Source: Planctomycetota bacterium
GTDB taxonomy: Bacteria; Planctomycetota; UBA1135
Assembly: GCA_026421205.1 (NCBI GenBank)
Contig: JAPKBM010000012.1
Location: 1-51,995, forward strand
Length of the DNA stretch: 51,995 nucleotides
Direction of reading: 5' to 3'
Numbering within the stretch: the stretch's first letter is position 1; the number at the start of each line of letters is the position of its first letter. Below, piece after piece: positions 1 through 51,995 of this stretch. The notes beneath the pieces are model-generated. The model had not been told where the DNA came from. It saw only the letters and a program-made list of their open reading frames with translations, and made no database searches. The translations under genes and the position numbers were made by a program.

Positions 1-1162
1 TGCCTGAGTAGGAAGCCATTCGGCCCAAAATGGCCGCCATGGTGCTTTGTGCCGCAGCCTCAAGTTGGTTGTAATCTTTGCCGGCCCGCAACGCAGCAAA
101 AAATGTATCGTGCTCCGTTTGGTACATATTATTACTTGGACCGGAATACTCCCACGGGTTCTTCCCTTCAATGCGAAATTTGTTCGCCCAACCATCAATC
201 CAGGCAATGCCGTCGGCACCCAAAACACGGTCTAGGTTTTCGCCCGCTGTTCCACTTTGCTGCCGCGTCAATAAGTGCGCCTGCGCGCCGTCGGCGTATT
301 CATAGACCACGGAAAAGTGATCAAAAATATTACCGTACTTGGCCTCGGTGCGTGCCTGGCGCCCACCAAGCGCAATCGCGAACTCCGGAGTGCGGTCCCC
401 AAAAGCCCAGAGCAACTTGTCCACACTATGCACTGCTTGTTCCACAATGTGGTCCCCAGAAAGGTAAGTGTAGTAATACCAGTTCCGCAGTTGCCGTTCT
501 TGTTCACTCATGCCTTCATTCGTCGACCGTGACCAAACCCCGCCGGCCAAGTAGGTGGCGTAGGCTAAGCGGACATCCCCGATGGCGCCTTGATTGATTT
601 TCTCATAAATCGCTTGCTTGCCAAAGTGAGAGCGCCAGCAAAAACCATGTGCAATGCGCAGCCCTTTTTCAGAAGCTTTCTTTGCCGTTTCTAGAACACT
701 GCGAATCCCCGGCGCATCCACGGCAACCGGCTTCTCTGTAAAGATATCTTTACCGGCATCCACGGCAGCAGCTAAGTGTTCTGGCCGGAAGCCTGGGGTT
801 GTCGCCAAAATCACAACATCCACGCCAGAGTCCAGTAATTCTTTGTAGCCGTCAAATCCAGAAAAACGCCGCTCCTTAGGGACATCCATGCGGTCGGCGG
901 CTAAATCAGCGCCCTCAGAGTTCACAAAGTTATGAATGTCTTGGAAGCCTGATTCTAGCCGGTCTTCGAAGACATCACACATGGCGTAGAGTTGCGTGTT
1001 GGCATCGGCGCGCAAAGCATCAAACGCCGCGCCTTTTCCACGGCCGCCACATCCGATTAGTCCAACTTTCAGTGTTTTATTGTTGGTGGCAAAAAGAGGG
1101 GAGGCAAGAAGGGGCACGGCTGCGGTTGCGGCAGAACTTTTGAGGAAATCGCGTCGTTTCAT
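1..1162 (-). CDS. Gfo/Idh/MocA-family oxidoreductase, Tat-exported (C-terminus cut by window edge)
   Basis: About 387 codons are present and the 3' end lies outside the window. The N-terminus starts MKRRDFLKS, a twin-arginine signal, followed by a small-residue hydrophobic stretch ending near LFA. A Rossmann NAD(P)-binding motif, VGLIGCGGRGKGAA, comes next, and an EKP motif typical of the family follows about 120 residues later. Members oxidise or reduce sugar hydroxyls, often at C3, with a tightly held nicotinamide cofactor. Export would place it in the periplasm. Its ATG overlaps the stop of the upstream SUMF1-type gene (ATGA), so the two are probably translationally coupled. The DUF1080/ThuA gene and sugar isomerases nearby suggest work on keto-sugars; the exact substrate cannot be read from sequence. 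Confidence 0.9.
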   Translation of the reverse strand, partial: MKRRDFLKSSAATAAVPLLASPLFATNNKTLKVGLIGCGGRGKGAAFDALRADANTQLYAMCDVFEDRLESGFQDIHNFVNSEGADLAADRMDVPKERRFSGFDGYKELLDSGVDVVILATTPGFRPEHLAAAVDAGKDIFTEKPVAVDAPGIRSVLETAKKASEKGLRIAHGFCWRSHFGKQAIYEKINQGAIGDVRLAYATYLAGGVWSRSTNEGMSEQERQLRNWYYYTYLSGDHIVEQAVHSVDKLLWAFGDRTPEFAIALGGRQARTEAKYGNIFDHFSVVYEYADGAQAHLLTRQQSGTAGENLDRVLGADGIAWIDGWANKFRIEGKNPWEYSGPSNNMYQTEHDTFFAALRAGKDYNQLEAAAQSTMAAILGRMASYSG

Positions 1163-1878
1163 TTTGTGAGAGGAGTTTCAGTCACGATGCGGAAGCCGAC
1201 AAATCCTGTGTCCGACATCCACCAACGTGATTTTGGGAATTGAGGATCTCTTGCTTGCCAAGAGATATCGTATTTTTGTTTTCGCTGGGGATTGATTTCA
1301 CGGGAGGCATCTTGAAAACTCCCACCACAGGCTAAAGCCTTTCCGTCGGCGGTGTGGCACCATTCTGCTAAATTGCCCAATAAATCTCGAAATCCTTGTG
1401 CATTAGGAGGAGCGTGATTTAGGGCATGAGGGGCATGTTTTGATGCATCGGCATCGGCTGTTAGCACAGATACCTGGTCACCAAGAGCAGCCTCCCATTC
1501 CAAAACTGTCGGCAAACGGTAAGTCTGGCCCGTACGCAAGGAGAGCCATTTGCAGAAAGATTCAGCCGCATTCAAGGTCATTCCAAGGGCAGGCATGCCG
1601 TCGTGGCCGTAACCGCGTGTGACGGGGAATACCGATTTGCTTGGGCCAGTAATCCCGTCCACGGCCATGTCCTCTTCTGATCGAAGAAAGAAAAGGTCAT
1701 AGGCGTTCCAGGAAATCTCTGAGGATGCCATCCAAATCGTTTCGCCTTGTACAACCAAGGGAAGAAATCCTAAGGAGATGTCATCTGTGAGGTGCAAGGT
1801 TTGCAAGGAAACGGGAGGAGGAGAAGATTCTGCTGTGCAAGCGCAAAGTCCAAGAAGAAAAACGGCAGGAATTTTCAT
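1159..1878 (-). CDS. SUMF1/FGE-type sulfatase-modifying-factor domain lipoprotein
   Basis: The protein has 239 residues. The N-terminus MKIPAVFLLGLCAC looks like a lipoprotein signal with a cysteine after LGL, so membrane anchoring is likely. The body matches the formylglycine-generating-enzyme (SUMF1) fold: a LGNLAEWC motif (family GNVWEW), a GGSFQD block, and a terminal GFVGFRIV motif. In planctomycetes most proteins with this fold are not true sulfatase activators but binding or catalytic domains of unknown role. No sulfatase gene is seen in the window, so formylglycine generation is not supported here. It overlaps its neighbours on both sides by four bases (ATGA), which ties it to the isomerase upstream and the oxidoreductase downstream. 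Confidence 0.8.
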   Translation of the reverse strand: MKIPAVFLLGLCACTAESSPPPVSLQTLHLTDDISLGFLPLVVQGETIWMASSEISWNAYDLFFLRSEEDMAVDGITGPSKSVFPVTRGYGHDGMPALGMTLNAAESFCKWLSLRTGQTYRLPTVLEWEAALGDQVSVLTADADASKHAPHALNHAPPNAQGFRDLLGNLAEWCHTADGKALACGGSFQDASREINPQRKQKYDISWQARDPQFPKSRWWMSDTGFVGFRIVTETPLTK

Positions 1879-2798
1879 TTTCCCGAAAAGATACGGTTCA
1901 TACCCTCAGCAATTTTTTGGAGCCGTGCGCGGCCACCTCCCGAAACTTCCGCCGTGAACCAGCCGGTATAGCCGACTTTTTCCAGCGCCTTCATGACGGC
2001 CGGCCAATCACAGTCTCCTTCATGAAGTTCCGCACTAAACCCTTTCCAAAGCCCCTCGTCATTTTGTTTTTTTCGGCTGTACTCTTTGACATCCACTTTC
2101 ATAATGCGATGCCCAAGCGCTTCCACCCAATGTTCCGGCCAAGCATAACGTACTAAATTCCCAACATCCAAATAAGCGCCGACACTCTTACTTTCAAAGC
2201 CGTCAATGTAGCGCGCCATTTCCAAGGGGGACAAGAGGAAGTTATTCCAGACATTTTCAAAAGCAATGGAAATGCCCGCCTCTTCCGCTTGCGGAATGAC
2301 CTTCGCAATTTCCTTTTGCGAGCGATTCCAGGCGTCGGCGTAGGAAATACTTTTATTCACCACAGCAGGAACCACCAAAACCGTGGAGGCACCTAATATT
2401 TTTGCGTCTTGAATGGCCGTGCGCAAAGCTGCGACCCCTTCCGCGCGCACTTTTTTGTCTGGGTGAGAAAAGGGCTTGCCCCAGTGCGCCGAATCCACCA
2501 CGCCATGAATCTTTAAACCCGTCTTTTCCTGTGCGGCGAGAAGTTCATCATTACTGAGGTTATGCGGACTGTCGGGTTCAATGCCGTCAAAACCCAACGC
2601 CTTGACGAGCTCAAATTTCTGAAGCAAGGTGTCCCCTTCTCCAACCATGCCCAACTTGACTGCCTTTTGATAGCGCTTGGGTTCTGGAGAGAAAACGTTA
2701 CCGGCTAGGTGAGCCGCCGACGCGGATCCCACGGCAGTCAGCCCCGCGGCTCCTGCAGAGAGTTGGGTCAAAAAATTCCGGCGACTGAGGGGTGGCAT
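1875..2798 (-). CDS. Sugar phosphate isomerase/epimerase family TIM-barrel protein, Tat-exported
   Basis: The protein has 307 residues and a clear Tat signal (SRRNFLTQL followed by an Ala/Gly-rich segment ending SASA). The mature part is an AP-endonuclease-2-like TIM barrel: GFDGIEPDSP near the start, IAFENVWNNF with a metal-ligand Glu in the middle, and AYLDVGNLVRYAWPEHW with the Asp of the metal site. The family catalyses aldose-ketose isomerisation or epimerisation, and some members act on 3-keto sugars. The ATG is at 2798. The gene sits 39 bases downstream of the giant DUF1080/ThuA gene and overlaps the SUMF1-type gene that follows. A role in processing keto-sugars made by that cluster is inference. 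Confidence 0.87.
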   Translation of the reverse strand: MPPLSRRNFLTQLSAGAAGLTAVGSASAAHLAGNVFSPEPKRYQKAVKLGMVGEGDTLLQKFELVKALGFDGIEPDSPHNLSNDELLAAQEKTGLKIHGVVDSAHWGKPFSHPDKKVRAEGVAALRTAIQDAKILGASTVLVVPAVVNKSISYADAWNRSQKEIAKVIPQAEEAGISIAFENVWNNFLLSPLEMARYIDGFESKSVGAYLDVGNLVRYAWPEHWVEALGHRIMKVDVKEYSRKKQNDEGLWKGFSAELHEGDCDWPAVMKALEKVGYTGWFTAEVSGGGRARLQKIAEGMNRIFSGK

Positions 2799-2837
2799 GG
2801 GAAATAGTGTAGGGGGGAAGGGGGGGCTCGTAGTGAA

Positions 2838-5800
2838 CTACTTCCGACGTGTCGCCCAAAAAGTTCCACCCAGTAAATGCCGGCGGAAGAGATCGGAGGC
2901 CCACACTTCGGGGCGATGTCCCAAGGACGTGTAAAACACCCGGCCTTTGCCTTCTTTGCGGGTCCAGCTGATTGGGAAGTCGCCATCGGGGTGATTGAGA
3001 GACAATAAAACTTGGCCCACCTTGTCTCGGCTCCAGTCTTTGAAGACATAAATCTCATCGGCAATGGAAAACGGATTGCCCAAACTCTGCGTGGCGGGGT
3101 GCTTTTCATTCTCCACATTCACAGACACCTCTTCATTCCATGGGTGTCGCTCAAAGTAGCCGCCCAGCATGTCTCCATACTCCGGCCAATCATAAAAAGT
3201 ATCCGTGGCGCAGTGAGCACCAAGAAAGGCGCCACCCTCTCGAATAAACTTCATGAGATTTTTCTTTCCTTCGTCGCCAATGGGGGGGCTTCCCGTGGTG
3301 TAAAAGAAGACCGCATCAAAACTTTGAAGGCCATCGGGTTTAGCAAAGCGCGTGGAATCACGATCCACCACCACTTCTAATCCATCCTCCGCTCCAGCCC
3401 AATCTTGCCAAGTGGACTCCACTAAAGAAAGCCCGCCGTCCCCTTCTTTGGCAACCGGATGCACCCAACCCCCGGAATGCACATACACCAAAACCTTGGC
3501 TGGCTTACGCCGGCTTTCCAAATAAACCACAAGGTCATCCACGTCTTGCGCCGACAAGAGTTCGCCAAAATTACTGGGCATGGCCGACACTTTCATGACC
3601 TTGCCATCGGCATCTTTGATTTCAAAGCCTTTGGCAATGGTTTTGGCTGGTTCCAAAATGCCCTCTCTGATTTTCTTCGTATTTAAGAGTCCGCCGATAT
3701 GATTGAGGTCCGGCCCAATCTCAGGAAGATTTTCACTGCGTTGTCCTTCCATGTCATGACAGCGCAAGCAACTCGCCGAAGGATTCTCAAAGAAAACTTT
3801 GCGCCCGCGGTCCACTGCAGTGAGCACTTCATTTTCCAAAAATGGGGCAATCTTTTCTTGGTAAACCGACGCCTCGCGCTTCGGGAAACGGCGAGACTGA
3901 TTCAGCAGCGCATCAAACTCTTTCGAATTTCCCCAATGCCGAAGAAGGTCGATAGCCTCTTTACGAAGAGCGTCTTCAGCACCCCACTCCTGCACGGCCA
4001 TCCACAAGGCCTCTTCATGCGTCGCATTCCCTACGCGGTTTGCCGCATGCATGGCGCGGCGTTGATGGGCCGAAGTTCGTGTGCCCCAACCATTTTGCAT
4101 CTCCGTCAAAGAAAACAATGTGTCCGCTAAGGCGGGGAGGGCGTCAGTGATGTCACGGTCATAAATGGCAATGGCCGCCTCCGCTGCAACGAGTGGATCT
4201 GCATCCTTCAAAAACCCGGCCAGCCGCGGCGACTCCAAGTGCCGTAACGCAAGCACGGCCCCCAAGCGAACGGCGGGGGAGGCGTGCGAGGCCAACTTCT
4301 CCAACTGTGCCGGCTGTTGCGTTGTTTTTGCCAAAGCCCATGCGGCGGCATGGCGTATCCATCGATCCCCATCATTTTTATCGAGCAAAGAAATCAAAGA
4401 CGCTAAAGTGTTTCCACCTAGATCATTTTTTATTTTTCCGATCGATATCGTGGCGAAGTAACGCACGCGCAAATTTTCATCTTCCATTAAATCCAATAGC
4501 GGAGCCAAGGCCCAAATCAAATCGGCACTGCCCAAAACTTTGGCTGTCTGTGCGCGCACTTCGGAATCTGTATCTTCCAATAACGCCACCATTTTTGAAT
4601 CTGGTCCCAACTGGCCCAGCCCCCAAATCCCATGCAAACGCTTCATGCGAGCTAAGTAGGCGTCGGCGGGCGGACTTTCCCCAAAAGCGGCACGGCGCAG
4701 TGCATCGTGATTTCCCGCTTTCACTAAAGCAAACTGCGCCTGAAGGCGTTGCCGTCGGTCGGGGTGATCTAGGGATGCGGGGATGACCGCAATGGAAGCC
4801 GTTGCATCTTGCGCGGTTGCAGAATCATCTTGGAAAGATCCCGTCCACAGCCGACCTTTTCCGGCACCATACCAGCCTTCTACCCAATCACTGACCATCA
4901 TTTTCCCATCGGGTAGAAAATCAACATCCGTTGCCAGAATGCTCCACCAAAATTCCTCTTGGTTTTCTAATTCGAAGCCAGCGCCTTTTACTTTTGGAGT
5001 CAGCCGTAAAATTCCGCTCCAATCCGCACCGCCTCGGAAGTCTGCTAAAAATAAATCATTCCGATACTCCTCCTTCAGCCCAATTCCCGGGTAAGCCGCA
5101 ATCCCTGACGGTCCAGCGCCGACATTGGCGATAGGTGCGTTCAAGAATGCGGGCTGCCCCGCGAATGGAGGCTTCCACCAACCCTCTGGCATCCAAGGGC
5201 CACGGTCGGGGAGGTACTGAAAGTTCATGCTCCAACCGCAATCTCCACCTTCCAAGACATAAACCAAACGCGCTTGATCTCCCGCATCACAATTATTATC
5301 CCCCGTCCACAAATTACCGAAGTCATCAAAGCACAACTCCTGCGGGTTGCGCAACCCGCTCGCAAAAACTTCTAATGCACTGCCGTCAAGATTGCAGCGA
5401 AACACCGCACCCCGACCTGGATCCTTTAACACTACTCCTTCCTGGGTCGTCACGTTGTAGCCGCGGTCCCCAATCGAAAAGTACAACTTCCCGTCCGGCC
5501 CCACAATCAAACCATGCATATCATGCCCACGCAAGGCCACGCGCACGCCATAACCATGGTGCAAGGACTCCCGCTTGTCCGCTTCGCCGTCGCCGTCGGT
5601 ATCTTCCAGACGCCATAACTCTGGGATGCAGGCGTACCACGCGGTATCTCCTTGGACCAAAATTCCGGCACCGGTGCCATCCAAAAGCGCACTGAATCCA
5701 TCCGCAAAAATCCTAGATTCATCTGCTTGACCATTGCCATCCGTATCCTTCAGCCAAGTAATTCGTTCTTGTTTCCATGCCCAACTTTGCGCATATTCTG

Positions 5801-6869
5801 GATGATGCTTGAGGTACATAGCCGCGCGGTCTTCTACGGTTTGTGAACGTAAATCATCCGGCAAAAATTCCGGCAAAGAACGGTTGTCGGGAATGCCGAA
5901 GTATTCTTGCCGATAACTTTCTGCGACGAAAACTCGCCCGTCATCGGCAGGGTAAAACACTACGGGGTTTGCAAGCGCTGGATCCGAAGCCCAAAGCTCC
6001 GTCTGGAACCCATCTTGCAACTTAAACTTTTTTTCGGCCCCCAACGAAGCTGGCAAAGTGTCTTTAGCCTCGGGACGAAACCAAATATTCCGATACCGCA
6101 CGGGGTTTCCATGGTCCTGCAAGCGAACGGGGCCTTCCATGACCATTTCTGGATAAGTTCCATGCGATCTGTGTTGCGTGGGGCCCAGTACTTCTTGATC
6201 TTGATGAATGCGCACGCCGTTTTGATAGACCGTAAACTTTGCCTTACTTTTCAGAACAGGCCTCCCTTCTTGCTCCTCCCAAATCGGTGCCGTAAAGAAA
6301 ATGTCATAGCTTTGCCATTCCCCGGGTGCACGACAAACATTGGCGGCGGGTGGGTATTGGCCGTAAATTCCACCGGCTTGTCCGTCGGCGTAGGAACGGC
6401 TGGACCAAGAATCCAAAACTTGGATTTCAAAAAGTCCCATCAAGTAAACTCCGCTATTGCCAATGCCTTGGGAATCTCCGTCGGCTTCGGTGGGGGTGGC
6501 CCATTCCACGTGAAGATGGCCATTGCCGAAGGATTTACGAGTTTGGATATCGCCGGTGGCATTCACCCTCATGGCTCCCTGCTCAATATCCCAAGCGGCA
6601 TCCGACGTGCCGTCGGCCTTGGTCCAGCCCGTTAAACCGGTACCGTTAAATAAAACTTCCGCGTCATCGGGAGGCGCCAAAAACATTCCCGCTGGCGCTT
6701 GAAGGTAAACGGGAGCCGGGCGAGCGGGGTCATGGATGTGCCATGAAGTTCCCGGGACCATGGGGGTATCTGTGTAGCCGTTGGCTTCTTGGCTTGCCGA
6801 CGGAGGCAAACTTTGGGGCGCGGCCAGATCGGTGGGGGAGAGTTGGAGGAGGAACAGGAGGGAAAACAC
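2838..6869 (-). CDS. Giant fusion: DUF1080 + PVC-type heme-binding dehydrogenase + HEAT repeats + cytochrome c + ThuA
   Basis: This 1343-residue exported protein starts at a GTG with AAGGAG 14 bases upstream and a short hydrophobic signal. Domains in order (approximate): DUF1080/3-keto-disaccharide hydrolase 45-265 (block DAEVLFNGTGLTGW); a PVC-type six-bladed propeller related to glucose/sorbosone dehydrogenases 280-690; HEAT-like helical repeats 700-960; a c-type haem site SCLRCHDMEG near 1035; and a ThuA-like glutamine-amidotransferase fold 1125-1343 with GGAFLGAHCATDTF. DUF1080 proteins cleave 3-keto-glycosides and ThuA proteins belong to 3-keto-trehalose metabolism, so oxidation and cleavage of a glycoside in the periplasm is a fair inference. 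PVC dehydrogenases usually end after the cytochrome domain; having hydrolase and ThuA modules on the same chain is notable. Confidence 0.92.
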   Translation of the reverse strand: MFSLLFLLQLSPTDLAAPQSLPPSASQEANGYTDTPMVPGTSWHIHDPARPAPVYLQAPAGMFLAPPDDAEVLFNGTGLTGWTKADGTSDAAWDIEQGAMRVNATGDIQTRKSFGNGHLHVEWATPTEADGDSQGIGNSGVYLMGLFEIQVLDSWSSRSYADGQAGGIYGQYPPAANVCRAPGEWQSYDIFFTAPIWEEQEGRPVLKSKAKFTVYQNGVRIHQDQEVLGPTQHRSHGTYPEMVMEGPVRLQDHGNPVRYRNIWFRPEAKDTLPASLGAEKKFKLQDGFQTELWASDPALANPVVFYPADDGRVFVAESYRQEYFGIPDNRSLPEFLPDDLRSQTVEDRAAMYLKHHPEYAQSWAWKQERITWLKDTDGNGQADESRIFADGFSALLDGTGAGILVQGDTAWYACIPELWRLEDTDGDGEADKRESLHHGYGVRVALRGHDMHGLIVGPDGKLYFSIGDRGYNVTTQEGVVLKDPGRGAVFRCNLDGSALEVFASGLRNPQELCFDDFGNLWTGDNNCDAGDQARLVYVLEGGDCGWSMNFQYLPDRGPWMPEGWWKPPFAGQPAFLNAPIANVGAGPSGIAAYPGIGLKEEYRNDLFLADFRGGADWSGILRLTPKVKGAGFELENQEEFWWSILATDVDFLPDGKMMVSDWVEGWYGAGKGRLWTGSFQDDSATAQDATASIAVIPASLDHPDRRQRLQAQFALVKAGNHDALRRAAFGESPPADAYLARMKRLHGIWGLGQLGPDSKMVALLEDTDSEVRAQTAKVLGSADLIWALAPLLDLMEDENLRVRYFATISIGKIKNDLGGNTLASLISLLDKNDGDRWIRHAAAWALAKTTQQPAQLEKLASHASPAVRLGAVLALRHLESPRLAGFLKDADPLVAAEAAIAIYDRDITDALPALADTLFSLTEMQNGWGTRTSAHQRRAMHAANRVGNATHEEALWMAVQEWGAEDALRKEAIDLLRHWGNSKEFDALLNQSRRFPKREASVYQEKIAPFLENEVLTAVDRGRKVFFENPSASCLRCHDMEGQRSENLPEIGPDLNHIGGLLNTKKIREGILEPAKTIAKGFEIKDADGKVMKVSAMPSNFGELLSAQDVDDLVVYLESRRKPAKVLVYVHSGGWVHPVAKEGDGGLSLVESTWQDWAGAEDGLEVVVDRDSTRFAKPDGLQSFDAVFFYTTGSPPIGDEGKKNLMKFIREGGAFLGAHCATDTFYDWPEYGDMLGGYFERHPWNEEVSVNVENEKHPATQSLGNPFSIADEIYVFKDWSRDKVGQVLLSLNHPDGDFPISWTRKEGKGRVFYTSLGHRPEVWASDLFRRHLLGGTFWATRRK

Positions 6870-6878
6870 CGACGGAGT

Positions 6879-8204
6879 CTAATCTCCTTGGGCGCCCAAG
6901 TCGGTTATTTCTATGCGCCTTGCCTTCCATGCGGGCTTGCCGTCGGCGTGGAAGGCTTGGAGCTCTACATAAGGTGGACCGTTTTGTGGCGTAGTAAAAC
7001 GTAATACTCCAAATTGTTCTCCTTCAACCGACGTGCCGGGAACGCGCGAAGGTACTTGTTCATCCGGCGGGGGCGTTCCAAAACCGGCGGCCAAGGGGCT
7101 GGCCGTGAACTCCGTCAAAGGATAAGGAAGACGAGGGATTTCTCGTTGCAACAATTCTCCGATGTGGCGATCCCCGGACAAGATGAAGGCTCCTGTGATT
7201 TGGTGGTTTGCAAGAAAATCAAAAAGCCTTTGCCTATCGCTCGGAAATAACTTCCAAGATTCAAAGTCATGATAGTCCGGAAGAACTTGCATGGCGGAAA
7301 CAATCACTTTGAAATCTGCTGCGCTGGTTTTTAATGCATGCTCAAGCCACGCCCACTGGGTCTCTCCCAAGACGCTTTTCCCGGGACCATTTTTCGCCTT
7401 GTTGGGGGATCGATGAAATCGTGTGTCCAACAAAAAGAATTCCACCTTTCCCCAGCGATAGGAATGCATCACGCCCGGTACGGAAGTGGGGTTGTCAGGA
7501 TTCGCCCAATAATTCCGAAAGAGCTTCAAGGACTCTTCTTTTAACCGCCAAGTTCCATCACTATTATTCGGCCCATAATCATGATCATCCCAAGTTGCCA
7601 AATTGACCGTCCGGCGAAGCATCGGCTGTAAAGACGGCATCGCGCGTTGGGTTTTCCACCGTGCCTGCATTTTTCCGACGTCCTCCCATTCTTTCGTATC
7701 CCGCTCAAAGTAAATATTATCTCCCAGCCATAAGAAAACGTCAGGATGCAAGTTGTTGATGGCGCGCCAAATAGGTTGGTCTGGATGCAAACCCCAAGAT
7801 CCTGCGCAAGAGCCAAAAGCAACCGTGAAAGAACCTGACTCATCTGGCGCGGGTGGTGTTCGAAAACTTTGTTCTGAAACGGGGAGCAACTCCGCATGGT
7901 CTGACACAAAGCGATACTGATAACGCGTGTTCGGCTGAACGCGGACTTCGGCAAACCCGGAAAATTGGTTTTCCCTGGTGAGATGCACGCCTCCAGGGCC
8001 GAAGCCCATCCAATCCTTGCCTTCGGCCCGAATTTCTAAATGAAGTTGAGCCTCTTCCGCAGTCTGTACCCAAACGCGCGCGGTTTCATGCGTTACTGAG
8101 CCTACCATCGGGCCAGCTGTAATTGTGGCGGAGACAAGCGGTGGTGAGGTCGCCTCAACGCAGGCAAAAAAAACAAGCACAAGGGGGAGCGCAAAAATTC
8201 GCAT
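6879..8204 (-). CDS. PhoD-like metallophosphatase (alkaline phosphatase D family), lipoprotein
   Basis: The protein has 441 residues from the ATG at 8204; an in-frame TTG 21 bases earlier is a weaker start because it precedes the signal. The N-terminus MRIFALPLVLVFFAC reads as a lipoprotein signal. A fibronectin-like PhoD N-domain (VGSVTHETARVWVQT) precedes the metallophosphatase domain with FGSCAGSWG, FLWLGDNIYFE, ATWDDHDYGPNNSD and LSGDRHIGEL, which carry the expected metal ligands. PhoD enzymes are secreted phosphodiesterases/phosphomonoesterases used to scavenge phosphate or cleave teichoic acid-like polymers. It lies just upstream of the DUF1080/ThuA gene in the same direction, with nine bases between. 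Whether it belongs to the same pathway or only the same transcript is unclear. Confidence 0.9.
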   Translation of the reverse strand: MRIFALPLVLVFFACVEATSPPLVSATITAGPMVGSVTHETARVWVQTAEEAQLHLEIRAEGKDWMGFGPGGVHLTRENQFSGFAEVRVQPNTRYQYRFVSDHAELLPVSEQSFRTPPAPDESGSFTVAFGSCAGSWGLHPDQPIWRAINNLHPDVFLWLGDNIYFERDTKEWEDVGKMQARWKTQRAMPSLQPMLRRTVNLATWDDHDYGPNNSDGTWRLKEESLKLFRNYWANPDNPTSVPGVMHSYRWGKVEFFLLDTRFHRSPNKAKNGPGKSVLGETQWAWLEHALKTSAADFKVIVSAMQVLPDYHDFESWKLFPSDRQRLFDFLANHQITGAFILSGDRHIGELLQREIPRLPYPLTEFTASPLAAGFGTPPPDEQVPSRVPGTSVEGEQFGVLRFTTPQNGPPYVELQAFHADGKPAWKARRIEITDLGAQGD

Positions 8205-8228
8205 ACCCCGTTTTACGTGGCCCAATCC

Positions 8229-9668
8229 CTATTCCAAAATCAGGGCTTCCGCATTGGTGAGTTGCACGCCGACGGCATCCATCACGCCCGATTGGGTCCA
8301 AACGGAGATGCCTGAAAAACCAGGAGGAATGGCCGTGGCAAATGCCGCATTGCCTTGGGCATCGGCCGGCAACGTGGCCAAATGAACGATGGGGGGTGAA
8401 AGATCCACCATGCCAAGGGGCGTCATGGAAGGGCCCGGTCCTGCCACTGAGTAAGCGAAGAGAATGTGCGTGTTGATTCCCGCGCCGGTCACCGACAGCG
8501 TAGCCGTTTGTCCTGAAATCAGCGCACCAACTTCAAGCCATGGGGTGTGCACCAGTCTTGCGGGGGGCCATAAAGTTACGGGGCCGCTTCCACCATCGAC
8601 AACAAACAAGAGTTCATCCAACCCCGGTGCGTCGGCGGTAAGAACGTCCACTGAGTAAGTGCCGTCTTGATGATCCGTGACCGATTGCAGAGTGGCAAAG
8701 ACTTGGGATTGACCCGAATGCTCTAGGGAAATGCTTGCTCCTCCTTGTGCAATCCATTGCTGGTCAATGTCGGCTAGGCTCAATACATAAGTGAGGATTT
8801 GTGACTGATCCGCGCGGACCTGTTCCACAGGGGCAACCACTTCGGAATGAATGGCATCGGGAATTCCTGCCATGCTTTGTCGCCACACGTCATAGTCTTG
8901 TCGCATGAGGACTACGGGGTCTAAGTCCGACGCAAAAAGATCTCGTTCATTGATAGTGAGATAAAAATCTCCCTTGGCGCATCCTTGATTCGTGGTGCAA
9001 CTTGTCAATTCTTCCCCCATGCGAGCAATGATGAAACACCCGATATGCGCCGACTTGAAACTTCCTGGTGGGGGAGCACCGCAAGAGGTCGGCTGTGACA
9101 TGTTGCAAGAGCATCGGCCATCTCCGCCAAACGAAGCGGCGGCTTCCATGGATGCCATGATTTTCTGTCCTAAGTCTCCAGAGGTTTGCAACAAAGCTTG
9201 TTCTGCCGCCGACACGACAAGAGGATCCGTGAGAACGTTTCCCTGAATGGCATAGACCAAATCACCACTGTGTCCGGTAACTCCGCCTGCCCAACTTCCT
9301 GCGCGAGTGCCGGTAAAGGTGAGGGCTTCTCCATTCATGTTGACCATGCCGTATTGGCGAAGTTGATGGCGAACGTCAGCTACTTCCAGGTCAAGTAAGA
9401 TTTTCTCTAGGGAGTCACCCGCCAACATGCCGTCATGAATCATCACGCGACTTCCCCAAGTGTCTACCATGCTTTGCGCAGTGGCCGCGCCGATGCCAGG
9501 AAGAATCACGGGGGTCAGTTTCCGCATGTTCATCCCCTCAATGCATGTTGCCGTGGCGATGGCCACTTCCCCCGTGGCCAAGTTGACGACCACAATCGAC
9601 CACGTAGCCGCCGCCTGACTGGCAAGGAGGAGAATGGCGCAAAGGGTTTGGAGGAAATACTGGCGCAT
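8229..9668 (-). CDS. DUF1028 protein (Ntn-hydrolase-like) with C-terminal Ig-like tail, exported
   Basis: The protein has 479 residues and a Sec signal (MRQYFLQTLCAILLLASQAAA). The DUF1028 domain follows directly: TWSIVVVNLATGEVAIATATC, then blocks ATAQSMVD and SWAGGVTGHSGDLVYAIQGN. The mature N-terminal Thr after the signal fits the Ntn-hydrolase relationship proposed for this family; the reaction is unknown. A Cys-rich insert (RCSCNMSQPTSCG) follows. The last 130 residues contain two beta-rich segments ending IPPGFSGISVWTQ, close to the Ig-like carbohydrate-exposed tails common in secreted planctomycete proteins. It is read in the same direction as the PhoD gene, with 24 bases between. Confidence 0.85.
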   Translation of the reverse strand: MRQYFLQTLCAILLLASQAAATWSIVVVNLATGEVAIATATCIEGMNMRKLTPVILPGIGAATAQSMVDTWGSRVMIHDGMLAGDSLEKILLDLEVADVRHQLRQYGMVNMNGEALTFTGTRAGSWAGGVTGHSGDLVYAIQGNVLTDPLVVSAAEQALLQTSGDLGQKIMASMEAAASFGGDGRCSCNMSQPTSCGAPPPGSFKSAHIGCFIIARMGEELTSCTTNQGCAKGDFYLTINERDLFASDLDPVVLMRQDYDVWRQSMAGIPDAIHSEVVAPVEQVRADQSQILTYVLSLADIDQQWIAQGGASISLEHSGQSQVFATLQSVTDHQDGTYSVDVLTADAPGLDELLFVVDGGSGPVTLWPPARLVHTPWLEVGALISGQTATLSVTGAGINTHILFAYSVAGPGPSMTPLGMVDLSPPIVHLATLPADAQGNAAFATAIPPGFSGISVWTQSGVMDAVGVQLTNAEALILE

Positions 9669-9704
9669 CTCCTAATCCTACCCTGTTTTTAGCCCTTGAA
9701 CGCG

Positions 9705-10193
9705 CTATTCATCTTCATCCTCTTCCAGATAAATAGAGTGTCCATCTTTTTTGAGGTCGCGGAGCTTTTGCCAAGAGGCTTTGACTTGATTTGAATCCTT
9801 CGTAAAAACGGCAGATTCAAGATGAAGGAGTACTTGGGTTAGATCAAGGATGCGTTGACGAAAACCCAAGTTCCATTTTTCAGGATCCTTGTTTCCTTCT
9901 TCTGTAAAGGGCCTGGGGCCAGAAGAAAAGGCACCGATGGCCGAACTTTGCATGCTTTGCAGAGTTTGAATCACCGCCTCTTGAGCCTGCGGGTTTTCAA
10001 GATTTCGACTTAAAAAACGCATGCCCTTTTTGAGGGCCTTCATGTTTTTTTCTAGCTCATCGTTCTCCTCGGCCTTTTCCGTTGTGCCTATTTTGGCATC
10101 CGGTTCTTGGGCCGTGCTTCCTGCAGCAGGCAATATGAGCAGGGCCAGGATGGCAAGGAGAGAAAGGCTGAAGAACTTGGTGGTGGCGTTCAT
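9705..10193 (-). CDS. Cytochrome b562-like periplasmic four-helix protein
   Basis: The protein has 162 residues from the ATG at 10193; a longer in-frame reading upstream lacks a sensible signal. MNATTKFFSLSLLAILALLI followed by AAGSTA is a Sec signal. The mature part resembles cytochrome b562 along its length: LEKNMKAL aligns with the b562 block carrying the axial Met7, and KKDGHSIY near the C-terminus aligns with the block carrying axial His102. The Met51 to His152 distance (101) is close to the 95 of E. coli b562. Haem b binding is therefore plausible but inferred. The C-terminus is strongly acidic (EEDEDE). It lies 10 bases after the isomerase-like gene upstream, suggesting co-transcription. 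Confidence 0.65.
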   Translation of the reverse strand: MNATTKFFSLSLLAILALLILPAAGSTAQEPDAKIGTTEKAEENDELEKNMKALKKGMRFLSRNLENPQAQEAVIQTLQSMQSSAIGAFSSGPRPFTEEGNKDPEKWNLGFRQRILDLTQVLLHLESAVFTKDSNQVKASWQKLRDLKKDGHSIYLEEDEDE

Positions 10194-10203
10194 GGCAGAG
10201 AGG

Positions 10204-11115
10204 TTACCAAATATCCGCAAGGGCAAGGCGCGTGGCAGATTCCAGCGCGGGAGCACTTGGGGAGCATTCCACGCCGACGGGACCTCGGTAGCCTAAATTC
10301 CACGCCTCTTTAAGGACGCGGTTGTAGTGGATTTCACCCGTGCCCGGCTCATGACGACCTGGGTGGTCAGCAAGTTGCAGATAACCAATTTGATCAAAAC
10401 CTTCTTTCATTCTCCCGCACAAATCCCCCTCGGAGATTTGCATGTGATACAAATCCCAATTGATTTTCACCATGGGGCTATTGACCTCCCGACAAATGCG
10501 GACGGCGTCGGGAGAACCGTAAAGGGAATGCCCTTTGTGGTCCACGCGGATATTCATAGGCTCCAAAATCAGCATGACCTGATGGGCTTCGGCAATGGGG
10601 GCTACGCGTTTCAACCCCGTGATGATGTGCTCATGCATTTGCTCTGAAGTCATTCCAGGCTGATCGTTTCCGGCAACGACCGTCATCATGGGGGCGCCAA
10701 GATCTTGGGCTACTTTGCAACTTGCCAAGATTTCCTTTTCAAAGGCTTCATGGTTGACGGGGTTGTTCATGCCAGGCACAAAACCCCATCCCGTGAATTG
10801 ACTGACTCGGACTTCCGTTTCCGCGCACACCTGTTTGATGGCGGGAAGATCTTTTCCCCGCCAAGGCCAAAATTCAACCCACCGAAAACCTAAGTCGGCA
10901 GCAGCGCGAATGCGGTCTGTGAAGGGAAGGTCCCTGAGCCACATTTCAATGTTAAGGGAAAACTGCGTTTTTGAGCCCTCTAACGGGCGTTTTGGGTTTG
11001 CCAACTGGGGTGATTCCCCTGGCTCTTGTTGCGCAGAGGCGCGGGCAGGCGTCACAGAAAGTGCAGCCGCTCCTAAAGTAGAAGCTAAGAAAGTACGACG
11101 AGAGGGTGTTTTCAT
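10204..11115 (-). CDS. Hydroxypyruvate isomerase-like TIM-barrel protein, Tat-exported
   Basis: The protein has 303 residues with a twin-arginine signal (PSRRTFLASTLG) and a cleavage region ending ARASA. The barrel most resembles hydroxypyruvate isomerase (Hyi): FRWVEFWPW near the N-terminus, ILEPMNIRVDHKGHSL with the metal-ligand Glu, KINWDLYHMQISEGDL, and LQLADHPGRHEPGTGEI near the end. Hyi is normally cytoplasmic, so a Tat-exported homologue probably acts on a different sugar derivative. It overlaps the related isomerase upstream by ATGA (11112-11115), so two TIM-barrel isomerases are made as a pair. The substrate is not readable from sequence. Confidence 0.85.
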   Translation of the reverse strand: MKTPSRRTFLASTLGAAALSVTPARASAQQEPGESPQLANPKRPLEGSKTQFSLNIEMWLRDLPFTDRIRAAADLGFRWVEFWPWRGKDLPAIKQVCAETEVRVSQFTGWGFVPGMNNPVNHEAFEKEILASCKVAQDLGAPMMTVVAGNDQPGMTSEQMHEHIITGLKRVAPIAEAHQVMLILEPMNIRVDHKGHSLYGSPDAVRICREVNSPMVKINWDLYHMQISEGDLCGRMKEGFDQIGYLQLADHPGRHEPGTGEIHYNRVLKEAWNLGYRGPVGVECSPSAPALESATRLALADIW

Positions 11116-11975
11116 TGGTAATGACGAAGTAGGTCACGAGTTAGGCGAATGCCATCCATTTCAGGATGTACCTTGCCTTCATATTCAATGCCAACGTACC
11201 CGTGGTAGCCGGCATTCAGGACGATGCGCATCATCTTGGAGTAATCCGTGTGAACCTCCCAACCGTTGGCATCAAAGTCATGAGTTTTTGCACTGACCGC
11301 CTTGGCGAATGGCATGAGTTCGGCCACCCCTTGATAGCGGTCATACCAAACATCTTTTTCCAGTTGAAAATTCCCAAAGTCAGGAAGGGTCCCACAGTTT
11401 TCCATGCCGACGGCTTCCATCACGCCGGCAAGCCAAGCTCCATTGCTGGACAAGCCGCCATGATTTTCCACAATGACCTGAAGGTTTTTCTTGGCGCCCG
11501 CTTCCGCTAACTGCGCCAAGCCATCGGCGGCAAGCTTTTGTTGTTCTTCAAAACTACCGGAGCTTGCCGCATTGACGCGGATGGAGTGGCAACCTAAAGA
11601 CCTCGCGGCGTCCAAAAGAGGAAAGTGGTTTTCTACTGCCGTCCGCCTAGCCTTGGCATCCGGGTTCCCAAGGTGCCCATATCCATCGCACATGATGAGC
11701 AGGCTTTGGACTCCTTCGGCGTCCGCACGCGTACGCATTTCCGCAAGGTAGGAGGAATCCGTGATGCGGTCTTTGAAAAAGGTACTGACATATTCCACCG
11801 CGTCTAAGTCAAAACTCCGTGCCACACGGGGAAAATCAAGGTGGTCAATTTCCTTTGCAAAGAGGGCGCGATGCAAAGACCACTCAGCCAGAGAGATCTT
11901 GAATTTCTTGCCCGTGGCTAGAAGCGGAAGCTGGCAAGAAGCTAAGAGGGCCGCAGACCCCACGAGCGTTTTCAA
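11112..11975 (-). CDS. Sugar phosphate isomerase/epimerase, probable Tat substrate with start-codon anomaly
   Basis: The annotated frame has 287 residues from a TTG at 11975 and is a TIM-barrel isomerase (DLDAVEYVSTFF, VIVENHGGLSSNG, YVGIEYEG near the end). The same frame stays open 14 codons further upstream to 12017 and encodes a Tat motif, GPRRRFLKTLVGSAALL. No ATG, GTG or TTG exists between the in-frame stop and that motif. The codon at 12015-12017 is ATA, placed about 10 bases after AGGA. With one base changed it would be an ordinary ATG start. Either ATA initiates, the base is wrong or mutated, or the protein starts at the TTG and has lost its twin arginines. The first gene of the minus-strand series, it faces the gene starting at 12053. 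Confidence 0.8.
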   Translation of the reverse strand: MKTLVGSAALLASCQLPLLATGKKFKISLAEWSLHRALFAKEIDHLDFPRVARSFDLDAVEYVSTFFKDRITDSSYLAEMRTRADAEGVQSLLIMCDGYGHLGNPDAKARRTAVENHFPLLDAARSLGCHSIRVNAASSGSFEEQQKLAADGLAQLAEAGAKKNLQVIVENHGGLSSNGAWLAGVMEAVGMENCGTLPDFGNFQLEKDVWYDRYQGVAELMPFAKAVSAKTHDFDANGWEVHTDYSKMMRIVLNAGYHGYVGIEYEGKVHPEMDGIRLTRDLLRHYQ

Positions 11976-12052
11976 GAAACGTCGACGAGGTCCAAGAGAA
12001 GAGGTGGAGTCAGTTATGGCGCAACCATCCTAGGAAAAGTACAGTAGGGAAG

Positions 12053-12970
12053 ATGAAAGTTTGGATTCTTCTTTGGGTCTGCTTCCCTTCGTGCGCCGGA
12101 TGGCTCATTGGCGACACGGTGCTTCCGCAAAGTGACCTTACTCCACCGGCTTGGGTGGTGTTGGGCGTGGCGCAAGATGCAGGCTTTCCGCAGTTGGGTT
12201 GTTCCAAATCCTGTTGCCAAGGGAAAATTCGAAGTGGTGAAAAAGAGCGGGTGGCGTCGGCGGCCTTGGTTGGAAAAACCGGCTGGTGGTTGGTGGATGC
12301 AACGCCAGATATGGTGGAGCAAATTCACACTATGGGGGAAATGCCGCAGGGGATTTTCCTGACCCACGCACATATGGGGCATTACACCGGTTTGATGCAA
12401 CTAGGTTTTGAGTCTATGAACGCCGACGGCATGCCGGTCTACTGCAGTCGTTCTATGGCAGGTTTTTTGCGGCACAACGGACCATGGAATCAACTTGTGG
12501 AAATGGGGCAAATCATTTTGCATGAAGTGGGCGCCAACCAACGTATTTCGTTGGAGCCAGGCCTTTCCGCAATACCCATGAGCGTCCAGCACCGGTCGGA
12601 ATACACCAACACCTTCGCTTGGTCTTTTCAACCGGAGGGTGGAAAATCCGTGCTCTGGCTTCCGGACATTGACGCGTGGAATTCAGAGGCCTCGGATCTC
12701 CTCCGCTGGGTCACGGAGTATGACCACGCATTTTTAGACGGCACTTTCTTTTCGGCCGACGAGCTACCTGGACGAGACATGAGCCAAGTTAAGCATCCTC
12801 GCGTGGCCGACACTTTGCGCATCCTAGAGGGGCAACCTCATCAAGGAGTGCACTTCATTCATCTCAACCATACCAATCCACTCTGGAACACACAGAGCAT
12901 CGCCTCTCAAAAAACAAGGGCATCCGGTTGCACGGTCCCGCGCGCACAGCAGGTGTATTCCTTGCGCTAA
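12053..12970 (+). CDS. PqqB-like metallo-beta-lactamase-fold hydrolase, exported
   Basis: The protein has 305 residues with a short hydrophobic N-terminus (MKVWILLWVCFPSCAGW), possibly a signal. The MBL fold is recognisable by LGVAQDAGFPQLGC near residue 37 and the metal motif LTHAHMGHYTGL, with H105, H107 and H110. The Asp expected in HxHxDH is Gly109. The first block and the overall order match PqqB-type proteins rather than glyoxalase II. PqqB helps in pyrroloquinoline quinone formation, but no other pqq genes are in the window, so the true substrate is open. The gene is divergent from the isomerase gene, leaving only about 35-75 bases for both promoters, and its 3' end overlaps the convergent gene by four bases. 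Confidence 0.82.
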   Translation: MKVWILLWVCFPSCAGWLIGDTVLPQSDLTPPAWVVLGVAQDAGFPQLGCSKSCCQGKIRSGEKERVASAALVGKTGWWLVDATPDMVEQIHTMGEMPQGIFLTHAHMGHYTGLMQLGFESMNADGMPVYCSRSMAGFLRHNGPWNQLVEMGQIILHEVGANQRISLEPGLSAIPMSVQHRSEYTNTFAWSFQPEGGKSVLWLPDIDAWNSEASDLLRWVTEYDHAFLDGTFFSADELPGRDMSQVKHPRVADTLRILEGQPHQGVHFIHLNHTNPLWNTQSIASQKTRASGCTVPRAQQVYSLR

Positions 12971-13857
12971 GGTTGCCCTACCATCCACTCTTCCGCAATC
13001 TTGACGGCATTCAAGGCTCCGGCAAAGCCAAGATTGTCAAAGCAAACCCAAAGCCAAAGTCGGCCTTGCTCATCATGGCGAATGCGCCCCACCTGAGCCA
13101 TGCTTTCACCGACGGATTGCGCAGGAGTTGGAGGGTTGCCTTCTTCGGATACACAAAGAAGAGGGGATGCACGAAGAAGTTCCGTGGCTTTTTCGATAGA
13201 AAGTTGTGGCTCACTCTCAAAAAGCAAGGAGAGCGCATGGCCTTGCGCTAACGGAACACGCGTGCAGGTGACGGAAATGGGGAGGTTGGGCAAGGCAAGA
13301 ATTTTTTTCGTTTCTTCAATGACCCGACGTTCTTCCAAAGTGTGCCCATCTTCTTGAAGGACGTCACAAAGAGGGGAGACATCGGCCGACGTGGTTTTTA
13401 GTTTTTCTAAACCGGACCGCCCTTCCCCAGAAAGAGATTGAAACGAAGTGACAATGCAATCTTTTCCTTGAGTTCCCTTTTTCAGCGCATCCAAAACAGC
13501 GCAAAGTCCAATATTGGTGCAATTGGGGGAAGCAAGAATGGTGGCATCGGTTGATTCTGTTGCCGGTGTTATTCCAGGGATTTGCAACGAAACCTTTTCG
13601 TCCATGCGCCAGGCTCCAGAGCAATCAATCACTGTGGCGCCAGATTGAACGGCGAGGGGTGCCCACGCGCGCGCAATATCTTCGGGAACCGCAAGGAAAA
13701 CAAGGTCCACGTCCTGAAAATCTGGTGTGCCTTGCGTGTGGCGCGCAGAAAGCGTTCGGACTTCCCGAGCTGGGAATGCTCGTTCTTGAAGCAGGCGAAT
13801 AATGTCTTCGCCGACCAAACCACCCCCTCCGGCAACGACAACAACGGGATTTTTCAT
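12967..13857 (-). CDS. asd: Aspartate-semialdehyde dehydrogenase
   Basis: The protein has 296 residues, somewhat shorter than the usual 330-370. NADP binding is shown by VVVAGGGGLVGEDIIRLL at the N-terminus. The catalytic Cys113 is in SPNCTN and the substrate-binding Arg200/His207 lie in RVPLAQGH. The C-terminus carries the helix FAGALNAVKIAEEW. The enzyme converts aspartyl phosphate to aspartate semialdehyde on the way to lysine, diaminopimelate, threonine and methionine. It is cytoplasmic. The shorter length comes from a compact NADP domain in which several loops are missing. Its start overlaps the end of nothing upstream, but its ATG overlaps the stop... of no gene on this strand other than the transporter gene that follows downstream (ATGA at 13854-13857 is shared with the transporter's stop). 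Confidence 0.88.
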   Translation of the reverse strand: MKNPVVVVAGGGGLVGEDIIRLLQERAFPAREVRTLSARHTQGTPDFQDVDLVFLAVPEDIARAWAPLAVQSGATVIDCSGAWRMDEKVSLQIPGITPATESTDATILASPNCTNIGLCAVLDALKKGTQGKDCIVTSFQSLSGEGRSGLEKLKTTSADVSPLCDVLQEDGHTLEERRVIEETKKILALPNLPISVTCTRVPLAQGHALSLLFESEPQLSIEKATELLRASPLLCVSEEGNPPTPAQSVGESMAQVGRIRHDEQGRLWLWVCFDNLGFAGALNAVKIAEEWMVGQP

Positions 13858-15155
13858 GACATAGAGATGTTACGCACGCGCCAACCCAGCCAAAAGGTCT
13901 GACTGATTCCGGCAAATACAAAGGTACCCAACGCCCAAAGAATTCCAGAGCAAGTGGCATATTGACTCCCCAGCCAAAGCCCTCCTAGGGAAAGGCAAAC
14001 GTACAACGCCACGGCTTCACTGATGGGTCGTGTGTTTCGGTGGTGGACCAGTAAGCCTTGAAACAAACTTTGATATACCTGATATCCAGGCATCAAAATG
14101 GCAATCATGACGGCTTGTGCGGAAAGTGTTGCCAGGGGCGTGGAGAGTCCGCTGATGGACTTAAACCAAAGATGTCCTAGAGGCGTCAAGGCAATCAAGG
14201 CTAAAATTCCAACCGTGACTCCCGCAAGGCGTCGGGCAAAAATGCGAAGCTGATGCAATCCGTCGGGCTGACCCGCTAAGGCAACGACCACTTCATTGAA
14301 TGCAAAGCCGGAGCCTCGGACCAAGAAAACAATGCCATGCACCGCAGGCCAGGCCGCGAGAGATGCCAGAGTATTCGGCATCCGGCTCATGCCAGCCGCA
14401 CCCGCGGGTTGAATAAACAAAGTCATGAGTGGAGTGACGGCCAGTGGCAGATAAAACCAAAGGAATTCTGAAAAGTTCAGTGGGGTGGGATCCTTGGGCT
14501 CTTGCGGAAGGCGCTCTCGAATGAGCGGTCGAGTTGCCCAGTGAATGAACAGGGCTTCGGCGGTCACGCCAAGCGCAACGGCAACCGCCCCGACGAAAAC
14601 CCCCGTGTGCGTATTTTGGAAATAGCCCCAACTTAAAGCGCCCACGAGGGTAATCAGGCGGATGAGTGTGCCGACGACCACCGCGCGTGATTGACCAAAG
14701 CGAATGAGCACTCCTTGGTTCAAGCGCCGCCAAGCGATGGCCGCTGTCCAAGGGGTCATAATTTGCAACCCAATACGCCCAGGCTCCAGCACCTCATGCG
14801 GCACGCCAAGGACCTGCAAAGCGGCCCAGTCATAGAGAGGCGTGAAGGCAAGAAGAAGATGCAGCGCCGTCAGCACGCCAGACATGCCAACCATATAACG
14901 GCGCAGTTTTTTGTAATTGTGGCTGTCGGTAGCAAGCGCCGTACTTGCCGCCAAAAGCATGATGACGGGGCCCTCAATCACCATGGACAGCGGGAAAACA
15001 AGCGATCCCCATGCCGCCAAATTGAGTTCGGGAAGTGCCATGCGTGCCACAAAAATTGTGAACAGCGGCATCTCCGCACCCATCATCAACCAGCTTCCTG
15101 CCAAAGGCAGCCAAAGACGGAAAATGCGACGCAGGGTGACGGGGGCGGAGGACAA
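13854..15155 (-). CDS. MATE-like/polysaccharide-flippase-type multidrug or small-molecule transporter
   Basis: The protein has about 433 residues from a TTG at 15155; in-frame GTG codons further upstream (15206, 15239) would overlap the divergent gene and give a long non-hydrophobic leader. About twelve hydrophobic segments are visible. The pattern of two similar six-helix halves and the block IAWRRLNQGVLIRFGQSR after helix four resemble the MATE/MVF superfamily, including its ANKH-like branch. Such proteins export cationic compounds or, in the ANKH branch, pyrophosphate or organic anions, driven by ion gradients. Substrate unknown. Its stop overlaps the asd start codon by ATGA, so both are on one transcript with the transporter first. 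Confidence 0.72.
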   Translation of the reverse strand: MSSAPVTLRRIFRLWLPLAGSWLMMGAEMPLFTIFVARMALPELNLAAWGSLVFPLSMVIEGPVIMLLAASTALATDSHNYKKLRRYMVGMSGVLTALHLLLAFTPLYDWAALQVLGVPHEVLEPGRIGLQIMTPWTAAIAWRRLNQGVLIRFGQSRAVVVGTLIRLITLVGALSWGYFQNTHTGVFVGAVAVALGVTAEALFIHWATRPLIRERLPQEPKDPTPLNFSEFLWFYLPLAVTPLMTLFIQPAGAAGMSRMPNTLASLAAWPAVHGIVFLVRGSGFAFNEVVVALAGQPDGLHQLRIFARRLAGVTVGILALIALTPLGHLWFKSISGLSTPLATLSAQAVMIAILMPGYQVYQSLFQGLLVHHRNTRPISEAVALYVCLSLGGLWLGSQYATCSGILWALGTFVFAGISQTFWLGWRVRNISMS

Positions 15156-15185
15156 GCGGGGGATTTTACGTGCTAAAGTGGAGGG

Positions 15186-15824
15186 ATGACACCGGCTGCC
15201 ACGCACCGCGAAGATTTGTGGCTCAATGCATCCACGCACGGGCTAGGGTTTCTCGCAAGTTTGGTGGTGCTTCCTTGGTTAATCATGCAGGCATTTTCGC
15301 GCGGTGACATCTGGCACCAAGTGAGTTTTAGTGTATATGGCGTGAGCTTGGTGCTTTTGTTTCTCGCTTCCACGGCTTATCACGCCACGTCTTGCCCAGT
15401 GAGAAAGTTGCAATTACGGTTGGTGGATCACGCCATGATTTTCTTGTTCATTGCGGCAAGCTATACCCCTTATTGCTTGACCGTCTTACGCGGACCTTGG
15501 GGCTGGGCGTTATTCAGCGTGGCCTGGATCGTGGCGCTTTGCGGCGTGGGCTTTAAAGTGTTCTCCAAGAGTCGGTATTCCTTGATTACCGTTCTTCTTT
15601 ACTTGGCCATGGCGTGGATGAGTATGGTTGCCATTCAACCTCTTTGGGCCTCGCTTTCGCCGATGTCCCTGACTTTGCTTCTGTTTGCGGGTGGATTTTT
15701 CACCCTGGGTATTGTGTTTTATGTTTTAGACCGACGTCCAGGATTTCACGCGCTTTGGCACCTCTTCGTGTTGGCAGGTTGTGCCTCATTGACGGGGTCC
15801 GTGGTGCATATCTTGCCGGCGTAG
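15186..15824 (+). CDS. Hemolysin III / PAQR-family membrane protein
   Basis: The protein has 212 residues and seven predicted membrane spans. Family motifs are clear: ASTHGLGFLASL at the start, FLASTAYHAT after the second span, RLVDHAMIFLFIAASYTPYCL, and FHALWHLFVLAG in the last span. These contain the His, Ser and Asp residues that bind zinc in PAQR/hydrolase members of the CREST superfamily. The name hemolysin III is historical; a role in membrane lipid homeostasis is more likely. It starts 30 bases from the divergent transporter start and ends 21 bases before the aldolase gene. Confidence 0.9.
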   Translation: MTPAATHREDLWLNASTHGLGFLASLVVLPWLIMQAFSRGDIWHQVSFSVYGVSLVLLFLASTAYHATSCPVRKLQLRLVDHAMIFLFIAASYTPYCLTVLRGPWGWALFSVAWIVALCGVGFKVFSKSRYSLITVLLYLAMAWMSMVAIQPLWASLSPMSLTLLLFAGGFFTLGIVFYVLDRRPGFHALWHLFVLAGCASLTGSVVHILPA

Positions 15825-15845
15825 AAACGGCTAAACTAACGCCCC

Positions 15846-16886
15846 ATGGCAGTTATCTCCCTCCGTCAACTTCTGGACCACGCCGCTGAAAATGATTACG
15901 GCGTACCCGCTTTCAACATCAACAATATGGAGCAAATGCTTTCCATCATGGAGGCCGCAAAGCGTTGTGATGCACCCGTCATCATGCAGGCCAGCCGTGG
16001 CGCGAGGAAGTACGCTAACGACATTGTGTTGACGCACCTGATTCGTGCTGCGGTGGAAATGTACCCGGAGATTCCGGTGTGCATGCACCAGGACCACGGC
16101 AACTCCTTTGAAACGTGTCAGTCCGCCATCGCCGCGGAGTTTTCCTCCGTCATGATGGACGGTTCCTTAGAGGAGGATGGGAAAACGCCCGCTTCCTATG
16201 AATACAACGTGGCCGTGACCAAATCGGTGGTGGATGCCGCGCACGCCGTCGGCGTTTCTGTGGAAGGAGAGCTCGGTTGTTTAGGTTCCCTGGAAACAGG
16301 AGAGGGGGAAAAGGAAGACGGCCATGGCTTTGAGGGCACGCTTTCCATGGACATGTTGTTGACGGATCCAGTCCAGGCAAAGGATTTCGTAGAGAAGACG
16401 GGTGTAGACGCTTTGGCCATCGCCATCGGCACCAGTCATGGAGCGTATAAGTTCACGCGGAAACCCACCGGGGACATTTTGGCTATGGATCGCCTCACCG
16501 AGATTCATGCGGCCATTCCAAACACACATCTTGTGATGCACGGGTCTTCCTCGGTGCCTCAAGATTTGCAGGACATGATTAATGAGTTTGGAGGCGAAAT
16601 GAAGCAGACTTATGGCGTGCCGGTTGAGGAGATTATGAAGGGCATTCGGCACGGCGTGCGCAAGGTCAACATTGATACGGATAATCGCATGGCCATTACG
16701 GGCGCAATTCGCAAGGTGTTTAGCGAGAGCCCTGAAGCTTTTGACCCAAGACATTACTTGACGCCTTCTATGGCGGCCATGACCGAAGTATGTGTGCAGC
16801 GTTATGAATCGTTCAACACATCCGGCCAAGCAAGTAAGTTGAAGCCCGTGTCTTTAGTGGATATGGCGTCAAGCTACACGGGTTAA
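15846..16886 (+). CDS. fba: Fructose-bisphosphate aldolase, class II
   Basis: The protein has 346 residues, the length of the Calvin-cycle-type class II subgroup. Zinc ligands are visible in [10 protein letters not shown], in [12 protein letters not shown], and in the later [10 protein letters not shown] block; the phosphate-binding [17 protein letters not shown] is near the C-terminus. It interconverts fructose 1,6-bisphosphate with dihydroxyacetone phosphate and glyceraldehyde 3-phosphate in glycolysis and gluconeogenesis. The next gene, nagA-like, begins one base after the stop, so both are probably in one transcript. Fructose 6-phosphate produced by amino-sugar catabolism would feed into this step after phosphorylation. 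Confidence 0.95.
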
Positions 16887-16887
16887 A

Positions 16888-18027
16888 TTGGCGTTGTCAG
16901 GCCTCGTCGGGAATCTTTGGTTGGAAGGGGAATTTCAACAAGGATTTTTGACTTGGGAGCGTGGACATTTCGCACGCGTAAAAAAAGGTCTTCCGCCGAA
17001 AAGACTGGCATCCTCTTTATTGGATGTTCGTCCATTACGGATCATCCCCGGTTTTGTTGATACGCTTTGCCACGGTTACGCCGGCGTTGGGGCGCCATCG
17101 GGTTCTCCCGACGAACTTTTACAGATGGCGCGCTCTTTGGCACAAGCGGGGGTCACGTCGGCCTTGATGGGTTTTTATCCTTCTGACTTGGCACAAGTAC
17201 GAAAAGCCGCGAAGCATTGGAATGCTTGGAGGACTTTTCGGCAACGTGGCGCCCGCGTGGATGGTTGGCACATGGAGGGGCCGTTTTTGCCAAAGATTAT
17301 GGCGGGTGCTTTGCCGCCGAAGGATTTGCGGAACCCGTCGGCGCGTGCTGTACAAGCCTTGATGCGGGCATCGGGCGGATGGTTGAAAATGTGCACGATG
17401 GCACCGGAACTTGCCGGTGCCCGGTCGGCGGCACGCACGTTTTTGAAAGAAGGCGTCATTCCTTCCATCGGGCACACGCAGGCTACTTGGGGGGATTGTG
17501 AACGCATTGCTATTGAGGGTGGAATTTCCGTAACACATTGCGGAAACCGCATGTTGCCCATGACCGCGCGCGAACCCGGGCCGATGGGTTGGGCCATGGC
17601 CGGCCATGCTTTGGCTGTTGGAGTTATCCCAGACGGGGAACATGTTTCCTGTTCTGTCTTGAAACTTTGGGCAAACCATTCCGCCATGCAAGCAAGCTTG
17701 ATGTTCCAAAGTGACAACCTCAGTCACGCAGGCATGCCGGCAAAGTCTTTTGTTGCGGGCGGGAAACGATTGCATCGGGTTGGGTCGGCCGCCCGTGACA
17801 CAAAGGGGAATCTAGGGGGAACTTTAGATGCCCTCCCTTCTCTCTTGGCTGATCGCATCGCCGACGGCACGCTGACTTGGGCGCAAGTGATTCGCGCAGG
17901 AGCAGAAGTTCCCGGCGAAATTTTGGGGAAACGTGGGAAGATTCAGGTTGGAATGTACGCTGACTGCGTAGTCATGAATGCCGAGGGGAAGCCAGTTTCT
18001 ACTTGGGTGGGCGGCCGTTCCTTTTAA
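16888..18027 (+). CDS. nagA: N-acetylglucosamine-6-phosphate deacetylase
   Basis: The protein has 379 residues from a TTG at 16888, one base after the aldolase stop. Amidohydrolase-fold landmarks are present: CHGYAG with H62, WHMEGPFL with metal-ligand E130, SIGHTQA with H196, VTHCGNRM with H217, and a catalytic Asp candidate at D276 (FQSDN). It hydrolyses GlcNAc-6-phosphate to glucosamine-6-phosphate and acetate. The classical HxH pair near the N-terminus is replaced by HG, as in other NagA proteins with a single metal. The deaminase gene nagB is convergent just downstream and the two coding regions overlap by 29 bases at their 3' ends. Confidence 0.9.
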   Translation: MALSGLVGNLWLEGEFQQGFLTWERGHFARVKKGLPPKRLASSLLDVRPLRIIPGFVDTLCHGYAGVGAPSGSPDELLQMARSLAQAGVTSALMGFYPSDLAQVRKAAKHWNAWRTFRQRGARVDGWHMEGPFLPKIMAGALPPKDLRNPSARAVQALMRASGGWLKMCTMAPELAGARSAARTFLKEGVIPSIGHTQATWGDCERIAIEGGISVTHCGNRMLPMTAREPGPMGWAMAGHALAVGVIPDGEHVSCSVLKLWANHSAMQASLMFQSDNLSHAGMPAKSFVAGGKRLHRVGSAARDTKGNLGGTLDALPSLLADRIADGTLTWAQVIRAGAEVPGEILGKRGKIQVGMYADCVVMNAEGKPVSTWVGGRSF

Positions 18028-18745
18028 GCGCGCTTGCCGCGTCCGCATCCAAGTGCCAAGTGACATCGGGATGTGACTGCAAAAAAGATGCGGGGCAAGA
18101 GGTATGTGGCGTCTTCTCAAGAGCGGAGTGAATCGCGTCGGCCTTGTCTTTCCCGAACGCCAAAATATGAATGCACTTGGATTCTAAAATTGTTCCGATG
18201 CCCGCGGTGAGGGCTTGATGGGGAGCGGTGTCATTCTGGAATCCGGCGCGCGCACGCGTTTGTTCCGTTAACGCCACCAAACGTGTGCGAGAATTCGGCG
18301 CGGAACTCGGTTCATTGAATCCAATATGCCCATTTGCACCAATGCCAAGCAGTTGAAGATCTACCCCGCCGGATTCTTGGATTTCCCTTTCCCAGTCTTG
18401 ACAATATCCTTCAACCTCAGGCAATGAGTTCGGTCCATGAGGAACGCGGAATCGGTCGGCGGAAAGTTGAAGCGGTTGACGCCAATGCTTCTCCATGAAG
18501 TGATAAAAACTTTGCGGAAATTTCTTTTCAATGGGCCAGTATTCATCCAAGTTGAACCCGCGCGTTTCTGCATGTATGGGGTGCACCTTTGCCAATTTTA
18601 CCCAAGCCTGATAAACGGCAATCATGGTGTTTCCCGTTGCCAGACCCAAAGTACAGGGCTCCGCCTTCGTGGCAAAGGCGTGGCACAGCTTTGCAACATT
18701 TTGCGTTGCTGCATTTCGATGGGGGTGGAGGATGAGGCGGGCCAA
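17999..18745 (-). CDS. nagB: Glucosamine-6-phosphate deaminase
   Basis: The protein has 248 residues and starts at a TTG; an in-frame TAG lies just upstream and no ATG is available. Motifs: LGLATGNTM for phosphate binding, RGFNLDEYWPI with the ring-opening Asp, and LLGIGANGHIGFNEP with the His and Glu of the active site. The Asp found at the second catalytic position in E. coli NagB is Asn here, as in the short NagB enzymes of Gram-positive bacteria, which also match in length. It converts glucosamine-6-phosphate to fructose-6-phosphate and ammonia. It is convergent with nagA, an unusual arrangement for two consecutive steps. Confidence 0.9.
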   Translation of the reverse strand: MARLILHPHRNAATQNVAKLCHAFATKAEPCTLGLATGNTMIAVYQAWVKLAKVHPIHAETRGFNLDEYWPIEKKFPQSFYHFMEKHWRQPLQLSADRFRVPHGPNSLPEVEGYCQDWEREIQESGGVDLQLLGIGANGHIGFNEPSSAPNSRTRLVALTEQTRARAGFQNDTAPHQALTAGIGTILESKCIHILAFGKDKADAIHSALEKTPHTSCPASFLQSHPDVTWHLDADAASALKRNGRPPK

Positions 18746-18754
18746 GCAGAAATT

Positions 18755-20332
18755 CTACGGACGGTTTTCCAGAAAATCCTCCAACACCTTCAGATTCTTT
18801 TCCGCCTCCGGGAAATGAGGCTGAAAAGCTACGGCCTTCAAAAGAGCTGCCCGCGCTTCCCACCAATCCTCTTCGGAGGCGCGCGCCAAACCAAGTAAAT
18901 ACCAAGACTGAGCATCATTGGGAAAATCCAAAACGCATTGCTCCATCACATTCCGCGCCTCATTCGTCCGTTGCAGAGAATCCAACGCGGTAGCTTGCGT
19001 ATGCCGAGGCGCCGGAGAATAAGCTTCCCACTTTTCTGCCCACCGCCCAGACTGCAGCGCTTTTTCAAATTGACCTTGCTCCATCCAGAATTGCGCCTCT
19101 CGCATGGCCGTGGTGGGTTGGCCTTGGTTATGAAGCAGCCCTTCCCAAAGCGCATCGCCTTGTGGCCAAGAATCCACCGCGGGCCGTACCGCTAAAGCTT
19201 GCTGTCGTCGCACGGCATTTCCCTTCCAGTGCGGTCGGCTTTCCACTTCTTGTATCGCCCACTCCGTTGAGCGGTCTTGATGACATCGGTTGCAGGCATT
19301 GGGCGCACCGACGCTTTCACTCAATCGCGGATCCGGAATCAAAAAGCCATGATCTCGCCGAGGGTGACGTTGCATATAAGTGGTCGTCGGCATATGGCAA
19401 CTCACACATTGACTGCCGACGGATTCCGCAGCATGGCCTGTATGAGTGCTGGGCTGAATCACAGGTCCAGGAATTCGCCCCGCGCCGGAATGACAACTTA
19501 GGCAAAGCGCATTCCCTTCGGCAGCCAGCTTCCCCGTGTGAGGGTTATGGCAATCTAAACACGTGACTCCCGCGGTGTGCATTTTGGATTCCACGAAGGA
19601 GCCGTATTCAAAATTCTCTTCTTTGATTTGCCCATCGGCGTACCACGCTTCGCTTTGACTGGGGAGCGCCGGGCGAAAACTCTGCAAAAAAGGATCTCCG
19701 GGGGTGTGATTGCGAAACTCACTGCGCCGCGCATGGCAGGGGGCACAACTCTCCACACCATCTTTGCCCCCTGGAAGTGCTTGCGTAGGATTCTTCACGT
19801 GTTCACTGGCCGGTCCATGGCACGCTTCACACCCCACGCCAAATTCTGCGACTTCGGTATGAAAAGTGTCTGTTTTTTCATCCCAACTCCGACGGACTCC
19901 CGTGTTGTGGCAAACCGCGCACATGGTGTCCCAATTCATGCCTCGGCCCGTCCAATGACCCCACTCTCCTTCCTCACGTCCGTCAGCAAACACGTCAAAC
20001 CACGCACCGGTTTGCGAGTCCTGCGCCGTTTGATGTGCTTGAAGATTTCCGTTGTGCATGACGAGGTACTGCACCAAGGGTTCCACGCCAATGCTTCGAA
20101 GGGCGGGGAGACCATCCACAACGACCTCGCCCTTTGCAAGGGGCACTTCTGCCAAGTCATGATGACTATCGGTCCATTCGTTCCAAGTGGACATATGGCA
20201 ATTCATGCACGTGTGCGAGCCGACATACCGAGCGGGAGAGGCATGGTGCGGGGGCGCATCCCCGCAAGACCACAAAAGCCAAGTGGCGAGTGCGGTGAGG
20301 CAGAGTCCTGATGTGATGGCGAGGGATTGCAC
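18755..20332 (-). CDS. Multihaem cytochrome c with C-terminal TPR repeats, exported
   Basis: The protein has 525 residues from a GTG at 20332; reading further upstream would run antisense across the neighbouring gene. An N-terminal hydrophobic segment ends in WLLWSCGDAPP, so it may be lipid-anchored. Eight CxxCH haem sites are visible: CMNCH, CAVCH, CEACH, CAPCH, CLDCH, CLSCH, CVSCH and CNRCH. Additional His residues (DSHHDL, RRDHGFL) could be distal ligands. The last 150 residues form TPR-like helices (SWYLLGLARASEEDWWEARAAL). The family is related to cytochrome c554/nitrite-reductase-like multihaem proteins often seen in planctomycetes; the electron partner is not known. It ends 10 bases before the nagB start. 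Confidence 0.88.
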   Translation of the reverse strand: MQSLAITSGLCLTALATWLLWSCGDAPPHHASPARYVGSHTCMNCHMSTWNEWTDSHHDLAEVPLAKGEVVVDGLPALRSIGVEPLVQYLVMHNGNLQAHQTAQDSQTGAWFDVFADGREEGEWGHWTGRGMNWDTMCAVCHNTGVRRSWDEKTDTFHTEVAEFGVGCEACHGPASEHVKNPTQALPGGKDGVESCAPCHARRSEFRNHTPGDPFLQSFRPALPSQSEAWYADGQIKEENFEYGSFVESKMHTAGVTCLDCHNPHTGKLAAEGNALCLSCHSGAGRIPGPVIQPSTHTGHAAESVGSQCVSCHMPTTTYMQRHPRRDHGFLIPDPRLSESVGAPNACNRCHQDRSTEWAIQEVESRPHWKGNAVRRQQALAVRPAVDSWPQGDALWEGLLHNQGQPTTAMREAQFWMEQGQFEKALQSGRWAEKWEAYSPAPRHTQATALDSLQRTNEARNVMEQCVLDFPNDAQSWYLLGLARASEEDWWEARAALLKAVAFQPHFPEAEKNLKVLEDFLENRP

Positions 20333-20354
20333 TTGGACATCGTAGAATCTCTCT

Positions 20355-21758
20355 ATGAACGCTGCGGCATCTCCAGCACTAAAGTTTCGCATCGTGGATG
20401 CGCAACTCCAATTAACGGATTGCCGTACACGCCTTCCGTTTCGTTTTGGAGTCCACACTTTGACTTCGGCACCTTTTGCGACTTTGCGGATTGAAATAGA
20501 AACCATGGACGGCCGGCGGGAATTCGGTGCTTCTTCAGATTTGTTGGTGCCCAAGTGGTTCGAAAAAGATTTAGAAAAAACGCCAGAGAGAGATTCTCGA
20601 AACTTGGCGGATAGTGCAGAGAAAGCCATGGCCTTTTCTACGCAACAAGGGTCGGCGACCGTTTTTGACCATTGGTTCTCCTGCTATGAAAGCCGCGTGG
20701 GGGGGCAGTCTTCCTTGGCGTCGGACTTGTTATTGCGCGGATTTGGGGTGGCTTTGATGGAGCGTGCCCTCATGGATGCTGTTTGTCGACGAGAGGATTG
20801 TTCTTTTCATGAAGCCTTACTGGGGGATCTCTTCGGATTTCAACCCGGTCGGGTGCATGGCGCTCTTCAAGGTTGGAATTTGTCCGAGTCTTTGCCCGCC
20901 AAGCCCGCCACTTCCATGAACCTGCGTCATACCATTGGGCTTTTGGATGCGCTCACTCCAGAGGATTGGGCTGATGCCGAAGCCCCGCAGGACGGTTTCC
21001 CCACCTGCCTTGCAGAGGACATTGCGCGTTATGGTTTGTCTTGGTTTAAAATAAAAATCAATGGCAAAAAAGAGACGGATGTCAAGCGCCTCCTAGCCAT
21101 TGCCGAAGTCTTGCATGCTTGTGGGGTCAAGAACCCTCGCTTCACCTTAGATGGGAATGAGCAATTTGCCTCGATGGATGATTTGGCGGACACATTAGAG
21201 GAAGTTGTGACGCATCCGCAAGGGGCGGAGCTTTTGCAAGGGCTGGCGTTTATTGAGCAACCCCTTTCCCGCAAGGACACCTTTCGTCCGGAACTCCATG
21301 CGGGTCTGAGTCGGGTGCGCGTCTTCGGCCCGGTCATCATTGACGAGGCGGATTTTGGGGTACAGGCTTTTCCGAAGGCCGTGACCCTTGGCTATGAAGG
21401 CGTCTCCATCAAAGCATGCAAGGGTGTTTTCCGCGCGCTATTGAACCGCGGCTTGTGTGAAATATCTCCTGGCAATCTTTTTCAATCCGGCGAAGACCTC
21501 ACCAATCTCCCCGTGCGCGCATTACAGCAAGACCTTTGCCTGATGGCATCTTTGGGAATTGAGCATGTGGAGCGAAACGGGCACCACTACTTCAAAGGGC
21601 TTCATCATCTTTCTTCGGCCGAAAGAGAGCAGGCGCTTTTGCACCATCCGGATTTGTACGTTTCCGGCAAGGGCGGCGCGGAGTTGTCCATCAAGAACGG
21701 AAAACTTTCTCTCTCCTCATTACAAGCACCCGGCTTTGGGTGCAGTTTGAAGCCATGA
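20355..21758 (+). CDS. Enolase-superfamily (mandelate racemase/muconate lactonising) enzyme
   Basis: The protein has 467 residues. The barrel shows the superfamily residues in order: WFKIKINGKK (KxK catalytic lysines), LDGNEQF (first metal Asp), FIEQPLSR (second metal Glu), IIDEADFG (third metal Asp), and GVSIKACKGV with the opposite-face lysine. Two Lys on opposite faces suggest racemase, epimerase or o-succinylbenzoate-synthase-like chemistry. It is longer than the usual 370-400 residues, mostly at the C-terminus (about 80 extra residues after the last barrel strand). Its stop overlaps the ATG of the Old Yellow Enzyme gene (ATGA), so the two are likely one metabolic unit. Exact substrate unknown. 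Confidence 0.85.
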   Translation: MNAAASPALKFRIVDAQLQLTDCRTRLPFRFGVHTLTSAPFATLRIEIETMDGRREFGASSDLLVPKWFEKDLEKTPERDSRNLADSAEKAMAFSTQQGSATVFDHWFSCYESRVGGQSSLASDLLLRGFGVALMERALMDAVCRREDCSFHEALLGDLFGFQPGRVHGALQGWNLSESLPAKPATSMNLRHTIGLLDALTPEDWADAEAPQDGFPTCLAEDIARYGLSWFKIKINGKKETDVKRLLAIAEVLHACGVKNPRFTLDGNEQFASMDDLADTLEEVVTHPQGAELLQGLAFIEQPLSRKDTFRPELHAGLSRVRVFGPVIIDEADFGVQAFPKAVTLGYEGVSIKACKGVFRALLNRGLCEISPGNLFQSGEDLTNLPVRALQQDLCLMASLGIEHVERNGHHYFKGLHHLSSAEREQALLHHPDLYVSGKGGAELSIKNGKLSLSSLQAPGFGCSLKP

Positions 21759-23101
21759 CTTCTTTTGCACTTCCCGCAACATTTTCTGACGCACCTCAGT
21801 TTCTGGCCCGATTGCAAGAGATTCATCCAGAGTTTGCTTGCGTCACGAAACTTCAATCTTCCGACGGCCCCATGGCACAGGCCTTTTCATGGAAAGAGCG
21901 CACGTTTGCAAATCGATGGGCCATACACCCCATGGAGGGATGGGATGGAACTGTCGACGGCCTTCCGACGGAGGACACGCTTCGTCGGTGGGGAAACTTT
22001 GGCCGAAGTGGCGCGGCGTTGATTTGGGGTGGCGAGGCTTTTGCCGTGACTCCGGAAGGTCGGGCAAATCCTCATCAATTGCATCAAGGAAGTCACGCGG
22101 AAGTTTTGCAAGGCCTTCAAGAATTGATGGCGGCGTTGCGCGCTGGCCAAGGTGAAGCCGGTTTGCAGCCCAAGCAAAGTTACGTTGGCTTGCAATTAAC
22201 GCATTCGGGTCGGTGGGCGCGTCCTTCGGCTACACAGTTGTCTCCCCGCACCATGATGCGTCATGATTTTTTGGATGACAAGGTGGGCATTCAGGATGAC
22301 TCCGCGTTATTGACGGATGCGGAACTTGCCGACTTGCCTCAAGCCTACGCCGACGCCGCATGTTTGGCAGAGCAAGCGGGCTTTGATTTTGTGGACATCA
22401 AATGTTGCCACGGCTATTTATTGCATGAATCCTTGGCTGCGCACGACCGACCCGGTCCTTACGGGGGTCCCTTTGAAAATCGTACGCGTTTGTTTCGTGA
22501 AATTGTGCATGCTGTGCGTCAAGCGTGCCCTGCGTTGGATTTGGGCGTGCGTCTTTCAGCTACGGATACCTTGGATGGCGGCTTTGCCGAGGCTTCCGAG
22601 TTTTTATCTTTGCTGGAATCCCTTGAGATTTCGTGGGTGAATCTTACGCAAGGTTCCCCTTATTACTGCTCACACTTGCAGCGCCCTGCAGCGTTTCCAC
22701 CCAGCGATGGCATCCCACCCACGGAGGATCCTCTTCATGCTGTGTGGCACCATCTTCAGGTCACGCGCGCATTAAAAAAGAAACACCCAAAGTTGATTTT
22801 TTTGGGAACGGGCTACACCTACTTGCAAGATTATTTGGCGCACGTGGCAGAATATGAAGTAGGGGAAGGCTTCGTGGACTTTGTGGGGATTGGGCGCATG
22901 GTGTTGTCTTACCCGGAAATGCCGCAAGACCATTTGGCGGGAAGACCTTTCGTGCGCAAAAAAATCTGCCGGACTTTTTCCGATTGTACGACGGGTCCAC
23001 GCAATGGCATGCGAAGTGGGTGCTACCCCTTGGATCCAGAATATCGAAGTCGCGAAGAAGCAAAGAAAGTGCGAGAGCTTCGCCCGAAGCGTAAGGGGTA
23101 G
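21755..23101 (+). CDS. Old Yellow Enzyme-family NADH:flavin oxidoreductase with C-terminal Cys cluster
   Basis: The protein has 448 residues from the ATG at 21755, which overlaps the previous stop; an in-frame GTG 15 bases earlier is less likely. FMN-binding and substrate motifs of the family are visible: YVGLQLTHSGRW, HGYLLHESL, GGPFENRTRLFREI, and VDFVGIGRMVL. The C-terminus carries ICRTFSDC followed ten residues later by another Cys (SGCYPLDP), a pattern like but not identical to the iron-sulfur cluster site of 2,4-dienoyl-CoA reductase-type members, so cluster binding is uncertain. These enzymes reduce activated C=C bonds. The coupling with an enolase-superfamily enzyme suggests they share a pathway for an unsaturated or carboxylated substrate. 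Confidence 0.85.
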   Translation: MTSFALPATFSDAPQFLARLQEIHPEFACVTKLQSSDGPMAQAFSWKERTFANRWAIHPMEGWDGTVDGLPTEDTLRRWGNFGRSGAALIWGGEAFAVTPEGRANPHQLHQGSHAEVLQGLQELMAALRAGQGEAGLQPKQSYVGLQLTHSGRWARPSATQLSPRTMMRHDFLDDKVGIQDDSALLTDAELADLPQAYADAACLAEQAGFDFVDIKCCHGYLLHESLAAHDRPGPYGGPFENRTRLFREIVHAVRQACPALDLGVRLSATDTLDGGFAEASEFLSLLESLEISWVNLTQGSPYYCSHLQRPAAFPPSDGIPPTEDPLHAVWHHLQVTRALKKKHPKLIFLGTGYTYLQDYLAHVAEYEVGEGFVDFVGIGRMVLSYPEMPQDHLAGRPFVRKKICRTFSDCTTGPRNGMRSGCYPLDPEYRSREEAKKVRELRPKRKG

Positions 23102-23107
23102 TGTTGA

Positions 23108-23764
23108 TTAATGAACGACCATGACCTGCTCTAAAGGCTTTTTTTCTACGCCATGTGCCGGAACCTCACAGTCTTTCGCCGGCCATCCCATCGGAATGAG
23201 CATCCAGGCACGTTCATTCTCTGGGCGCTCTAGCACTTCTCCCAAAAACTTCATGGGCGAGGGCGTGTGCGTTAGCGTGGCCAGTCCAGTCATTTGGGCT
23301 GCAGCAAGCAACATGCCCGTAGCAATGCCGACGGATTCTTCCGCGTAATACACGCCACCTCCGTCATCGTCTTTTGTGAGTTTAAACACCACCACAAGCC
23401 AAGGCGCAGTGTCTAAATATTCTTTGACTTTATCAGTGCCCAGGGGGGCAAGATCTTCTTTCCAGGCGTCGGTTGCGCGTTCTTCATAAAACCGACGCTC
23501 TTCTTCTTCGGCCGCAAGCCGGATTTTTTTCTTTAAGGCGGGGCTTTGCACGCAAACAAATCGCCAAGGCTGTTTGTTGGCTCCACTGGGAGCACTCGCT
23601 GCACTGCGGATCACCCATTCCATCGTTTCCAGACTGACGGGTGCGTCTGAAAAATGTCGGATGGAGCGGCGTTGCGACAAGGTGTCGTAAAACTTTTTGG
23701 CGGAAACTTCCGGTGGCACATCGGGTCGCCACGGATGGTGAGGAACAAAAACGGGTTCTTCCAT
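23108..23764 (-). CDS. Iodotyrosine deiodinase-like FMN nitroreductase-family protein
   Basis: The protein has 218 residues. The FMN-binding N-terminus (RRSIRHFSD, APSGANKQPW) is general for nitroreductases. The active-site lid instead matches iodotyrosine deiodinase: E89, Y93 and K114 reproduce the spacing of human IYD E157, Y161 and K182 exactly (4 and 21 residues), inside EEEERRFY and DKVKEYLDTAPW. The C-terminus KKPLEQVMV also matches IYD. These enzymes reductively remove halogen from halotyrosines using FMN and a reductant. Bacterial IYDs exist and occur in marine bacteria, so the call is well supported by sequence, though activity is inferred. It is convergent with the OYE-family gene with six bases between. 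Confidence 0.82.
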   Translation of the reverse strand: MEEPVFVPHHPWRPDVPPEVSAKKFYDTLSQRRSIRHFSDAPVSLETMEWVIRSAASAPSGANKQPWRFVCVQSPALKKKIRLAAEEEERRFYEERATDAWKEDLAPLGTDKVKEYLDTAPWLVVVFKLTKDDDGGGVYYAEESVGIATGMLLAAAQMTGLATLTHTPSPMKFLGEVLERPENERAWMLIPMGWPAKDCEVPAHGVEKKPLEQVMVVH

Positions 23765-23897
23765 GCACTTAGGATAAGTACTTTGACCTTTTTCTGGAGT
23801 GGGAGGACGGCTGATTTGGTTTCACTGAAGAGAAGGGAAAGAGCTTTTATTCTAATTTCTAGTCACCTATCCCTCGCGGACCAGGAGTTCGGAGCCC

Positions 23898-23903
23898 TAT
23901 AAT
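23898..23903 (+). promoter_or_regulatory. Candidate -10 box for icd transcript
   Basis: A perfect TATAAT lies 36 bases upstream of the icd start codon in a 174-base non-coding gap. No good TTGACA-like -35 is present at 16-18 bases, so promoter activity would depend on other features. The gap holds nothing else recognisable. Confidence 0.45.
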
Positions 23904-23938
23904 TCCTGCCCCGCTACCATTTCCTGAAAAATTACCCC

Positions 23939-26167
23939 ATGTCTTCATCAAAAATCACTTGGACCTTGGTCGACGAGGCTCCAGCTCTTGCCACTTACTC
24001 CCTTCTCCCTGTCCTGCACGCCTTTTCGGGCGGGGTTGGCCTTGCAATAGAAACGGTTGATATTTCTCTGGCAGGGCGGATTTTGGCGAACTTTCCAGAA
24101 GGTCTTTCTGAGGCTCAGCGGATTCCCGATGAACTGAGTCGCCTGGGTGAAATGGTCAAAACGCCTTCGGCCAACATCATTAAACTACCCAATATCAGCG
24201 CGTCCGTTCCTCAATTACAGGCCGCCATTGAGGAGTTGCGTAGTCAAGGATTTGACGTGCCTGTTTATCCTGAGGAGCCCAGCAATGATCAAGAGCGAGG
24301 AATCCAGGAGCGTTATGCCACGGTGTTGGGGTCGGCAGTAAACCCCGTTTTGCGGGAAGGAAACTCGGACCGCCGCCCCGCTGCCGCCGTCAAGCGGTTT
24401 GCCCAGGAACAGCCCCACCGCATGATGAAGGATTGGCCGGAGTCCGGTTCTCAAACGCGGGTGGCTCACATGGCGGACGGAGATTTTTATGGCAGTGAAA
24501 AATCAGCCACGCTTACCAAGGCCACCACCGCACGCATTGAATTTGTCGGCGAGGGCGGGGAGAAAGAGGTGTGGAAGGAAACGCTTCCACTTCTTGACGG
24601 TGAGGTCGTGGACGCATCTACCATGAGCGTGTCCTCTCTCCGGGCTTTTTACGCAGAGCAAATAAAACAAGCCAAGGCCGACGGGGTTTTGCTTTCTTTG
24701 CACCTCAAAGCCACCATGATGAAGGTGTCGGACCCCATTCTCTTCGGCCATTGTGTTTCCATATTTTTCGTCGACGCTTTAGAGAAACACGCCGACGCAC
24801 TTGCTGAAATCGGCGCTAACGTGAATTTTGGTTTAGCCGATGTCCTCAACAAAATGGACCGCCTTCCCGCGGAAAAGAAAGCCGAGGTGGAGGCAGATAT
24901 TCAAGCTTGCTATGAGTCAGGCCCGGCCCTTGCCATGGTGGATTCACGCAATGGAATCACGAACTTGCATGTCCCCAATGATGTCATCATTGATGCATCC
25001 ATGCCGGTGGTGGTTCGGGATGGGGGTCGGATGTGGAATAAGGATGATGCCTTGCAAGACACCGCAGCCATGATTCCGGATCGTTGCTACGCCACGATGT
25101 ATCAAGCCGTGATTGAGGATTGCCAGAAGCACGGTCAGTTTGACCCATCCACGATGGGGAATGTCTCGAACGTCGGATTGATGGCGAAAAAGGCAGAGGA
25201 ATACGGTTCTCATGACAAGACCTTTGTGGCATCCACGCCAGGAACGGTGCGCGTTTTGGGGGACCATGGGGAAGTTTTACTAGAGCAGAAGGTACAAGCC
25301 GGAGATCTTTTCCGCGTGTGTCAGACCAAGGACGAATCCATCCGTGACTGGGTGAAGTTGGGGGTGGCGCGTGCAAAAGCCACCGGAGACCCAACTGTTT
25401 TTTGGTTGGACGAAAACCGAGGTCATGACGCGCAGCTCATTCAAAAAGTAAACGCCTATCTCTTGGAACATGAAACCAAGGGTCTTGACATTCGCATTCT
25501 TCCTTGTGTGGAAGCCATGCATTTTTCACTGGAGAGGGTGCGCCGTGGAGAGAATGCCATTGCTGTGACAGGCAATGTCCTGCGAGATTACCTCACTGAC
25601 TTATTCCCGATTTTAGAATTGGGGACCAGCGCGCGCATGCTTTCCATTGTTCCACTTTTGAAAGGGGGTGGCCTCTTTGAAACGGGTGCCGGTGGCTCCG
25701 CGCCGAAGCATGTCCAACAGTTCGTCAAGGAAGGGCATTTGCGGTGGGATTCTTTGGGAGAGTATTGCGCGCTGGTTCCCGCTCTTGAGCAAGCGGCCTC
25801 CAGTGCAAAAAACCAAGAGATTGCCGTGTTGGCGGAAACGCTGGACGAAGCGGTAGGGCAGTATTTGAAAAACGGCCAAGGTCCTTCAAGAAAAGTCCAT
25901 GAGCTAGACAACCGAGGCTCTACATACTTTCTCACGCGTTATTGGGCAGAGGCTTTGTCCGCACAAAACCGAAGCAAGACGCTTCAGGAAAAGTTCATCC
26001 CCGTCGCCAAGGCTTTGGTGGAACAAGAAGAGCAAATCCTCAAAGAACTTCAGGATGCACAAGGTCGGCCCATGGACTTGGGCGGCTATTACCACCCGAA
26101 CCCGGACCTCGCGTCGGCCGCCATGCGTCCGAGTAAAATCTTGAACGACATTTTGGCGTTTTCATGA
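23939..26167 (+). CDS. icd: Isocitrate dehydrogenase (NADP), monomeric type
   Basis: The protein has 742 residues, the expected length of monomeric IDH (about 740). The N-terminus [20 protein letters not shown] and the blocks [28 protein letters not shown], and [10 protein letters not shown] are characteristic. It oxidatively decarboxylates isocitrate to 2-oxoglutarate, producing NADPH in the TCA cycle. It is unrelated in sequence to the dimeric enzyme. The NADPH could support the peroxiredoxin system encoded two genes downstream. The stop overlaps the ATG of the purine nucleoside phosphorylase gene (ATGA at 26164-26167). Confidence 0.96.
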
Positions 26168-27009
26168 GTTCTGAATCCTCCCACATCCAATCCATCCAGG
26201 AGGCCCTTAAAAAGCACTTTGGTAACGCGCCGGATATCGGCGTGGTCTTAGGTTCCGGCTGGGCAGAGCAAGCCGACGGCCTCTTAGAAAATATTCAACG
26301 CGTCCCACTCACGGAGTTTTCGGGTTGGCCGTTACCGCGCGTGCAAGGGCACAGTCCCGAACTTCGCATGGGAACCTTAGAGGGGAAGCGCGTTCTCTTG
26401 TGCGGCGGTCGCGTGCATGCCTATGAGGGTTACGAGGCCAAAGAACTGGTCCGAGGCGTCCGGAGCCTTGCCGCATGGGGGACGTCGGCGGTTTTGCTCC
26501 TCAACGCGGCCGGCTCTTTGCGGGAAGATCGGGCGCCGGGTTCTCTCATGCCTTTCGCCGACCACATCAATGGCTCTCTTCCCAACCCACTTTGCACAGA
26601 TCAAACAGCCGACGGCACGGTGGTGTTTCAAAACCTTGTGGACCTTTATGACCCCACTTGGCGAACTGAACTTTGCCAAACTCAGGCCACACTCCGCCCA
26701 GGTGTTTACGTTGGCTTACGGGGTCCAAGCTATGAAACCCCCGCGGAGGTGCGTTATTGGCAGGGGCAGGGCGCCGACGCCGTCGGAATGAGCACGATTC
26801 CGGAAGCCATTGCCGCGCGGACTGCGGGAATGAAAGTGATGGCGCTTTCCATGATGACCAATTATGCGGCAGGTCTCGGTGGAAGTCAGCCCAGTCATGC
26901 TGAGGTTCTTGAGACAGCAAAAAAACATGGTGTTCAGGCAGCCCAAGCCCTTTTGGCTGCAGTTTCAGTGCTGAGCAGGGCAGGCAAGGGAAAAGTGAAG
27001 AGTAAATAG
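26164..27009 (+). CDS. punA: Purine nucleoside phosphorylase (trimeric type)
   Basis: The protein has 281 residues. Motifs: [14 protein letters not shown] at the phosphate loop, [35 protein letters not shown], and [12 protein letters not shown] with the purine-site residues, all typical of the trimeric PNP class (PunA/human-like). It cleaves purine ribonucleosides with phosphate to give ribose 1-phosphate and free base. Usual Glu and Asn residues of this class (YETPAE, MTNYAAG) are retained, consistent with guanosine/inosine preference. It is translationally coupled to icd upstream and lies 67 bases before the peroxiredoxin start. Confidence 0.93.
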
Positions 27010-27076
27010 GTTGAGAGAAGCGTACGATGTCCTAAATCAATTCCTTAACCCTGTCCTCTTTTACCCGGAAAACAAC

Positions 27077-27676
27077 ATGTCTGTACTCGTGAACAAGCCC
27101 GCTCCGAACTTTACTGCCACGGCAGTAATGGCCGATGGCTCCACGAAGGAAGTTTCCTTGTCTGACTACAAAGGTCAGCATGTGGTTCTTTTCTTCTACC
27201 CCAAAGATTTCACTTTTGTCTGACCGTCAGAGCTGATCGCTTTCGACCACCGTCTTGGTGAGTTTGAAAAGCGAGGCGCCCAAGTTTTGGGTGTTTCCAT
27301 TGATGATGCAGAGTCTCATATCAACTGGCGCAATACCGCAGTTGCCGAAGGGGGCATCGGCGCGTTGGGCTACCCACTATTGTGTGACGAAGATCGCTCC
27401 ATGACAAAGGCCTATGACTTGCTTCATGAAGAGACCACGTTTGCATTACGGGGTACGTTTTTGATTGACCCCGAAGGCGTTGTTCAAAGCCAAACCGCCA
27501 ACAACCTCGGCCTTGGCCGGAATTTGGATGAAACCCTCCGGATGTTAGATGCTATCGGCCACGTTGCCAGTGGTGCCGGCGTTTGCCCCGTTGGTTGGGA
27601 TCCGTCCAAGCCTGATATGCAGCCCACCGCAGAAGGCGTGGCTTCCTATTTGGCGGCGAATGCGGATAGCCTTTAA
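27077..27676 (+). CDS. Selenocysteine-containing 2-Cys peroxiredoxin (in-frame TGA at the peroxidatic position)
   Basis: The gene has 200 codons and encodes 199 residues if the TGA at 27221-27223 is read as selenocysteine (Sec49). The frame is unbroken on both sides: PKDFTFV precedes it and [14 protein letters not shown] follows, matching the AhpC/Prx1 motif FTFVCPTE in which this residue is the peroxidatic Cys. The resolving cysteine is kept as Cys170 (GVCPVGW). Sec49 and Cys170 give the typical 2-Cys arrangement; another Cys lies at 103. The ATG at 27077 follows CCGGAAAA; a TTG at 27011 would add 22 unlikely residues. A SECIS-like hairpin begins 16 bases after the TGA. The start is 67 bases after the PNP gene and the stop is two bases before the adenosyltransferase start. 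Peroxide reduction is the expected role. Confidence 0.85.
27240..27271 (+). promoter_or_regulatory. Bacterial SECIS-like stem-loop downstream of the TGA codon
   Basis: Directly inside the coding sequence, 27240-27251 pairs with 27257-27271 to give a 12-bp stem (one G-U pair) with single-base bulges at A27261, T27265 and A27270. The apical loop is GTCTT (27252-27256), so a G is first in the loop and lies 29 bases after the TGA. Bacterial SECIS elements bind SelB just downstream of the UGA and are described as having a G in the first two loop positions at a distance of about 16-37 bases, with a bulged U often present; this hairpin meets those. Folding was done by hand. Confidence 0.65.
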
Positions 27677-27678
27677 GG

Positions 27679-28230
27679 GTGAATATCTACACCCGTGGCG
27701 GCGACGGAGGCGAAACAAGCCTCTTTGGTGGCAAACGTGTTTCTAAGCACGCGCTGCGAGTCACGGCTTATGGGGAAGTGGATGAACTCAATGCGGTGTT
27801 GGGCTGGTGTGCTGTTGTCGCCACTCAAGCCAACACCGCGTTATTGCGTAGAGAGTCGGCACGGCTTTTTACCTTGGGTTCTTACTTGGCGGCTTCCCCA
27901 GAGGCTGATTTGAAGGCGCTACCGCTTTGGGATAATGGGGTTATCTTAGAATTAGAAAATGAGATTGACGCGTGGACGGAACAACTTCCACCTCTCAATA
28001 ACTTTCTCTTGCCCGGTGGTGCGGAGTTGGGCGCAAGGTTGCATATTGCGCGCACCGTTTGCCGACGAGCAGAGCGGGTGGCATCGGCGTTGGCTTCCGA
28101 GTCTTCCCTGCTCGACGGCACTTTGACTTATTTAAATCGTTTGAGTGATTGGCTCTTTACGTTCGCTCGCGCAGCTAACCTGGCCGATAAGAGTCCTGAG
28201 ACTGTGTGGTCTGGTCAATCAGGTTCCTGA
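27679..28230 (+). CDS. pduO: Cob(I)alamin adenosyltransferase, PduO/MMAB type
   Basis: The protein has 183 residues from a GTG two bases after the peroxiredoxin stop. N-terminal IYTRGGDGGETSLFGG is the ATP-binding signature of the family; YGEVDELNAVLGW and FLLPGGAELGARLHIARTVCRRAER are its central motifs; the C-terminus YLNRLSDWLFTFARAAN is also diagnostic. It transfers the adenosyl group of ATP to cob(I)alamin, giving adenosylcobalamin for mutases and related enzymes. No B12-dependent enzyme is in the window. The tight spacing makes it a member of the icd-pnp-prx transcript. Confidence 0.93.
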   Translation: MNIYTRGGDGGETSLFGGKRVSKHALRVTAYGEVDELNAVLGWCAVVATQANTALLRRESARLFTLGSYLAASPEADLKALPLWDNGVILELENEIDAWTEQLPPLNNFLLPGGAELGARLHIARTVCRRAERVASALASESSLLDGTLTYLNRLSDWLFTFARAANLADKSPETVWSGQSGS

Positions 28231-28336
28231 AGTTTTCGTCCCTTATTGGGGATGCCGTTCAATTTGTAAATCTGAGGAATCCAGGACGAAGATTGTGGAT
28301 AGTGTTGTTTTTATAGACAGGCATTGTATTGAATAT

Positions 28337-28359
28337 GGGGGGTGTCAATCACTTCCCCC
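28337..28359. terminator. Hairpin between convergent genes, possible bidirectional terminator
   Basis: A run of five G pairs with five C around an inner GTG/CAC pair set: 28337-28344 with 28350-28359, loop TCAAT (28345-28349), and a two-base TT bulge. It lies between the convergent adenosyltransferase and patatin genes and touches the patatin stop codon. Only three T follow on the plus strand and no U-run on the minus, so it would be a weak intrinsic terminator. The rest of the 118-base gap (28231-28336) shows nothing recognisable. Confidence 0.35.
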
Positions 28360-29236
28360 TTTGCAGCCAGCCGGACCGACTACGCCCTGAATCCTTTACG
28401 GCCTGGTCAATCTGTTGAATCAAACCCTGATCAATCGCTTCTTCCGTAGCCCGGCGGCCTTCGGCGATGATGTGTCCGGAGCGAATGAAGTCAAAAAGTC
28501 CGATGCCTTTGAGCGCAGGCTGAACAAGGGCGTCGGGCGGATCAAGTTCTAGTTGAAACTTTGCCAACTGGTTTTGCATATGGGCAATACTTTCATTGAG
28601 GGTAGTCAAAATGCTCGGCTTCTTTTTATTTTCATCGCCCCGAGGAGCAATGGCCGCAAGGCTTGCTTGCAAAGGAGGGAATTCTGCGGCATTGACATTC
28701 ACCGCCAAAACGGGAAGGTCGGGCTGAAGATTGCGAGCTACCGCAACAGGAACAGGCGTAGCCACGGCGCCATCCACGAGCCACTTATCTTGGAATGAAA
28801 CAGGGGGGAACACGCCGGGAATAGCAAAACTTGCCCGCATGCTTTCCACAAGATCTCCGCTTTTCAGTTGCACGGCTTTTCCAGAATGCAAATCAGCCGT
28901 TACGGCAACAAAGGGGAGGGGCATATGTTCAATCTGCACATCGTTCACCATACTGCGCAACAACTTCACCATCTTTTTCCCGTCAAGGAGTCCATCGGTT
29001 GGAATTTTTGGATCCAATAATTTGAGCACACCCTTCGTGCCTAAGTTTTGCAGAAACTCCTCATATTGAGGAAGAGCGTTTGCAGCGTAAAGACCGCCGA
29101 TGACCGCCCCCATGCTGGTTCCCGCAATGCCTCGGATGGTAAAGCCATGTTCCTCAAGAACACGAATCACGCCAATGTGGGCAATGCCACGCGCGCCCCC
29201 TCCGCCGAGGGCTAAGAGTAGTTCTTGGTTGGCCAT
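28349..29236 (-). CDS. Patatin-like phospholipase (RssA-type)
   Basis: The protein has 295 residues. The oxyanion loop LALGGGGARGIAHIG, the nucleophile elbow GIAGTSMGAVIG (GxSxG, Ser in TSMG), and the catalytic Asp in WLVDGAVATPVPV form the Ser-Asp dyad. These enzymes hydrolyse acyl chains of lipids at the membrane or in the cytoplasm. The C-terminal 90 residues are helical (a middle Gly-free stretch with PRGDENKKK) and include a coiled-coil-like segment SIAHMQNQLAKFQLEL. It is convergent with the adenosyltransferase gene and divergent from the DUF523 gene with 22 bases between the starts. Confidence 0.92.
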   Translation of the reverse strand: MANQELLLALGGGGARGIAHIGVIRVLEEHGFTIRGIAGTSMGAVIGGLYAANALPQYEEFLQNLGTKGVLKLLDPKIPTDGLLDGKKMVKLLRSMVNDVQIEHMPLPFVAVTADLHSGKAVQLKSGDLVESMRASFAIPGVFPPVSFQDKWLVDGAVATPVPVAVARNLQPDLPVLAVNVNAAEFPPLQASLAAIAPRGDENKKKPSILTTLNESIAHMQNQLAKFQLELDPPDALVQPALKGIGLFDFIRSGHIIAEGRRATEEAIDQGLIQQIDQAVKDSGRSRSGWLQRGK

Positions 29237-29258
29237 GGGTAAAGGATAGACTGCCGGA

Positions 29259-29738
29259 GTGAAAGTGGAAGTCCCAAATGATCTGCAGCCCGGCGAGGCG
29301 GTGTTGGTGAGCGCCTGCTTGCTGGGGGAGGAAACGCGCTATGACGGTGGGCATAAGAAAACCCCCGCCTTGGTAGACGCTTTGCATCAAGCGGGGTTGC
29401 GCATCATTTCCGTGTGCCCCGAAGTATTGGGTGGCCTGCCGACACCCCGCCCCGCAGCTTCTCTTGAGAAAGGAGGGGCATCGGCAGTGTGGGGGGCGTC
29501 GGCGCGTGTGAGAACAAAAGAACCGCCGGCCGACGTTACAGAAGAGTTTCAAAATGGGGCACGTGCTGTTTTGGAGATGGCCAAGGCCGAAGGCGCGCGC
29601 TACGCATTCTTTCAAGAACGGTCCCCATCTTGCGGGAGTTTGCAAACCAATGTGGAAGGTGCATTGGTGGATGGCCCTGGGGTGACGTCGGCATTGTTGT
29701 TCGCCGAAGGCGTCCAAGTGATTGCAATAAACGCATAA
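29259..29738 (+). CDS. DUF523 / TudS-like (thiouracil desulfurase family) protein
   Basis: The protein has 159 residues from a GTG at 29259. It carries the three cysteines that bind the iron-sulfur cluster in characterised TudS proteins: C20 in VSACLLGEETRYDG, C53 in SVCPEVLGGLPTPRP, and C125 in RSPSCG. The desulfurase removes sulfur from thiouracil-type bases, possibly salvaging damaged tRNA bases; many members are not characterised. No N- or C-terminal extra domain is present. It is divergent from the patatin gene; 54 bases separate it from the following Cys-rich gene. Confidence 0.85.
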   Translation: MKVEVPNDLQPGEAVLVSACLLGEETRYDGGHKKTPALVDALHQAGLRIISVCPEVLGGLPTPRPAASLEKGGASAVWGASARVRTKEPPADVTEEFQNGARAVLEMAKAEGARYAFFQERSPSCGSLQTNVEGALVDGPGVTSALLFAEGVQVIAINA

Positions 29739-29792
29739 CTCGCGCGGCCTTTTCCGTCTTCTTGATGAAAGCCAATTCTGGTTTGATTCATC

Positions 29793-30116
29793 ATGAAATA
29801 CGTTGCTCTTATTTTCTTTTTTTTAGCTCCTTCTTTTTCTGTGGGCGCAAATTCTTTTGGCGTCCCTGGACGTGCCAGCCAAGCAGAATGTGACGCGCAA
29901 CTTGCACGCTGTTTGCAGTCCGCCTTTGAGCAGGCCTTGTCCAATGATCAGGCTTGCATCAAAACGTGGTGTGACAAAGTCTTCTTTCTTACGTTTTGTG
30001 ATGAAGAAGGTTTGAGTCGCTGCATTCAAAAAGCCGATGCCGTTTATGGAGCGGCATTGCGCGCCTGCCAAGCTGATTTTGCCGCATGTTCTGGCATGGA
30101 GCGTCGCAACTCATGA
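29793..30116 (+). CDS. Small exported Cys-rich protein, unknown function
   Basis: The protein has 107 residues with a Sec signal (MKYVALIFFFLAPSFSVGA). The mature part has eight cysteines (AECDA, ARCLQ, ACIKT, WCDKV, FCDEE, RCIQK, ACQAD, ACSGM), an even number that suggests four disulfides in an otherwise helical fold. No family is recognised. The stop overlaps the ATG of the next gene (ATGA), so the two products are probably made together. Role unknown. Confidence 0.8.
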   Translation: MKYVALIFFFLAPSFSVGANSFGVPGRASQAECDAQLARCLQSAFEQALSNDQACIKTWCDKVFFLTFCDEEGLSRCIQKADAVYGAALRACQADFAACSGMERRNS

Positions 30117-31540
30117 GAGCTTGGGGGAAAGCGTGGATGGGCTTTTTCCTGCTGTCGGTGGGTGCTTCGACCCTGGCATTTCTCATGTTGATGGGGGATG
30201 TGCGTCAAGAAGACACCCTTTCCTGGAAGACTCCTAAGACGGCTTCAGTTTCTCCCATTGCTGTCATTGAAGAGGGGCTCACGCCGGATATTAAGAAAAG
30301 GGAATTGATTCCAGATTTAGTTACAGAAGAAGAAATCGTATCTGCCAACACCACCCAAGCTTCGGCGGATTTAATTTGGCAAGAATTCCTTACTCAAGTG
30401 GATGCCGTGGTGCATCAAAAAGGTTCGCGCGCCTTTCATCCTCGTGAGTCGGAGAATGTTATTTCTGTCATGGAGTCTTTTAGGCATTCTTCAAAAATGC
30501 CGTCATGCTTGCCAGACCCAAGGGGAGAGGTTTTGGCAGCAACGGGCTGGAGTTTGTCCACTTTAGTGACCTTGACTGGTTGGGAGGGGTTCCCCGGTTG
30601 GCGGTCTTGGGTGGATGAGCTCCTTCTTCAATCCAAGGAGAAAACTTGGATTGAAATTGGTGCTTTGCGCGCCTATTTAGGAGAAGTAGGAGAAGTGGAT
30701 TTGGATGAGCTTTACCGTTTTCCTGTTCGGTATCAATTTTTGGGAGGTGGGGCAAGTGCGTGCTCCGCCGAAGTAGATTTGGAATTGGCCAGTAGGATTT
30801 TGTCTTCCTTCTCTTTGGAGACAGAGGAAGACTGGACCCTTCGTTCTCTGGCCGCCTTGTGTTTGAGTGGAAGCTATGAAGAACAGGAGTTTGTGCGTCA
30901 AGCTCTAAAGGCACCGTTGTTTCAAGTAACTCCGTGGGATTTGTGTGCGCATGCCGGTGCTTTACTTGGCATGGGTGTATTTGGCGGAGAGCTTGCGGCG
31001 GAGAGTGTGGACGAACTTTTGGAGAAGGAGGATTATTTTGGGCAAGCCATGTTGACGGCATGGTGTGGCTCCTTACTAAAAAAGAACCAAGCACCCTCAT
31101 TGGCCTACCAAATTGCTCGGGGTTGGAGCCGAAGGGCACGGGCACAATCCACACAAAACACCCTGGAGGCATTGCGCACTTTTGACGAAGAGGGCCGACA
31201 GGATTTTGAGCTGCTGGACTTGCTTCTGGAGAGGGCTTTGGATCCAAAAGACCAAGCCGTGCGCCGACCGATCCTGATTCACAAGTTGCTCATGGAGGGC
31301 TTGGAAGGGACCACCGGCGTTTTCCTAGTAGAAGAGCTTGCTTTCCAAGATCCCGAACACACGGCCTTTCTTTTTATGGCAGCTCACAATCTTCGCCAAA
31401 GAGATGCCGTCCAGGAAGAAGCCCTTTTCCTAGAAAGCCTGAATCAGTTGGAGCAACTTTATGCGGAGGTCCCCTTTGCCCTCCGGGATATCCGGTCCGC
31501 GCAGGCCTATCTGGCAAGGGACGCTCCCCCAGAGCTCTAG
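30113..31540 (+). CDS. Membrane-anchored helical protein of unknown function
   Basis: The protein has 475 residues from the ATG at 30113 (ATGA overlap with the previous gene); an in-frame TTG at 30086 would lie inside that gene. A single membrane segment (GFFLLSVGASTLAFLMLM, about residues 9-26) is followed by a large soluble part rich in Leu, Glu and Asp. The spacing of Leu and Ala (SLAALCLSGSYEEQEFVRQAL, GALLGMGVFGGEL, HTAFLFMAAHNL) suggests alpha-helical repeats of the HEAT or TPR kind. There is no catalytic motif. It could be a scaffold for the small Cys-rich protein made from the same message, which is inference from coupling only. Confidence 0.75.
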   Translation: MRAWGKAWMGFFLLSVGASTLAFLMLMGDVRQEDTLSWKTPKTASVSPIAVIEEGLTPDIKKRELIPDLVTEEEIVSANTTQASADLIWQEFLTQVDAVVHQKGSRAFHPRESENVISVMESFRHSSKMPSCLPDPRGEVLAATGWSLSTLVTLTGWEGFPGWRSWVDELLLQSKEKTWIEIGALRAYLGEVGEVDLDELYRFPVRYQFLGGGASACSAEVDLELASRILSSFSLETEEDWTLRSLAALCLSGSYEEQEFVRQALKAPLFQVTPWDLCAHAGALLGMGVFGGELAAESVDELLEKEDYFGQAMLTAWCGSLLKKNQAPSLAYQIARGWSRRARAQSTQNTLEALRTFDEEGRQDFELLDLLLERALDPKDQAVRRPILIHKLLMEGLEGTTGVFLVEELAFQDPEHTAFLFMAAHNLRQRDAVQEEALFLESLNQLEQLYAEVPFALRDIRSAQAYLARDAPPEL

Positions 31541-31564
31541 CGGAAAGGGGTACCCTTGGGGGTC

Positions 31565-32401
31565 ATGTCGGCTCCCCTGGACCTTTACGAAGAAATCGTT
31601 TGCCTGCGCGCGCAAGGCTTGCCCGCGGCGTTGTGTACAGTGATTTTGGCCAGTGGCAGTACGCCGGGCAAAGAGACCATGAAGATGTTGGTGCGCGGAG
31701 ACGGCACCACCCGAGGGTCCGTCGGCGGAGGCTGTGTAGAAGCTGATGTCATCGCCATGGCTAGAGAGGTTTTGGTCACGGATCGTGCGCAAACCCAGTC
31801 CTTCCGATTGAATCAAAAAGACTTACCGGAGTCGGGCCTCATCTGCGGGGGACAAGTCACTGTCCTTGTAGAGCCTCTCGTTCCTCCTACCCTTGTCCTC
31901 TTCGGCGGGGGTCATGTAGCAAAAGCATCAGCCCGAGTCGCCAAGGAAAGCGGTTTTCGCGTTTTGGTTTGCGATGAAAGAGCGAAATATGCCTCCGCCA
32001 GCGCTCACCCTTCGGCGGATCAAGTATTTCATGGATCTTGGGTGGATGCGGTGGCTCAGATTGCCCCGGCAGAGCACCATTATTTGGTGGTGGTCACGCC
32101 GGGTCATAAAGATGACCTCACCGTACTTCGAGCCATTCATGACCAAGGAATTCAGGCAAAATACGTCGGGATGTTGGGCTCTCGCGGGAAGCGAGCCACA
32201 CTTGAGCGGATTTTGGAAGACGAAGGCGTTTCTCCAGCGTGGTTGAAGCAAGTCCAGACTCCCATCGGGCTGGATATTGGTGCTCGTTCCAGCGGTGAGA
32301 TTGCCGTATCTCTCTGCGCCGAACTCATCCGCTTGCGCAGGCTAGGCCAGGTAGAAATCCACGCTTCTCCTAGAGAAAAGCGTCACCGAAGCTCGGTTTG
32401 A
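31565..32401 (+). CDS. XdhC/CoxI-family protein
   Basis: The protein has 278 residues from the ATG at 31565; a TTG nine bases earlier is less likely. The N-terminal XdhC domain carries TVILASGSTPGKETMKML and GSVGGGCVEADV; the C-terminal Rossmann domain carries LVLFGGGHVAKASARVAK and YVGMLGSRGKRATL. XdhC proteins bind molybdenum cofactor and help insert the sulfurated form into xanthine dehydrogenase-type enzymes. No such dehydrogenase is in the window. It lies 24 bases after the preceding gene. Confidence 0.9.
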   Translation: MSAPLDLYEEIVCLRAQGLPAALCTVILASGSTPGKETMKMLVRGDGTTRGSVGGGCVEADVIAMAREVLVTDRAQTQSFRLNQKDLPESGLICGGQVTVLVEPLVPPTLVLFGGGHVAKASARVAKESGFRVLVCDERAKYASASAHPSADQVFHGSWVDAVAQIAPAEHHYLVVVTPGHKDDLTVLRAIHDQGIQAKYVGMLGSRGKRATLERILEDEGVSPAWLKQVQTPIGLDIGARSSGEIAVSLCAELIRLRRLGQVEIHASPREKRHRSSV

Positions 32402-32473
32402 CGGTATTCGAAGCATCGCGTTAATCTGTTCCACTCCTCCAGCAGGACCTCCCCCTCGTTACCTCATTTCCCC

Positions 32474-33571
32474 ATGCTGACCACCCTTTCTGCGGTTCTT
32501 CTTCTGTCTGTTCCTGTCCTTCCCCAAGACCAGTTAGTTTTGGTGAGCGGAAAAATTTTGAGTGTAAAGAAAGTCACTGAAGAGACTTACAAAGAGGTGA
32601 AATTCTCCTTGGACACAGGGAGTGAAGGTCGGAAGTCTGCAGACAAAGTGTTGGAGGTTCGCCATAATCTTTCTTCTGCATTATTGAATGATTATGTGGC
32701 AGGCCTTCAGGCCATGGATAAAGGAGACTTTGCTCCTGCCGTGGGGCTTTTTGAAGATGCGCTTTCAGAAAAGCGCGTGGTTGGAAAGTCCCGGTACGCT
32801 TGGGTGATTCAGCATGCCTTGTTTAATCAAGCGCGTTGTATGTTTGCCTTGGCGGATTTCGCAAGTGTTTCAAAGAAAGTGGACCAGCTTCTCCAGCAAG
32901 TCCCAGAAACATTTTTTTACGCTCCCGCCATTATGCTGAAAGCGGAGGCCGCGCGTCTGAATGAAAACATTACGTCTGCAAAAGAAGCTTATGGGGTCTT
33001 GAACTCAGCTGTTTTGGACTTGGGCTTGCCAGAGCGTTGGGCCAGAGAAGCAGAGCTCGCTCTTTTGTTGATGGACACCAGTGTTCAAGGGAAGGATAGG
33101 GAAATTAAGCTTGCTGGTTTAGCAGAGAAGAATGCAGACAAGTACCCGACGGTTGCGAGTCGTGCCAATGTTGAAATCGGCCATGCCATGGTTGAGGCCG
33201 AGCAGTTGGATAAAGCGGAACGTTTCTTTCAGCGCATTGCGGAGAGTGGCGCTGCAGATAGCTTGGTTTTGGCTTCTGCTTATTCCGGACTTGGAGATTG
33301 TTGGTTTCGCCGTGGATTGAACAATGAAGATCTTGAGGCAGCCAAAGAACAATACAGAAAGGCCACCTTGAATCACTTGCGTGTGATTGTCATGCACAAA
33401 GACGCCGTTTCTTTGGTTCCCCGAAGCCATTACTATGCATCCATGGCTTTGCACCGCATGAACGAGACTTTGGCGCGTACGCAGTCTCGGCAATTGGCTT
33501 CTCGTTTGGTACGAAACTACGCCAACTCTGGCTGGACGAAGCGTTTAAAGCAAGATCTAAATCTTCGCTAG
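32474..33571 (+). CDS. Exported TPR-like protein, unknown function
   Basis: The protein has 365 residues with a Sec signal (MLTTLSAVLLLSVPVLPQ). A short N-terminal beta-region (LVLVSGKILSVKKVTEETY) precedes about seven helix pairs of TPR type, for example GLQAMDKGDFAPAVGLFEDAL and LASAYSGLGDCWFRRG. Such proteins are periplasmic scaffolds; the partner is unknown. The 72 bases upstream of the start contain no clear promoter. The next gene begins 105 bases after the stop; that gap shows nothing recognisable. Confidence 0.8.
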   Translation: MLTTLSAVLLLSVPVLPQDQLVLVSGKILSVKKVTEETYKEVKFSLDTGSEGRKSADKVLEVRHNLSSALLNDYVAGLQAMDKGDFAPAVGLFEDALSEKRVVGKSRYAWVIQHALFNQARCMFALADFASVSKKVDQLLQQVPETFFYAPAIMLKAEAARLNENITSAKEAYGVLNSAVLDLGLPERWAREAELALLLMDTSVQGKDREIKLAGLAEKNADKYPTVASRANVEIGHAMVEAEQLDKAERFFQRIAESGAADSLVLASAYSGLGDCWFRRGLNNEDLEAAKEQYRKATLNHLRVIVMHKDAVSLVPRSHYYASMALHRMNETLARTQSRQLASRLVRNYANSGWTKRLKQDLNLR

Positions 33572-33676
33572 GTTCGAGGAGTCTAGTTTTCCACAAAGCG
33601 ATTCTTTCTCCACACGGGTCACGAAAGTTTTAAAAAACCGTTCCCTGTCTAAGACCTTCATCGGGTTAAAGATAGG

Positions 33677-34207
33677 ATGGAAAATAAACTAGAACACTGG
33701 AGGCAAGAACTCCTTCGTTTCGTCTACAAGCATTTTGGTCGGCAGTCCATTGCGGAAGACGTTGCTCAAGAGGCCATCGCACGTTATTTAGAGTGCATAG
33801 CCCAGGGACAGGAAATTGAGCATCCACGCGGTTGGCTTTTTCGGACGGCACGCAATCTTTCCGTAGATCACGTCCGCCGACGCCTCCCGTATCAGGTTGG
33901 CCTTGAGTTGATGCAGCAGGTTCCGGATCCTCATTCTGTTCCGGAAGAGACTTCCCAAATACAAATTGGATCGAAGGAGATGGATCAATCTATTGTGCTT
34001 GAGGGTCTTCCTCGTGCCATGAAACAGTTGCCGGATCATTATCAGAGGAATATCTATTATCGTTATCACAAACAGGTTGGCTGCGCAGAGTATGCAAAAA
34101 TAGAAGGAATCAAGGTGGATGCTATGAAGGCGCAGTCGTCGCGGGCACGACGTTGCTTGCGAAGGATCTTGGAGCAAAATCTTCTTGAGGGGCGTGGTTC
34201 ATGTTAG
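33677..34207 (+). CDS. ECF-type RNA polymerase sigma factor
   Basis: The protein has 176 residues. Region 2 is visible in VAQEAIARYLECIAQG and PRGWLFRTARNLSVDHVRRR (the -10-binding helix), and region 4 in LPDHYQRNIYYRYHKQVGCAEYAKIEGIKVDAMKAQSSRARRCLR (helix-turn-helix). No anti-sigma factor gene is adjacent. It is the first gene of a tight run reaching 39298 and would be transcribed with it. The downstream gene starts inside its last codons (overlap 7 bases). ECF factors control stress and envelope responses; the target promoters cannot be named. Confidence 0.9.
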   Translation: MENKLEHWRQELLRFVYKHFGRQSIAEDVAQEAIARYLECIAQGQEIEHPRGWLFRTARNLSVDHVRRRLPYQVGLELMQQVPDPHSVPEETSQIQIGSKEMDQSIVLEGLPRAMKQLPDHYQRNIYYRYHKQVGCAEYAKIEGIKVDAMKAQSSRARRCLRRILEQNLLEGRGSC

Positions 34208-34980
34208 CCAGTGCAATCCTTTTCTGTTATATGGCGGTGTTCCAAGAACCTTCTCTGGAAAGTCAATTCGCTTTGGCAAAACAGTGCAAGAGCGCGGTTC
34301 GTGGAACACGGGGGGAGGCGCGGATTGTTGCGCTCAAAAAGTCGGCAGTCGCCTTTCGTCAGGTGCTGAATTTTTGGCCTGGTATTGGGCCGGTTCAGGC
34401 GGAATCGGCTTTTCGTTGTGCTGAGATTTACCGAACCCTCGGGGATGCCGGAAGGGCGCGGGGAGCCTTTGAGGAATGCCTAGATTGCGCCAAGGGAACA
34501 TCCTTTGGGCCTCGTGCACTTCTTGAACTGGGGCATCTATTGCGCAGGCAGAACCAGTGGGGGAAGGCAATGGTGCGTTATAAAGAGGTTTTTGATTGGC
34601 CCAATGTTTTCCTTCGGCAGGAAAATGATGCCAGAGAGTGGTTAGGCCGATCTTGGTTTTCAGTGAAGAGGGGGAAACGGGCGGCCGTGTGGTTTTCCGC
34701 ATGGGGGATGTCGGCAGAGAGTGCTTTGGAAAAGGGCCGCGCCTTGGATTGGGAGGTGCAGGCGTGGGCCTTGACGGGGGATATTCGCCAAGCAGAAAAG
34801 CGACTATTCGTTCTTCGGCAACTCTTGGACCCGCTGGCGGAGGAACCCAGCAAGGAGGGGAGGGCAATCCAAAAGTTTTTAAAAAGAATGAAGAGCCTCG
34901 AGGCACTGAAAGAGGCGAAATGGAAGGCCGGGAGAGGCACAATAAAGGCGGTATGCCCCAACCCCTCCTTGACGGACTGA
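34201..34980 (+). CDS. TPR-like protein
   Basis: The protein has 259 residues. The N-terminus MLASAILFCYMAVFQEP is weakly hydrophobic and may be a membrane or export signal. Helix pairs typical of TPRs follow (AESAFRCAEIYRTLGDAGRARGAFEECLDCA; RALLELGHLLRRQNQWGKAMVRYKEVF). The C-terminal part is basic. It overlaps the sigma factor gene by seven bases and the UvrD gene by 28 bases, so its expression is likely tied to theirs. No enzyme motif is seen. Confidence 0.75.
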   Translation: MLASAILFCYMAVFQEPSLESQFALAKQCKSAVRGTRGEARIVALKKSAVAFRQVLNFWPGIGPVQAESAFRCAEIYRTLGDAGRARGAFEECLDCAKGTSFGPRALLELGHLLRRQNQWGKAMVRYKEVFDWPNVFLRQENDAREWLGRSWFSVKRGKRAAVWFSAWGMSAESALEKGRALDWEVQAWALTGDIRQAEKRLFVLRQLLDPLAEEPSKEGRAIQKFLKRMKSLEALKEAKWKAGRGTIKAVCPNPSLTD

Positions 34981-37082
34981 ACCCTGCTCAGAGAAAAGCC
35001 GCCACCCATCCTGGGGGGGCACTTCTAATTTTGGCAGGTGCGGGCACCGGAAAAACGCGGACCATTACTCGGCGAGTGGCTCATTTGGTTTCTTCATGCG
35101 GGGTCGCTCCTGGGCGGATTTTGGCAATTACCTTTACGAATAAGGCCGCCAAGGAAATGCGTAATCGTATTGCTCAGGTAGTTCCGTCTACAGGGATTTG
35201 GGTCAGCACTTTTCACGCTACTTGCGCACGTATGCTTCGTCAGGATGCCGAGGTGGTCGGGCGTACCCGTGACTTTTCTATTCAAGATGTGGATGATCGA
35301 AGAAAAACATTGCGTCGGATTATTAAAGACCAAGGGTGGGATCCCATGATTTATAAGCCAAGGAAATTTGAACAGTTGATTTCAAATTGGAAACAGCGGC
35401 GCATGGATCCTGGGCAAGCGGCGGAAGAAGCGTCTCTCCATGGTGTGGAGGCAGAGCGTTGCGCGTTGGTTTACGAGAAATATGAAAAGGTTTTGCGGAA
35501 AACAGATTCGCTTGATTTTGATGATTTATTGTTAAAAGGGTTGGAGCTGGTAGAGAAGGATGCCCAAGGTGTTCGCCGTTGGGCAACGAAATTTGATCAC
35601 ATCTTGGTTGACGAATATCAGGACACGAACGAACTGCAGTATTTGTTTGTGAAGTATCTTGCCGCGGCCACAGGAAATCTCACGGTATGTGGGGATCCGG
35701 ACCAGTCTATTTATCGTTGGCGAGGCGCGGACATCGAAAATATTCTTCGTTTTGAAAAAGACTATTCTGGAACGGAAGTCGTTCGTCTAGAGCAAAACTA
35801 CCGTTCGGTCGGCAATGTTTTGAAGGCGGCTCAGGCTGTGATTAAAAACAATCGACAGAGAAAAGAAAAAGATTTGGTGACCGATCAAGAAGACGGGGAG
35901 CCTGTCAGCATCATGGATGGTGCGGATGAAGAGCAAGAAGCCATTCGCGTTGCGCAGGTCATCAACCGTTGGGTGGATGGGGGGACGTCGGCACGAGAGA
36001 TTGCAATTTTTTATAGAACCAATGCATGTTCCCGCTCTTTAGAGGCTGCGCTCACGCGGATGCAAATCCCTTATCAAGTGATTGGCGGACTGTCTTTCTT
36101 TGAGCGTCAAGAGGTCAAGGACTTGTTGGCCTACGCGCGGTTGGCCGTAAACCCGAAGGATGATATGGCTGCGTTACGGGTTTTGAATACGCCACCGCGG
36201 GGCATCGGCGCAACTAGCGTGGAGAGGATTCGTGCTTCGGCGGCGCAATTTGATGAAAGTGTTTTTCAGGTTCTTCGGCGTGATGACGTGCGTCAGGGCT
36301 TGCGCGGCCCATCTAAAAAAGGAACCTTGGCATTCCTCAGCGTGATGGCCAAGGTGACGGAAGACTTGTCCTCTGCAGAGGGCGTTCTTCGGAGAACCAT
36401 AGACCGTGTGGGTTACCGACGTTTTGCCGAGAGCCTTTCCAGTACAGAAGATGTGGATCGTGGAGAGAACATTGATGAGCTTCTTGCCTTTGCCCAAGAA
36501 TATGATGCGCGGGAGGACGGTGGTTTACGTGGTTTCCTTGAGGAGATTTCTTTGTTGACGGATGTTGACCGATGGGAGGAAGGGGCGGAAAGGATTTCAC
36601 TCATGACCGTTCACGCTGCAAAGGGCCTTGAGTTTGACAAGGTCGCGGTGGTCGGTTTGGAAGAAGGACTTTTCCCCCATGCGCGTTCTTTTGAAGATCC
36701 CGAGAGCATGGAGGAGGAGCGTCGGCTTTTTTATGTAGCTTTGACGCGCGCTCGCAAGGAACTTTGTTTAAGTCACTCGCGCATGAGGTTTCGCACCGGC
36801 GATCCGGGTCCGCAATCGGCTTCGCGTTTCTTGGATGAACTTCCCGATGAGGTTTTACCGGCGGCCGCATTTTCTGCCCAACTTACAGAGCAGGTCTTTG
36901 AGGAAGATGCCGAAGATGCGGAGCTTAGACCGGGGGATGATGTGGAGCATCGGGTATTCGGAGAAGGCGTCATTCAGAAAGTCTTAGGGACCGGAGTGAA
37001 TCAGCGTCTTGTGGTAGAGTTTGAAAATGGAAGTGAACGGACCCTTCTTGCTGCGTACTCAATGTTGGAGAAGGTGACTTGA
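34953..37082 (+). CDS. pcrA: UvrD/PcrA-family superfamily 1A DNA helicase
   Basis: The protein has 709 residues from the ATG at 34953; reading further upstream would run antisense-like through the preceding gene. Helicase motifs in order: LNPAQRKAA (Q), LAGAGTGKT (I), ITFTNKAAKEM (Ia), WVSTFHA (Ib-Ic), VDEYQDT (II), GDPDQSIYRWRGA (III), LEQNYRS (IV), VHAAKGLEFD (V), VALTRARKEL (VI). It unwinds DNA 3'-5' in repair and replication. PcrA and UvrD are hard to separate by sequence. It is expected to be cytoplasmic. Its stop and the pgpA start share one base (TGATG). Confidence 0.93.
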   Translation: MPQPLLDGLNPAQRKAATHPGGALLILAGAGTGKTRTITRRVAHLVSSCGVAPGRILAITFTNKAAKEMRNRIAQVVPSTGIWVSTFHATCARMLRQDAEVVGRTRDFSIQDVDDRRKTLRRIIKDQGWDPMIYKPRKFEQLISNWKQRRMDPGQAAEEASLHGVEAERCALVYEKYEKVLRKTDSLDFDDLLLKGLELVEKDAQGVRRWATKFDHILVDEYQDTNELQYLFVKYLAAATGNLTVCGDPDQSIYRWRGADIENILRFEKDYSGTEVVRLEQNYRSVGNVLKAAQAVIKNNRQRKEKDLVTDQEDGEPVSIMDGADEEQEAIRVAQVINRWVDGGTSAREIAIFYRTNACSRSLEAALTRMQIPYQVIGGLSFFERQEVKDLLAYARLAVNPKDDMAALRVLNTPPRGIGATSVERIRASAAQFDESVFQVLRRDDVRQGLRGPSKKGTLAFLSVMAKVTEDLSSAEGVLRRTIDRVGYRRFAESLSSTEDVDRGENIDELLAFAQEYDAREDGGLRGFLEEISLLTDVDRWEEGAERISLMTVHAAKGLEFDKVAVVGLEEGLFPHARSFEDPESMEEERRLFYVALTRARKELCLSHSRMRFRTGDPGPQSASRFLDELPDEVLPAAAFSAQLTEQVFEEDAEDAELRPGDDVEHRVFGEGVIQKVLGTGVNQRLVVEFENGSERTLLAAYSMLEKVT

Positions 37083-37567
37083 TGAACCGCTCCTTTCTCT
37101 ATGAATGCTTGGCGACTTGGTTTGGTTTGGGTTATGCACCCGTCGCCTCCGGAACCTTTGGAACACTCGGTGGTGTGTTGCTGGCGGCGCTCGCTTTGTT
37201 ATTTGTCCCAGCATATTTTTTGGTGGCAATGGTAGCCCTCGCCATTTTCTTGACTTTGGTGGCCATACCGGTGGGTACTTGGGCGGAAAAGCGTTGGGCG
37301 AAGAAAGACCCCGGAACGTTTGTGTTGGATGAAGTCGCAGGGTATTTAGTTGCCGTGGCATGGCCGGTGGCGCCGGGTTGGACTCATCTTGTGGTAGCCT
37401 TCTTCCTCTTTCGCCTCACCGACATCGTCAAGCCATGGCCCGCGCGGCAAATGGAGCAGTTCGGCGGCGGCTTCGGTATTGTGATGGACGACATCATGGC
37501 CGGCCTATGGGCACTTCTTGGCATGATTCTCCTTCATCAGTTCCTCCCCCAAATATTTTTCGTGTGA
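37082..37567 (+). CDS. pgpA: Phosphatidylglycerophosphatase A
   Basis: The protein has 161 residues with four membrane segments. The family motifs are ATWFGLGYAPVASGTFGTL at the N-terminus, FVLDEVAGYLVAV with conserved acidic residues, FRLTDIVKPWPAR, and IVMDDIMAGLWA. It dephosphorylates phosphatidylglycerol phosphate to phosphatidylglycerol in the inner membrane. The ATG at 37082 overlaps the helicase stop by one base; the following gene starts at a GTG that overlaps this stop by four bases. Confidence 0.93.
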   Translation: MNRSFLYECLATWFGLGYAPVASGTFGTLGGVLLAALALLFVPAYFLVAMVALAIFLTLVAIPVGTWAEKRWAKKDPGTFVLDEVAGYLVAVAWPVAPGWTHLVVAFFLFRLTDIVKPWPARQMEQFGGGFGIVMDDIMAGLWALLGMILLHQFLPQIFFV

Positions 37568-39000
37568 CCGAGTACGAATACGACTCCGAAGAAACGTCGG
37601 CCCCGCGGCGTCAGCAAGGTTTAAGCCTTGCCGCACGATTTACCTTAAGTCTTGGGCTGCTTACTTTGGCAGGTGCCATCGTTGCGGGATTTTTGTTTCT
37701 TCAGGGTGCGGAGAAAATCAGTCGAGAAGCGGCAAGTGATGCCCGGATGGAATTGGCAAAGACCACCAGTTCTGTTTTGGCTCAGCGTCATGCTTTGGGC
37801 TTCGGCCCTTTCCCAAAAGCAAATGGACAAATACATTCTGCTGAAAATGGCGCTTCGGTTGGCTTTGCCACGGGGGCCAAGCCGTTAGGGGAAGGTTCAG
37901 GGCTATTTAAGATTTATCAACTCTTGCCAGGTGAAGATCTTCCTGTCGTGAGTCTATTTGCTCCACTCGAAGAAACCGCCGACGCCGCGGACCGCATGTT
38001 GGTGTTGGTGATATTGATTTTGGGTGGTCTGGTTTTGGCCACGGTTATTTTTGGCGCATATACGGCCCGACGTGTTTCTGAGCCTTTACGCTCCATGATT
38101 GATGACGTGTTAGCCATTAGTCGAGGAAGATTTGACCGGCGAATCCATGTGGAAGGGGCGGCGTCAGAAGTCACTTTCTTGGCAAGGGCTATGGACCGAA
38201 TGGTGCATGATTTGGTGGAAGGTCAGGAAACGCAGCGGAAACTCAACAAGCGTCAAAGAGAAGCGGAATCCATGAGGGAGTTGCGGCGGAACCTTCAGCC
38301 AATGACCGTCATACCGCCGGAGGGTTTCGGCGCGGAGACCTTGCTTGTAGAGGCACGTGGGGCTGGAAGTGGTGATTTTGTGGACGCCATGACCGACGAT
38401 GTCGGCGCTTGTACTTTGGTTGTTGGCTCTACGGGAACACGGGGTATGCCGGGCGCTTTGTTAATGGCAATGACGCGGGCGTATCTCCGCAGCGCCGTTC
38501 TTCAGGGTTTTTCGCCCGGGCCAGCTTGCGTTTCTACCAATGAATCTTTGCATCGTGATTTAGCCGAAGGACTTTACGCTTCCGCGATTGTGGCTAAGTT
38601 AGATCCGTTGAGAAAAACGGTGGACTTGGTTTCATCTGGGCATAAAGCTCCAGCAATTCGTTGGGATGAAGAGCAAGGTCAGTTTCGAAAGATTCAACCG
38701 AATGGAATTGCTCTAGGATTTGATGAGGGACCGGTGTATCAGCGTTCTTTGGAAACGGTAAATATTCCTATGAATGCGGGTGATGCATTGTTCTTGTTCA
38801 GCCCGGGCGTTTTTGAATGCACCAATGTAAAAGGCACCAAGTTGGGTGAAAAGGGCGTAGTTCAGCTGGCGAAGTTTGCCATAGAGCATGACTTGAAAAC
38901 AATGGAGAAACAACTGATGAAGTTCTTGGGCGGACCTCCTTCCACAGATTTGGCCTTTGCAATTTTGCGAGACGTACAACGAGGGGAAGACCATGAGTGA
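37564..39000 (+). CDS. Membrane HAMP + SpoIIE/RsbU-like PP2C-family protein with altered metal site
   Basis: The protein has 478 residues from the GTG at 37564, which overlaps the pgpA stop (GTGA). A first membrane helix (about 30-50), a short periplasmic part, a second helix (LVLVILILGGLVLATVIF, about 142-159), and a HAMP segment (RRVSEPLRSMIDDVLAISRG) precede a SpoIIE/RsbU-type phosphatase domain. The Asp-rich GSGDFVDAMTDD and the terminal STDLAFAIL blocks are present, but the usual TDG before VTE is SPG (FLFSPGVFECTN), losing one metal-ligand Asp. Activity may be reduced or altered. Such proteins regulate anti-sigma antagonist switches; the ECF gene at the head of the operon makes a regulatory link possible. 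Confidence 0.82.
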   Translation: MTEYEYDSEETSAPRRQQGLSLAARFTLSLGLLTLAGAIVAGFLFLQGAEKISREAASDARMELAKTTSSVLAQRHALGFGPFPKANGQIHSAENGASVGFATGAKPLGEGSGLFKIYQLLPGEDLPVVSLFAPLEETADAADRMLVLVILILGGLVLATVIFGAYTARRVSEPLRSMIDDVLAISRGRFDRRIHVEGAASEVTFLARAMDRMVHDLVEGQETQRKLNKRQREAESMRELRRNLQPMTVIPPEGFGAETLLVEARGAGSGDFVDAMTDDVGACTLVVGSTGTRGMPGALLMAMTRAYLRSAVLQGFSPGPACVSTNESLHRDLAEGLYASAIVAKLDPLRKTVDLVSSGHKAPAIRWDEEQGQFRKIQPNGIALGFDEGPVYQRSLETVNIPMNAGDALFLFSPGVFECTNVKGTKLGEKGVVQLAKFAIEHDLKTMEKQLMKFLGGPPSTDLAFAILRDVQRGEDHE

Positions 39001-39298
39001 TTCAACTCCACCCATTGGATTGGGCGAATTTCAGGAAAAGATTGAGTCCATTTATGGAAAAAAGGATGGTGCACGCGGCCTTGAGGGAACCTATCTTTGG
39101 TTTGCTGAGGAAATCGGCGAGCTCACGCGTGCAATCCGTCGGGATGACCAAGAGAATTTGGAGGAGGAGTTCGCCGATGTCCTCGCTTGGTTAGTCACAC
39201 TGGCTTCTCTAAAAGGCGTAGATATGGAAGCCGCCGTCGATAAAAAATATGGGAAGGGCTGTCCTTATTGCTCTGCGACGCCCTGCTCCTGTCAGTAA
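38993..39298 (+). CDS. MazG-like nucleotide pyrophosphohydrolase with C-terminal Cys cluster
   Basis: The protein has 101 residues from the ATG at 38993. The MazG motif is present: FAEEIGELTRAIRR then EEEFADVLAWL (EExxE ... ExxD) for metal binding. Family members hydrolyse (d)NTPs to monophosphates and clean the nucleotide pool. The last 15 residues, GCPYCSATPCSCQ, contain four cysteines that could bind zinc, an addition not general to the family. It overlaps the preceding gene by eight bases and ends the run that starts with the ECF sigma factor. It is followed by a 113-base gap. Confidence 0.85.
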   Translation: MSDSTPPIGLGEFQEKIESIYGKKDGARGLEGTYLWFAEEIGELTRAIRRDDQENLEEEFADVLAWLVTLASLKGVDMEAAVDKKYGKGCPYCSATPCSCQ

Positions 39299-39335
39299 CG
39301 GCGACCCCGTCATCAAACCCCCAGGACGAATCCAA

Positions 39336-39364
39336 TTGACGACAAGGCTGCCATTAGGAATAAG
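39336..39364 (+). promoter_or_regulatory. Candidate sigma-70 promoter upstream of the zinc-ribbon gene
   Basis: TTGACG (39336-39341) and AATAAG (39359-39364) are spaced 17 bases apart in the gap 39299-39411, about 48 bases before the next start codon. The -35 matches five of six and the -10 four of six consensus bases. Moderately convincing; no other element is evident in this gap. Confidence 0.35.
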
Positions 39365-39411
39365 ACGGGTTTCCTTGTCCTAGGTTCCTAGAAATTTGTC
39401 ATGATTCTTGG

Positions 39412-39708
39412 ATGGCTAGAAAAGAACTCCAGATTCATTGCCCTGATTGTGGGGAGCGCATCCGGATTGATGCAAAAACGGGGGACATTATTGCCCATGG
39501 AAAGGGAGAAAAGCCGACGGATTTGATTGAGGCCAAGCGTTTGGCAGAGTCACGCAAGGAGAAACGTAAGGATGCCTTTTTTGATGCATTGAAGGCGGAA
39601 AAAGGGAGGTCATCAGAGCTGGACGACCTGTTCAAGAAAGCGTCAGAGGAGGCAAAAGATCTGGATGAAAATAAGCCAGATAATCCGATGGAAGATCAAT
39701 GGCGATAG
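39412..39708 (+). CDS. Small zinc-ribbon protein, unknown function
   Basis: The protein has 98 residues. The N-terminus HCPDCGERIRID supplies one pair of cysteines for a half zinc-ribbon. The remainder is strongly charged and predicted helical (EAKRLAESRKEKRKDAFFDAL; ELDDLFKKASEEAKDL). It resembles small proteins found beside planctomycete translation or repair genes, but no specific role is known. Its stop region overlaps the next gene by ten bases, so both are likely co-translated. Confidence 0.75.
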   Translation: MARKELQIHCPDCGERIRIDAKTGDIIAHGKGEKPTDLIEAKRLAESRKEKRKDAFFDALKAEKGRSSELDDLFKKASEEAKDLDENKPDNPMEDQWR

Positions 39709-40403
39709 TGGCTTTACCTTTGGTGTGTCTCTTTGGCTTGGTTTTTCTGACCGTGCATATTTTGGTTTATCGTTCAGTGAAGGTTTACCCAAGAGCGTTT
39801 CAGATTTCTCGAGGAGTTGCGGCGGTGGTGTTGACCGGAGTGGGTGTTATTGCATTGCTCTATGCGAAAGGTGAATGGAAGACCGCTTTTTTATATGCGC
39901 ACTCAATAGAGGACCCCCTTCTCTTTTTAATGACGATAGTGATGGGGCATTTTCTTTCCGATTTTCTTTGGATGGCTTGGGGGAAGCAAGCTCTGGCAAT
40001 ATCCCCACGGCCGGATTTATTGATTCACCATGGAATCGGCATGATTTCCTATGGCATTGCTTTCTATCTATTATTTGGTGGAGCACTTGCTTTGATCGTC
40101 ATGATGAGTGAGTTGATGCCCGTGGTTTCTGGTTTGACCGGCTGGGCAAAATTTAAAGGGAACCGGTCATTAGAAATCCTTTGCGCAAAATGGCGTATTC
40201 GATTATTAGTTTGGTGGAGGGGTCCCCTTTGGCTCGTGTTGATTGCCTTGTTAATCCGCACAAGGATGATGGATGGATTCCCCGAACCTTATTCCATCCT
40301 TTTTTGGCTGATTCTCCCACTCTTTTTCTTCCTGTTGGGTTTGGATGAATTTTGGATTCGAAGGTGCTTAGAAGCGGAGCGTCGGCAGGCGGAAAAGTCC
40401 TGA
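39699..40403 (+). CDS. TLC-domain-like multi-span membrane protein
   Basis: The protein has 234 residues with about six or seven membrane spans. A central block, MGHFLSDFLWMAWG followed by LLIHHGIGMISYGIAFYL, resembles TLC (TRAM/LAG1/CLN8) domain proteins, which include lipid-binding or lipid-synthesising members; the paired His in LIHHGIG is the most telling feature. The bacterial members are mostly uncharacterised. It overlaps the zinc-ribbon gene by ten bases. The C-terminus is charged (FWIRRCLEAERRQ). Confidence 0.65.
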   Translation: MAIVALPLVCLFGLVFLTVHILVYRSVKVYPRAFQISRGVAAVVLTGVGVIALLYAKGEWKTAFLYAHSIEDPLLFLMTIVMGHFLSDFLWMAWGKQALAISPRPDLLIHHGIGMISYGIAFYLLFGGALALIVMMSELMPVVSGLTGWAKFKGNRSLEILCAKWRIRLLVWWRGPLWLVLIALLIRTRMMDGFPEPYSILFWLILPLFFFLLGLDEFWIRRCLEAERRQAEKS

Positions 40404-40478
40404 TTGTGAGTCATTTAGGGAACATTGTGACCGTCCATTGGGGTGCCCTGCTGGCATGTTTCTTGTAGTATTTCCGTG

Positions 40479-41792
40479 ATGCCTACTCATTTTTCTCGCT
40501 TGAGTCTCCTTGCCTTGGTCTTGAGCTTTACTTGGACCTGCTCTGAACTTCCCACAGAGGATTCTCATTCTTCCGTTCCCTTCTTATTGAAGGTGAGTGA
40601 GCGCATTTATACGGGGGGACAACCAAAAACTGCAGGAGATTTTCAAGAATTACAGGCTTTGGGAATCAAAACACTGGTCAATGTGGATGGAGCTCGGCCA
40701 GACCTGTCCTTGGCTAAATCCTATGACATGAGTTATGTGCATATTCCAATGCACTATGACACGGTTGAGCCGATCGTTTTGCTCTCCCTGCAAAGGGTCC
40801 TGCAGGAACGCCCAGGGCCGTTTTATATCCATTGCCATCATGGAAAGCACCGAGGCCCTGCCGCCGCTGCCCTGGCCTGGCGAATGGATGAAGATGTTTC
40901 TTCGGAAGAGGCTTTGAGTGTCTTGCGGAGAGCGGGGACCAGTAAAAATTACCCAGGGCTTTGGAGAGAAGTTGAGGGATATCAGTCATTTCCGTCCACG
41001 GTGGCTTTGCCCCCCCTATTTGAGGTTGCCGAAGTAGGTGGATTTACCCGTTTGATGGCGGAGATCGATCGGACTTGGGACCACGTGAAGATGTTGAAGT
41101 CTCATAATTGGCAAGGAAGTTCTTTGCATCCAGATATTCAGCCTCAACAGGAGCTCTCTATTTTTCGGCAACAATTTGAAGATGCGGAGAAGTTGGCGAA
41201 GGCCAATCCAGCTTATTCCGAAGACCTTGATTTCATGGACTCTTTGGGAGAAGTCATTGCATTGAGCGAAGAACTAGAAAGCGCATTTCAAAAGAAAAAT
41301 GTTTCTAGGGCAGATTCCATTCTAAATTCTATCCGCCAGAGTTGTAAGGAGTGCCATCGCTCCTATCGGAACGGTAAGATAGAAACTTCTATGGAACCGA
41401 AATCGAAGAAAAAAACTGATGCGGAGTGGGAAATGACTCTGACGCCGGAGCAGTACCACATCCTGAGGGAGGCTGGCACCGAGGCACCGTTCACTGGAAA
41501 GTACACGGATACAGAAAAGTCAGGTACTTATTGTTGCGCTGGCTGCGGATCTGAGTTATTTCAGTCCGCGCATAAATTTCATTCGGGATGCGGCTGGCCC
41601 AGCTTCTACCTTCCTTTTCATGAGGGTGCTGTGACAGAGGTTGAGGACCTTTCTCATGGTAGCATTCGTGTGGAAATCCAATGTACAACTTGCGAGGGTC
41701 ATCTGGGTCACGTATTTGAGGACGGCCCGCCACCAACGGGTTTGCGGTACTGCATTAATTCGGGCGCAATTCTTCTGAAAGAGACTCCGTGA
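40479..41792 (+). CDS. Fusion lipoprotein: Cys-phosphatase-like domain + cytochrome c' -like domain + MsrB
   Basis: The protein has 437 residues from the ATG at 40479; upstream in-frame codons give a non-signal leader. LVLSFTWTCSEL is a lipoprotein-like signal. Domain 1 (about 40-180) has ERIYTGGQPKT, LGIKTLVNVDG and IHCHHGKHRG, a CX5R phosphatase loop with C119 and R125. Domain 2 (about 185-300) is helical and ends in CKECH (C289, C292, H293), like class II cytochromes. Domain 3 (about 318-437) is methionine sulfoxide reductase B with zinc cysteines in YCCAGCG and CTTCEGH and catalytic C425 in RYCINS. There is no stop between domains. MsrB reduces oxidised Met-R-sulfoxide; the cytochrome could supply electrons in the periplasm (inference). 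Confidence 0.85.
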   Translation: MPTHFSRLSLLALVLSFTWTCSELPTEDSHSSVPFLLKVSERIYTGGQPKTAGDFQELQALGIKTLVNVDGARPDLSLAKSYDMSYVHIPMHYDTVEPIVLLSLQRVLQERPGPFYIHCHHGKHRGPAAAALAWRMDEDVSSEEALSVLRRAGTSKNYPGLWREVEGYQSFPSTVALPPLFEVAEVGGFTRLMAEIDRTWDHVKMLKSHNWQGSSLHPDIQPQQELSIFRQQFEDAEKLAKANPAYSEDLDFMDSLGEVIALSEELESAFQKKNVSRADSILNSIRQSCKECHRSYRNGKIETSMEPKSKKKTDAEWEMTLTPEQYHILREAGTEAPFTGKYTDTEKSGTYCCAGCGSELFQSAHKFHSGCGWPSFYLPFHEGAVTEVEDLSHGSIRVEIQCTTCEGHLGHVFEDGPPPTGLRYCINSGAILLKETP

Positions 41793-42916
41793 CAAAACAC
41801 CACGAGTACTTTGTCACCTGTGCCCCAGGTGTAGAGCAAACGCTTTTTCAAGAAATGAAATCGCTCCGGCTGTCTTCTGTTGAATGCCAAGTGGGCGGGG
41901 TGTATTTCAGAGGAACGGTGGAGGATTCTTGGTTGGCAAATTTACAATTGCGCACAGCTATCCGCGTACTGCGTCGGCTGAAGAGATTTCAAGCGCCGGA
42001 TGATGACACGCTTTACAACGAGGTCCGCGGCATTGACTGGTCTCCATTTTTAGACGCCGACGGCGAGTTCTTTGTGGATGCTCAATGCAGTGAATCAAAT
42101 TTGGATCATTCACAATTTATTGCGCAGCGAACAAAGGATGCCATTGTGGACGAATTTCGCGAGAAAACGCAGCAGCGGCCTTCGGTTGCGAAGGAAAACG
42201 CTGACTTGCGAATTCATGTGCACTTGTGGAGAGATCGATGCACGCTGGCAGTAGACACTTCAGGCGATTCTTTGCACAAGCGGGGCTGGCGGAAATATCA
42301 AGGCCGCGCCCCAATGGCAGAGACTTTGGCTGCTGCAGTTATTCTTCTCTCAAAGTGGGATCAGCGTTCTCCGCTGGTGGACCCTTTTTGTGGCTCGGGA
42401 ACTTTATTGATTGAAGCAGCAATGATGGCCCGGAAGATTGCACCTGGTTCATTTAGGCAATTTGGATTTGAAAAATGGCCCGAGCATCAACCTCGCAAGT
42501 ATAAAACGTTTAGAGAAAATATTCTTGCGCAAGCCGATTGGAAGAAAAAGGTCTTTTTATTCGGAAGAGATCAGGACGCAGACCGTTTGGACGGGGCTAG
42601 GGCAAATGCAGAAACAGCGGGCGTGGGTATGGATATCCAATGGGACGTCGGCGATGCTTTAGAATTCCCTTTCAAAAAGCGATGGGGGGCTTGGGTCGTC
42701 AGTAACCTTCCTTATGGCAAGCGCATCGAAGAAGAGGGGCTGCAGGAACTTCATCACCAATGGGGAAATTATCTTCGCCGTGAATGTGAGGGTTATCATA
42801 TTTCACTTTTGGTGGGAGAGCGAACCTATGCCCATGCTTTGGGTTTTCAGAATTGGGATGAAACCAAATTAAGAAATGGTTCTTTGCGGTGCTCGTTAGT
42901 GAACGTGGATTTATAG
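41789..42916 (+). CDS. THUMP-domain SAM-dependent methyltransferase, RlmL-like (23S rRNA guanine N2)
   Basis: The protein has 375 residues from a GTG that overlaps the previous stop (GTGA). A THUMP-type N-terminal region (about 1-155) contains the characteristic CAPGVEQTLFQEM start. The methyltransferase core has PLVDPFCGSGTLLIEAA (motif I) and SNLPYGKRIEE (motif IV, NLPY in place of NPPY). Length and order match the N-terminal half of RlmL/YpsC-type 23S rRNA m2G methyltransferases. Methylation of ribosomal RNA is expected; the precise position is not assigned. It ends six bases into the convergent nitrilase gene. Confidence 0.88.
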   Translation: MTKHHEYFVTCAPGVEQTLFQEMKSLRLSSVECQVGGVYFRGTVEDSWLANLQLRTAIRVLRRLKRFQAPDDDTLYNEVRGIDWSPFLDADGEFFVDAQCSESNLDHSQFIAQRTKDAIVDEFREKTQQRPSVAKENADLRIHVHLWRDRCTLAVDTSGDSLHKRGWRKYQGRAPMAETLAAAVILLSKWDQRSPLVDPFCGSGTLLIEAAMMARKIAPGSFRQFGFEKWPEHQPRKYKTFRENILAQADWKKKVFLFGRDQDADRLDGARANAETAGVGMDIQWDVGDALEFPFKKRWGAWVVSNLPYGKRIEEEGLQELHHQWGNYLRRECEGYHISLLVGERTYAHALGFQNWDETKLRNGSLRCSLVNVDL

Positions 42917-43690
42917 GCTCCGTCGACGATCGGCAAATAAATCATTTCTTGCCGTGACGCTTTTATCTCTGGATTGCATGGGGTCAATCTCAAAAACAGA
43001 CTCCCATGTGGATGCAGTTGGTCCCTGAATCAGCAGGTTGCCGAAGGCGTCCACGGCCTGGGACTGACCGGTGAAGGTTAAATCTTTTTCTTCGCCGACG
43101 CGATTTGCCGTCAAGATGGAAACACGGTTGCAGAGCGCATGGCCGATGACCGCGCGTTGAGCGTAGGGCAAAACTAGATTGCTGCAATGAAGAATGACGT
43201 CGGCACCTTTGACAGCCGCAAGCCTCCAGGCTTCAGGGAATGCCCAGTCATAGCAAATGAGCATGGCAAGGCGAACGCCATGTCGTTCAATCACGGGAAC
43301 GCCATGGTTGCCGGGCGTGAAAAGATCTTGTTCTTCAGAAAAAAGGTGCAGTTTTCGGTAAACACCGAGAACGCCCTCAGGACCGACAAGGGCAGAAGAA
43401 TTGTAAAATGTTTCGCCGTGGGACTCTGCAAATCCCGTGATGATATCCATGGAATGAACCGCGCACTGTTCTTGAATCCACTTAAGGTAAGTACCTGTTC
43501 CGTCCGCGGGCTCAGCAACTCTTTTGAGCGCGTCTTTCGATGGGATGAGATAGCCCGTGGATGCGAGCTCCGGCAGTACGGCGAGGGCAATTTTTTTCTC
43601 TCCAACCCGCTGCAAGGCCGCTTGGAGTTCCTGCTTGGTTTCCTCCCAAGCCATGAGCCTTGGCGAGGATTGAACCAGCGCTACTTTCAT
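42911..43690 (-). CDS. Carbon-nitrogen hydrolase (nitrilase superfamily)
   Basis: The protein has 259 residues. The Glu-Lys-Cys triad is E41 (LPELASTGY), K113 (YRKLHLF) and C146 (ICYDWAFPE). The family hydrolyses nitriles, amides or carbamoyl groups. Length and motif order fit the omega-amidase/aliphatic amidase-like branch. Substrate unassigned. Its ATG overlaps the fumarase stop (ATGA at 43687-43690) so it is translated after fumarase. It is convergent with the rRNA methyltransferase gene, overlapping by six bases. Confidence 0.9.
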
Positions 43691-45270
43691 CCAGCCGCAC
43701 CATCTCCCAGGAAGAAGTCATTCCCTTTGTCGTCGGTAATGATGAAGGCGGGGAAATCTTTCACTTCAATTTTCCAAATGGCCTCCATACCTAGCTCTTT
43801 GTATTCTAGACATTCTACATTTTGAATGCATTCTTTGGCGAGCCGAGCAGCGGACCCACCCACACTACCAAGGTAAAATCCACCGTTGTTTTTACAGGCC
43901 TCCGTTACGGCTAGGGAACGATTGCCTTTGGCTACCATGATCAGCGATCCACCTGCTTTTTGAAAGGTGTCTACAAAACTATCCATGCGTCCTGCTGTGG
44001 TGGGGCCGAAGGATCCGGAAGTGTAGCCATCCGGGGTTTTCGCTGGGCCCGCGTAGTAGATGGGGAAGTCTTTGAAGTAATCTGGTAGGTCTTCTCCACG
44101 CTCCAATCGTTCTTTTAGCTTTGCATGGACCAAATCTCTTGCAACAATCATGGTTCCGTTTAATGCAAGTCGAGTTCGAACTGGGTGCCGGCTGAGTTCT
44201 TCACGAACAGCATCCATGCCTTGATTCAGGTCGATTGAAATAATGTCATCGGTGGAGTTTTGGTCGGTCTTGGGCAGGAATTGTTCTGGGTCACGCTCTA
44301 ATTGCTCAAGAAAAACACCCTCTGCGGTGATTTTGCCTAGAACCTGTCGATCTGCTGAACAGCTAACACCGATGCCGATTGGAAGGCTAGCACCATGGCG
44401 AGGAAGGCGAATCACCCGCACATCATGGCAGAAGTATTTTCCACCAAATTGCGCACCGGTCCCCAAATTTTGTGTGATGGCCAAGATTTTTTCTTCCATC
44501 TCTGGGCATCGTATTGCGTGGCTATCATTCGTTCCTTTGGTGGGCAAGTCATCTAAATCATGTGCACTTGCCAACTTGACCATTTTTAAATTATGCTCCG
44601 CGCTTGTTCCGCCGACCACGATGGCCAAATGGTACGGTGGACAGGCGGCGGTCCCTAAGGATTCAATGCGTGGGCGCAAGTACTCTAGCAGGAGATCTTC
44701 GCGTAATAATGAGGGCGTACCTTGATGCAGATAGGTTTTGTTAGCGGACCCGCCTCCCTTGGCTAGAAATAAAAACTCATAGCTGTCCCCGTCCGTTTGA
44801 AGTAAATCCACTTGCGCGGGGAGGTTCGTTCCTGTGTTTGTTTCCTCAAACATACTTTGCGGAACAAGCTGGCTAAATCTTAAGTTGGCGTTAGCGAAAG
44901 TCCTCTTGACGCCTTCCGAAAGAGCTTCAGCATCTTTCCCAGATGTCCAAACCGTTCGACCTTTCTTGCCAAGAATAATGGCTGTTCCGGTGTCTTGGCA
45001 CATGGGAAGGATTCCCTCGGCGGAAATCTGTGCATTTCGAAGAAGGTCGAGCGCTACAAATCGGTCATTTGAAGAAGCATCGGGGTCATCTAAAATATTT
45101 CGAAGTTGCTGAAGGTGTGCAGGCCTTAAGTAGTGCGCGACATCCCAAAAGGCTTCTTTGGCCAGTAACGTCAGTGCCTCCAGTTGAATTTTAAGAATTG
45201 TTTCTCCTTCAAATTGGGTGGTAGAAACATATTCTCCGGACAACTTTCTCCAAGGTGTATTTTTGCTCAT
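43687..45270 (-). CDS. fumA: Fumarate hydratase, class I (iron-sulfur)
   Basis: The protein has 527 residues, typical of single-chain class I fumarases. The 4Fe-4S-binding region has [11 protein letters not shown] and [19 protein letters not shown]; the catalytic C-terminal domain has SCSADRQV and TAGRMDSFV. It hydrates fumarate to malate in the TCA cycle and is oxygen sensitive. A Cys-containing C-terminal block ([11 protein letters not shown]) completes the match. It overlaps the preceding VOC gene by four bases (ATGA) and the nitrilase gene by four, so the three are probably one transcript. Confidence 0.92.
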
Positions 45271-45953
45271 GAATCTGGGCTACCGTTGGACCAAGCAGGC
45301 TGTTCTTTGAGAGAGTCCTCTGCAGCTTTTCGTGCTACGGACGGCTCTAATTCTTTGCTTTTTTTCATCCAAGATGCACAGGCATGAAGAATGTCATCAA
45401 AGGGTTTCAGGTTGCCCTGTCCATCCATGCAATGCTCGCAGTAAATTTCACCTGCTTTCGAATCAACTAAGGGGCATCCGCAAGACTGACAACCTTCCAT
45501 TTTGACATGTTGGAAAAAATGAACGCGCGCGCCTTCGGGGGAATGCACTCCGAAGTCTCGAATACCATAAAATTGCGTGCGGGTTGTTGTTGCCGGAGTT
45601 CCGCCATTTTCTGAGAACTGGCGGTGATAGTCATTGACATCGTCCACTTTAAAATAGAGTCGGAGGCCGACGCCCGTTGGGTGCTGGCTTTGCTCTTCCG
45701 CAATTTCTTTACACCACGCTGTCCACTCCGGTTCTTCTTGGAAGTATTCCTCAATCTTCTCTGCTTCCATGGGCACGCCCAGCATGAGGGCTTGTCCGTT
45801 AAGGCAGAGGTTAGCCCAAAGTGCATTTTCGGGATTAGGCCATGATTCCTTCATTTCAAATCCTGCCAGATCTACCCAAAATTTCAAACTAGCCCCCATG
45901 TCTGTAGTTGTAATTTCCACAGAGTTTGGGTTTTGGTGGGCGTTATCCCTCAT
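45267..45953 (-). CDS. Glyoxalase/VOC-fold protein fused to a zinc-ribbon domain
   Basis: The protein has 228 residues. The N-terminal 145 residues are a VOC (glyoxalase/dioxygenase) repeat pair: [22 protein letters not shown], then [19 protein letters not shown] and [20 protein letters not shown]. The C-terminus carries a zinc ribbon, [10 protein letters not shown] followed by IYCEHC, also seen as a separate small domain in bacteria. VOC proteins bind a metal and act on thiols, diols or antibiotics. The substrate is unknown. The stop overlaps the fumarase start by four bases. Confidence 0.78.
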
Positions 45954-45973
45954 GCCCTACAGCGTATCCTTGC

Positions 45974-46708
45974 CTAGAGCTCGTCGTCATCCGTTTCCGA
46001 AGGCTTTGGAATGCGGTTTTGTGGCGTCAGAAGCCCTTCTTGCCAAGGGGTCGGGATTGTGTTGCGTTTAATGTCGAAGAAGTTTCCCGACTGAATTTGA
46101 ATGCGCGTGCTCTTGCCTTCAAAGCGGACCTCCACACCTTCTCCATATTGTTTGATGGCCTCTTGAGTGAGTACATTCCGCTCATTTTCTGGCGTGGATT
46201 CTGGATAAGTAAGTTGGACGGTTTTTCCTCCGGTCCTAAGGTCTTGGGGGAAAGAAAAATTGAATTCTGGGAATTCTGGGAATTCTGGAAAATCGGGGAA
46301 CTCCGGCATGGAAAAACCTTGAAATGGCGTAGACCGACGAAGTCTTCCGGACTCATTTTGTGCAGAAGGGCGTCGGCCTAAGACCCCGAGAAGGGAAACG
46401 TCAAGCCCACTTCTTTGAATTGCAAATTCTACAATTTCCCCTGGAAGTCTTTGGTTGAGTAAAAACTGAAAATGCTCGCGATTTTCAATTGGGTCTTCAT
46501 TCATGACCATGATGCGATCATTTTCCAACAAACCCATGATGGAAGCCGCCGACGGCTCTTGAACCTTGAGTATCAGCGCACCTTTTGCGGTGGGTGAAGT
46601 TGCATTGCGTGCAGATCGTGTGTCCAGTTCAACACCCAAAAAAGCGCCCTGGGAAAAGGCTGGTGTTGTCAAAGCCAGCAAGGAAAGTAGGAATGCTTTG
46701 AATCTCAT
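45974..46708 (-). CDS. Exported PDZ-domain protein with Pro-Glu-Phe repeat
   Basis: The protein has 244 residues with a Sec signal (MRFKAFLLSLLALTTPAFSQ). A PDZ fold follows (GAFLGVELDTRSARN, SAASIMGLLENDRIMVMNEDPI), normally found next to a protease domain, but no protease is attached here. The middle contains PEFPDFPEFPEFPEF, encoded in part by a tandem 9-bp repeat (46262-46288). The C-terminus is acidic. It could be a peptide-binding adaptor. 20 bases separate it from the VOC gene. Function unknown beyond the PDZ call. Confidence 0.75.
   Translation of the reverse strand: MRFKAFLLSLLALTTPAFSQGAFLGVELDTRSARNATSPTAKGALILKVQEPSAASIMGLLENDRIMVMNEDPIENREHFQFLLNQRLPGEIVEFAIQRSGLDVSLLGVLGRRPSAQNESGRLRRSTPFQGFSMPEFPDFPEFPEFPEFNFSFPQDLRTGGKTVQLTYPESTPENERNVLTQEAIKQYGEGVEVRFEGKSTRIQIQSGNFFDIKRNTIPTPWQEGLLTPQNRIPKPSETDDDEL
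46262..46288 (+). repeat. Tandem 9-bp repeat in the PDZ-protein gene
   Basis: Three exact copies of GAATTCTGG follow each other, giving Pro-Glu-Phe repeats in the protein encoded on the minus strand. The repeat is in frame, so unit gain or loss would keep the gene open. Confidence 0.9.
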
Positions 46709-46766
46709 ACCGAAGATAATACGGCTTCCCGCTCCCCGCCCTTTTTAAAGTAACGAAGGGCCGCAA

Positions 46767-46799
46767 GATTTACAGGGCTTTTCGAACCCGCCTGTAATC
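46767..46799 (-). terminator. Strong hairpin at the end of the DEAD-box helicase gene
   Basis: GATTTACAGG (46767-46776) pairs with CCTGTAATC (46791-46799) with one bulged T, loop 46777-46790. The helicase stop codon overlaps the stem. The minus strand has only two U after the stem, so this is a hairpin that could pause or stop transcription, or protect the mRNA end. The remaining gap up to the PDZ start contains nothing else clear. Confidence 0.4.
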
Positions 46800-48585
46800 A
46801 GACTTCGGATATTTTGAGCGGGTATTGGCCCACTTTAGCCTGCTTCAAGTCATCAAAGACTTCTTGTGGCATGCCTTCAGGAAGATCTACGGTCGAGAAG
46901 CTTGGGAAAATCTCAATATGGCCGATGTGCTTGCCATTGAGTCCAGCGGCCTTCGTGATGGTGGCCACAATGGAAGCAGGCCTTGCGTGTTCCTGATAGC
47001 CGACTTCCAAGCGGTAACGTATCATCCCTTTTTCTTTGGTTTGTGTGACCTTTTCATCTTTTTTGCGCTCCCGGCCTGGCTTCATCGGGCGTTTCCCGTC
47101 ACGGCGATCCCCGCTGCGGTCCCCACGTTCTCCGTCACGGCGATCCCTGCTGCGGTCTCCACGTTCTCCGTCACGGCGACTCCTGCTGCGGTCCCCACGT
47201 TCCCCGTGCCGTTCTTCGCGCTCTCTGCGCTTTCCGCTTTGAACAAATTCCTCTGCCGCAAATTCTTCTTTCTTGGAAACCAAGAGCGACTTTCCACCTT
47301 GTGCTAAATGCGCTAGTGCTGCAGCTACTTCTGTAGGCTCTAGTTCAGGGTGTTCGGTGAGGTAAGAATCAATAAGGCGGGTGTGAAAGTTCAGGCCACC
47401 TTCTTCAATCGTCTGAGTGATTTTTTCTTTAAATTTGTCAATCCGCAACGCATTGACCTGATCCGTTGTGGGCATCACCATGGGTCTAATGGTCGCTTTG
47501 GTGACGCGCTCTAACAGGTTGAGCAATCGTTTTTCCCTTGGTGTAACAAACAAGATTGCTTCTCCTGTAGAGCCCGCACGCCCCGTTCGGCCAATGCGGT
47601 GCACATAAGATTCGGGATCCGTTGGTGCATCAAAGTTTACAACATGGCTAATCCGGCTTACGTCCAGCCCACGTGCTGCCACGTCGGTGGCCACAATGAT
47701 GTCGATACCACCATTTTTGAGCCGTTGCACAATTTTTTCCCGTTGCGCTTGGACGATGTCTCCATTCAAGGCAGCTGCATTTAGCCCGCGCGCCTCCAGT
47801 TGTTCGGCAACAATGGCGGAAGAGATTTTTGTTCGCACAAAAACCAAAACAGCATCCGTTTCTTCTAGTTCAATGATTCTAGTCAGCGCATCAATTTTCC
47901 GACGCCCACTAATGACTTGAAAACGCTGATTGATGGTGTCGGCGGTGGCTTGCTTTGCCTTGATTTTAGCTTCAGCCGGATTATTTAAATACTTAGTAGC
48001 AATCCGTTTGATTTCCGCCGGCATCGTGGCTGAGAACAGAGCAATTTGACGTTTTTCGGGAGCCTGTTCCAGGACCCAATTTACATCTTCAATGAAACCC
48101 ATTCTGAGCATTTCATCGGCTTCATCTAAAACCAAACACTTCAGGTGATTGAGTTTCAAACTGCCACGGCGAATGTGGTCACAGACACGGCCGGGTGTGC
48201 CGACGACGACGTGCACCCCTCTTTTTAAAGGCTTGAGTTGATGGTGATAGCCTTGTCCTCCATAAATTGGGAGAACATGAAAGCCCTTAATGGAACGCGC
48301 ATATTTCTGGAAGGACTCGGCTACTTGAATCGCCAACTCCCGCGTGGGTGCCAAGACAAGAACCTGCGGAGAACATTCTTCTATGTTCAAGCGCGCCAAA
48401 AGGGGCAATGCAAAGGCCGCGGTTTTTCCGGTGCCTGTTTGCGCTTGGCCGATGATGTCTCGGCCGTCTAATAGGAAGGGGATGGCTTCGGCCTGAATAG
48501 GCGAAGGGATTTCATAGCCAAATTTGGCGAGAGACTGCACCATTTCTGGTGGCAATCCGAGGTCTTCAAACTTGAGGTCGGTCAT
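46798..48585 (-). CDS. deaD: DEAD-box ATP-dependent RNA helicase
   Basis: The protein has 595 residues. Motifs: GFEIPSPIQ-like Q motif (FGYEIPSPIQAEAIP), AQTGTGKTAA (I), PTRELAIQVA (Ia), TPGRVCD (Ib), LDEADEML (II), FSATMPAEI (III), FVRTKISSAIVAEQL (IV), VATDVAARGLDVSRI (V), YVHRIGRTGRAG (VI). A linker with a 12-residue Arg/Asp/Gly repeat (RRDGERGDRSRD x3) precedes a DbpA-type RNA-binding domain at the C-terminus (IRYRLEVGYQEHARP ... GHIEIFPSFSTVDLP). This matches DeaD/CsdA-type helicases in ribosome assembly and cold growth. The start overlaps the end of the following gene on the same strand by 20 bases. Confidence 0.93.
   Translation of the reverse strand: MTDLKFEDLGLPPEMVQSLAKFGYEIPSPIQAEAIPFLLDGRDIIGQAQTGTGKTAAFALPLLARLNIEECSPQVLVLAPTRELAIQVAESFQKYARSIKGFHVLPIYGGQGYHHQLKPLKRGVHVVVGTPGRVCDHIRRGSLKLNHLKCLVLDEADEMLRMGFIEDVNWVLEQAPEKRQIALFSATMPAEIKRIATKYLNNPAEAKIKAKQATADTINQRFQVISGRRKIDALTRIIELEETDAVLVFVRTKISSAIVAEQLEARGLNAAALNGDIVQAQREKIVQRLKNGGIDIIVATDVAARGLDVSRISHVVNFDAPTDPESYVHRIGRTGRAGSTGEAILFVTPREKRLLNLLERVTKATIRPMVMPTTDQVNALRIDKFKEKITQTIEEGGLNFHTRLIDSYLTEHPELEPTEVAAALAHLAQGGKSLLVSKKEEFAAEEFVQSGKRREREERHGERGDRSRSRRDGERGDRSRDRRDGERGDRSGDRRDGKRPMKPGRERKKDEKVTQTKEKGMIRYRLEVGYQEHARPASIVATITKAAGLNGKHIGHIEIFPSFSTVDLPEGMPQEVFDDLKQAKVGQYPLKISEV
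47096..47203 (+). repeat. Three 36-bp tandem repeats in the helicase linker
   Basis: The unit starting CCGTCACGGCGA occurs at 47096, 47132 and 47168, with the third copy slightly diverged, and encodes the RGD-type linker repeats on the minus strand. Being in frame, it can change copy number without breaking the gene. Confidence 0.85.
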
Positions 48586-49669
48586 GATGCGAAGGAAGGG
48601 TCTGGTGTTGAACGGCGCCGATTTTGAGAAGTCTTTGGGTAAGGGCAGATCCCAGCGCGCCTGAAGGCGTCAAAACGCCACCTGCTTTGGCTTCGCCGGC
48701 GGCCAAGGCCAAGCCGGTCTGCACAAGGCAGCGGACGGTAATGAGGTTGCTGGGGTCGCCCGTCCAATTCCAACGGTGGACAGCGAGTGGTTGTTCAAGG
48801 GAACCCGCAAGGAGAGTTAGGTCGGCGAAACCTTCTTCGATTTTTTTCTTAGAAGGACCTTGGCCGGGCTTCGGCCCGAAAAGACGCAACAGCTTTCGTC
48901 CAAACGGAGAGGCCAACATGCGGGTAGACAGCCTCAGAAGACCCGACATTCTACTCGCTTGGCCACGAGTGCGTACGAGAAGGAATTCTTGGTAGGGGAA
49001 ATCGCTTTGCGAGCGTGCCACGACGTCTTCGTTGACGGGGGCCATCAAGAATGGAGCGGCCCATCTTTTCAGGTAAGGGATGGCAAAAGGAGAAGGCGGC
49101 GCAGGGGCAGAGAGAGTTTGCTTTTCGGCCAGTGCAAGTCCGGAGTGGAGGGTGCCACCATTCAGCCCGCCTTTGATTCTGAAAAGCCCGTAGAGCTTGC
49201 AGGGCCGGGAAAGGGCCTGTCTCATGCTGTGCACTGCAAGGTCCGAGGGCACGGAGTCAAAGCCCGAAGACGGAATAAGAGTTATTTTCTTTTGAACGCA
49301 GATTTCGTGATGCTGTTGAATGATTTGATGAATCCAGGGGAGCTCACCGGAAAGGTCGGCGTAGTGTGTTTCATATTTGACACAGGCTTGGACAAGGGGG
49401 GTTCCAAAAACGGAGTAGGGGCCCGCGCACGAAAGAATGACATCGGCACGCGACGCCAAGGATTCCACATCTGAATCTTTGAGACTCTCCGTGACAATGC
49501 CCGGCACTTCGTATTTTTGGGCTAAGGCATTGACTTTTTCCGACGTCCGCCCGGAGACGGCCCACCGCAATCCTTTGGGCGCATTGCGATGGAGCTCTTC
49601 GGCGGCTAAGCGGCCGGTGAAACCCGTGGCTCCGTGGAGGATGAGATGGAATTCTCGACTGTGTTTCAT
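48566..49669 (-). CDS. Saccharopine dehydrogenase-like NAD(P)-binding reductase (trans-acting enoyl reductase type)
   Basis: The protein has 367 residues. The Rossmann motif LILHGATGFTGRLAAEEL and the downstream LRWAVSGRTSEKVNAL and CAGPYSVFGTPLVQACVKYETHYADLSGE blocks match saccharopine dehydrogenase-like proteins, especially the mycobacterial-type trans-acting enoyl reductases. A central block, IPSSGFDSVPSDLAVHSM, is also typical. The family acts on lipid or polyketide substrates or in amino acid metabolism. It runs upstream of the helicase gene on the same strand, overlapping by 20 bases. Substrate unknown. Confidence 0.83.
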   Translation of the reverse strand: MKHSREFHLILHGATGFTGRLAAEELHRNAPKGLRWAVSGRTSEKVNALAQKYEVPGIVTESLKDSDVESLASRADVILSCAGPYSVFGTPLVQACVKYETHYADLSGELPWIHQIIQQHHEICVQKKITLIPSSGFDSVPSDLAVHSMRQALSRPCKLYGLFRIKGGLNGGTLHSGLALAEKQTLSAPAPPSPFAIPYLKRWAAPFLMAPVNEDVVARSQSDFPYQEFLLVRTRGQASRMSGLLRLSTRMLASPFGRKLLRLFGPKPGQGPSKKKIEEGFADLTLLAGSLEQPLAVHRWNWTGDPSNLITVRCLVQTGLALAAGEAKAGGVLTPSGALGSALTQRLLKIGAVQHQTLPSHHDRPQV

Positions 49670-49706
49670 GGTGTACTTCTATGGAAGAGATGAACTAGGC
49701 GAAGGC

Positions 49707-49782
49707 GCGGCTGTAGCTCAGTTCGTAGAGCATTCGCTTCTTAAACCAAAGGTCGCAAGTTCGAATCGCGTCGGGGACGCCC
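49707..49782 (+). pseudogene. Decayed tRNA-Lys(CTT)-like sequence
   Basis: The arrangement has exact tRNA geometry: D arm GCTC/GAGC (49716-49731), anticodon loop TTCTTAA with anticodon CTT (49740-49742), a five-base variable loop, and T loop TTCGAAT (49760-49766). The conserved T8, A14 and TTC are kept. The acceptor halves GCGGCTG and CGGGGAC pair at only one or two positions, the anticodon stem has two mismatches, the T stem has two, and one G of the GG pair in the D loop is C. Seven T follow at 49783. A working tRNA would need more pairing, so it is called a remnant. Confidence 0.55.
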
Positions 49783-49861
49783 TTTTTTTCGTCGTTGATG
49801 GACTGGCGAAATAACCGACTTTTGAATGTGGAGGTCCAGCGTGCTTTATCTTACACCGGTC
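49783..49861. other. Short gap between tRNA remnant and SMP-30 gene
   Basis: Apart from the T-run at 49783-49789, which may be the terminator relic of the tRNA, no promoter, repeat or ORF of note is seen here. This is the junction into the segment that looks accessory. Confidence 0.4.
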
Positions 49862-50803
49862 CTATCGAAGTATGTTTCCCGAGTTCGCGAGCTCAACCGA
49901 GTAAAGCGATGTGCGCGCTGTAATAAAAAGGGTCTTGTAGTCGTCGCCTCCAAAGCAGCAATTACTTGGCGACTCAGGGACTTTAATCGTCCCGATGATA
50001 TTCCCGTCCGGTGAGAACACCGTGATTCCCGCGCGCGCAGTGGTGTAGATGTTCCCTAATACATCGACACACATCCCATCACAGAAGCCCTCTACCTTCC
50101 AGACGGGTTCTAGGTTTAACGTTCCATCAGTCTTCACCTGATAGGCAGCGATCGTCGCCGGTAATTCGCGGAGAGGCTCGTCCGGATGCCAGGTACCGCC
50201 CGTATCCGCGATGTAGATGTGTCGCTCATCAGGCGAGAAGGCTATGCCGTTCGGCATGATACCTTTCAAGAGGACTGTGACTTTCTTCGTCTTCGGGTCC
50301 AAGCGAAAGACATAGTTTTCTGGTTGTTCTTTTCCCTTGCGGTAATCTGGCAAGCCCCACGGTGGATCCGTGAACCAGAGCGTTCCGTCAGACTTGACGG
50401 CGACATCATTCGGTGAGTTGAGGCGCTTCCCTTCAAAGCTGTCACAGAGGACCGTGATATCTCCGTCTTTCTCTGTGCGCACGATGTCCCGCGCGCCGTG
50501 CCGACAGGTGAGCAACCTTCCCTCTCTATCGAGCAGGTTCCCGTTCGGGTTCGGGCTCTTCCTGAAGAGTTTGAGGTCGGCCTCCTTGCTCCACTCCATG
50601 AGCTTTGCACTTGGGATGTCGCTGAAGATGAGCGTCTTTTCCTTGGGTAACCAGACCGGTCCCTCCGTGAACATCATGTCGCCCGCGAGCTTCACAACAG
50701 CGGCCTCAGGGGTCATCAGATCTTGGAGCGTAGTAGCCTCAATCTTCCCATTTGAACACCCAGGAAGCAAAGACAGAGTAACGAGAATCCGGATGAGTTT
50801 CAT
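49862..50803 (-). CDS. SMP-30/gluconolactonase/LRE-family lipoprotein
   Basis: The protein has 313 residues from the ATG at 50803; a TTG six bases earlier is less likely. The N-terminus MKLIRILVTLSLLPGCSNG is a lipoprotein signal with lipobox LPGC. The beta-propeller shows MMFTEGPVWLPKEKTLIFSDI (metal-ligand Glu), RLNSPNDVAVKSDGTLWFTDPPWG (Asn/Asp), and MPNGIAFSPDERHIYIADTG (Asn, Asp). These enzymes hydrolyse aldonolactones such as gluconolactone using calcium or zinc. The periplasmic lipoprotein form often works beside PQQ glucose dehydrogenases. Codon choice seems different from the genes to the left, though not enough to be certain. Confidence 0.9.
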   Translation of the reverse strand: MKLIRILVTLSLLPGCSNGKIEATTLQDLMTPEAAVVKLAGDMMFTEGPVWLPKEKTLIFSDIPSAKLMEWSKEADLKLFRKSPNPNGNLLDREGRLLTCRHGARDIVRTEKDGDITVLCDSFEGKRLNSPNDVAVKSDGTLWFTDPPWGLPDYRKGKEQPENYVFRLDPKTKKVTVLLKGIMPNGIAFSPDERHIYIADTGGTWHPDEPLRELPATIAAYQVKTDGTLNLEPVWKVEGFCDGMCVDVLGNIYTTARAGITVFSPDGNIIGTIKVPESPSNCCFGGDDYKTLFITARTSLYSVELANSGNILR

Positions 50804-50998
50804 AGCCAAGACATCCTACTCATTTAGACGGCCCCTTGCGAAGAGAATCGGATACAAGCTCAGAGTAACCGAATGGAGCTTTCAGAGAGTTGGATCGCTC
50901 TGTTCTGTGTTGGCCCCCCTCAAAATCTAAGTGGCTGACAGCAAGAGGACTAGGAATAAAATTACGATCAAAAGCAGGGTTTTGTATCATTCCATTTA
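50804..50998. other. Intergenic region before the esterase gene
   Basis: A 195-base divergent gap between the SMP-30 and esterase genes. It is richer in A and T toward 50998 and should contain promoters for both genes. A TATCAT at about 50986 is the only -10-like hexamer noticed; there is no good -35. No repeat or RNA structure was seen. Confidence 0.3.
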
Positions 50999-51995
50999 AT
51001 GAAAATAAAGGCTATTTATATTGCAGCATTACTCGTTTTCTGCACCCAAACACTCTCCGCGGCACAATCTAGCAAGCTTGACGAGGAAGACACAAAGACC
51101 TTAAGGGTTTTCATTTTTGCGGGTCAATCAAACATGGTTGGCACACACTCTGACGCGAGGGAAATCGATAATTTTTCGCCGTTTGTTGGTACTGGAGATG
51201 AGCAACCAAAGATTAGATATTCATACGCGATTGGTCGAGAAACGATGCACCGGTCAAATGGCTGGTCTACCCTTCAGCCTGTAAATAATGTTGTCGGGCC
51301 AGAGCTTAGCTTCGGGAAAATAGTTAGTAATCAAATAAAAGCTCCAATAGCTATTATTAAATGTGCTTCTGGCGGAACGACACTTGGCAGTGATTGGAAT
51401 CCAGATGATCCCGTCGGTTTCAAGCTGTATCCACTTGCCCTTAAGCTTGTAAATGATGCATTGCAAAGTCTAAGGGCAAAGAAAATCAAATATCGTATTG
51501 AGGGGTTCTTCTGGCATCAAGGTGAAAACGATATGTTTAATGAAGTCTATAGGGCTAGATACGCCGCTAATTTAAAGCATTTTATTGAGAAATGGCGTGA
51601 TGATTTGAATTCACCAAATCTACCTTTCTACATCGGTGAATTAAGCTGTAAAACTGTTTGGGGGATGGATAATCGCGACAACATGTATGCTATTAGTGAG
51701 GCGCAAAAAGAAGTCTGCCGTGAAGATGCTATGGCAACTTATATACCTACCAACCATGTTGGAGTCCTCACGGAAAGCTCGGATGGCCTTCACTACCATT
51801 ACGGAACTCTTGGTCAGCTTGAACACGGTCATAATTATGCAACGGAATACCTCCGCTCTGTGGGGAAGGAAAAGGTCAGGGATCGAAATTATAAGAAATG
51901 GCCTTTCAAAAAAGGCAGCGTCGTCAAACTTTTTGTTTTAGCTGGCCATCGGAATATGGAAGGGGAGATATCATTCACCAATGATTTGAAAAAAA
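50999..51995 (+). CDS. Sialate O-acetylesterase (SASA)-family SGNH hydrolase, C-terminus cut by window edge
   Basis: About 332 codons are present from the ATG at 50999 and the frame is open to the end. A Sec signal (MKIKAIYIAALLVFCTQTLSAA) precedes the SASA domain: RVFIFAGQSNMVG (nucleophile Ser), FFWHQGENDM and SDGLHYHY (catalytic Asp/His). The family removes acetyl groups from sugars and plant or algal polymers. Near residue 315 a second domain seems to begin: KLFVLAGHRNMEGE repeats the first motif, but the nucleophile position is Arg, so this copy may be inactive. Codon use is visibly A/T-richer than in the rest of the window, suggesting recent acquisition. Confidence 0.85.
   Translation, partial: MKIKAIYIAALLVFCTQTLSAAQSSKLDEEDTKTLRVFIFAGQSNMVGTHSDAREIDNFSPFVGTGDEQPKIRYSYAIGRETMHRSNGWSTLQPVNNVVGPELSFGKIVSNQIKAPIAIIKCASGGTTLGSDWNPDDPVGFKLYPLALKLVNDALQSLRAKKIKYRIEGFFWHQGENDMFNEVYRARYAANLKHFIEKWRDDLNSPNLPFYIGELSCKTVWGMDNRDNMYAISEAQKEVCREDAMATYIPTNHVGVLTESSDGLHYHYGTLGQLEHGHNYATEYLRSVGKEKVRDRNYKKWPFKKGSVVKLFVLAGHRNMEGEISFTNDLKK

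Follow-up and report, generated by a model that had tools for sequence, protein, structure and literature searches.

The right end of a 51,995-nucleotide contig of a Planctomycetota bacterium carries a tRNA-shaped sequence with damaged stems, raising the question of whether it is the scar of an element that once integrated into the chromosome, as proposed in a first-pass annotation, or a tRNA gene with another history. The window analysed here is the whole contig (C55), which belongs to an assembly of 2.15 Mb (96 contigs, 88% complete).

A dead tRNA gene near the contig end

The 76-base tRNA-shaped sequence of the first-pass annotation is located at positions 49707-49782 (+ strand). A cmscan of the region 49500-51995 aligns it with the tRNA family RF00005 over the full length of the model (49707-49779, 27.8 bits, E 0.0049), below the Rfam gathering score of 29, and detects no Rfam match at the gathering threshold in this region. 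ARAGORN called no tRNA in the window. The high-scoring functional tRNA that the first-pass annotation regarded as evidence against its reading is therefore absent. The search for tRNAs in the whole genome at E<=1 gave 41 matches, 38 above the cut-off and three below it, the latter corresponding to the window remnant and to two fragments of tRNA-Arg(TCT) (C13:526-573 and C95:16-85). By blastn, the tRNA-Arg(CCT) of the same genome matches the remnant at 81% (E 5.7e-12). Because the covariance match is joined by this blastn match, the likeness to tRNA is not due to chance and the sequence derives from a tRNA gene.

The stem damage reported earlier was confirmed. Non-standard pairs are present in the acceptor stem (3/7), the anticodon stem (2/5) and the T stem (2/5), the D stem having none (0/4). 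Shuffling the sequence does not worsen the fold of the RNA (z +0.83, 162 of 200 shuffles equalling or surpassing it); the intact tRNA-Arg(CCT) and tRNA-Gly(CCC) of this genome have fold z-scores of -3.45 and -4.24, respectively. With 7 of 21 stem pairs non-standard, the sequence lacks the four paired stems of a functional tRNA, and it is a dead, non-working tRNA gene. The anticodon position reads CTT, and a functional tRNA-Lys(CTT) was ruled out by the pairing and the fold. The 3' terminus reads CCC in place of CCA and is followed by seven T, which correspond to the T-run mentioned in the first-pass annotation.

Composition and genes on both sides of the remnant

The different base composition attributed by the first-pass annotation to the DNA beyond 50.8 kb is real, but the break is located at the remnant, only the drop in GC starting at about 50.8 kb; the shift in tetranucleotide and codon usage is already present at the remnant. 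In 800-bp windows, the tetranucleotide z-score passes from -0.13 (49000-49800) to 6.95 (49800-50600), dips to 2.64 between the right-hand genes (50400-51200) and then climbs to 7.75 beyond. The baseline maximum is 2.65 over 120 windows of the first 48.4 kb, which are slightly favoured since they lie inside the 48.5-kb background. A uniform composition across the junction, which would speak against a scar, is thus not observed. Codon usage to the right of the remnant bears this out, the two genes located there scoring below all 39 other ORFs taken as genes and being the most deviant of the 41 compared.

On the left side, the gene at 48566-49669 (- strand) encodes a saccharopine dehydrogenase-like NADP-binding protein (PF03435) whose best relative belongs to the same family (63%); it is present in 14 of the 25 same-family relatives searched. 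The first right-hand gene, at 49862-50809 (- strand), encodes an SMP-30/gluconolactonase-like protein (PF08450; codon usage z -3.1; GC3 0.665). Its best full-length match, 74%, is found in G032, a genome from another family, and the best match among the 18 same-family relatives searched (of 25) is 54%, in G002. A 27-residue SMP-30 fragment at a contig edge of the same-family genome G012 reaches 74%, and matches in named assemblies, whose families may or may not be the same, range from 76 to 83%. The second right-hand gene, at 50999-51995 (+ strand), encodes a SASA-type carbohydrate esterase cut by the contig end (PF03629; GC 42%; codon usage z -3.4). It was found in 7/25 same-family relatives at E<=1e-30, and its three best relatives all belong to the same family (G009 with 80%, then G025 and G021 with 74 and 72%). 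The left-hand gene is only 46% in G018 and G022, which are genus-mates of G009.

In composition, and in that sense only, the remnant lies between native and foreign DNA; this composition, together with the patchy relatives of the genes, suggests a lateral origin of the right side. The SMP-30-like gene may be foreign, judging from the 18 of 25 same-family relatives searched. No single foreign source would account for the right side, since the three best relatives of the SASA-like gene are same-family. Because its two genes differ in their nearest relatives, the right side gives the impression of a mosaic that was acquired piecemeal and not as one element.

The remnant was absent beside SMP-30 loci of other genomes, with no blastn match at E<=0.01 in the 80 loci kept of 114 from genome_contigs. 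ARAGORN called tRNAs at two of these 80 loci, about 1.2 kb past the gene in L194 and 91 bp past it in L198 (Gly, 87 nt). The L198 call, at a distance similar to that in the window, is taken as spurious (no Rfam tRNA at this position, poor shape), and an Rfam search of 9 of the 80 loci detected the tRNA of L194 only.

Parentage of the remnant

Over its whole length, the remnant is closest to tRNA-Arg(CCT), with 59/76 identical bases for the gene of the same genome and 60 for one from another family. A different picture emerges when the two parts of the sequence are considered separately. Among the 28 distinct tRNAs of the genome (72-79 nt), tRNA-Gly(CCC) alone is best over bases 1-25 (49707-49731; 23/25, and 24/25 in G032), and tRNA-Arg(CCT) alone is best over bases 26-76 (49732-49782; 40/51, with 12 consecutive matching bases close to the 3' end). 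With 55 tRNAs fetched from G006 and G032, the isoacceptors Gly(CCC) and Arg(CCT) win again (24 and 38). The 5' acceptor strand, GCGGCTG, is exactly that of some relatives' Gly tRNAs and the 3' acceptor strand, CGGGGAC, exactly that of the genome's own tRNA-Arg(CCT), each strand being whole and the two mutually unable to pair.

The gain in matches obtained by allowing two parents is 4 for the remnant and at most 3 for the own tRNAs scored against those of relatives (28 tRNAs, four with discordant ends). Random decay of own tRNAs, simulated with a free cut point, reached a gain of at least 4 in 19/700 cases; this is the figure to quote, a fixed-cut simulation (3/1120) having used a post hoc cut. 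A panel of 62 tRNAs was partly fetched by similarity to the remnant, the own-genome panel being less biased. Since 19/700 decay simulations do as well with a free cut, the hybrid signal is moderate, and the remnant is likely, though not proven, to be a Gly/Arg hybrid.

The hybrid reading gains weight from the left-hand gene, because a tRNA-Gly(CCC) lies divergently upstream of it in 4 of 14 relatives, at about 158 bp in G005, 2236 bp in G006, 2441 bp in G012 and 3287 bp in G017. The strand and place of the remnant are those of the G005 tRNA-Gly(CCC) relative to the dehydrogenase-like gene. The other 10 of the 14 have no tRNA near this gene, over several kb in six of them and within 1.5 kb in four (G002, G008, G018 and G022, with flanks of at most 1.5 kb), the wider flanks having been chosen partly since tRNA hits near the gene were already known. 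G006 and the window have in common the order of the dehydrogenase-like gene, a DEAD-box helicase and a fumarate hydratase-like gene, the last two names being our reading of the sequences. The original tRNA at the site was probably a tRNA-Gly(CCC).

Intact tRNA-Gly(CCC) and tRNA-Arg(CCT) genes are present on contigs C60 and C33, respectively, so that the replacement of the tRNA by another copy, also suggested in the first-pass annotation, may apply. The neighbourhood of the C60 tRNA-Gly(CCC) has no gene family in common with the G006 locus. The tRNA matches of this genome do not include tRNA-Gly(GCC), which is present in relatives and may be in sequence missing from the assembly (88% complete).

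At the level of the order, DNA matches at E<=1e-8 were obtained in 17 of 154 genomes, including the own genome (at most five candidates scored per genome), with no second copy of the remnant among them; at the 12 new loci that were read, the genes are ordinary ones for tRNA-Arg(CCT), Gly(CCC), Thr(CGT) and Asn, without a second hybrid. Exact patterns of the 3' part had no occurrence in genome_contigs (27 bases) or viral_contigs (23 bases). We found no description of a cross-isotype hybrid tRNA in the titles and abstract openings of the papers listed, which does not prove its absence in print.

Other tRNA-Arg fragments in the same genome

Five further fragments, all related to tRNA-Arg(TCT), are present in the genome. 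Three of them are direct 3' fragments on C13 (about 526-573, 2290-2363 and 3210-3241, - strand; the first two also placed at 504-566 and 2276-2338), neighbours being separated by one long ORF, an organization that suggests a cassette-like arrangement on tRNA-derived sites. Another 3' fragment is located at the edge of C95 (16-85, also placed at 35-94), and a 5' fragment, broken after the anticodon stem, at C60:385-421 (- strand). The DNA flanking the intact tRNA-Arg(TCT) of C17 on its 3' side is part of a 166-bp stretch that recurs on C13 (90%), and a 77-bp part of this flank recurs downstream of a tRNA-Met (C81 531-607, 86%). The 77-bp sequence contains TTGTCC repeats, which might, as a guess, have served the integrase of a lost element as arm sites. 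At the thresholds applied, none of these element-like flanks (C13, C17, C81) has any sequence in common with the remnant. The recurrence of tRNA-derived scars in the genome makes the scar reading of the remnant more credible, though unproven.

A probable decayed integration junction

tRNA genes are common sites of recombination for tyrosine integrases: as outlined in PMC4383910, the crossover falls in the anticodon loop or in the region of the T arm, and the integrating element carries a piece of the tRNA. The remnant fits a decayed junction of this kind, with DNA of the ordinary type preceding its 5' end, deviant DNA following its 3' end and an Arg-like sequence from about the anticodon arm onward. 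The remnant is best read as a scar of element integration: we consider it fairly probable that this dead tRNA gene marks the junction between the chromosome with its normal composition, on the left, and DNA acquired laterally, on the right, the junction being most likely the product of one or more tyrosine-integrase elements. We infer both the involvement of an integrase and the order of events: an element, or several in turn, would have recombined at a tRNA gene transcribed divergently from the dehydrogenase-like gene, and its tRNA-Arg(CCT)-like end would have replaced the 3' part of the resident tRNA. The junction tRNA would have been dispensable, since intact copies exist elsewhere in the genome, and would then have decayed.

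The scar claim of the first-pass annotation stands as regards the position of the remnant at a composition break; the rest of an element was not recovered, and the right-hand genes have different relatives. The window, which ends at 51995, 2.2 kb past the remnant, shows neither an integrase nor a partner repeat or far boundary. Contig C55 has no match to the integrase family PF00589, the three matches of the genome being on C90, C44 and C4, and no repeat listed connects the remnant with any other part of 49.0-52.0 kb. A candidate for the intact cognate tRNA at the other end of the island would be the tRNA-Arg(CCT) at the edge of contig C33 (positions 1-78, one base from the end), whose 3' flank is possibly variable or repeated.

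Fragments of tRNA genes left by islands are usually near-identical to the intact gene. The scar reading is weakened by this comparison, because the remnant has only 59/76 bases in common with the intact gene. The tDNA fragments described for Islander (PMC4383910) resemble it in being tRNA-derived sequences at a native/foreign boundary, in having a better kept 3' part and in the inclusion of anticodon-centred crossovers among the kinds listed there; unlike them, the remnant is full-length, strongly decayed and apparently of mixed isotype, and neither integrase nor partner was seen. The tRNA-dependent lysogeny presented in PMC10865867, in which some phages do not rebuild the junction tRNA and cover the loss with a phage tRNA gene, likewise involves a non-functional junction tRNA whose function is covered by another tRNA gene, but that system has an identified phage tRNA, attP and integrase, none of which was seen in the window. 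The non-canonical partial tRNA genes of prokaryotes reported in PMC9897764 are similarly low-scoring tRNA-like sequences adjoining apparent mobile DNA; they differ from the remnant in being partial duplicates for which both parent and element can be identified.

Alternative origins

The main competitor of an integration junction is the decay in place of a redundant tRNA (a duplicate of Gly(CCC) or Arg(CCT)), the odd-style genes having arrived later by homologous recombination without an integrase. Both tRNAs do have intact copies, the whole remnant can be aligned to tRNA-Arg(CCT) and the right-hand genes look like separate arrivals; however, the composition breaks at the remnant, and simulated decay with a free cut reached the two-parent gain of at least 4 in 1/300 cases from Arg(CCT) alone and 9/300 from Gly(CCC) alone, so that we regard this origin as rather unlikely. 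It is improbable that the tRNA gene was brought in by the foreign DNA, from a phage or plasmid, and decayed after its arrival: the strand and place are those of the G005 tRNA-Gly(CCC), the first 25 bases are Gly-like and no remnant accompanies the SMP-30 gene at the 80 loci compared from other genomes. This hypothesis is nevertheless consistent with phage sequences, since the best 10 of 55 matching phage records include five annotated tRNA-Arg, and the lowest E-value among the matches listed is that of Pseudomonas phage PPpW-3 (80% over 70 bases), where ARAGORN identifies a complete unannotated tRNA-Arg(TCT) (L294 2495-2571) about 300 bp from an integrase gene.

A chimeric assembly joining two metagenome tRNA loci could be suspected in a draft genome of 96 contigs whose composition changes at a tRNA remnant. 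A single false join of two intact tRNAs would keep one of two stems, anticodon or T, paired, and both are broken, which makes this explanation very improbable. Finally, a pattern scan revealed a putative terminator-like structure at the 3' end of the remnant (49768-49789, + strand), consisting of a 5-bp hairpin and the seven T, as could be expected from an odd tRNA or small RNA that still functions. Such a function is scarcely credible, with no sigma-70-like promoter in 49400-50000, a fold no better than shuffles and only ordinary tRNAs at the 12 new loci read in the order.

Meaning of the remnant

The entry of mobile DNA at a tRNA gene is an ordinary kind of event, to which a tRNA of mixed parentage would perhaps add a feature, and the main interest of the remnant lies in this possible cross-isotype hybrid. 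The anticodon loops of tRNA-Gly(CCC) and tRNA-Arg(CCT) nearly match (TTCCCAA versus TTCCTAA). In the boldest version of the integration reading, an Arg(CCT)-specific element would have recombined into tRNA-Gly(CCC) at this near-matching loop, giving a dead cross-isotype hybrid in a genome that also harbours a cassette-like region (C13) of single acquired genes between tRNA-Arg fragments; taken as a whole, we hold this scenario to be unlikely. With the remnant, the left limit of a probably acquired region can be placed precisely. It also hints that elements targeting one tRNA isotype are able to insert into, and inactivate, the tRNA gene of another. Scars derived from tRNA-Arg are present several times in this small genome, which may help in finding small integrative elements in this poorly studied group.
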